A stretch of 31,220 nucleotides of DNA from a virus, in IMG/VR virus record IMGVR_UViG_3300033153_006426, positions 1 to 31,220 of that record; one strand, given 5' to 3'. Both the position numbers and the translations under genes were made by a program. The notes below the pieces were generated by a model that was not told the DNA's origin, did not search any database, and saw nothing but the letters and a program-made list of their open reading frames with translations. Positions 1 to 31,220 of this stretch are shown here, in pieces. Position 1 is the first letter of the stretch. Each line of letters starts with the position of its first letter.

Positions 1-1
1 T

Positions 2-820
2 GCTAAGGGAAATGCAGAGAGACTATCACTTGCAAAAAAATACACCCATTGGTTTGAGGAAGGAAATGTAAAAGTTTCTGAAAATTGTTTAAAATCCTTG
101 AAAGATCTTGAGGGTGGTGAACATTCTTGTCCTATTTGTGCGAGAAACCCTATTGAATGGTCAAACAGTGACCAAGCAACACAAGCAAAGTACAGAAAAT
201 ACAGCAAAAAACTCAAATGTTGGGCAAATGTATATATTATTGAAGATATGCTATACCCTGAAAATAATGGCACTGTTAAGGTCATGCAAATCAACGGTAA
301 TCTCATCAAGCCCCTCGAAAAATACATGAGTGGTACTATTGTAAATAAAATTCAAATAGAAGCACCTAAAGACCCTTTCTGTTTCACAAGGGGTGCAATT
401 TTTCAAATTCAGATTAGCAAAGGAGACCAGTATACAGACAGATCAGGTAAACAAAACAACTACAATGATTTTACAGGTACAAAATTCTTAGAATCAAGTG
501 TTTTCCTAGAAGGGAAAAAAGAGGATATTAAGAAAATTTATGACCAAACCCATAATCTTGCAGATTTCGTTGGCAAATTCAAAACCACCGATGAGTTAAC
601 AAGGGTGATGGACAATGTGTTTGGTGCTGACGAAAGTGCAACATCAACAAATAAATTCAATGCTGAATTAGAAAAACAAATATCAGGGCATGCAACAGAA
701 GAAACTCTCCCAGATTTTGAACTGCCAATTCCAAAAGAAACAACACCTAACCAAGAGGCAACAATAGCAGAAGAAATTAAATTTGACAGTAATGATTTTT
801 TCAATGAGGGGTCTAAATAA
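2..820 (+). CDS. 32: Single-stranded DNA-binding protein, gp32-like (5' end outside window)
   Basis: This frame is open from base 2, so the gene begins upstream and 272 codons are visible. T4 gp32 coats ssDNA cooperatively during replication and recombination and carries a zinc site of the form His-X12-Cys...Cys-X2-Cys. Here His16, Cys29, Cys43 and Cys46 (numbered from the window edge) reproduce it, including the exact X12 spacing. The tail is acidic and ends in Asp/Phe-rich residues, as in the gp32 C-terminal domain that recruits other replication proteins. The stop overlaps the next ATG as TAATG, coupling it to the sliding clamp gene. An internal TTG at 98 is not the true start, because the first two zinc ligands lie before it. 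Confidence 0.85.
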   Translation, partial: AKGNAERLSLAKKYTHWFEEGNVKVSENCLKSLKDLEGGEHSCPICARNPIEWSNSDQATQAKYRKYSKKLKCWANVYIIEDMLYPENNGTVKVMQINGNLIKPLEKYMSGTIVNKIQIEAPKDPFCFTRGAIFQIQISKGDQYTDRSGKQNNYNDFTGTKFLESSVFLEGKKEDIKKIYDQTHNLADFVGKFKTTDELTRVMDNVFGADESATSTNKFNAELEKQISGHATEETLPDFELPIPKETTPNQEATIAEEIKFDSNDFFNEGSK

Positions 821-1596
821 TGAACGAAAATAGTAATACTTTCAATGTCGATTTAAGTGTTCTTGTTAAACTGAGCACAGTGAATCCCCAATGTTGGTTT
901 AACAAAGAATATATCATCAACACAAAGGGGAGTGAAGTTGCCCTCAAATATGAACCAGAAAATCAGATATTTGACAAAGAATTTGGCATCCACAAACTAA
1001 ACTCATTTAATTCAATTCTCTCTGTTTTTGATGGTGGTAAATTTTCTTTTGAAAATAATGATATTATTCTGACAAACAAGGATAACACAGCGTCTTCCAA
1101 CTATAGAACATCTGCTGCTGCTGCTATGGAAGAAAAGATAACCAGCAACAACAGAGCAAACAACATGTTTAACATGTGCTCGAAAATGATAGATGATGGT
1201 GTTTACTACAAATTTACCGTCGCAGAAGATGTTATCAAAGAGTTCAAAAAAATGTCATCCTTGCTGAAAGAAGGAGATGATAAAGCATATTTAAACTTTA
1301 ACAAAGATGCTGATAATGATGATATATATCTGTCTGTAACATCCAAAGGATCTGACAATAGATATAATCAGAAATTCGTAGGTGAAAATAATGGTAACAT
1401 AGGTAAAATAAAGGGCAAATTTCCTATAGATAATGTTATTATAAGTGACTGGGATTTTTACATATTTGATAATCAGTCTGTTACTATGGAAAATGAGGCG
1501 GGACAATCGAATACTGTTAAGATTAAAGATGTGCTCATTTATGGCATAAACAAACAAGATGATGTTAAAACCATCCTAACATTTACACTTATTTAA
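820..1596 (+). CDS. 45: DNA polymerase sliding clamp, gp45-like
   Basis: 258 codons, slightly longer than T4 gp45 (228). The segment around residues 56-80 (GIHKLNSFNSILSVF, then an acidic strand) matches the first clamp domain of gp45, where DLNGFLGILSL occupies the same place. In T4 the trimeric clamp encircles DNA, holds polymerase on the template and is the mobile enhancer of late transcription. The position next to gp32 and just before the clamp-loader ATPase supports the call. The start ATG overlaps the gp32 stop. A strong intrinsic terminator follows the stop codon. Similarity is moderate, so the call rests on motif plus context. Confidence 0.8.
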   Translation: MNENSNTFNVDLSVLVKLSTVNPQCWFNKEYIINTKGSEVALKYEPENQIFDKEFGIHKLNSFNSILSVFDGGKFSFENNDIILTNKDNTASSNYRTSAAAAMEEKITSNNRANNMFNMCSKMIDDGVYYKFTVAEDVIKEFKKMSSLLKEGDDKAYLNFNKDADNDDIYLSVTSKGSDNRYNQKFVGENNGNIGKIKGKFPIDNVIISDWDFYIFDNQSVTMENEAGQSNTVKIKDVLIYGINKQDDVKTILTFTLI

Positions 1597-1608
1597 TGAT
1601 AATGGACG

Positions 1609-1635
1609 GGGGAGTCTCACAACTCCCCTATTTTT
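1609..1635 (+). terminator. Rho-independent terminator after the clamp gene
   Basis: A perfect 7-bp stem GGGGAGT (1609-1615) and ACTCCCC (1622-1628) with a 6-nt loop is followed by TATTTTT. It closes the gp32-gp45 transcript and lies only about 10 bases before the gp44 Shine-Dalgarno sequence, so it may act as an attenuator that lowers clamp-loader expression relative to the clamp. Confidence 0.85.
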
Positions 1636-1646
1636 AAGGAGGGAAA

Positions 1647-2603
1647 ATGAGCGTAGAAAAAAGACCTGATGAATTTATGTGGGAAGAGAAGTACCGACCC
1701 ACAACAATATCTGAAATTCTATTACCCAAACGATATAAAGATTTATTTTCTAATATGGTAGAGGGCGGTGAACTATTAAATATGGTTTTTTCTGGCCAAC
1801 CCGGCACTGGAAAAACCACAAGTGCAAAAGCACTGTGTGAAGAGCTTGGACTAGAATATAAAGTGATCAATGCATCTGATAAAAATGGTATTGATGTTGT
1901 CAGAAATTTGGTTATGAATTATGGATCTACTTGTTCCTACAATGGGAAATATAAAGTGCTAATACTTGATGAGGGTGAAAGAATGACATCACTTGCTCAG
2001 GATGCACTCAAAAACCCTATTGAGGAACTAAGAAAGAATCTCAGGTTTATATTCACCACCAATGATCATAGTCTAATCATACCAGCACTTAAATCACGCC
2101 TGAAGCATACTAAATTTGATTTTACTGAGTCAGATAAAAAAGAAATCGCTAAATCTCTCATTATAAGAATATTCACAATATTACAGCAAGAGGGCGTTAA
2201 GTTTAATCCAAACGATAAAAAACTCCAAGGATTTGTTATTAACAGTATGCCTGACATTAGGAGCATTTTAGGCAGACTACAATCTCTTGCTATAGAGACA
2301 AATAATGATTTTACTGGAGCAGATCTTGACCTGACAGTAGAGAAGCTTGATATCGAGACAATTAAAATGAAAGTTAAGGGTGATTATTTTGAATTAAAAA
2401 AGTTTGTTGAAAAAGTATCTTCCTCCATGTTGATTCGTGTTATAGAAGACAACGTGCTAAATATAACAAATAACGACCCAGGAAAAATCAGACAAGTTAT
2501 GAATTTTTGTAACAATCATGATTTCAAGCATGGACAAGTTATGTTGCCTAGTTTGAACATGACGACATTTTTGCTAAATATACAGGCAACACTTGATTGG
2601 TAA
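1647..2603 (+). CDS. 44: Clamp loader ATPase subunit, gp44-like
   Basis: A 318-residue AAA+ ATPase, essentially the T4 gp44 length (319). Walker A is GQPGTGKT at residues 50-57. Walker B is LDEGE at 107-111, a variant of the usual DEAD. Sensor 1 is TTND at 137-140 and an SR pair (150-151) stands where clamp loaders keep the SRC motif. With gp62 the T4 protein opens and loads gp45 on primer-template junctions. The start ATG has the strong Shine-Dalgarno AAGGAGGG. In T4 gene 62 follows directly; here it does not, and the gp62 candidate is about 17 kb away beside the DNA polymerase gene. Confidence 0.92.
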   Translation: MSVEKRPDEFMWEEKYRPTTISEILLPKRYKDLFSNMVEGGELLNMVFSGQPGTGKTTSAKALCEELGLEYKVINASDKNGIDVVRNLVMNYGSTCSYNGKYKVLILDEGERMTSLAQDALKNPIEELRKNLRFIFTTNDHSLIIPALKSRLKHTKFDFTESDKKEIAKSLIIRIFTILQQEGVKFNPNDKKLQGFVINSMPDIRSILGRLQSLAIETNNDFTGADLDLTVEKLDIETIKMKVKGDYFELKKFVEKVSSSMLIRVIEDNVLNITNNDPGKIRQVMNFCNNHDFKHGQVMLPSLNMTTFLLNIQATLDW

Positions 2604-2617
2604 TAATTAAATACTTT

Positions 2618-2686
2618 GGCGTACAGTGAAATTTTAACGTTACCCTTACTTTGGTATTCGTAACCCGTTTTCGTTCAATGTACGCC
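2618..2686 (+). other. 69-nt imperfect inverted repeat (large RNA hairpin)
   Basis: The outer arms GGCGTACA (2618-2625) and TGTACGCC (2679-2686) pair perfectly. Inside, TGAA/TTCA, AACG/CGTT and TTAC/GTAA continue the stem through small internal loops to a loop of about 16 nt. No T-tract follows, so it does not look like a standard terminator. It occupies nearly the whole gap between the clamp loader and the anaerobic reductase block. Confidence 0.6.
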
Positions 2687-2712
2687 GCTGTAGACACTCT
2701 AAGAGGTATCTA

Positions 2713-3300
2713 ATGAAAGAGTACACAAACGTAGTTAGTCTCACAACTGAAGTTGATGACATACCAAAATTTATATCACCAAATACACTATCAACAAATG
2801 TATGGTTTGCTGGGTGTGATTTGGGTTGTGTTGGTTGTCACAATGATCCGTTGCTCGAGTACAGAGAAAAACACGCACTTGAAAAAGTGAAAACAATGAT
2901 CGATGGAAGACGTGATATAAGCGATTGGATAGTTTTTATGGGTGGGGAACCCTTTTATAATGAGGACAGCACAAAAACACTCTATGAACTGGTAGAACAT
3001 GCACATAATATTGGGTTCAAAATAATGATCTACACTGGTCATATTTACAATGTGATAAAGAACAAAATGTTGAGTATAATGGGCGATGAAAAATGTGAAT
3101 TGTTTTTTGATAAATATGTAGACTATATAAAAACTGGGGTGTATGATGAGGAGAACAAAAAGTTCCACTATTCTGATGATTATCAATTTGCGAGTGTTAA
3201 TCAAAAAGTGTATAGTGTTGGTGGTAATATAGTTTATGAATATGATATGAATAGTAACAAAATAATTAACAACCTCAAACAGAATGGAGTAAACGAATGA
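2713..3300 (+). CDS. nrdG: Anaerobic ribonucleotide reductase activating protein (NrdG-like, copy 1)
   Basis: A 195-residue radical-SAM protein. The iron-sulfur motif Cys-X3-Cys-X2-Cys is Cys35, Cys39 and Cys42 in WFAGCDLGCVGCHN, the NrdG spacing. GGEP at 77-80 matches the SAM-binding motif. NrdG uses a 4Fe-4S cluster and S-adenosylmethionine to form the glycyl radical on NrdD. NrdD is encoded two genes downstream and the three genes are closely packed. The start ATG follows the Shine-Dalgarno AAGAGG. The stop codon overlaps the next start as ATGA. This is the copy that keeps both canonical motifs, so it is the better candidate for the true activase. Confidence 0.85.
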   Translation: MKEYTNVVSLTTEVDDIPKFISPNTLSTNVWFAGCDLGCVGCHNDPLLEYREKHALEKVKTMIDGRRDISDWIVFMGGEPFYNEDSTKTLYELVEHAHNIGFKIMIYTGHIYNVIKNKMLSIMGDEKCELFFDKYVDYIKTGVYDEENKKFHYSDDYQFASVNQKVYSVGGNIVYEYDMNSNKIINNLKQNGVNE

Positions 3301-3839
3301 CACGCATAGTTAGTATCTCTACTACAATCAATGATATCCCACATTTGGCAACCACTCTATGGTTTTCAGGCTGTAAATTGAAGTGTGATGGGTGTCACAA
3401 CACAAGTCTCGAGTATTCCAGAGATGGTCTATCATTGAATGAAGTTGAAAGCATATTAACGAAACTAAGAAAAATGACAGATTGGTTAGTATATCTCGGG
3501 GGCAATCCATTAGATTCCATCAATGATGTTTTGAATATTTCAGGGATAGCAAAAAAAATGGGATTTACACAATTTTTATATAGTGGTTACACATTCAACG
3601 AGTTTAACAAAATGTTTGATCAAAATATTCATGCTAAATTACTAGACAAATTGGACTATATTAAAACTGGGAGATTTGATGTCAATTATTCAAAAAAGAA
3701 TTGTATAAATGATGGAGTTGAGTATTTTTTTGAAACACTTAATCAAGAGGTGTATAAAAAAAATGATATGAACTGGGAAAAATATTATAATTTTGATTTC
3801 AATAAAAATATTGTAAATGGTAATTTGAATTTAATATAG
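3297..3839 (+). CDS. Second NrdG-like radical-SAM activase (copy 2)
   Basis: 180 residues, translationally coupled to the preceding gene by ATGA. It keeps the cluster motif Cys26, Cys30, Cys33 (GCKLKCDGCHN) and the same overall pattern, so it is a diverged tandem paralogue. The SAM-binding motif reads GGNP at 68-71 in place of GGEP. The N-terminal half (Thr/Asn-rich start, DIP, LWFSGC) and the IKTGR/Y segment align by eye with copy 1. It could be a second activase, a subunit of a heterodimer with copy 1, or an activase for another enzyme. Nothing in the sequence decides between these. Confidence 0.7.
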   Translation: MTRIVSISTTINDIPHLATTLWFSGCKLKCDGCHNTSLEYSRDGLSLNEVESILTKLRKMTDWLVYLGGNPLDSINDVLNISGIAKKMGFTQFLYSGYTFNEFNKMFDQNIHAKLLDKLDYIKTGRFDVNYSKKNCINDGVEYFFETLNQEVYKKNDMNWEKYYNFDFNKNIVNGNLNLI

Positions 3840-3849
3840 GAGTTAACGA

Positions 3850-5967
3850 ATGCAAGTACAGAAGAGAACAGGAAAAATCGTTGATTATGATGAAAGTAGG
3901 ATTATTAATGCTGTTAAGAAGGCATTTGAACAAAGTAGCACTGTTTTAGCAGATAATCATAAGTATCAAGATTTGCTAAAACATATAAATGTGCAATTGA
4001 ATCGTGATGCAATGAAAGTAGAAGATATACAAGATGCTATTATTGGATGGTTACATACAAATGGTTACAACCAAACAGGTACATATTTTACCAGATACAG
4101 AGAAAGAAGATCAATTGCAAGAGGCAGCACTGTCGATAGTTTGAGCTTAGTCGATGACTACTTATCACAATTAGATGATATGGCTATTCATGAGAATAGC
4201 TCAACAATGTATTCACTCCAGGGGTTGAACAATCACATTTTTAGTTCGGTTTCTGAAAAATATTGGCTGAGTCTATACAGCGACGAAATTAAAAATGCAT
4301 TTGATAATGGCAGAATTCATATACATGATTTACAGGTACTAGGTGCATATTGTTGTGGGTGGTCACTAAAGGATATTATAATAGAGGGGTTTGGTGGAGT
4401 ATCAGGAAAACCGTCTTCTGCTCCTCCGAAACATTTTAGCACAGCTTTGAATCAAGCAAATAATTTTCTTTTTACGCTCCAAGGAGAAAGTGCTGGTGCT
4501 CAAGCGTTCAGCAATTTCAACACATTACTCGCCCCATTTGTTAGGAGGGATAATCTAACATTTAATGAAGTCAAACAAGAAATTCAACAATTTATATTTA
4601 ATTTAAATATTTCAACAAGAGTTGGCTTCCAAGCACCATTTTCAAATTTAACACTAGATTTAGATGCAACTAAAACTACTTTTGCCGAGGATCCTGCTAT
4701 TGTCGGTGGTCAAATGATAAACGAAAATTATGGAGGATTCTCCAAAGAAGCAACATGGATCAATCAGGCAATTGTAGAGGTACTAGGGGAAGGAGATAAA
4801 GATGGTGCGATGTTATCCTATCCAATAGTCACTTTTAATGTTACAGAGAATTTCCCTTGGCATAATAAACTAGGCAGAACCATACTTGAAACAACTGCTA
4901 AATATGGGAGTTTTTATTTTGCAAATTACATCAATTCTGATTACACTGATAGCGATATCACAAGCATGTGTTGCAGACTCCGCATCGATAGAAAAGAGAT
5001 AGAAAAACATCTAGGTGATTACACAGGTGGGTTACAAGAGGACGACTATGCAGAAACACATCAAAAAGGAGGCGGGTTTTTTGGTGCTGCACCAAATACT
5101 GGATCTATTGGTGTTGTTACTCTTGGTATGCCATCAATTATGCATGATATTATAACGAATGAAGGAGGGTGGGATGATTTTTTAGTTTCTGTAAAGAAGT
5201 ACATGGATTTAGCTATGGAAACATTGATGAAAAAAAGAAAAGTAGTTGAAGATTATGCGGAAAAAGGTCTGTATCCATATCTCGCACATTATCTATCAGA
5301 TGTTAAGAATAGAACAGGTCATTATTTCACCCAGCATTTTTCAACAATATGCCCTAATGGGGTACATGAAGCATTGATCGAGTATGGATTAGAAGAAGGT
5401 ATATTATGCGATGAAGGCATGCACAAAGCAGAAGAATTGTTAAAATTGATGAATGAATACACCGTTATACTTCAGAAAGAAAATCATGTATTGGTTAACT
5501 TGGAACAGAGTCCCGCTGAATCAGCATCAATAAAAATGTGCAGAAAGAGTGGCGTTGATCCATTAAACAACGGGTATTACACAAATTCAACTTGGCAACC
5601 AGCAAATGCCGATATGGATGTTTTCGACCAAATTAATATGCAAGGTAAATTAAACGAATATTATACTGGCGGTAGTTCCATGCACACATACACTCAAAAT
5701 GATTTAGTGCCTATTAAAAATGATCTTAATAAGCTAATAGTATATGCATTCACAGAAACAAAAATACCTTATATGACTATTTCTCCAGTATTTAGTGTAT
5801 GTGAAAATTGTGGTCGTATAGCTGGCAAACATAACATTTGTCCTAAATGTGGCACTGATCATATAGAAACATATGAACGTGTTGTGGGTTATTATCGAGC
5901 ACATAAAAATTGGAATAAAGGTAAATTACAAGAAAGTAATAATAGGAGTTACTTAGATATCAAGTGA
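3850..5967 (+). CDS. nrdD: Anaerobic (class III) ribonucleoside-triphosphate reductase
   Basis: 705 residues. Residues 1-90 look like an ATP-cone (basic KRTGKIVDYDESRI start), the allosteric dATP/ATP domain. Cys168-Cys169 in GAYCCGWSL fits the active-site strand. Near the C terminus Cys651, Cys654, Cys664 and Cys667 form the zinc site. The glycyl-radical loop is RVVGYYR with Gly680, followed by the usual NWNKGK. The enzyme reduces NTPs to dNTPs without oxygen and needs NrdG for radical formation. Both NrdG-like genes sit directly upstream and dUTPase follows, so the block makes DNA precursors during anaerobic infection. The start ATG has GGAG upstream. All expected catalytic features are present. 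Confidence 0.95.
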   Translation: MQVQKRTGKIVDYDESRIINAVKKAFEQSSTVLADNHKYQDLLKHINVQLNRDAMKVEDIQDAIIGWLHTNGYNQTGTYFTRYRERRSIARGSTVDSLSLVDDYLSQLDDMAIHENSSTMYSLQGLNNHIFSSVSEKYWLSLYSDEIKNAFDNGRIHIHDLQVLGAYCCGWSLKDIIIEGFGGVSGKPSSAPPKHFSTALNQANNFLFTLQGESAGAQAFSNFNTLLAPFVRRDNLTFNEVKQEIQQFIFNLNISTRVGFQAPFSNLTLDLDATKTTFAEDPAIVGGQMINENYGGFSKEATWINQAIVEVLGEGDKDGAMLSYPIVTFNVTENFPWHNKLGRTILETTAKYGSFYFANYINSDYTDSDITSMCCRLRIDRKEIEKHLGDYTGGLQEDDYAETHQKGGGFFGAAPNTGSIGVVTLGMPSIMHDIITNEGGWDDFLVSVKKYMDLAMETLMKKRKVVEDYAEKGLYPYLAHYLSDVKNRTGHYFTQHFSTICPNGVHEALIEYGLEEGILCDEGMHKAEELLKLMNEYTVILQKENHVLVNLEQSPAESASIKMCRKSGVDPLNNGYYTNSTWQPANADMDVFDQINMQGKLNEYYTGGSSMHTYTQNDLVPIKNDLNKLIVYAFTETKIPYMTISPVFSVCENCGRIAGKHNICPKCGTDHIETYERVVGYYRAHKNWNKGKLQESNNRSYLDIK

Positions 5968-6011
5968 TTCTAACACGTAATTATAAAACTTTAGAGAAGG
6001 AGAATATATAA

Positions 6012-6533
6012 ATGATAGAATTTAAATTAACACACGGGGCAAAATTACCCCGTCGTGGTTCCAAACTATCGAGTGGATGGGATTTAGAAGCAAGAGGGTT
6101 CAGCATCCTCAGACATGGCACAATACAGAATACTATATGGTTTGACGATTCATCATTAAATTCTGTTACTATTAATCCACAAGAAAGAATTTTGATACAT
6201 ACAGGTTTACATGTTAATCTATCAGAACCACATTTTGAAAGTGACACAGAATTTGAATTAACAGAGATGCAAATACGACCAAGAAGTGGGCTGGCTGCTA
6301 AGTACGGTCTAACAGTTCTCAACGCACCAGGCACAATTGACAACGAATATACCGATGAAATAGGTGTGATACTTTACAACACCAGCACACGCTCATACAC
6401 TATTAATAATGGTGAGAGAATAGCCCAGGCAGTGTTATGTTTTGTCAAAATACCTAAAGAATCCGGTATTAAAATAGTAGAGGAATTTTCGACACATTCA
6501 GATCGTGGTGGTTTTGGTTCAACTGGCAAATAA
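6012..6533 (+). CDS. dut: dUTP pyrophosphatase (trimeric dUTPase family)
   Basis: 173 residues with all five family motifs in order: SGWDLEA (motif 1, about 21-27), RPRSGLA (89-95), APGTIDNEYTDEI (105-117), GERIAQAVL (134-142) and the glycine-rich RGGFGSTG (165-172). It hydrolyses dUTP to dUMP and pyrophosphate, keeping uracil out of phage DNA and supplying dUMP. It lies 44 bases after nrdD with the Shine-Dalgarno AAGGAG, consistent with co-transcription. It is a little longer than the bacterial enzyme (about 150), mainly from an insertion between motifs 1 and 2. Confidence 0.95.
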   Translation: MIEFKLTHGAKLPRRGSKLSSGWDLEARGFSILRHGTIQNTIWFDDSSLNSVTINPQERILIHTGLHVNLSEPHFESDTEFELTEMQIRPRSGLAAKYGLTVLNAPGTIDNEYTDEIGVILYNTSTRSYTINNGERIAQAVLCFVKIPKESGIKIVEEFSTHSDRGGFGSTGK

Positions 6534-6585
6534 TCCAACAAGTACAACATCTTATAAAATAATTTCACTTTTCTTCATTATTTCC

Positions 6586-6613
6586 TTGACATTCCCACTC
6601 ATTGTGGTATAAT
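6586..6613 (+). promoter_or_regulatory. Strong early sigma70-type promoter (cassette copy 1)
   Basis: TTGACA at 6586-6591 and TATAAT at 6608-6613, 16-bp spacer, with a TGG just before the -10. It is preceded by TTATTTCC and followed by ATACATGTAAGTTGG, both shared with the promoters at 12132 and 17305. It drives the small genes from 6660 onward. Confidence 0.88.
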
Positions 6614-6659
6614 ATACATGTAAGTTGGTTTTTTATTACTTTGACGAATGGAGATTATC

Positions 6660-7079
6660 ATGGGAAAGAATTTTGTTGTTGATGGGAATAATGAGAGAGT
6701 TACTGTTTACTATGCCGGTAGTATGATGGGTAATATCATCAGGATTGAGGCTAAATTGGTTGAACATGGTAGAATGCCATATGCTCAATATAATTCAGTG
6801 CCTTTTGCAAAATACACCCCTAAAAGAAAAAGATCTTCTTATAGATTTGTTGATACTAGTAGGGAAAATTCTCTGCTTATAGTTAAAGGATGGAATACAC
6901 CAGAAGCTGATGGGTTGTGGGGAGAAAAAAATACTGAAAATGGGTTGACTGTTACTAAAAGTCTTTATAGATCTTTTGATGATGGTTGGAAAAATGATTT
7001 TAACACTATGATAAACAAAGCGATAGAAGAAAAGAAAGTAGAAGTTGTGTATGATGGGAGAGGTCTTAGATATGCATAA
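6660..7079 (+). CDS. Hypothetical early protein, 139 aa
   Basis: I do not recognise this family. I chose the ATG at 6660 over the one at 6648, because GGAG at 6650-6653 then sits at normal spacing in front of it, whereas it overlaps the upstream ATG. The protein is mixed alpha/beta by eye, with no membrane segment and a basic central KRKRS stretch. It is the first gene behind a strong early promoter, the place where T4-type phages keep small host-takeover genes. Its 3' end overlaps the next gene by 8 bases. Confidence 0.75.
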   Translation: MGKNFVVDGNNERVTVYYAGSMMGNIIRIEAKLVEHGRMPYAQYNSVPFAKYTPKRKRSSYRFVDTSRENSLLIVKGWNTPEADGLWGEKNTENGLTVTKSLYRSFDDGWKNDFNTMINKAIEEKKVEVVYDGRGLRYA

Positions 7080-7386
7080 TGATAAAGATTTTGACAATGA
7101 TCCTATTACTTTTTGGTGGATTAGAGAAACATCAATGAGAGGACAGGGAAAACGTAGTGGAGGGATGGTTAAAGGCGGTATGGCAGCGAGGGTTGACTTT
7201 GAGCAACGAATGGATGTAACACTATCTGTTTTAAGAAAGAATATTGATAAGATAACACAAAAAAATACAAGAATAAATTATCATGATGTTATAATGGTGT
7301 TAACAAAGGATGAAATTATCGATTTTTTAAAATCGCCGAGAAGATTCACAGTGAATATTGTTAAAAATAGATTGTCAACAAGTTAA
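7072..7386 (+). CDS. Hypothetical protein, 104 aa
   Basis: Unrecognised. The start at ATG 7072 follows GGGAGAGG with about 8 bases spacing; an in-frame ATG at 7045 lies too far inside the previous gene. The first 18 residues are acidic and Trp-rich (DNDPITFWWIRE), then a Gly/Lys/Arg-rich stretch (GQGKRSGGMVKGG) and a helical C-terminal half. It is probably co-transcribed from the promoter at 6586. No catalytic motif was seen. Confidence 0.7.
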   Translation: MHNDKDFDNDPITFWWIRETSMRGQGKRSGGMVKGGMAARVDFEQRMDVTLSVLRKNIDKITQKNTRINYHDVIMVLTKDEIIDFLKSPRRFTVNIVKNRLSTS

Positions 7387-7396
7387 TGGAGATTAC

Positions 7397-7495
7397 ATGT
7401 TCAACGCAATAGAGGAGAAAATGATGAAAGAAGAGTGGTGTAATATCAAATATAAAAACAGGTCGTACATGGAAACATATAAAATTGGAGGATAA
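7397..7495 (+). CDS. Possible micro-protein, 32 aa
   Basis: A short ORF fills the gap between the 104-aa gene and the nuclease gene. The ATG at 7397 has GGAG five bases upstream, and the ORF ends three bases before the next start, its last codons (GGAGG) doubling as the next Shine-Dalgarno sequence. That packing is what the neighbouring real genes show. The product is charged and hydrophilic with no visible motif. At this size coding cannot be proven from sequence alone; it might only be a leader that couples translation to the nuclease gene. Confidence 0.45.
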   Translation: MFNAIEEKMMKEEWCNIKYKNRSYMETYKIGG

Positions 7496-7498
7496 AAA

Positions 7499-8521
7499 AT
7501 GAGAACTTTAATATTAGGAGATATGCATCATAAAGCAAATGATTATCATATTAATTACCAAATGAAATTTCTTGGTGGTATTAAACACCTTATTAAACAA
7601 CGGGAAATTGATTCTCTTGTGTTCCTCGGGGATATACATGATAAAAGGAGGTTGGCTGATATTCGTGTAATCAATTTATTCAGAGATATGTATTCTGATA
7701 TATCAAGTATGGTTAAAAATGTTTATATTATAGCTGGGAATCACGACATGTATTTTTCTGTTAAAAATACTCCTAATTCGATTAAATCATTTTTTATTGC
7801 CGATAATGTAAGTATAATTGATGAAACACCACTAAAATTTGGCAAATATCATTTTATCCCTTGGATTAACGAAAACAATGTTGATGTTATCAGGGAGTTT
7901 GTAGGTAACAATAACAGAGAGGGAAATTACCTATTTGGTCATCCAGAATTAAATGGTTTTATGATGAATGCAAAGGAGTGTTCCGAGTCCCAATTATACT
8001 ACCCAACATATGACAAATATGATACTTTCTTTGCTGGTCATTTTCACGGTAAGCAACAAGATGGTAATGTATTATATACTGGCACTCCTTACGAAATGAA
8101 TTTTGGTGAGATGGGTGTGAAGGGCATACATATACTTGATTCTGACACAGGAGAAATAACATTTTTAGAGAATAAAAATAACATCTTTAAAAAGTTGTAT
8201 TTTCCTAATAATATGACATATGAAGAAATAGATAAAAAAGTACTTGACATTTCAAATAAAATTATTACTATTGATATAGATTCAAACGATGAGTCATATA
8301 TAAACAACATAGAGATGAGGGTCAGTTTCCAGAATCCACACAAAGTTATCACTACGACAAAGCAGATTGAATTAGACGAAGATGAGAGCGAGATTGTAAC
8401 AGACACCGAGGATGAACTCGAGGGAAGTTTTTTATCTAGTATAAATTATGATAGTAGAAAGGAAGAAGAGAAATTCAAACAATTTTTTAACATTTACAAT
8501 GAGAGGAGCAAACATGAATGA
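7499..8521 (+). CDS. 47: Recombination nuclease subunit, gp47/SbcD/Mre11-like
   Basis: 340 residues, the T4 gp47 size (339). The calcineurin-like phosphoesterase motifs are in order: GDMHH (Asp8, His10), GDIHD (Asp45), GNHD (Asn81-His82-Asp83), GHPE (His148) and GHFHG (His181, His183), giving the two-metal site. T4 gp47 works with the SMC-like ATPase gp46 in end resection during recombination-dependent replication. No gp46 gene is in this window; it may lie outside. The C-terminal 60 residues are strongly acidic then Lys/Glu-rich. The start has GGAGG at 7 bases spacing and the stop overlaps the next gene by 8 bases. Confidence 0.9.
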   Translation: MRTLILGDMHHKANDYHINYQMKFLGGIKHLIKQREIDSLVFLGDIHDKRRLADIRVINLFRDMYSDISSMVKNVYIIAGNHDMYFSVKNTPNSIKSFFIADNVSIIDETPLKFGKYHFIPWINENNVDVIREFVGNNNREGNYLFGHPELNGFMMNAKECSESQLYYPTYDKYDTFFAGHFHGKQQDGNVLYTGTPYEMNFGEMGVKGIHILDSDTGEITFLENKNNIFKKLYFPNNMTYEEIDKKVLDISNKIITIDIDSNDESYINNIEMRVSFQNPHKVITTTKQIELDEDESEIVTDTEDELEGSFLSSINYDSRKEEEKFKQFFNIYNERSKHE

Positions 8522-8792
8522 TGAAGCAAAAAAGGTTGATGTAGTGGAAGAGAAGGCAAAGAATTTTTTCGGGTCATCCTCAAAATCTGATGTTATTTCA
8601 TACCTGAAAAAATATGGCACACAGTTTGGCAAAGTCAGGGCTGATGCTATTTCAATTATTGGGTTGGATAATTATAATAAATCGGTTGTGTACGGTGACA
8701 CCCAAATTAAAATATCTACAGACAAAGTTAAGAAGAACAGAGCAAAGAACAGAGCAGCAAAAAAATCAAGAAAAATGAATAGGAGAAAATGA
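8514..8792 (+). CDS. Hypothetical protein with basic tail, 92 aa
   Basis: The start is ATG 8514, preceded by GAGGAG; an earlier in-frame start at 8448 is deep inside the nuclease gene and has no ribosome site. Residues 1-70 are mixed, and the last 20 residues are Lys/Arg/Asn repeats that suggest nucleic-acid binding. It overlaps the gp47-like gene by 8 bases and abuts the next ATG, so all three are probably translated as a unit. Family not recognised. Confidence 0.7.
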   Translation: MNDEAKKVDVVEEKAKNFFGSSSKSDVISYLKKYGTQFGKVRADAISIIGLDNYNKSVVYGDTQIKISTDKVKKNRAKNRAAKKSRKMNRRK

Positions 8793-9032
8793 ATGCTAGT
8801 AACATTAAAAGAATTTGCAAAGACAACAAAAACACTTAATTTAAATGATATGAGTATGTATAAGGCAAAAGGACTGCCTATGGATGGCGATAAAGTTGAT
8901 GATGCAGTGGCGAAAGCATGGATCAAAGATTTTGAGAAGAAACGGAAGGAAGAAATTGGTGAATATAACAGCAGTGTTAAAACCAGACAGGTGAATAGAG
9001 CAACTGCTAAAAAAGTGAAGAAACAATTATGA
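8793..9032 (+). CDS. Hypothetical small basic protein, 79 aa
   Basis: The ATG follows the previous TGA immediately and the stop overlaps the methyltransferase start as ATGA, so coupling is clear on both sides. The protein is Lys-rich, helical by composition, with a C-terminal RATAKKVKKQL. The stretch GLPMDGDKVDDAVAKAW might be a small DNA-binding fold, but I cannot name one. Confidence 0.7.
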   Translation: MLVTLKEFAKTTKTLNLNDMSMYKAKGLPMDGDKVDDAVAKAWIKDFEKKRKEEIGEYNSSVKTRQVNRATAKKVKKQL

Positions 9033-10795
9033 ATGTTCTTTCACTTTTTGATGGTATGTCGTGTGGTAGAGTTGCACTTGATAGGCTTGGCATAAAAGTT
9101 GATAATTACTTTGCGAGTGAGGTTGACAAATATGCTAAGATTGTCAGTACTGCAAACTACCCTGATATAATACAGGTTGGCGATGTAAGAGCTGTAAATG
9201 GGCATGATTTGCCTAAAATAGACTTATTAATAGGTGGGTCGCCATGTTTTGTTGCAGACACTAAGATTATCACACAAAATGGTTACAAGCACATTGAAAA
9301 TATTGAAGTTGGTGATTATGTACTGACTCATAAAAACAGATTTAAAAAAGTCGTCAATATTGGAGGCAAGATTGCAGAAACAATTATATTAAATGCACAG
9401 GGCATCAAACCAACTGAAACGACATATAATCATCCTTATTATGTTAGGGAAATGCGTAGAAAATGGAATAAAAATAAGCGAAAATATGAAAGAGTTTTTT
9501 CTGAACCAATTTGGAAGGCCGTTGGTGAACTATCAAAGGGGGATTTTATTGCATCTCCTATTAATAACAAATCTATAAACACAATGAATCTGACATCAAA
9601 TGCTGCTATAATAGATGATATTGTTTGGTTGCCCTTCAAGAAAAAAAATTATACTAAAATAGAAAAACCGGTGTATAATTTAGAAGTAGAAGATGATAAC
9701 AGTTACACCGCCAACAATGCAATAGTACATAATTGCCAGTCATTTTCCATGTCAGGCAAACAAAATGGTATGTCTACAGGTGATATTGATGTCACCACAT
9801 ATGAACAATATGTTAAATTAAAAAATGATGGTGTTGTGTTTGACGGACAATCTTATTTGTTTTGGGAATATATTAGAGTATTGAAAGAGACCAAACCTAC
9901 ACATTTTTTACTTGAAAATGTTAAAATGGCAAAACAATGGGAACAAATATTGACGAAAGCAATAGGTGTCGAACCAATTGAGATTAACTCTTCACATCTT
10001 TCTGCACAAAACAGAAAACGTTTGTATTGGACTAATATAAAACGTGTTGGACAACCTGCCGATAAAGGAATAATGCTCAAAGACATTTTAGAGGATGGTT
10101 TAAATCAAATAGGTGCATCAAGAGGTAGATATCTAATTGATGGTAAAATGAAACCCGCTGGGTTAACAACACAACGAATTGAACTTAGAAGTGATAACAA
10201 ATCAAATACTTTGACAACAGTACAAAAAGATAATCTTGTAGTCGATCGGGATAAAAGTCATTGTATTGATGCTAATGAAAAGATTAAAAATGGGTGTATT
10301 CAAGTAGGCGAGGCAGACCTAAATGGACATGATATTATAAAAAGAATTTATAGCCCAGAAGGGAAATGCCCCACTTTAACTGCTGCAAGTGGAGGAAACC
10401 AAGAAAAGAAAGTAGAAGTTGTTAACGATGTTATATTAAACAAGCTTCAAGAAAAAAACTCTACTATAGATGGTTATTCTGTTAGTGATGATGGCATACA
10501 ACCACATGCAAGAGGAAGGAAAATTTTATCAGAATACGGAAAATTATTATACACAGAATCCGACAAAACACAAACTGTAACAGCATGTCATATGCCCAAA
10601 TTACTAACAGAACCATTTTTATCATGGAGAAAATTAACACCTTTGGAGTGTGAAAGATTACAAACACTTCCTGATAATTACACAAATCACGTTTCAAACT
10701 CACAACGTTATAAAATGATAGGAAATGGTTGGACTGTTGATGTTATAGCTCATATATTTGATCATATTTTTAATCCTCCTTTTTATCTTTTTTAG
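9029..10795 (+). CDS. DNA (cytosine-5) methyltransferase precursor interrupted by a mini-intein
   Basis: 588 codons, of which residues 73-235 are an intein; the spliced enzyme would be 425 aa. Motif I is LFDGMSCG (about 6-13), motif IV GGSPCQSFS spans the insertion, motif VI is LLENVKM, motif VIII QNRKRLYWTNI, motif IX is near ERLQTLPDNYT and motif X GNGWTVDV. The set is complete, so an active C5 methyltransferase is expected after splicing. The variable region between VIII and IX is long and should hold target recognition. The last residues are PPFYLF, a tail shared with polymerase, RNase H and the second methyltransferase here. It overlaps the upstream gene by four bases. No cognate restriction enzyme is visible, so host-restriction evasion is the likely role. 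Confidence 0.93.
   Translation: MNVLSLFDGMSCGRVALDRLGIKVDNYFASEVDKYAKIVSTANYPDIIQVGDVRAVNGHDLPKIDLLIGGSPCFVADTKIITQNGYKHIENIEVGDYVLTHKNRFKKVVNIGGKIAETIILNAQGIKPTETTYNHPYYVREMRRKWNKNKRKYERVFSEPIWKAVGELSKGDFIASPINNKSINTMNLTSNAAIIDDIVWLPFKKKNYTKIEKPVYNLEVEDDNSYTANNAIVHNCQSFSMSGKQNGMSTGDIDVTTYEQYVKLKNDGVVFDGQSYLFWEYIRVLKETKPTHFLLENVKMAKQWEQILTKAIGVEPIEINSSHLSAQNRKRLYWTNIKRVGQPADKGIMLKDILEDGLNQIGASRGRYLIDGKMKPAGLTTQRIELRSDNKSNTLTTVQKDNLVVDRDKSHCIDANEKIKNGCIQVGEADLNGHDIIKRIYSPEGKCPTLTAASGGNQEKKVEVVNDVILNKLQEKNSTIDGYSVSDDGIQPHARGRKILSEYGKLLYTESDKTQTVTACHMPKLLTEPFLSWRKLTPLECERLQTLPDNYTNHVSNSQRYKMIGNGWTVDVIAHIFDHIFNPPFYLF
9245..9733 (+). mobile_element. Mini-intein (163 aa) at the catalytic Cys of the cytosine methyltransferase
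   Basis: It begins with Cys (CFVADTKI) and ends ...IVHN followed by Cys, the canonical class 1 intein borders. The N-terminal splicing block contains the ENIEVGDYVL strand, block B is TTYNHPYYV with the conserved His, and block F is VYNLEVEDDNSYTANN. There is no room for, and no sign of, a LAGLIDADG or HNH endonuclease, so this is a minimal splicing domain. The first extein residue after it (Cys236) is the methyltransferase nucleophile of the PCQ motif, so splicing is required for activity. Confidence 0.93.
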
Positions 10796-10808
10796 ATCCT
10801 AACACCCT

Positions 10809-10816
10809 TATAAATA
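10809..10816 (+). promoter_or_regulatory. T4-type late promoter upstream of regA
   Basis: Exact TATAAATA followed by ATATC, 45 bases before the regA start. No -35 element accompanies it, as expected for promoters read by a gp55-type sigma factor with the clamp. Confidence 0.78.
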
Positions 10817-10860
10817 ATATCATATAATTTTAATTCAATATCGCAAATAGGAGAAATATT

Positions 10861-11307
10861 ATGCTGAATGGCAATTTTAATTTTGATAATCTTATAAGGG
10901 TTAGATTGAGAACTGATGAAGGAAGAGTAAGAGAGGAATTAACAAGATTAGGTATAGGAAATTCTAAAGAAAGTATTTTGTACCAAACATGCCATCTTAT
11001 TGATATTGAAGACAAGTTCTATATCATACACTACAAAGAAACATTTGGATTGCTTGGTGGTGATATTAGGTGGGTAGAGGGTGATATAGCAAGAAGAAAC
11101 AAAATTGCTAGAATGATCCAGAGCTGGGGCAGAATTGAAATACTCAATGATGATGACATTGATAATTCATATGATGCCGGGCTTGATAGTGATGATATAA
11201 AAGTGTACAAAATTAGAAAATTAGAAAAAATTAAATATGATATGAGAGTCATGGTTGATATAGGTCGTCTTTACGCTGAAGAGGGTAACAATGTCAACCA
11301 AATATAA
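10861..11307 (+). CDS. regA: RegA-like translational repressor
   Basis: 148 residues; T4 RegA is 122. Residues about 24-62 (VREELTRLGIGNSKESILYQTCHLI, then KFYIIHYKE) follow the RegA core, where LTRMGIANNK, VLYQSCHIL and YYIVHFKE stand in the same order. The central RRNKIARMIQSWGRIEI matches RRDSIAWLLEDWGLIEI. RegA binds ribosome sites of early mRNAs and blocks their translation. The C-terminal extension is acidic then Lys-rich. Unlike T4, where regA sits between 62 and 43, this copy lies behind a late promoter and overlaps a tail gene by 17 bases. The Shine-Dalgarno is TAGGAG. Confidence 0.85.
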   Translation: MLNGNFNFDNLIRVRLRTDEGRVREELTRLGIGNSKESILYQTCHLIDIEDKFYIIHYKETFGLLGGDIRWVEGDIARRNKIARMIQSWGRIEILNDDDIDNSYDAGLDSDDIKVYKIRKLEKIKYDMRVMVDIGRLYAEEGNNVNQI

Positions 11308-12109
11308 AACTATTAGTGAAATAGAGGAATATGTAGAGAGTAAGGCATCCCAGCCTATCAACAAATTGATATATCCTCATAAATTAGAGGAAATGATCAA
11401 CAATGATGAAAGCGAACCTGCATCATACATAAGGTTGATACCACTAATGACTAAAAGGACAGTTGACGTTGCTGCCCAGTTGACAAAGGAAAGCATGAAG
11501 CCTATGAAGATAAGCCAAATTATTCTGCCTATCATGCCAGTAGAGGATGTCATACAGAATAATTGGACAAGCGTACAGGGGACTCACTTGTTAGCAGAGT
11601 ACATGAAATATGGTAAAATAAAAGGTGTTGCCAAATATGCAGCATTCAAAGCGGAAAGAACTCTTGGTGGTTTGCTTCCTGCAGAAATAGCATATGCAAT
11701 GAAACAAGGTTTTAGGGGGTCTGGTGTAGATAATCCACACGAAAAGGTTTTATATGCTGGTCATAACAGACGATCAATTCCTATGGCATGGGAATTCATG
11801 AAACCAGAATCAGAAGAGGAAGAAGAAACCCTCCGAATCATATTAGAGTTTATTAGAATGACCGCAGTGGGTGCATATGGCGAGCAAGTAATAACCGCCC
11901 CCATAAGTTGGAAAATAGAATTTGTCTCCGAACCATACGAGAATTTCCTCATGTACAGACGTTGTGGGATTGATAATGTTACCGTCAGATTTGGCGGAGA
12001 TGGATCTTTTAAGGCTATGGAAAGTGGCATGCCATTTGCAAGTTTGTCTATGTCTATGAATGAATTAGATTACCCTCGACCAGAAGATTTCAGAATTAGA
12101 AATAAATAA
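11291..12109 (+). CDS. Tail-tube-fold baseplate protein (gp48/gp54-type junction protein)
   Basis: 272 residues. The second half resembles contractile-tail tube and tube-initiator proteins: RRSIPMAWEFMKPESEEE, an ILEFIRMTAVGAYG helix, ITAPISWKIEFVSEPYENFLM, then VTVRFGGDGSF and a final SLSMSMNELDYPRPEDF strand. In T4, gp48 and gp54 have this fold and form the platform where tube polymerisation starts. I cannot say which it is; the shorter length (T4 364 and 320) could fit either. Its ATG lies 17 bases inside regA with GAGGG upstream. It is likely late, from the TATAAATA at 10809. Confidence 0.7.
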   Translation: MSTKYKTISEIEEYVESKASQPINKLIYPHKLEEMINNDESEPASYIRLIPLMTKRTVDVAAQLTKESMKPMKISQIILPIMPVEDVIQNNWTSVQGTHLLAEYMKYGKIKGVAKYAAFKAERTLGGLLPAEIAYAMKQGFRGSGVDNPHEKVLYAGHNRRSIPMAWEFMKPESEEEEETLRIILEFIRMTAVGAYGEQVITAPISWKIEFVSEPYENFLMYRRCGIDNVTVRFGGDGSFKAMESGMPFASLSMSMNELDYPRPEDFRIRNK

Positions 12110-12131
12110 TTTAACTTTTCTTCATTTTTCC

Positions 12132-12159
12132 TTGACATTCATTTTAAACATGGTAAGAT
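12132..12159 (+). promoter_or_regulatory. Early sigma70-type promoter (cassette copy 2) upstream of structured RNA
   Basis: TTGACA at 12132-12137 and TAAGAT at 12154-12159, 16-bp spacer, with the same TTTTTCC before the -35 and a downstream ATGTAAGATGGTTAAT close to the other two cassette copies. Transcription should start just before the folded RNA at about 12184. Confidence 0.8.
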
Positions 12160-12183
12160 AGTAAATGTAAGATGGTTAATTTA

Positions 12184-12297
12184 ATTTGCGAGCAAGGGCG
12201 ACATTGAATAGTCGCAAATCGGGAGAGGTTGAGTCGACAGTTGCAACTGTTCTCGAAAACAGACTCTAAACAGGTTTAAATCCTGTCCTTGCTCTCC
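12184..12297 (+). ncRNA. Structured RNA with a tRNA-like T-arm and acceptor, not a standard tRNA
   Basis: A 17-nt T-arm-like hairpin (stem ACAGG/CCTGT at 12270-12274 and 12282-12286, loop TTTAAAT) is followed at once by CCTTGCTC (12287-12294), which pairs perfectly with GAGCAAGG (12190-12197). That is tRNA acceptor/T-arm geometry, about 105 nt across. Between them are a 5-bp hairpin GCGAC/GTCGC (12198-12215), the palindrome ACAGTTGCAACTGT, and a hairpin CTGTT/AACAG with a six-base CTCGAA loop that recalls a serine-tRNA anticodon loop lacking one base. A normal D-loop, a seven-base anticodon loop and an encoded CCA are missing. It could be a degenerate tRNA or a different stable RNA. It has its own early promoter and no ORF. 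Confidence 0.5.
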
Positions 12298-12319
12298 TTA
12301 ACTTTATATAGATGTCACC

Positions 12320-12327
12320 TATAAATA
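12320..12327 (+). promoter_or_regulatory. T4-type late promoter for the intein-bearing kinase gene
   Basis: Exact TATAAATA, 27 bases before the GTG start at 12355, between the structured RNA and the ribosome site GGAG. Confidence 0.78.
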
Positions 12328-12354
12328 TAATTAAACAAAATATGGAGATGTGTA

Positions 12355-14013
12355 GTGGTTATTAAATTAGTAGAGTCAAAGGCAGTGGTAGAGGAATATC
12401 AATCACTGCTCGAAAAATTGATAATAGTTAATAAAGGACAAAAGTTTGGACAAGTGGTATTGATGGGCGGCGGAGCTGGATGCTACCCAAAAGGCACTGA
12501 ATTCTTTTCTGATAATGGTTGGAAAAATATAGAGGATTATGAAGAAGGTGATAAAGTATTACAAATAGATCCTGAAAATCTCAAAGGAAATTTAGTTGCT
12601 CCTGATAATTATGTAGAAATTCCGCTCGATAAATTTATCAATATTAGAAACAAAAAAGTTAATTTCACAACATCATTAGATCATAAACATCTTGTTATCA
12701 ATGAAAAAACAAAAAAGAAAGAAATAAAAAGAACATACGAACTTTTTGAAAAACATAATAAAAACGTCAGTCTTATAAACACATTCGATTATGCTGGTAA
12801 TGGAATAGATCATACAGATGATGATATTCGTTTGAAAATTAATAATATAAAAGACCAAACAGAAGAAGGAAATGAACTTGAAAATTATTGGTATGATTGT
12901 GACAAACACCAACAAAAAATCGTAATGGATGAAATTCTCCGAGAAGACATTGTCCCCTCATCAACTTCTGAACAATCTATAAAAGTCATACAATTTATAT
13001 TTGCGTCAAATGGTATCATTGCGGATTTTACATTTGATGGTACTGTGTATACCTTATTATTAAATGATCGCAGTGAGAATATAACATCAGTGTCTAAGAT
13101 GGACAAACAAGAAAATGAAATGATGTATTGTTTCACTGTTGATAGTGGGTTTTTTGCAGTTAGACAAAACAACCAAATATATGTGTCTGGCAATTCGGGG
13201 AAAGGTTTCTCAATCAAAAACTTTACAAACATGGGTGATTCTTACAGAGTGCTAGATGTTGATGCTATTAAAGCAACACTTTTAAAAATAAATAAACTGA
13301 CAGGAAAATATCCTGAATTAAAAGGACTTGATTTAAGAACACCAGGTGATGTGTCAACTCTTCATCATTTTGTTGCGAAGGAAAGAGATGGAAAAACATC
13401 ATTACAAAAATCAATACTACAGGATACTCTTGGTAATGCTATTCTTTCTGCAGATCCAAGAAGAAAACCTAATTTGCTGTTTGACAAAACTCTGAAAACT
13501 ATGAAAGAGCTGAAGAAAGTTATCAAAATGGTAGAAGAGCTTGGATATGATAAAAAGGATATTCATGTTATTTGGACAATGACTGATTTTCGTGTTGCAA
13601 TGTCAAGAAATTTAAAAAGGAGCAGAATAGTACCCGAAGACATTTTGATGGGAACACATGAAGGTGCTGCAAAAACTATGTTTGATCTTATCAAATCATT
13701 CAAAAGCATCCGAGATATATTTGATGGTGAATTTTACGTCATAAACAATAACGAAATACCAGGAAATGTTTTCAACAAACCGGCATTCAGAGAATTTATC
13801 AAAAAAACAAATGAGGGTATTATAAGCGAAAGAAACGTTGCCGAGAACAAGTTTAAGTATTTGAGACTCAAAAAGGCAGGGAAAGATATAGAATTTACAA
13901 AACGGCATGAAACTGAACTGATGCAATGGCTATCTGATAATATCCCAAGAACTAAAGAGACTGCATATATTTTTGATTATATTAAAACAAATTTTCCTAA
14001 AGTTAAAATCTAA
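12355..14013 (+). CDS. P-loop kinase-like (zeta-toxin-like) protein precursor with intein in Walker A
   Basis: 552 codons with an intein at residues 43-280; the spliced product would be 314 aa. Joining the exteins gives GGGAG plus SGKGFS, a Walker A loop. Beyond it are VLDVDAIK, a strand VIWTMTD and an Arg-rich segment FRVAMSRNLKRSR like the LID of P-loop kinases and zeta-type enzymes. The substrate is unknown. A late promoter precedes it, which is odd for a nucleotide-metabolism kinase and may mean a role late in infection or in the virion. The start is GTG with GGAG upstream. The stop overlaps the convergent minus-strand hub gene by four bases. Confidence 0.75.
   Translation: MVIKLVESKAVVEEYQSLLEKLIIVNKGQKFGQVVLMGGGAGCYPKGTEFFSDNGWKNIEDYEEGDKVLQIDPENLKGNLVAPDNYVEIPLDKFINIRNKKVNFTTSLDHKHLVINEKTKKKEIKRTYELFEKHNKNVSLINTFDYAGNGIDHTDDDIRLKINNIKDQTEEGNELENYWYDCDKHQQKIVMDEILREDIVPSSTSEQSIKVIQFIFASNGIIADFTFDGTVYTLLLNDRSENITSVSKMDKQENEMMYCFTVDSGFFAVRQNNQIYVSGNSGKGFSIKNFTNMGDSYRVLDVDAIKATLLKINKLTGKYPELKGLDLRTPGDVSTLHHFVAKERDGKTSLQKSILQDTLGNAILSADPRRKPNLLFDKTLKTMKELKKVIKMVEELGYDKKDIHVIWTMTDFRVAMSRNLKRSRIVPEDILMGTHEGAAKTMFDLIKSFKSIRDIFDGEFYVINNNEIPGNVFNKPAFREFIKKTNEGIISERNVAENKFKYLRLKKAGKDIEFTKRHETELMQWLSDNIPRTKETAYIFDYIKTNFPKVKI
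12481..13194 (+). mobile_element. Intein (238 aa) inserted in a Walker A loop, with probable endonuclease remnant
   Basis: It starts with Cys43 of the precursor (CYPKGTEFFSDNGWKNIEDYEEGDKVL is the N-terminal splicing block pattern). Block B is FTTSLDHKHLVI. The C-terminal block runs MYCFTVDSGFFAVRQNNQIYVSGN, followed by Ser as +1 residue. The penultimate residue is Gly, not the usual His. Between about residues 100 and 200 of the intein an IQFIFASNGIIADFTFDGTVYTLLL stretch resembles the C-terminal part of a LAGLIDADG-type domain, but the acidic active-site helices are not clear, so the endonuclease looks degenerate. Confidence 0.85.
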
Positions 14014-15140
14014 AGATCTTTAAACATTTTTTGTTTGACCAGTGTTACACTCTGTTCGTAAGACAAATCAGCATCTATTTTGTGTGATAATGAGTACACC
14101 AGAAACTTCCCGCAATATACACTGATCACCTGTTTTTCTAAATTAGTCCACAGTTTTAAATTTATTGTTTGTCCAACTTTGATATCACTGTTAGGTTGTA
14201 TCATCTTTACAGTTAAAAAATCTTTTAGTATGGTGTTCTCTATGTACGAACTATTTTGATTTAATTTGCTATTAACTAGATAATCATCAGTTACTTCAAA
14301 TTTTCTCTTTGTTGCAAATTCATCTGTTAATTTTTTATCTTCTGTAGAGAATGATGATGCGTAAGGATCTTGTGATATGAGAGTATACCCGACCGTACCA
14401 TGTTTGTAGATGTCGGTCAAATCGAAAACATCATGTTTCATGATGCCCTCTACAGTACCGAGCGGTATCCCGTTTATTGATGTGTTAATAGCATTAGAGG
14501 ACAACTCGTGTGATGCAGGAGCATTGAAAAGTGAATCATACGAACTATAATGTATATCACTATCCTGCTGAAAAAATACAAAAGGTTTTACATCCATGAA
14601 ACGCAATCGATTAATCGTATCTATATTATTATCAAACAGATTGATAAAATTTATATCATTTAGCAGTGCAGTATCACTACCTGAATACACGGGCGTGATA
14701 CCATATTGTGACATTATGTCTGATAATATATGTTGGGTCGTTTTGGAATCATAAAAACTCTTGTATGGTTTTTGAAGTATCTGAACATAACGATCATCTA
14801 TCAGATCCAATACCATCAGATTGCTTTTTGTTGCTTGTGCTGATTGTTCTGTTATGGATGGGATTGCACGAACCCTAAAAGTCACATCTCTCCATTCAGA
14901 ATCATTAGTTCTCCATTTTATGCGGATTTTTTCCTCTCCCTTGAAAGGAAGTGTTTCTCTCATATAATAACGTTCACTGATGGTCAATTCACCACGATAG
15001 AACATTGTTTTTATATCTTCTCTTATGAAGAAAGAAGACATAATAAGGGTTATGTTTTTCTTTTCTTGGTAATTACTGCCATAAAGCAACTCTATTATAT
15101 CTACTTCTACTGTTATCATGCCATTATTTACACTAACCAT
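14010..15140 (-). CDS. Baseplate hub protein (gp27-like)
   Basis: 376 residues on the minus strand, close to T4 gp27 (391). Beta-rich with a YYMRETLPFKGEEKIRIKW segment and GQTINLKLW near the C terminus, typical of hub proteins with the gp27/gpD fold that sit between tube and spike. The call rests on length, composition, the late promoter directly upstream (15169-15176) and the gp5-like spike gene transcribed from the same strand elsewhere. Sequence identity to T4 gp27 is not obvious by eye. GAGGAT precedes the ATG. Its 3' end overlaps the convergent kinase gene by four bases. Confidence 0.6.
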   Translation of the reverse strand: MVSVNNGMITVEVDIIELLYGSNYQEKKNITLIMSSFFIREDIKTMFYRGELTISERYYMRETLPFKGEEKIRIKWRTNDSEWRDVTFRVRAIPSITEQSAQATKSNLMVLDLIDDRYVQILQKPYKSFYDSKTTQHILSDIMSQYGITPVYSGSDTALLNDINFINLFDNNIDTINRLRFMDVKPFVFFQQDSDIHYSSYDSLFNAPASHELSSNAINTSINGIPLGTVEGIMKHDVFDLTDIYKHGTVGYTLISQDPYASSFSTEDKKLTDEFATKRKFEVTDDYLVNSKLNQNSSYIENTILKDFLTVKMIQPNSDIKVGQTINLKLWTNLEKQVISVYCGKFLVYSLSHKIDADLSYEQSVTLVKQKMFKDL

Positions 15141-15168
15141 ATTTTGATCCTCTTTTTATTTTCAAAAT

Positions 15169-15176
15169 TATTTATA
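15169..15176 (-). promoter_or_regulatory. Minus-strand late promoter for the hub gene
   Basis: TATAAATA read on the minus strand, inside the longer block GTCAAGTATTTTATAAATAA that also occurs before the spike gene at 29895. It lies 29 bases before the hub start and almost touches the -35 of the divergent early promoter at 15183. Confidence 0.8.
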
Positions 15177-15182
15177 AAATAC

Positions 15183-15210
15183 TTGACTTTTGATAATATT
15201 AGTGTATAAT
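15183..15210 (+). promoter_or_regulatory. Early sigma70-type promoter, divergent from the hub late promoter
   Basis: TTGACT at 15183-15188 and TATAAT at 15205-15210 with a 16-bp spacer. It drives the 104-aa gene and probably RNase H and gp55 behind it. Confidence 0.8.
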
Positions 15211-15241
15211 AGTTGTGTGTTTTAGTTTATGAAGGAGATAA

Positions 15242-15556
15242 GTGTTGGACAATAAAAAAATAATAATAGGATTGTGCAATGCCATAGTAGTTCAACCCGT
15301 TTGTGAATATCACGAAGGATCTAACACGGCTTTATTATATTTAATACGGTTGGTCGAACAAGGTCAATCTACAGACTTTATAATTAATGAAATCGATAGT
15401 AATAAACTCAAAATAAATCAGCTATTCAAGAATAACGGAAAACAAGTATTATATGGGACAGGGAAGAGGGCAGGAAATTATGGGGGTCTATGTGTAGGCA
15501 GAAAGGTTGTTTTAAGCAACTGTGTGTACCGTGGTGCAACGAAAAAGGTTTTTTAA
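15242..15556 (+). CDS. Hypothetical protein, 104 aa
   Basis: Unrecognised. GTG start with AAGGAG five bases upstream; a TTG one codon later is an alternative. The protein begins with a hydrophobic strand (IIIGLCNAIVV) and ends in a Gly-rich basic region (GTGKRAGNYGGLCVGRKVVL). No membrane segment long enough to be convincing. First gene behind an early promoter, followed after 51 bases by RNase H. Confidence 0.7.
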   Translation: MLDNKKIIIGLCNAIVVQPVCEYHEGSNTALLYLIRLVEQGQSTDFIINEIDSNKLKINQLFKNNGKQVLYGTGKRAGNYGGLCVGRKVVLSNCVYRGATKKVF

Positions 15557-15607
15557 TAGTAAGTATAGGGGTAGATATAAAATGTGCTTAGAAACGAAGG
15601 AGGAACA

Positions 15608-16549
15608 ATGAAAATTATAATCGATTTATCACAAATGCTTCATGCGACATATTTAGGAAAATATAAGGACACGATGAATAACGGGTTTTTGATAGAGGAT
15701 CTTGAAAATTTGACAAGATCGGTTGTAACCAAACGAATATATGATAACATGAGAAAATTCAACTGTTCCTATACTGATGTTATTATCGCAATCGATTCTA
15801 AAAGTTGGAGGTTTGATCATTTTCCAGATTACAAGTGGAAACGAAGGAAAGGTAAAAGTGATAGTGACATAGATTATGGGATGATGAAAGATTTTTTTAA
15901 TTCTTATGTAAAAGAGTTGGATGAGTATTTCCCTTTCACCACTATTAGGGAGTGGGGTGCAGAGGCGGATGATATAATAGGCACACTATCAACAACATTG
16001 AACAGTGTAGGACAGAAGGTATGTATTATAAGCGGTGATCATGACTTTATTCAACTAATAAGAAAAAATCTGATTATATATGATCCTTTCCACCGAAAGT
16101 TTGTAGGTGAAAATGCAAAAATAGGCAATAATACTTTCATGGATGTATACACAAAAAAAGATGCTGAAAAATTCCTCATGTATCATATAATTCTCGGGGA
16201 CTCTGGTGATGGTGTCCCAAACGTAAAATCTGATGATGATGCATTTTCAAATCCACTCAAACAACAAGTGAGGACTGGGCCAAAATGGGCAGTAAAAAAT
16301 ATAGTGACAGAATCCGATAAACATAAACTTATGGATGAATACAAAGAAAACTGGAAAAGAAATAAATTGCTAGTTGATCTGGAAGAAACACCACACAATA
16401 TAAAAGTCGGTATTATAACTAAATACAATAATAGTATTAAGAATGTTAAACCTTATGATATTAACAAGACGTTTGAATATTGTGATAATTTTTTCTTGCA
16501 TGAACTGAGAGACACCATTAAAAACAAACCAAATTTTAATCTATTTTGA
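15608..16549 (+). CDS. rnh: RNase H / 5'-3' flap exonuclease, T4 Rnh-like
   Basis: 313 residues (T4 Rnh 305), FEN-1 family. Acidic metal-binding clusters are visible: Asp6 in IIIDLSQ, IAIDSK, EADDIIGTLS, IISGDHDF and LGDSGDGVPNVKSDDD. This enzyme removes RNA primers and flaps from lagging-strand fragments. I chose ATG 15608 because AAGGAGG lies right before it; the upstream in-frame GTG at 15584 has no ribosome site. The protein ends KPNFNLF, one of the F-x-L-F tails discussed in the findings, and the next gene starts nine bases later. Confidence 0.9.
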   Translation: MKIIIDLSQMLHATYLGKYKDTMNNGFLIEDLENLTRSVVTKRIYDNMRKFNCSYTDVIIAIDSKSWRFDHFPDYKWKRRKGKSDSDIDYGMMKDFFNSYVKELDEYFPFTTIREWGAEADDIIGTLSTTLNSVGQKVCIISGDHDFIQLIRKNLIIYDPFHRKFVGENAKIGNNTFMDVYTKKDAEKFLMYHIILGDSGDGVPNVKSDDDAFSNPLKQQVRTGPKWAVKNIVTESDKHKLMDEYKENWKRNKLLVDLEETPHNIKVGIITKYNNSIKNVKPYDINKTFEYCDNFFLHELRDTIKNKPNFNLF

Positions 16550-16558
16550 GAGGTAACA

Positions 16559-17275
16559 ATGAAAAATAAAACAGATTTTGGGAAATTTTATGTTGCTGAA
16601 AATGGTAATATAATAGATAAACAAGAGGCAGCACAAACAATAGCAGACAAGAACCCTGCAAGAAAGAGGAAAAAAGTTGTTCATAAATCTATACTGAAGA
16701 AGAAAAGGACAAAATCTGAAAAGAGAGATTATGTTAATAAAAAACGTCTCTACTCTCTCATGTGTGCATGGCAAAAAATAAACAGAACAATGAACAAGCT
16801 GGTATACAGGATTGAACATAGACAGATGAGCGACAAAATAATGAATGCAAATGTAGAAGAACTGAAAACTAAATCTGGGTTGCTCAAAAATGTTTCTGAT
16901 GAGTTGATGTTAAATTACTATAAAATTGGTCAGGGATACATCAAAACCTCAAATTTTAGAAATTATTCATATATGCACCAGCAGGATATGATACATGAAG
17001 CAGTAGAGAGGGCATTGAATATTGGAAAAAAAGGTAACAAAAACTATGGCACTCCCTATTTTGCACGTTACAATGTCAAAAAATATAATAATGTTTTATC
17101 CTTTTTCACACAGCAGATAGGTAATTTCTGGTTACAGAATCTCAAGAAACATTATAATTATCAGGAAGAAAAACAAGTCACACTACACACAATAATAGAT
17201 AATTTTCAACAACAATGTCAGGCAATTGGGGTGAAGGGGGTTCACATGAATCTCGGTGATGTTACTGAAAGTTGA
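16559..17275 (+). CDS. 55: Late-transcription sigma factor, gp55-like
   Basis: 238 residues (T4 gp55 185). A basic N-terminal extension of about 90 residues is followed by the region 2-like core: IGQGYIKTSNFRNYSYMHQQ, MIHEAVERAL and SFFTQQIGNFWLQNLKKHY, which line up with the GLSKRFNFSGYTQSW, MIADGIEASI and YITQACFNAFVQRIKKE blocks of gp55. gp55 directs host RNA polymerase to TATAAATA promoters, of which this window has six. The T4 protein ends with a hydrophobic clamp-binding tail (LDFLY); this one ends NLGDVTES and lacks it. GAGAGG precedes the start. Identification is by motif; other phage sigma-like factors are possible. Confidence 0.75.
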   Translation: MKNKTDFGKFYVAENGNIIDKQEAAQTIADKNPARKRKKVVHKSILKKKRTKSEKRDYVNKKRLYSLMCAWQKINRTMNKLVYRIEHRQMSDKIMNANVEELKTKSGLLKNVSDELMLNYYKIGQGYIKTSNFRNYSYMHQQDMIHEAVERALNIGKKGNKNYGTPYFARYNVKKYNNVLSFFTQQIGNFWLQNLKKHYNYQEEKQVTLHTIIDNFQQQCQAIGVKGVHMNLGDVTES

Positions 17276-17282
17276 TAAATAT

Positions 17283-17290
17283 TATAAATA
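17283..17290 (+). promoter_or_regulatory. Possible late promoter in tandem with an early promoter
   Basis: Exact TATAAATA just 15 bases before the -35 of the early promoter at 17305. The downstream gene could therefore be read both early and late. In a region this AT-rich a chance match is possible. Confidence 0.55.
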
Positions 17291-17304
17291 ATTTCATAAT
17301 TTCC

Positions 17305-17332
17305 TTGACAACCATGTTTTTTATGGTATAAT
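17305..17332 (+). promoter_or_regulatory. Strong early sigma70-type promoter (cassette copy 3)
   Basis: TTGACA at 17305-17310 and TATAAT at 17327-17332, 16-bp spacer, TGG before the -10, TTTCC before the -35 and ATACATGTAAGTTG after it, nearly identical to the promoter at 6586. It feeds the interrupted gene at 17371 and probably primase, gp62 and neighbours. Confidence 0.88.
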
Positions 17333-17370
17333 ATACATGTAAGTTGTTAATTTAAAGAGTGGAGACGGTT

Positions 17371-17739
17371 ATGTTGTTAGAGAAAAAAAGTAACAAGTGG
17401 GCATTGAATGAAGCAAAAGAAATCATGAGTGTCGATGAATTTTCAGAGAAAGTCAAAAAAATGTTTTTAAAACAATTTCCTAAAGCATGGATCAATGGTG
17501 GCTGGACAAGAGGGCTTGGTGAATTTGTCGCATTTTCCTTTGGCATACAGCCAAAAAAGAAAATCTCTCATGACATAGTTCAAAACGACCCAGGGTTTCA
17601 AGATATTATGATATGGAATGGTGTGAAAGATAAAACATTCAAGGATAAAATAACAGCAGAGAGTAATTCTGGCGGATCATTGATGATAAAGCCGGAAGAA
17701 GGTTCATATATGGCATATGGTAGAGTTAAATTCGGTTGA
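17371..17739 (+). CDS. Hypothetical protein truncated by a tandem duplication (122 aa)
   Basis: Family not recognised. The ATG at 17371 follows GGAGA at five bases spacing; a GTG at 17359 is upstream of that site. The reading frame runs to GRVKFG and then meets TGA created by a 40-bp tandem duplication. If the duplication is removed the frame continues for about 38 more codons to 17893, giving a protein of about 160 aa. The protein is soluble, Lys-rich, with a WINGGWTRGLGEFVAF segment. The product here may be a tolerated truncated form or non-functional. Confidence 0.7.
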   Translation: MLLEKKSNKWALNEAKEIMSVDEFSEKVKKMFLKQFPKAWINGGWTRGLGEFVAFSFGIQPKKKISHDIVQNDPGFQDIMIWNGVKDKTFKDKITAESNSGGSLMIKPEEGSYMAYGRVKFG

Positions 17740-17777
17740 AGGTTCATATATGGCATATGGTAGAGTTAAATTCGGTT
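17698..17777 (+). repeat. Perfect 40-bp tandem duplication
   Basis: Bases 17698-17737 are repeated exactly at 17738-17777. The unit is not a multiple of three, so it shifts frame and makes the in-frame TGA that ends the upstream ORF. Perfect identity means the event is recent or an artefact of sequencing or assembly. Confidence 0.95.
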
Positions 17778-17893
17778 GGAGAAAGAAAACAGGAACGCCA
17801 GAACAATTACTTAAACATCTTGATAATTATTTCAAAAAGATGAGAAAAGTTGTTGATGCTAACAAGGACAATCTTGCACATGACATAACATAA
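17741..17893 (+). pseudogene. Displaced 3' part of the duplicated gene
   Basis: This frame continues the interrupted gene: after the repeated GRVKFG it reads WRKKTGTPEQLLKHLDNYF and ends at TAA 17891-17893, about 35 bases before primase. An internal ATG at 17750 lacks a good ribosome site, so independent translation is unlikely. Confidence 0.75.
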
Positions 17894-17927
17894 CAACAAC
17901 CTGATCGAATACTGAACGGAGCAATGA

Positions 17928-19022
17928 ATGTCAGCAGATTTTTTAGTGTACAAATATTTGAAAATGTTAAATCTTGAACGTTACGAGGAAGGGAACAACT
18001 GCGTAACGTTCAGGTGTCCGATTTGTGGTGATAGCCAAAAATCAGAATCTAAAAAACGTGCGGGTATATTTGGCATTGGCACGGATGATCCATATTTAAA
18101 TTGTTTTAATTGTGGTGTTGCTGCACTAGAGACCAACAGGTTCAAAGATTTTGTTAAATATATTGATTATGGGCTATATCTACAATACCAAAAAGAAGTA
18201 CAAATGTATGATGTTACTACTTTTGAACGGTTTGAAATTAAAAAAGAGGTATCATTTCAAACCGTGAAGAAAGCAGACAAAACACTTGATATATTTCGAG
18301 AACATTTAAAAAACTTCACACAGCTACCGTGGGAAAATGATGTAAAAATGTACATCCACGATAGGAAAATACCAGAAAAACACTGGGATAAATTGTTCTA
18401 TTTTAGAGGACATCCCTATCAACTATTTAAGGATATGTTCGATGATGATAGATATGATGTTAAACTATCAAAAAATTACAATAATCAGGGGGTGTTAGTG
18501 CCCTTCATGAACTGTGATGACAAAGTTGTTGGGTTTGGTATTCGGATGTATAACAACAATATACTCAGGTTTCTCAATTTGTTCACAATTGACAACAAGA
18601 AGTTTTTTCTGGGTGAGAACAAAGTTGATTGGTACAGACCCATTATTGTTTTAGAAGGGATGCTCGACAAACTAACATTTGAGAAGGATGATCAAGTGCT
18701 GGGAATGCTCTCTGCCAACCCTAAAATAGACTACATAAAAGAAAAAGCAAAATCCGATGTTACATACCTGATGGACTACGAATTCCTCAACAACGACATA
18801 TACAGGCGTACAGAGAGACTAATTGATGAGGGGTTTGATGTATGTCTATGGGATAAGGAAGCCCACAATGCAAAGGATATAAACGATCTTAAAATGAAAC
18901 GGGGGTGGAATGACAAAAAAATATTTGACTTTATAAAGAAAAATACATATAATGGGCTGGAAGCGAGTATATTGCTAGAAAGAACAAGACAACAATTAAA
19001 AGAGGAGTTGATGTTTAGATGA
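17928..19022 (+). CDS. 61: DNA primase, gp61-like
   Basis: 364 residues (T4 gp61 342). The N-terminal zinc ribbon is Cys30/Cys33 in FRCPICGDSQKSESK and Cys59/Cys62 in CFNCG, the phage primase pattern that reads the priming site. A Toprim-like core follows: IVLEGMLDKLTF with the conserved Glu and VTYLMDYEF with the Asp pair. It makes the RNA primers of lagging-strand synthesis with the gp41 helicase, whose gene is not in this window. The start ATG follows CGGAGCA. The stop overlaps the next gene as ATGA. Confidence 0.9.
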   Translation: MSADFLVYKYLKMLNLERYEEGNNCVTFRCPICGDSQKSESKKRAGIFGIGTDDPYLNCFNCGVAALETNRFKDFVKYIDYGLYLQYQKEVQMYDVTTFERFEIKKEVSFQTVKKADKTLDIFREHLKNFTQLPWENDVKMYIHDRKIPEKHWDKLFYFRGHPYQLFKDMFDDDRYDVKLSKNYNNQGVLVPFMNCDDKVVGFGIRMYNNNILRFLNLFTIDNKKFFLGENKVDWYRPIIVLEGMLDKLTFEKDDQVLGMLSANPKIDYIKEKAKSDVTYLMDYEFLNNDIYRRTERLIDEGFDVCLWDKEAHNAKDINDLKMKRGWNDKKIFDFIKKNTYNGLEASILLERTRQQLKEELMFR

Positions 19023-19540
19023 AAATAGTAATTATTAATGGTTCAGCAACCACAGGAAAAGATACTTTTGTTGAAGCGATAGAAAACAAATTTAAAAATG
19101 TATACAACATATCAACGATAGATCCTATCAATCATATGCTACATGAAATGGGTTGGGATGGGACTAAAGATGAACAATATAGGCAATTAGCATCCGACTT
19201 GAAAGATTTTGGTTCTAAATATGATTTCTCTTTTAACTATGTTGTCAACTACACATCACGCAAACAATATAAAAATGGGTTCTCGAGTAGCAATGTTGTT
19301 GTATTCATACATTGCAGGGAACCAGAACAGATCAAACAATTTGTTAATTATTACAGTGATTCCAGGTATTTCTGTACAACATTATTAATAAAAAGAGATG
19401 GAACAAAAAAATTTGAAAATCATGCCGATAAAAATGTTGACAAATATAATTATGATGATATAATACTCAACAATGGTACTATATCGGAGCTTGAGAAGAA
19501 AGCACTGGCATATTATAATAATATTATGAGGAGTAATTAA
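19019..19540 (+). CDS. Deoxynucleoside monophosphate kinase-like P-loop protein
   Basis: 173 residues. Walker A is NGSATTGKDT at about residues 8-17 behind a short beta strand, the usual start of nucleotide kinases. FIHCREPEQI with Arg fits the NMP-binding or LID part. T4 gp1 (dNMP kinase, 241 aa) has similar architecture but is longer; the context beside primase, gp62 and polymerase supports a nucleotide-supply role. I am sure of the P-loop kinase fold and less sure of the substrate. The start overlaps the primase stop and the end overlaps the next ATG as TAATG. Confidence 0.7.
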   Translation: MKIVIINGSATTGKDTFVEAIENKFKNVYNISTIDPINHMLHEMGWDGTKDEQYRQLASDLKDFGSKYDFSFNYVVNYTSRKQYKNGFSSSNVVVFIHCREPEQIKQFVNYYSDSRYFCTTLLIKRDGTKKFENHADKNVDKYNYDDIILNNGTISELEKKALAYYNNIMRSN

Positions 19541-20142
19541 TGGGAACACTCAAGATGGATTTTTTAAATCCACAAAAAAAGATTGAAAACAAAGCAGACA
19601 AGTACAAGCAATGCAAAATAACGCCTAAAGATTTGTTGACTGTGTTAACATCGATAAAAGGGATTGATAAAATCCTTGATAATGGTGGGTTTTTCTATGG
19701 GTTGTACAAGAAAAACAAAAAATGGTTTAATCTTGTTGATATAGGGTTTGACATAGAGAAAATAGATGAGAGCAAATGGGATAAAATAATATACACAAAA
19801 GTTACTGGCAATGAATTGTATAGCCTTGGTAACTATATGTCGAGGCACGAAGCATTGCTCCCTACAGCATCACTAATTTCAAGTTGGATAATAAATCTTG
19901 ATAACAAAGCTATTTTACGTGTAATAGAGAATATGTTACCTAAAAAAACATTCTATGTCAAGTCAAAATTGGGGGATAAACCACAACAACTTGAAATCAT
20001 AAATAAAATCAAAGAGTATTTTAATGTCAACCAGCACGAAGCTGAAAGTTATCTGAAATTTATAATAGATCAAGGTGCAGAGGAAGAGTTTGTTGCAATG
20101 TTTGAAGAAGGCGGTGCTGTGAAAAAGGAGAAAACAAAATGA
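19540..20142 (+). CDS. 62: Clamp loader small subunit, gp62-like
   Basis: 200 residues (T4 gp62 187). The C-terminal half has EIINKIKEYFNVNQHEAESYLKFI, which matches by eye the VLIIKLLAKRYQVNTNDAINYKSIL segment of T4 gp62, and an upstream hydrophobic block LLPTASLISSWIIN is in the right place. gp62 bridges the gp44 ATPases in the clamp loader. The position just before the DNA polymerase gene, with one small gene between, resembles T4 62-regA-43, with a different gene where regA would stand. Similarity is weak outside the C-terminal segment. It overlaps both neighbours by a few bases. Confidence 0.65.
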   Translation: MGTLKMDFLNPQKKIENKADKYKQCKITPKDLLTVLTSIKGIDKILDNGGFFYGLYKKNKKWFNLVDIGFDIEKIDESKWDKIIYTKVTGNELYSLGNYMSRHEALLPTASLISSWIINLDNKAILRVIENMLPKKTFYVKSKLGDKPQQLEIINKIKEYFNVNQHEAESYLKFIIDQGAEEEFVAMFEEGGAVKKEKTK

Positions 20143-20666
20143 CCAAGGAAGTCAAAAAAAGAATAAAATTGAATGATGATTGGAGGGTATTTAATGATTC
20201 TCATGGTTGGATACTGGAACACAGATCAGTATCTAAAAAAGAAGATGTAGAAAGCTGGGCATTTGAGGGGTTCTACGGTAGATTCTCACAAATGATAACA
20301 GCTCTTGCAGAGAGAACAGTACTTGATCAGTATGGGAAAGTGACAACGATCTCAAAATCATTCAAGGAATTAAAAAAACTCATGGAAGATTTGCCAGAGT
20401 TGATGATAATCGATAAAATGCCGTCTGTAATGAGAGAAACAACCATAGTGGAGAGGAGAACAACTTTCTTAAAAAAAGATGGCAGGAAAAGTTCAGGTTC
20501 TACATATGTTGGGAGTGAAACAACTTATGAGGAGTTTGACGGTCACATAGAGGAGAAAAATTTGAAGGAAGAAAGGAAGAAGGGGAAGGGAAAAAAGGTA
20601 ACTAGAAAGAAAACAAAAACTAACAAAAAGGGTAATGATAAGGCAATGAAAGTCACTTTATTCTAA
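20139..20666 (+). CDS. Basic hypothetical protein with clamp-binding-like tail, 175 aa
   Basis: Unrecognised. The first 75 residues look globular (DDWRVFNDSHGWILEHR, AFEGFYGRFSQMITALAER). The last 45 are a Lys-rich, probably disordered stretch (KKGKGKKVTRKKTKTNKKG) ending MKVTLF. The terminal LF resembles the tails of polymerase and RNase H encoded nearby. A small protein with a clamp-binding tail next to gene 43 could be a transcription co-activator such as gp33 or another clamp client, but no direct similarity was seen. The ATG overlaps the gp62-like stop (ATGA). Confidence 0.75.
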   Translation: MTKEVKKRIKLNDDWRVFNDSHGWILEHRSVSKKEDVESWAFEGFYGRFSQMITALAERTVLDQYGKVTTISKSFKELKKLMEDLPELMIIDKMPSVMRETTIVERRTTFLKKDGRKSSGSTYVGSETTYEEFDGHIEEKNLKEERKKGKGKKVTRKKTKTNKKGNDKAMKVTLF

Positions 20667-20682
20667 ATGTCAAATAATCTAC

Positions 20683-20710
20683 TTGACAAACCAACAAAAT
20701 AATATATAAT
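20683..20710 (+). promoter_or_regulatory. Early sigma70-type promoter for DNA polymerase
   Basis: TTGACA at 20683-20688 and TATAAT at 20705-20710 with a 16-bp spacer, 30 bases before the polymerase start. It lacks the ATGTAAGTTGG downstream block of the cassette promoters. Confidence 0.82.
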
Positions 20711-20740
20711 GATCGCAATGTTATTGCACAAAGGAGGATC

Positions 20741-23284
20741 ATGTACTCATACATAAGAACGATCAAAGATACAATCTACTTGACAAAATATGTTAACGGT
20801 AAGAAGATATTAGAGAGGGATACCACTTTCAAACCGTATGCATTTTTGAAATGTTCAAAAGATGTTGGCTGGAGATCATACCCTGACAATGTTAACATAA
20901 CACCAATCCAATTCAGTTCTGTGATCGGGTATAGGAATGATATTAAATCATATCCATCTGATATGGTTTATGGTGGTGTAAGGGGTCTGCCGGAAATACA
21001 AAAAATTAGAGGCGAAAAGTTAAACGAAAACTATGATCTCAACAACCTTAAAGTTTTCTTCTTTGATATCGAGGTGTATAGTAATAAAGGATTCCCAGAA
21101 CCAAATGAAGTTGATTTTCCAGTAACCGCAATTGCAGTACAGGACAAAAAAACCAAGAAAAAATACGTGTGGACTATAACAGATCAATATAAAAAACATC
21201 TTGATGAAGTAACACTGCACACATTCAGGGATGAAGGTGTTATGCTCAATCATTTTTTCGCATGGTTAGGTAAATCTGGTGTAGATGTATTGTGTGGTTG
21301 GTACAGCCAGTTTTTTGATGTTCCTTACCTATACAACAGGGGAAAGAAACTCATAGGAAAACAAGCAGTTAACCAGATGTCGCCTTTTGGTGTTGTGATC
21401 CCGAAAAGAGAGATTAAAAGAAAAGCAACAAAGAAGGATAAGGATGAAGGGAAAGATCAAGACGAGATTGTTAATTCCTGTGATATAGTAGGGATAAATT
21501 GTATTGATTATCTAAACCTATCAAAGAAATACACACAAAACGAAAGAGCGAGCTGGAAATTAGATGATGTTGCTGAGGATTGGGTAGGTGAAAAGAAGAT
21601 TGACTATGGTGAGGAAGGAAGCCTCTCAAAATTATGGTTAACAAACAAACAAAAATACATTGAATACAATATACAGGATACAAATCTTGTTGCAAAGATA
21701 GATGAAGCAAAAGGTTATATAGATCTTGCTTACACACTGTGCTACTATGCAATGTCGCCTATAAGTAATTATGCATCAAACACGGCATTGTGGACAGCGA
21801 AATTGTACAACGAATTGTTGAACAGAAAACAATGCCCCCCCTCAAAGGGAAGTGGTAAGGGAAATATGGCAGGGGGATTTGTTAAAGAACCAACTCCTAA
21901 AAGATATGGTTGGACAATGTCATTTGATTTGGCTTCACTATACCCTATGTTAATTCGTCAGTACAATTTGTCATTCGAGACCATTATAAAAGATAGACAA
22001 CTACACGATGTTGATTATGTGGATGATATTGTAAATGATACGTTTGATTTCACACAGTACAAAAAAGAAAATAAGTGTTTTCTTCCTATGGGCAGTGTAT
22101 TCAGTAAGGAGAAGAAAGGACTAGCACCACAACTCATGGAAACATTATACACAGAAAGAAAAAGAGACAAGAAACAATCTTACATATTAAAACAAGAATC
22201 AAAAACTGTTACTGATGTGTTAGAGAAAAAGAGACTATTAACAGAATCTACAAAAATGTATAACGTTCAGTGGGCAAAAAAGATACTTTTGAATTCATTT
22301 TTTGGTGCTATGAAATTTGGTTCTTTTATACTATTCAACAAAGAGATTGCAGAATCAATCACCGCCGCAGGAAGAGTGTCAATACAATGGGCAGAAAAAC
22401 GATTAAATGAATATTTGAATAAAGTATTTAACACAAAAGAAATACAATATGTATATTATTGTGATACAGATTCCCTTTATTGTAACGCACAGCCTTTTGT
22501 AGATAAAATCATGGATAAAAATCCTACCAAAACACAAATAATCGACTATCTTGACAACATAAGCAAAAACATGATAGAACCACAACTAAAAAAGATATAT
22601 CAAGAGCTGTTTGAATATGTTGGTGCATATGAGAACTTTATGATGATGGACAGAGAAATCATCGCAGAGAGTTTAGTCATAACAGCTAAAAAGAGATATG
22701 CTGCTCTAGTATGGGATAATGAGGGTGATAGATATGAAGAGCCTGAGATGAAAATAATGGGTCTTTCTGTTGTCAGATCAGATACCCCTAACGCAATTAA
22801 AAGTCAGCTAAAAGAATCTGTTTATAAAATATTGACATGTGGTGATATCTACAAATACATTGATGAAGTAAGAGATGATGTGTATAAAATGCTACCACAT
22901 GAGATCGCCTCTCCAACAGGGGTTAACGGTATTGAAAAATACTATGAATTTAAGCCAAATACCCTTGCAACATGGGCAAAAGGAGCGCCGGGTCATGTCA
23001 GGGCTGCTATTATCTACAACAATCTGATTAAACGTATGAATTTAGAAGATAAATATCCAAAAATTCATAGTGGTGAGAAAATGAAATATTTGTATCTGAA
23101 AATGCCAAACCCTATAAGCATGCCAGTTGTGGGGTTCACGGATAAACTACCAGCAGAATTTAATTTAGAGGAGTACATTGACAAAAACAAAATTTTTCAC
23201 AAAATATACGAAAAGACTATTAAAGACATGCTTGATATTATTGGCTTGGGTGGTAGTCTTGGCGGTGGGTTTAAACTTTTTTAG
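20741..23284 (+). CDS. 43: Family B DNA polymerase, gp43-like
   Basis: 847 residues (T4 gp43 898). Exonuclease motif I is FFFDIEVYS with Asp109 and Glu111, nearly the T4 positions. Polymerase motif A is FDLASLYP (Asp396), motif B KKILLNSFFGAMKFG and motif C YYCDTDSLY (Asp575, Asp577). The enzyme therefore has both proofreading and synthesis sites intact. A Lys/Asp-rich insertion (KATKKDKDEGKDQDE) near residue 230 lies in the exonuclease domain. The C terminus GGGFKLF corresponds in place to the clamp-binding tail of T4/RB69 polymerase. Strong ribosome site GGAGG. No intein is present. Confidence 0.97.
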   Translation: MYSYIRTIKDTIYLTKYVNGKKILERDTTFKPYAFLKCSKDVGWRSYPDNVNITPIQFSSVIGYRNDIKSYPSDMVYGGVRGLPEIQKIRGEKLNENYDLNNLKVFFFDIEVYSNKGFPEPNEVDFPVTAIAVQDKKTKKKYVWTITDQYKKHLDEVTLHTFRDEGVMLNHFFAWLGKSGVDVLCGWYSQFFDVPYLYNRGKKLIGKQAVNQMSPFGVVIPKREIKRKATKKDKDEGKDQDEIVNSCDIVGINCIDYLNLSKKYTQNERASWKLDDVAEDWVGEKKIDYGEEGSLSKLWLTNKQKYIEYNIQDTNLVAKIDEAKGYIDLAYTLCYYAMSPISNYASNTALWTAKLYNELLNRKQCPPSKGSGKGNMAGGFVKEPTPKRYGWTMSFDLASLYPMLIRQYNLSFETIIKDRQLHDVDYVDDIVNDTFDFTQYKKENKCFLPMGSVFSKEKKGLAPQLMETLYTERKRDKKQSYILKQESKTVTDVLEKKRLLTESTKMYNVQWAKKILLNSFFGAMKFGSFILFNKEIAESITAAGRVSIQWAEKRLNEYLNKVFNTKEIQYVYYCDTDSLYCNAQPFVDKIMDKNPTKTQIIDYLDNISKNMIEPQLKKIYQELFEYVGAYENFMMMDREIIAESLVITAKKRYAALVWDNEGDRYEEPEMKIMGLSVVRSDTPNAIKSQLKESVYKILTCGDIYKYIDEVRDDVYKMLPHEIASPTGVNGIEKYYEFKPNTLATWAKGAPGHVRAAIIYNNLIKRMNLEDKYPKIHSGEKMKYLYLKMPNPISMPVVGFTDKLPAEFNLEEYIDKNKIFHKIYEKTIKDMLDIIGLGGSLGGGFKLF

Positions 23285-23296
23285 AAGGAGGAATGA

Positions 23297-23590
23297 ATGG
23301 CAATTAATTACAACTTTTTATGCCCTGAGTGTTCACAGACAATAGAAAAAAAGGTCTCTATGACAGAAAGAAACAATCAGGTATGTGAGCACTGTGGCAC
23401 TACTTTAAAGGTGAGAATGCAAATAGGCTGGTATTTGTGCTGTGAGGAAAAATACCCTATCTTTTCTGACATCAACACACAGCAGTATTGTGAGCACTGC
23501 AACAGCAAATTAATAACTAGAGTAGGCATGGATTACCAGATGAGAATGGTTGATTCTAAATTTACAAACATCCCAGATTTTTTGGAGTAA
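23297..23590 (+). CDS. Small zinc-ribbon protein, 97 aa
   Basis: Eight cysteines in pairs: Cys9/Cys12, Cys30/Cys33, Cys48/Cys49 and Cys65/Cys68 (CPEC, CEHC, CC, CEHC), so two zinc ribbons are likely. The rest is short strands, with a WYLCCEEKYP centre. It starts 12 bases after the polymerase stop behind AAGGAGGA, so it is in the polymerase transcript. Function unknown. Confidence 0.8.
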   Translation: MAINYNFLCPECSQTIEKKVSMTERNNQVCEHCGTTLKVRMQIGWYLCCEEKYPIFSDINTQQYCEHCNSKLITRVGMDYQMRMVDSKFTNIPDFLE

Positions 23591-23593
23591 AGT

Positions 23594-24361
23594 ATGAAAG
23601 TTAAAATTGAATTTATGAACGGGTCAGAGAAAATTTATGATAATATCGAAAAACATTATCACAGTGACCAACATCTTGTCCTATTACAGCAGAATGAGAA
23701 GAAAATAATAATCAAAGAAGATAACGTTTTGATACTTGAGGAGATTGAACAAAAGCATACAGAACAAAAAGAAGTCGTTGGTTTTTGGGAGGAGGTCAAT
23801 GGTCTCTACACATCATTAAAAATGAACCCTGATATTGACTATAGTGATACTCTTGAGGATCTTGTTAATCAGTACGAGGGGTTTGGGTTAGATAACAGTT
23901 CACAACACATACACGCAGACATTATTACTAATATACACACAATTCTGCTGGAACATGAAGAGAAACAAAAAAGAGAAAAGTCGTATGATGAAAAACTATC
24001 TAATATGTTTGCAAATGAGATGCCTGGTATATTACATGACAGTTACAACAGACACAAAAAGATTATTATTCATATTATTGAAAATACTCTCACAAAACTA
24101 GAAGAACTTGACAGATATGAAGAACTTAAATTTTCGTGGGAAATAGGAAATGATGGGTTGTCAAGTATAGTTGTTTATTTGTTAAATTCACAACTTGATA
24201 TAATACATAATATAGATGATATTGAGAATTTAATGGAAAAAAATGACAACATGCCACATCAAATGAACTCATTCCCTACAATACCAGACTGGGATTTTAA
24301 GACGGCATTAAAAGAAGCAAATGAAAAGGACAAAACACCTAAATTAATATTGGAGGACTAA
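23594..24361 (+). CDS. Hypothetical protein, 255 aa
   Basis: Unrecognised. The N-terminal 50 residues are a small beta domain (MKVKIEFMNGSEKIYDNI, KIIIKEDNVLIL), followed by a long, Glu/Lys-rich helical region with His-rich patches. No membrane segment, signal or catalytic motif. The ribosome site is weak (GGAGTAAAGT). It lies in the run of small genes between polymerase and the second methyltransferase. Confidence 0.75.
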   Translation: MKVKIEFMNGSEKIYDNIEKHYHSDQHLVLLQQNEKKIIIKEDNVLILEEIEQKHTEQKEVVGFWEEVNGLYTSLKMNPDIDYSDTLEDLVNQYEGFGLDNSSQHIHADIITNIHTILLEHEEKQKREKSYDEKLSNMFANEMPGILHDSYNRHKKIIIHIIENTLTKLEELDRYEELKFSWEIGNDGLSSIVVYLLNSQLDIIHNIDDIENLMEKNDNMPHQMNSFPTIPDWDFKTALKEANEKDKTPKLILED

Positions 24362-24363
24362 AC

Positions 24364-24609
24364 ATGGATCCTGAGAAAATCTGGAAGGTATATACAACTG
24401 TGGGAAAGGCACTTGTCTCATTTTCTGATTTTGCATATGATGAGGAATTACAAACATATGGTTGTGTTGTGGATTCTACTGATGATACGTTTATACCATC
24501 TGAAGAAGTGACAGAAAAAATATCCGATATCATCCTCGATGTGACAGAGGAAGAAAAATACACATATGTTCCCTATCCATCGTGGTTCAGTCCATCGAGG
24601 GGGTTCTAA
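24364..24609 (+). CDS. Hypothetical acidic protein, 81 aa
   Basis: Unrecognised. Acidic, with two Tyr/Trp-rich ends and no cysteine pair except one Cys near the middle. GGAGG six bases before the ATG, within the previous gene's last codons. The stop overlaps the next start (TAATG). Confidence 0.7.
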   Translation: MDPEKIWKVYTTVGKALVSFSDFAYDEELQTYGCVVDSTDDTFIPSEEVTEKISDIILDVTEEEKYTYVPYPSWFSPSRGF

Positions 24610-24989
24610 TGTACCAGATAGCTTTAAAAATATTACTAAAAGCACTCCCCTATATCATCATTGTTGTTATGGGGGTCGTAGGATACTTCTGGATCAACAA
24701 ACTCAACAGCGACATAGACAAGGTGCAACTAGAGAATAAAATTACTCAGGCGGAAAACGAGGGGCTTAGGGAAGCTATTATCGCATACGATTTATCAAAT
24801 GAGATATCAGAGAAGTATAATGAAATAATAATTGAGAAACACCATTACCACGAAAAACAGGTAATAGTAAACAACAAAACTATTAAACAAGTATTTGAGA
24901 ATAGCGATGTAGTATGTGAAGGAATATCTGATGAACAAGTACAGGTGTTGTATGATTTATTCAATAGCCATTTCGAGAGGTTAAAATGA
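24609..24989 (+). CDS. Membrane-anchored coiled-coil protein, possible i-spanin
   Basis: 126 residues from the ATG that overlaps the previous stop (24609). Residues about 12-28 (LPYIIIVVMGVVGYFWI) are one membrane segment with a short positive N-terminal side, then a Glu/Lys/Gln-rich coiled-coil region. This is the topology of inner-membrane spanins (Rz-type) that join an outer-membrane lipoprotein to fuse envelopes at lysis. A short lipoprotein with the o-spanin look is encoded at 26058. The intervening methyltransferase is unusual for a spanin pair. A different membrane protein is possible. Confidence 0.6.
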   Translation: MYQIALKILLKALPYIIIVVMGVVGYFWINKLNSDIDKVQLENKITQAENEGLREAIIAYDLSNEISEKYNEIIIEKHHYHEKQVIVNNKTIKQVFENSDVVCEGISDEQVQVLYDLFNSHFERLK

Positions 24990-25786
24990 AAGTAGATTTA
25001 TTTAATGGTGAATGTTTGGAGGTCATGGATAAGCTGATTGATGATGGAGTTGTTGTGGATGCCATTATTACTGATCCGCCATACGGGACAACCGCTTGTA
25101 AGTGGGACTCAGTCATCCCGTTTGATGAAATGTGGTTGCGGCTGAACAAGTTGATCAAACCAAACGGTGCTGTTGTGTTATTTGGGAGTGAGCCATTCAG
25201 CTCTGCACTGAGGATGAGTAATATTAAAAACTACAAGTATGATTGGATTTGGAAAAAGAGTAGAGCATCAGGGTTTACAAATGCAAAACTAAAACCTTTA
25301 AAAGATGTTGAGGTCATAAGCGTGTTCAGTGATGGTAATACTGCTAATGGTTCTGAAAACAATATGAATTATTATCCCCAAGGTTTATTAGATTGCGACA
25401 AAATTTACAAAAGACCATCAAGTAATGTAACCTATAATGGTGTTTCTCCTATTAGAGCAAATTCACACAAAGAAAGAATTATTAAAAAAGAGAATTACCC
25501 AAGACAGATTATAGAGTTTGGTGTAGTCCATAATGTAGGGTTACATCACCCCACCCAAAAACCCGTCAAATTGATGGAATACCTAATCAAAACCTACACC
25601 AACGAAGATGAATTAGTACTTGATTTCACTATGGGTTCTGGCACAACTGGAGTTGCTGCCGTGCAAACTGGTAGGAACTTCATGGGTATTGAGATGAATA
25701 AAGATTATTACGAAATTGCAAAGGATAGAATAAACACATCAGAATATAAGGAAGAAGTAAAGAAAACACAATTTAAACTTTTTTAG
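24986..25786 (+). CDS. DNA adenine/cytosine-N4 methyltransferase (N6/N4 Mtase family)
   Basis: 266 residues. Catalytic motif IV is DPPY (30-33), and the SAM-binding motif is DFTMGSGTTG (213-222), so the order is catalytic then SAM-binding, the beta-type arrangement. HPTQKP (188-193) is typical of the family. It should methylate exocyclic amino groups in a specific DNA site; DPPY alone does not distinguish adenine from N4-cytosine. No partner nuclease is seen. The C terminus is TQFKLF, matching the tails on polymerase and RNase H and also resembling bacterial beta-clamp-binding peptides (Q-x-x-L-F). The ATG overlaps the preceding stop. Confidence 0.92.
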   Translation: MKVDLFNGECLEVMDKLIDDGVVVDAIITDPPYGTTACKWDSVIPFDEMWLRLNKLIKPNGAVVLFGSEPFSSALRMSNIKNYKYDWIWKKSRASGFTNAKLKPLKDVEVISVFSDGNTANGSENNMNYYPQGLLDCDKIYKRPSSNVTYNGVSPIRANSHKERIIKKENYPRQIIEFGVVHNVGLHHPTQKPVKLMEYLIKTYTNEDELVLDFTMGSGTTGVAAVQTGRNFMGIEMNKDYYEIAKDRINTSEYKEEVKKTQFKLF

Positions 25787-25795
25787 GAGGAAAAT

Positions 25796-26065
25796 ATGAG
25801 TATTGATTTGGAAGTAAGATGTAAAGGAATAGATGAAATTGTTTCTGGAAATGATGATTATATATCAGTATCATTGCTTGATGTAGACGTAGAAGGGGTA
25901 TTTAAAGCACTTGGTGAACTGGATATAAAAGACATTGTGGATGAAATAGGAATAGATGAAATTGTTTTCGTATGTAAACCTGATGATATACTTGAGGTGC
26001 TGGATGAGACTGACTTAATCAAGTTTATCGAAGAGGCTGGTTACAAGGTAACAGACAATGAATAA
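25796..26065 (+). CDS. Hypothetical acidic protein, 89 aa
   Basis: Unrecognised. Very acidic (Asp/Glu through the whole chain), repeated IDEIV motifs (KGIDEIV, IGIDEIV). GGAGG precedes the ATG. Its stop overlaps the lipoprotein gene by eight bases. An acidic small phage protein can mimic DNA, but nothing here proves that. Confidence 0.7.
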   Translation: MSIDLEVRCKGIDEIVSGNDDYISVSLLDVDVEGVFKALGELDIKDIVDEIGIDEIVFVCKPDDILEVLDETDLIKFIEEAGYKVTDNE

Positions 26066-26339
26066 ATTATTACTATTACTCACTCTGCTACTAGCCAGTT
26101 GCACGACAACACAAACAAAAATAGTATACAAAATACCTAAATTTACTTGCCCCGGAATAACAAAACCTGTTTATAATAAATTAACAGTCAAGGAAAACTT
26201 AGAAGCAAACGTAACAACAGCATCAAACAACCTGCAGAGAACAGAGTTGTTAATGGATGAATACAAAACAAGGTTACAATGTATAGATGAACAGTTAGAA
26301 TTGTTTACCAAGGAAGCCGAAAAAGAAGAAAATAAATAA
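26058..26339 (+). CDS. Small lipoprotein, possible o-spanin
   Basis: 93 residues. A short positive N terminus and hydrophobic core (MNKLLLLLTLLLASC) end in a lipobox with Cys15 as the lipidation site, then Thr/Lys-rich and a helical Glu-rich tail. This is the plan of outer-membrane spanin subunits (Rz1-type), except that the Pro-rich part is weak. It would partner the protein at 24609. A lipoprotein implies export through the Lol pathway and a Gram-negative host. Confidence 0.65.
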   Translation: MNKLLLLLTLLLASCTTTQTKIVYKIPKFTCPGITKPVYNKLTVKENLEANVTTASNNLQRTELLMDEYKTRLQCIDEQLELFTKEAEKEENK

Positions 26340-26374
26340 CAAAGTGAATTAATAACGATTAAATGAGGGAGTGC

Positions 26375-27478
26375 ATGAAGTATTACGGATTGAAAGATGA
26401 GCTAAGAGAAATTGCAGAAAGTTGTGAATACGACAAAAACATTATGTGGAGCTACTACAACAATTTCTATGTTAAGCACCCAACACTGACAAGAAAAACA
26501 TATGGGACTTATATTTCTGATATTCTGGGAAGAGCGAGAGAAGGCTATACAAGCGAAAAAAGTGCTGATGTAGGGGTAAGTATAGGGGAGACCGAGAACG
26601 TTGCACAGAAAGGCACTGAGGGGCTTAGAAAGCCTATTGGGGGAGATGTTTCGATACCAGAGATTGAGTGGAAGGAAAAATCTGAAAATTTTACGAGGGT
26701 TTTGCTGATTTCGGATCTTCATGCAGGACATATTTTTGGTCTAACACCCCCGTCATGGTGGCAAAATCTTGATAATGAAATATATGGGAATGCTGCAAAA
26801 GTTCAAAGGGAAATGTGGAGATTTTTCACAGAAACAATAAAGAATATCAACGATGAACATCAGATTGATAAGGCAATATGTGTAGGAGATATGATAGATG
26901 GGAGCCAGTCCAAGACTTCTGGTTCAGAGGCCATTTGCAGTGATGTCTACGAACAAGTATTAATGGCTAAAGAATCACTTGAAGTAATAGGAGCAAAGGA
27001 CCATATATTTTGTTATGGTAGTAACTACCATTCCAATGGGGGTGGTCATGTAGATGCAGAGAAGATACTCGCAGATGCATTTGATGCAAAAATAGCAGCA
27101 GAGGTAAAAGTTAGGATTAACGGTAAAATTTTCAGAGCAAAACACCACATCGGAAATAGTTCCGTCCCCTACACGAAAATGACTCAGATAATGAAAGCAA
27201 AAATGATGGATATTATGAGATCTGCAAAAGACGGTTCTGAGATTGCTTCTGTGGAAGTACGAGCACACGTACACACTTATAATATGTATTCTGATGGTAA
27301 ATTCACTGGGATAGTACTTCCATGTTTTCAAAGTTCTAGTAAATTCGGCTCTCGTTATTTCGATGGTTCGACAGATTTGGGTTTTGTCATAGTTGATGTT
27401 TTCGATTCCGGTGAGATCGAAGTTCGCCCATTTTTGGCTTCCCTCAAATCATCTAAAACAAAAATCATAGATTTCTAA
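26375..27478 (+). CDS. Phage metallophosphoesterase
   Basis: 367 residues from ATG 26375. A start at 26363 is possible, but GAGG (26365-26368) sits better before 26375. The calcineurin-like motifs are SDLHAGH, GDMIDG, GSNYH where GNH is usual, and RAHVHTY for the last His pair. These form a two-metal hydrolase centre. The N-terminal 80 residues look like a helical DNA-binding domain. The substrate is unknown: nucleic acid, nucleotide or phosphoprotein are all possible. It is distinct from the gp47-like nuclease at 7499. Confidence 0.82.
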   Translation: MKYYGLKDELREIAESCEYDKNIMWSYYNNFYVKHPTLTRKTYGTYISDILGRAREGYTSEKSADVGVSIGETENVAQKGTEGLRKPIGGDVSIPEIEWKEKSENFTRVLLISDLHAGHIFGLTPPSWWQNLDNEIYGNAAKVQREMWRFFTETIKNINDEHQIDKAICVGDMIDGSQSKTSGSEAICSDVYEQVLMAKESLEVIGAKDHIFCYGSNYHSNGGGHVDAEKILADAFDAKIAAEVKVRINGKIFRAKHHIGNSSVPYTKMTQIMKAKMMDIMRSAKDGSEIASVEVRAHVHTYNMYSDGKFTGIVLPCFQSSSKFGSRYFDGSTDLGFVIVDVFDSGEIEVRPFLASLKSSKTKIIDF

Positions 27479-27491
27479 GATTATTGATAAA

Positions 27492-27520
27492 CGTGTAGGG
27501 GTATTCTTTGCTCCTACATG
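27492..27520 (+). other. Ten-base-pair hairpin after the metallophosphoesterase gene
   Basis: CGTGTAGGGG (27492-27501) pairs with CTCCTACATG (27511-27520) through two G-T wobbles around a nine-base loop. No T-tract follows on either strand, so a factor-dependent end or an RNA-stability element fits better than an intrinsic terminator. Confidence 0.5.
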
Positions 27521-27569
27521 AAAATAATGTTCAATAAATTTGCTTGGTATTTGGTACTAAACATGATAG

Positions 27570-27577
27570 TATAAATA
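27570..27577 (+). promoter_or_regulatory. T4-type late promoter for the homing endonuclease gene
   Basis: Exact TATAAATA, placing the transcript start at about 27583, right at the 5' arm of the hairpin that covers the ribosome site of the endonuclease gene. Confidence 0.75.
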
Positions 27578-27581
27578 TATT

Positions 27582-27647
27582 AGACTGTCTTTCTCTTGGC
27601 CGAGACTGATGGTTGCTTTTAAAAACTATCAGAAGAGGAGACAGTCT
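27582..27647 (+). promoter_or_regulatory. Hairpin that sequesters the homing endonuclease ribosome site
   Basis: AGACTGTCT (27582-27590) pairs with AGACAGTCT (27639-27647), and after a small bulge CTCTT (27593-27597) pairs with AAGAG (27633-27637). The Shine-Dalgarno GAGGAG (27635-27640) lies inside the 3' arm, which ends at the base before the ATG. Confidence 0.75.
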
Positions 27648-28058
27648 ATGTCAGAAGAAAAGTTTTATGTGTATGTTTATTTAGATCCAAGGAAACCAGG
27701 GAAATACGATTATGGTGAAGATGATGAGTATTCGTTTGAATATTTGCCATATTATGTAGGGAAAGGGCATGGAAGGAGATGGAAAGGTCACTTATCACCA
27801 AGTTCTTTGAAGGAAATCTCTCATAAAAATCATAAAATAAATAAAATTTTATCAGAAGGATATAATCAAAAAGATTTTATTATTAAAACAAAAGAAAATA
27901 TGAATGAATCAGAATCACTTGATTTAGAAATGAAATTAATTAAAACTATTGGTAGGGCTGATATGGGCGACGGCCCACTGACGAACTTGACTGATGGCGG
28001 CGATGGTGTTAGTGGACGTGTATATACGGATGCACAAAAGAAAGCAAAAAGTGAATGA
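27648..28058 (+). CDS. GIY-YIG homing endonuclease, catalytic half (ends at in-frame TGA)
   Basis: 136 residues from ATG 27648, which has GAGGAG upstream. The catalytic domain is clear: FYVYVYLDPR (the GIY position), LPYYVGKGHGRRWKGHL (the YIG position with the catalytic Arg), a central Glu in LDLEMKLIKTIGR, and LTNLTDGGDGVSG. Such Seg-type free-standing enzymes cut related phages to spread their own gene. The frame stops at TGA 28056-28058, yet the same frame stays open to 28568 and encodes the DNA-binding repeats, so the gene appears interrupted by one stop codon. Activity of this half alone is doubtful. Confidence 0.82.
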   Translation: MSEEKFYVYVYLDPRKPGKYDYGEDDEYSFEYLPYYVGKGHGRRWKGHLSPSSLKEISHKNHKINKILSEGYNQKDFIIKTKENMNESESLDLEMKLIKTIGRADMGDGPLTNLTDGGDGVSGRVYTDAQKKAKSE

Positions 28059-28568
28059 ACAAAGAATTATTATAACGAAAATCCACAAGCAACGGCTACA
28101 ATGTCTAAAAATAGAAAACAGCGGATAAAAGATTATCCTGAGGAGTTCAAAGAGATGCAGAGGAAATCAGCAGAGACTCGGAGCACCCCAGCAGCTAGGA
28201 AATCTAGCAGGGAACGTACAATACAGCGGATAAAAGATAATCCTGAAAAACATGAAGAAACGATGAGGAAATCAGCAGAGACTCATAGAACACCAGCGGT
28301 ACGGGAAACAGCAAGAGAAAATACAACAAAATATTTTAAGGATAATCCAAAAGCAAAGGAAATAATTGCTGAACAACAAAAAGGCATTCAGAAAGAGAAA
28401 TATGAACAGACTAAATCAATTAAAAGAAGATGTAGAGAATTGGTCAAAAATCAAGATATCAATATAACACCACCGCATCATAATAGTGGCGTTAAAAAGT
28501 GGCAAGATTTTGAGAATTCTTTAATTATGAGTATTTTCTTTAATCAACAAACACCCAACGCAGTATAA
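28059..28568 (+). pseudogene. C-terminal DNA-binding half of the homing endonuclease, separated by a stop
   Basis: In the same frame as the GIY-YIG half, directly after its TGA. It encodes repeated modules of 35 residues (RIKDYPEEFKEMQRKSAETR and RIKDNPEKHEETMRKSAETH lines), preceded and followed by partial copies (YYNENPQ..., YFKDNPK...). At DNA level the repeat starts at 28119 and 28224. These basic helical units should bind DNA. An ATG at 28101 exists but has no ribosome site. Its last 25 bases overlap the convergent gene at 28544. Confidence 0.7.
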
Positions 28569-29098
28569 CAGGTTGCGATAAACGATTCAAACGCATTTGA
28601 GCAGAGGGGTATTAATTCACCCATCGCCACTTGTATAGGAACTTGATAAGTTCCAGAAACATATGAAAAAGCTGGTGGACAACCTACATATGGCAATGCA
28701 TTAGGTGGTACTGGTTGTGGGGTGTTAAATTGTGCTATAGCAGCATTTTGTGTGCCTGTAAACAACCCTTCAAGTGTTGATATCAATTTCATCAGTCTTG
28801 AGCTATCATCCTCTAGCACACCTAATATATCATCTTTTGGGGTACGTGTTAATATGACTCCGTTCCCATAATCAGTAACAATATCATCCAGTGTTTCTGC
28901 ATAATCTATTGCTGCTTGTCTGATCAATCCGGTGTAATCCGGTTCTGTTGTATAGTAAATCGGTGGCACTGGTACTAACATTAGAGTACATGCGTCTTTT
29001 ATTTCTTCCTTCATGTAATCACCGATTGCATCAAGCAATTTAATTCCGGGTTCTGTTTTATCCGGGGTAGATATGTAATCGCTTACTTTAACCACCAT
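28544..29098 (-). CDS. Hypothetical late protein, probably virion-related, 184 aa
   Basis: Unrecognised. Minus-strand gene whose ATG overlaps the spike gene stop (TAATG), so it is in the same late transcript. The N-terminal 110 residues are helical and acidic; the rest is Pro/Gly-rich with hydrophobic patches (PPNALPYVGCPPAF, VPIQVAMGEL) and ends near Cys. In contractile-tail phages small genes next to the spike encode spike tips, hub plugs or chaperones, so one of those is likely. There is no catalytic motif. Confidence 0.7.
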   Translation of the reverse strand: MVVKVSDYISTPDKTEPGIKLLDAIGDYMKEEIKDACTLMLVPVPPIYYTTEPDYTGLIRQAAIDYAETLDDIVTDYGNGVILTRTPKDDILGVLEDDSSRLMKLISTLEGLFTGTQNAAIAQFNTPQPVPPNALPYVGCPPAFSYVSGTYQVPIQVAMGELIPLCSNAFESFIATCYTALGVC

Positions 29099-29868
29099 TA
29101 TACTAATCCTATTTTAACAATGCTTGATGCACCTATAGCAGTTGAAATAGCCGAAATATGAGAATCTGACATAACTGTAGGCAGTCCAAGATTTCCCACG
29201 TATGTTGATCCAGCTAAGAAAGAGAACAATGGGAGACCACCAAAAACAATATCTCCAAACGGCACTGGGTTCATAAATGTGAAACTCCCCCCCATCTGTG
29301 TCATCATGCTACCCGTTACTAATTCTGTCACAATTGATATAGGACTGATCGTGATTTTATTCCCTGCCATGTGCTCAGCTTTGATAGTAGTTGCATCTAT
29401 TGTTGTTTTACTACCTGCCATGTGTTCAGCTACTATTGAGGTTGAATCTATTGTTGTTTTGCTACCGAGTTTATGCGTGTTTGTAATAGTGTCGGAATCT
29501 ATCAGAATATTGTTCCCGTCCTTGTGTGTTATGTTGATCGATTCCGCACTAAAAACTATCTCATGGTCGAAAAAATGCATCCTGTCTTTGCCGTCTCTTG
29601 TGTGGCTCTGGTTGTTAGATTGTAGTTTCCCGTCGATGACAGGTTGTTGATTCTCGGGATAGTCTAGGAATGATATACGCACGACATCATCAACAGCCAA
29701 CAGACCATGCCAACCTTGATCATTCGCAGAATAAAATGTAGTGATGACTTGTAGCCACTTATCTATTACTAACTCATTCTCTATTATCTCTACCTTGCAT
29801 CTTCCTTTGTCGTCAGGATCGTTTATGTCAGATACTTTTGCCAGGTAGTAAAATCTATTTTGTTTCAT
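29098..29868 (-). CDS. Baseplate spike protein (gp5/gpV-like OB-fold plus beta-helix repeats)
   Basis: 256 residues. Residues 1-80 look like the OB-fold of gp5/gpV (AKVSDINDPDDKGRCKVEI, GLLAVDDVVRISFLDYPENQQPVIDG). Then come four repeats of 17 residues (GNNILIDSDTITNTHKL, GSKTTIDSTSIVAEHMA, GSKTTIDATTIKAEHMA and GNKITISPISIVTELVT), expected to wrap into a triple-stranded spike. The C terminus is Gly/Ser-rich. No lysozyme domain is inserted, unlike T4 gp5. The late promoter at 29895 and AGGAGG before the ATG support late expression. The spike pierces the outer membrane below the hub. Confidence 0.82.
   Translation of the reverse strand: MKQNRFYYLAKVSDINDPDDKGRCKVEIIENELVIDKWLQVITTFYSANDQGWHGLLAVDDVVRISFLDYPENQQPVIDGKLQSNNQSHTRDGKDRMHFFDHEIVFSAESINITHKDGNNILIDSDTITNTHKLGSKTTIDSTSIVAEHMAGSKTTIDATTIKAEHMAGNKITISPISIVTELVTGSMMTQMGGSFTFMNPVPFGDIVFGGLPLFSFLAGSTYVGNLGLPTVMSDSHISAISTAIGASSIVKIGLV
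29320..29520 (-). repeat. Four 51-bp repeats encoding spike beta-helix modules
   Basis: The 17-residue modules of the spike gene are visible in the DNA as near copies; the two central ones are very similar (the strings ATTGTTGTTTT and CCATGTG recur on the plus strand near 29376 and 29427). They could expand or contract by recombination. Confidence 0.7.
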
Positions 29869-29894
29869 CTCGATTCCTCCTTTATTTTAATTTT

Positions 29895-29902
29895 TATTTA
29901 TA
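29895..29902 (-). promoter_or_regulatory. Minus-strand late promoter for the spike operon
   Basis: TATAAATA on the minus strand, 27 bases before the spike start, in the same GTCAAGTATTTTATAAATAA context as the hub promoter at 15169. Confidence 0.8.
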
Positions 29903-29908
29903 AAATAC

Positions 29909-29936
29909 TTGACTTTGTGAATTATATAAGTATGAT
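29909..29936 (+). promoter_or_regulatory. Early sigma70-type promoter, divergent from the spike late promoter
   Basis: TTGACT at 29909-29914 and TATGAT at 29931-29936, 16-bp spacer. It leads into the small genes from 29970. Confidence 0.75.
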
Positions 29937-29969
29937 TGACAATGTTAGTGATTTTTAAAAGGAGATGAA

Positions 29970-30248
29970 ATGTTATTGATACTACAGACACAGTTTGATT
30001 TTAGGATTAAAAAGTATAATATCAGAATTGACACCACAGCAGAACAGGCGGTAGAAACAAAAGAATTTTGTTCTGAAGTGAGACAAAAAATAACTGATAG
30101 GATTTTACCACTTGGTGATAAATATACACCTGAAGGGTTTAACAATGCTGTTAATCAACAGATAATTCGGGATATATTTATGGAGATCAAGAAAGTGGCA
30201 ACAGAAAACAGAACAACAATTAACGTACAACATGTACAGAGGGGGTGA
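29970..30248 (+). CDS. Hypothetical early protein, 92 aa
   Basis: Unrecognised. AAAGGAGATG lies just before the ATG, and an early promoter ends 33 bases upstream. Mixed charge, helical by composition, no cysteine motif. The stop overlaps the next gene as TGATG, starting a chain of coupled small genes. Confidence 0.75.
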   Translation: MLLILQTQFDFRIKKYNIRIDTTAEQAVETKEFCSEVRQKITDRILPLGDKYTPEGFNNAVNQQIIRDIFMEIKKVATENRTTINVQHVQRG

Positions 30249-30739
30249 TGATGGATTGGATAGTGCAATATGATACTGGTGAATATGAGTGGTTTGATAC
30301 TGGTGAAGAAGCGAAAAAAGATTTATACGACTCTTCATATAATGGTGTTGTTGCGAAAATTGTTTACACTTCTAAATATGAAATTACAGATAGAAAAGAA
30401 GATCATGCTGTTTGTGGTGAGTGTGGTTGTTTTGGTGAATCATGTGACGGTGTTAGTTATCGGAATATATGCAATAAAGATGAGTGGTGGTATGGTGATA
30501 GTATGGATTTTGTGGGTGATTTTGCATGGAACGAAGTGTGCAGTGTGGTTAGTGGAGAACTCGGATTTTTACGTACTGACCCAGAAGAGAACATCATTGT
30601 GTATGAAGAAACACTTGATTCTGCTAAGGAATATTTAAAAGACAATGCTTTGGATGATGACGGGTTATTTCCAAATGAAATGGTTGACGGTCACTGGTTT
30701 ATTGCAGAGATAATATATAAAAAAGGAGGACAAAGGTGA
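30248..30739 (+). CDS. Hypothetical protein with Cys cluster, 163 aa
   Basis: Unrecognised. ATG 30248 overlaps the previous TGA; ATG 30251 and GTG 30245 are close alternatives. Acidic, Trp/Tyr-rich, with a cysteine cluster (VCGECGCFGESC, then NIC) that may bind zinc. The N-terminal WIVQYDTGEYEWFDTGEEAKKDLY looks like a small alpha/beta fold of a kind common in phage accessory proteins. It overlaps the next gene by four bases. Confidence 0.72.
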   Translation: MMDWIVQYDTGEYEWFDTGEEAKKDLYDSSYNGVVAKIVYTSKYEITDRKEDHAVCGECGCFGESCDGVSYRNICNKDEWWYGDSMDFVGDFAWNEVCSVVSGELGFLRTDPEENIIVYEETLDSAKEYLKDNALDDDGLFPNEMVDGHWFIAEIIYKKGGQR

Positions 30740-30918
30740 GTAGATTTTTTGTGTTTGTTGATGAGACAAACAAGTATGTAGAGGATGATATATCTGAAGA
30801 TGATATCAAACAAATAGTAGAAGAGGGAGGGATTGTGATAGATCTTGATAGTATGGTAGAATATAAACTTGACTGGCAAACAGAGGAATATGTCTGGACC
30901 CCAGTTGATTATAGGTAG
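30736..30918 (+). CDS. Hypothetical acidic protein, 60 aa
   Basis: GTG start with AAAGGAGG upstream, overlapping the previous stop by four bases. Acidic and Val/Ile-rich, ending WTPVDYR. The N-terminal hydrophobic stretch (RFFVFVD) is too short to be a signal. Function unknown. Confidence 0.65.
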   Translation: MSRFFVFVDETNKYVEDDISEDDIKQIVEEGGIVIDLDSMVEYKLDWQTEEYVWTPVDYR

Positions 30919-30926
30919 GTGAGGGG

Positions 30927-31220
30927 TTGAAGAAAGCAATTGTAGCGTTTTTTCTGCTATATTGTATATCATTACAAGGTTTCAATGAATATAGATATAT
31001 GGCAGACAACAACCCGAAATTAAAAGGGGATGAAATGGTATTGATCAAGGAGACAATTGATAAAAATTATCATAAAGTTTCTTCTTGGTTAGATAAAGAA
31101 ACTCTTTACAAAGTCATAGCGAACGAGAGTAGATTTAAAACAACTGCAAAATCTAAAGATGGACAAGATAAAGGTTTATTTCAGATTAGAAAAAGCACAT
31201 ACTCTTTGCTGTATAAGAAA
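30927..31220 (+). CDS. Exported lytic transglycosylase-like protein (3' end outside window)
   Basis: The frame from TTG 30927 is open to the window end (98 codons). It begins with a signal-like stretch (KKAIVAFFLLYCISLQGF), and near the edge reads KVIANESRF, then DGQDKGLFQIRKSTY. That is the SLT/goose-lysozyme pattern: the catalytic Glu in NES and the conserved GLFQI. It should cut peptidoglycan in the periplasm. An alternative start at ATG 31005 would lose the signal. AGGTGAGG precedes the TTG. Its place after early genes leaves open whether it serves lysis or another cell-wall task. Confidence 0.72.
   Translation, partial: MKKAIVAFFLLYCISLQGFNEYRYMADNNPKLKGDEMVLIKETIDKNYHKVSSWLDKETLYKVIANESRFKTTAKSKDGQDKGLFQIRKSTYSLLYKK

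Follow-up and report, generated by a model that had tools for sequence, protein, structure and literature searches.

Intergenic position and expression signals of the RNA element

The gap between the gp48-like baseplate gene (ending at 12109) and the phrog_5268 kinase-like gene (starting at 12355) raises the question of what kind of RNA, if any, is encoded at 12190-12297. The window, that is, the whole 31.2-kb record analysed (31,220 nt), was assigned to a T4-like phage by its homologues of gp32, RegA, the gp43-type polymerase, RNase H and the late sigma factor. No ORF longer than 27 aa lies over the element, and ARAGORN called no tRNA gene in the window, so the element has no tRNA neighbours. 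The features of the locus are as follows:

12132-12159, + strand: sigma-70-type early promoter TTGACA-16-TAAGAT, one of three copies of the cassette in the window
12166-12189, + strand: transcript leader, its start site placed by the spacing from the −10 box
12190-12197, + strand: 5′ strand of the acceptor helix, GAGCAAGG (from the fold); RNase P cut likely before G12190
12198-12215, + strand: D-like hairpin of 5 bp, GCGAC-ATTGAATA-GTCGC, lacking the U8 linker and a GG in the loop (sequence and fold)
12219-12256, + strand: long central arm standing where a tRNA has its anticodon arm, UCGGGAG/UUCUCGA plus GGUUG/CAACU with a 12-nt loop (from the fold)
12257-12269, + strand: single-stranded linker of 13 nt, AAACAGACTCTAA, in the place of the variable region (from the fold)
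12270-12286, + strand: T-arm of 5 bp, ACAGG-TTTAAAT-CCTGT (sequence and fold)
12287-12294, + strand: 3′ strand of the acceptor helix, CCTTGCTC (from the fold)
12295-12297, + strand: 3′ tail UCC in place of the discriminator base and the CC of CCA, the A not being encoded (from the sequence; probable 3′-end)
12320-12327, + strand: T4-type late promoter TATAAATA, serving the gene that follows
12355-14013, + strand: intein-split downstream gene, encoding a P-loop kinase-like protein (phrog_5268)

An earlier reading of this DNA, based on the letters alone (the sequence-only reading), had credited the RNA with a cassette promoter of its own and placed it ahead of a late promoter, and both signals were found. 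The cassette of 12132 recurs at 6586 and 17305, and a similar stretch (ATGTAAG..G.T..TTTA) stands just downstream of all three copies. Comparison with the copies at 6586 and 17305 revealed that the first ~18 nt of the leader correspond to this conserved initial region and are not specific to the RNA, while the element starts just beyond it. Judged by the promoter type, expression would be early, and the element is probably expressed. The late promoter lies downstream at 12320, and the late transcript initiated there does not include the element.

Two genes of the window contain inteins, the kinase-like gene (12355-14013) and a cytosine methyltransferase gene (9029-10795), and the homologue of the kinase in Tenacibaculum phage PTm1 carries its intein at the identical site. 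Elsewhere in the window, a strong hairpin (z −3.6; region 27560-27660) buries the Shine-Dalgarno sequence and the ATG (27650) of a GIY-YIG endonuclease gene, with the late promoter TATAAATA at its left foot. This arrangement is reminiscent of how early transcripts of T4 keep I-TevI, soc and e silent.

The element is tRNA-like and is not a tRNA

The acceptor strands GAGCAAGG and CCTTGCTC (12190-12197/12287-12294) form Watson-Crick pairs at all eight positions, and the T-arm leads into the 3′ acceptor strand without any gap, which agrees with the tRNA-like geometry noticed in the sequence-only reading. The acceptor, T-arm and D-like helices, the last closing a loop of 8 nt, are all perfect, and mismatches of the kind left by decay are absent. 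The tail CTCCTTA (12294-12300) also matches the anti-Shine-Dalgarno sequence; this candidate was rejected, as the motif occurs four times in the window, the number expected.

The minimum free energy (MFE) of the element was −40 kcal/mol versus −26.4 ± 3.4 kcal/mol in shuffled sequences (z −3.95). It was the lowest MFE among 2,075 scan windows of both strands, with stronger z-scores seen in other windows of the same scan (25 shuffles each). The GC content (47% vs. 34%) fell into the top 0.7% of windows. A perfect T-arm with a tRNA-type loop combined with a perfect 8-bp acceptor helix in range appeared in 12 of 1,000 dinucleotide shuffles of the whole window (1.2%), a rate that ignores the intergenic place, the promoter and the additional D-like hairpin. 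We conclude that the RNA element at 12190-12297 is real.

ARAGORN and Rfam, both suggested as checks in the sequence-only reading, gave no tRNA match: ARAGORN recognised no cloverleaf in the element, and Rfam returned nothing at the gathering threshold and no tRNA (RF00005), tRNA-Sec (RF01852) or tmRNA at E ≤ 10. No 7-nt anticodon loop with five sound pairs and U33 could be found between the D-like hairpin and the T-arm; an apparent anticodon arm, CTGTT/AACAG, was discarded because its loop has 6 nt and its formation costs 6.6 kcal/mol. U8, the GG of the D-loop and C56 of the T-loop are all missing, and what the element has in common with a canonical tRNA is the acceptor helix and the T-arm with its T-loop (TTTAAAT, without C56). 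The combination typical of tmRNA, a tRNA-like domain with a tag reading frame, was not found in the element either. The earlier description of a non-canonical tRNA-like RNA lacking a normal D-loop and a 7-nt anticodon loop is thereby upheld by the sequence, the fold and the failed tRNA models, and the element is not a tRNA.

The acceptor fold outweighs the proposed alternatives

Two competing folds had been proposed for this RNA, the acceptor helix giving way to a pairing of TCGCAAAT with 12184-12191 and to a helix between GGAGAG (12222-12227) and CTCTCC. Both alternative helices exist and are able to form together, although TCGCAAAT is located at 12212-12219, one position from the 12213-12220 given earlier. 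When forced, they reached only −31.5 and −33.7 kcal/mol, respectively, versus −41.4 kcal/mol. Long perfect helices are commoner in the element than in shuffles (two of 8 bp vs. 0.16; 3% of shuffles), which would favour a regulatory RNA that alternates between the acceptor fold and these pairings. However, because the alternatives lie approximately 8-10 kcal/mol (7.7-9.9) above the acceptor fold and the pair probability of the acceptor is 0.99-1.0, the claim of bistability fails, and we regard such a switch as highly improbable. The leader helix (12184-12191/12212-12219) was never the best fold at any nascent 5′ length tested.

The sole near-equal alternative was GAGUC/GACUC (12231-12235/12262-12266), at −39.8 kcal/mol or 1.6 kcal/mol worse than the best fold, and this rearrangement stays inside the central arm, leaving the acceptor, the D-like hairpin and the T-arm intact. 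GACU of the linker may pair with AGUC in the loop of the central arm.

Search for relatives

Neither megablast nor distant blastn detected a homologue of the element in phages, and none was found among the matches listed in protein-anchored IMG/VR scans that used gp43 and the two neighbouring proteins, both individually and as alignments. The proteins of this phage are at most 36-41% identical to their best relatives among the matches listed. DNA patterns (acceptor plus D hairpin, T-arm, promoter cassette) and genome contigs yielded no homologue, and a covariance model searched against 1.1 Mb of loci plus about 50 whole records found none either; matches in contigs L003 and L082 were rejected as chance matches within genes. 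The regions directly upstream of the relatives of the kinase gene yielded no comparable element.

In a small set, the best non-self match of the single-sequence covariance model was T4 RNA C, with a marginal 19.2 bits (E 0.005). In the 1.1-Mb search, however, T4 RNA C did not appear in the list at E 10, and scores of 11-18 bits are reached by true tRNAs with this model. The other matches were mostly tRNAs, tRNA-Ser genes being among the top ones. By blastn, no convincing match was found among the collected loci.

Long tRNA-like genes in other phages

The window and six other T4-like genomes were surveyed with a descriptor consisting of a perfect T-stem, a TTYRANN loop and a 7-bp acceptor within 95-160 nt, outside the tRNAs called by ARAGORN. 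Seven rows were obtained, compared with 0.68 in shuffles (maximum three in 60): two in Citrobacter phage Ci1, one in Vibrio phage EniLVp02, one in PTm1, the element of the window and an overlapping pair in PTm1 (L227), which was judged to be a chance occurrence and set aside. Five of the rows, the element included, are intergenic or tRNA-cluster genes. A looser acceptor/T-arm scan also caught T4 RNA C.

The genes of Ci1 (77083-77319), EniLVp02 (115996-116118) and PTm1 (197680-197801) are 113-123 nt long and, like the element, have an acceptor and a T-arm around an expanded middle and were missed by ARAGORN. Those of Ci1 and EniLVp02 retain a tRNA D-arm, unlike the element, and the EniLVp02 gene is located in a tRNA cluster. 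The middle of the PTm1 gene has no stable fold (z ~0, no better than shuffles). As tRNAs, such long genes scored better in Rfam than the element, with 55 bits for Ci1, 35 bits for an IMG/VR contig (L195) and 16 bits for EniLVp02, the Ci1 genes scoring as tRNAs with inserts. Two long tRNA-like genes, both with an enlarged anticodon domain, lie side by side at the Ci1 locus (L258 17683-17920), where the deposited annotation shows a single pseudo-tRNA. The PTm1 element (L235 19480-19601) occupies 122 nt of an unannotated gap; its acceptor and T-arm are perfect, and a tRNA D-arm is absent. It also occurs in PTm5, in a copy that is 99.4% identical and hence uninformative. In other phage contigs, genes resembling tRNA-Leu whose anticodon regions are odd or very long (L195 2471-2576, L198 2290-2396, L196 5300-5915) were missed by ARAGORN, and a permuted tmRNA was called by it in a 150-kb phage contig (L088 8352-8825).

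T4-like phages thus repeatedly carry long tRNA-like genes overlooked by gene finders, and the class is not uniform. A broader generalisation, by which these phages would commonly encode 105-140-nt tRNA mimics with absent or disrupted anticodons, the element and T4 RNA C being two of them, acting in trans against tRNA-targeting immunity or tRNA processing of the host, appears rather unlikely at present.

Proposed nature of the element and alternative explanations

Our preferred reading, to which we assign a probability of roughly 0.55, is that the element is the gene of a stable, free-standing RNA of ~108 nt, non-coding, tRNA-like and of the T4 RNA C kind, which would be matured by tRNA enzymes and act in trans. 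The stack of acceptor helix and T-arm is a recognition feature for RNase P and the 3′ enzymes. Transcription would start early from the promoter at 12132, and the 13-bp acceptor/T-arm stack would be taken for a tRNA by the host RNase P and 3′-end enzymes; since these enzymes recognise the stack, cleavage of the precursor starting at 12166 would fall before G12190, and its 3′ end would be trimmed near CC12297. The structure of the ends would then confer stability on the RNA. As the RNA has no anticodon it cannot decode, so the central arm and the tRNA-like half would be expected to act in trans.

The likeliest such action, though only weakly favoured, would be mimicry, the RNA possibly serving as a decoy that binds, early in infection, a host protein that handles tRNAs, such as a defence nuclease that cuts tRNAs or an enzyme of tRNA processing. 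Mimicry is a reasonable candidate because phages escape tRNA-targeting or tRNA-cutting defences by means of true tRNAs (PMC10264068, PMC11555353). Those RNAs resemble the proposed role in being phage-made, tRNA-shaped and in conflict with tRNA nucleases, but they are true tRNAs with anticodons, whereas the element has none.

The element could also be a class-II tRNA gene (tRNA-Leu/Ser type) that has diverged far and has an expanded or interrupted anticodon domain, either a relic or a gene functional after removal of a small intron-like insert. By eye, the D-like hairpin GGCGACATTGAATAGTCGC looks like the D-arms of tRNA-Leu, and both the tRNA-Ser genes among the top covariance model matches and the tRNA scores of the long genes in Ci1 and the IMG/VR contigs (55 and 35 bits) point in the same direction. 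However, no Rfam tRNA match appeared even at E = 10, no 7-nt anticodon loop is recoverable, and the loss of U8, the D-loop GG and T-loop C56 from a molecule whose helices are perfect is unlike a decaying gene, which leaves this origin a rather unlikely alternative. The fold might instead work in cis on the kinase gene, as an RNase P processing site or by shaping the early read-through transcript. No terminator was found from the element to the kinase gene, and in the modelled early read-through RNA the Shine-Dalgarno sequence of the kinase gene (12344) is largely paired with 12312-12319, a segment absent from the late transcript, where its GGA is freer. Nevertheless, control in cis is less likely because that pairing partner lies outside the element; moreover, the tRNA-like fold is the same in the long modelled transcript, and the regions just upstream of the kinase gene's relatives yielded no such element. 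We consider this explanation unlikely.

A chance structure without function would account for the failure to find homologues, and the 1.2% of shuffled windows containing a T-arm with an 8-bp acceptor is in its favour. It has very little probability, however, because the element lies between genes and immediately follows a strong promoter cassette, has the extra D-like hairpin and shows the lowest MFE of the window.

Comparison with known systems

Bacterial tRNA-Sec shares the 8-bp acceptor and the 5-bp T-stem with the element, which differs from it by having no UCA anticodon, no 6-bp D-stem and no RF01852 match. T4 RNA C (species 1 RNA) comes closest to the element, which appears similar to it in kind, homology not being claimed. 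T4 RNA C and RNA D are stable RNAs without a known role (PMC3014915, PMC9697503), and, like the element, they are small RNAs of a T4-like phage that have no anticodon. According to a 2010 review, T4 had no functionally characterised trans-acting small RNA at that time (PMC3014915); rnaD of a T4-like phage gained a convergent mutation in laboratory evolution (PMC12685909).

In T4 RNA C, as in the element, a 3′ acceptor-like strand comes immediately after the T-arm, and neither RNA matches RF00005 (T4 RNA C reached only 17.5 bits for tRNA-Sec). The differences are considerable: T4 RNA C and RNA D are 139 and 119 nt long, compared with ~108 nt for the element; T4 RNA C has about 45 extra nt 5′ of its acceptor-like strand and shows no convincing sequence similarity to the element; it adjoins a tRNA cluster, whereas the window contains no tRNA gene; and it is classed as late, in the tRNA cluster (PMC9697503), whereas the element has an early-type promoter. 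The acceptor pairs of T4 RNA C are partly broken in its relatives, which vary too little to prove this helix. If our reading is correct, a second tRNA-like RNA, standing alone behind an early-type promoter of its own in a distant T4-like lineage, together with the other long genes of T4-like genomes, would make what was an isolated oddity part of a class of RNAs open to comparison and to testing, for instance against defence systems that cut tRNAs.
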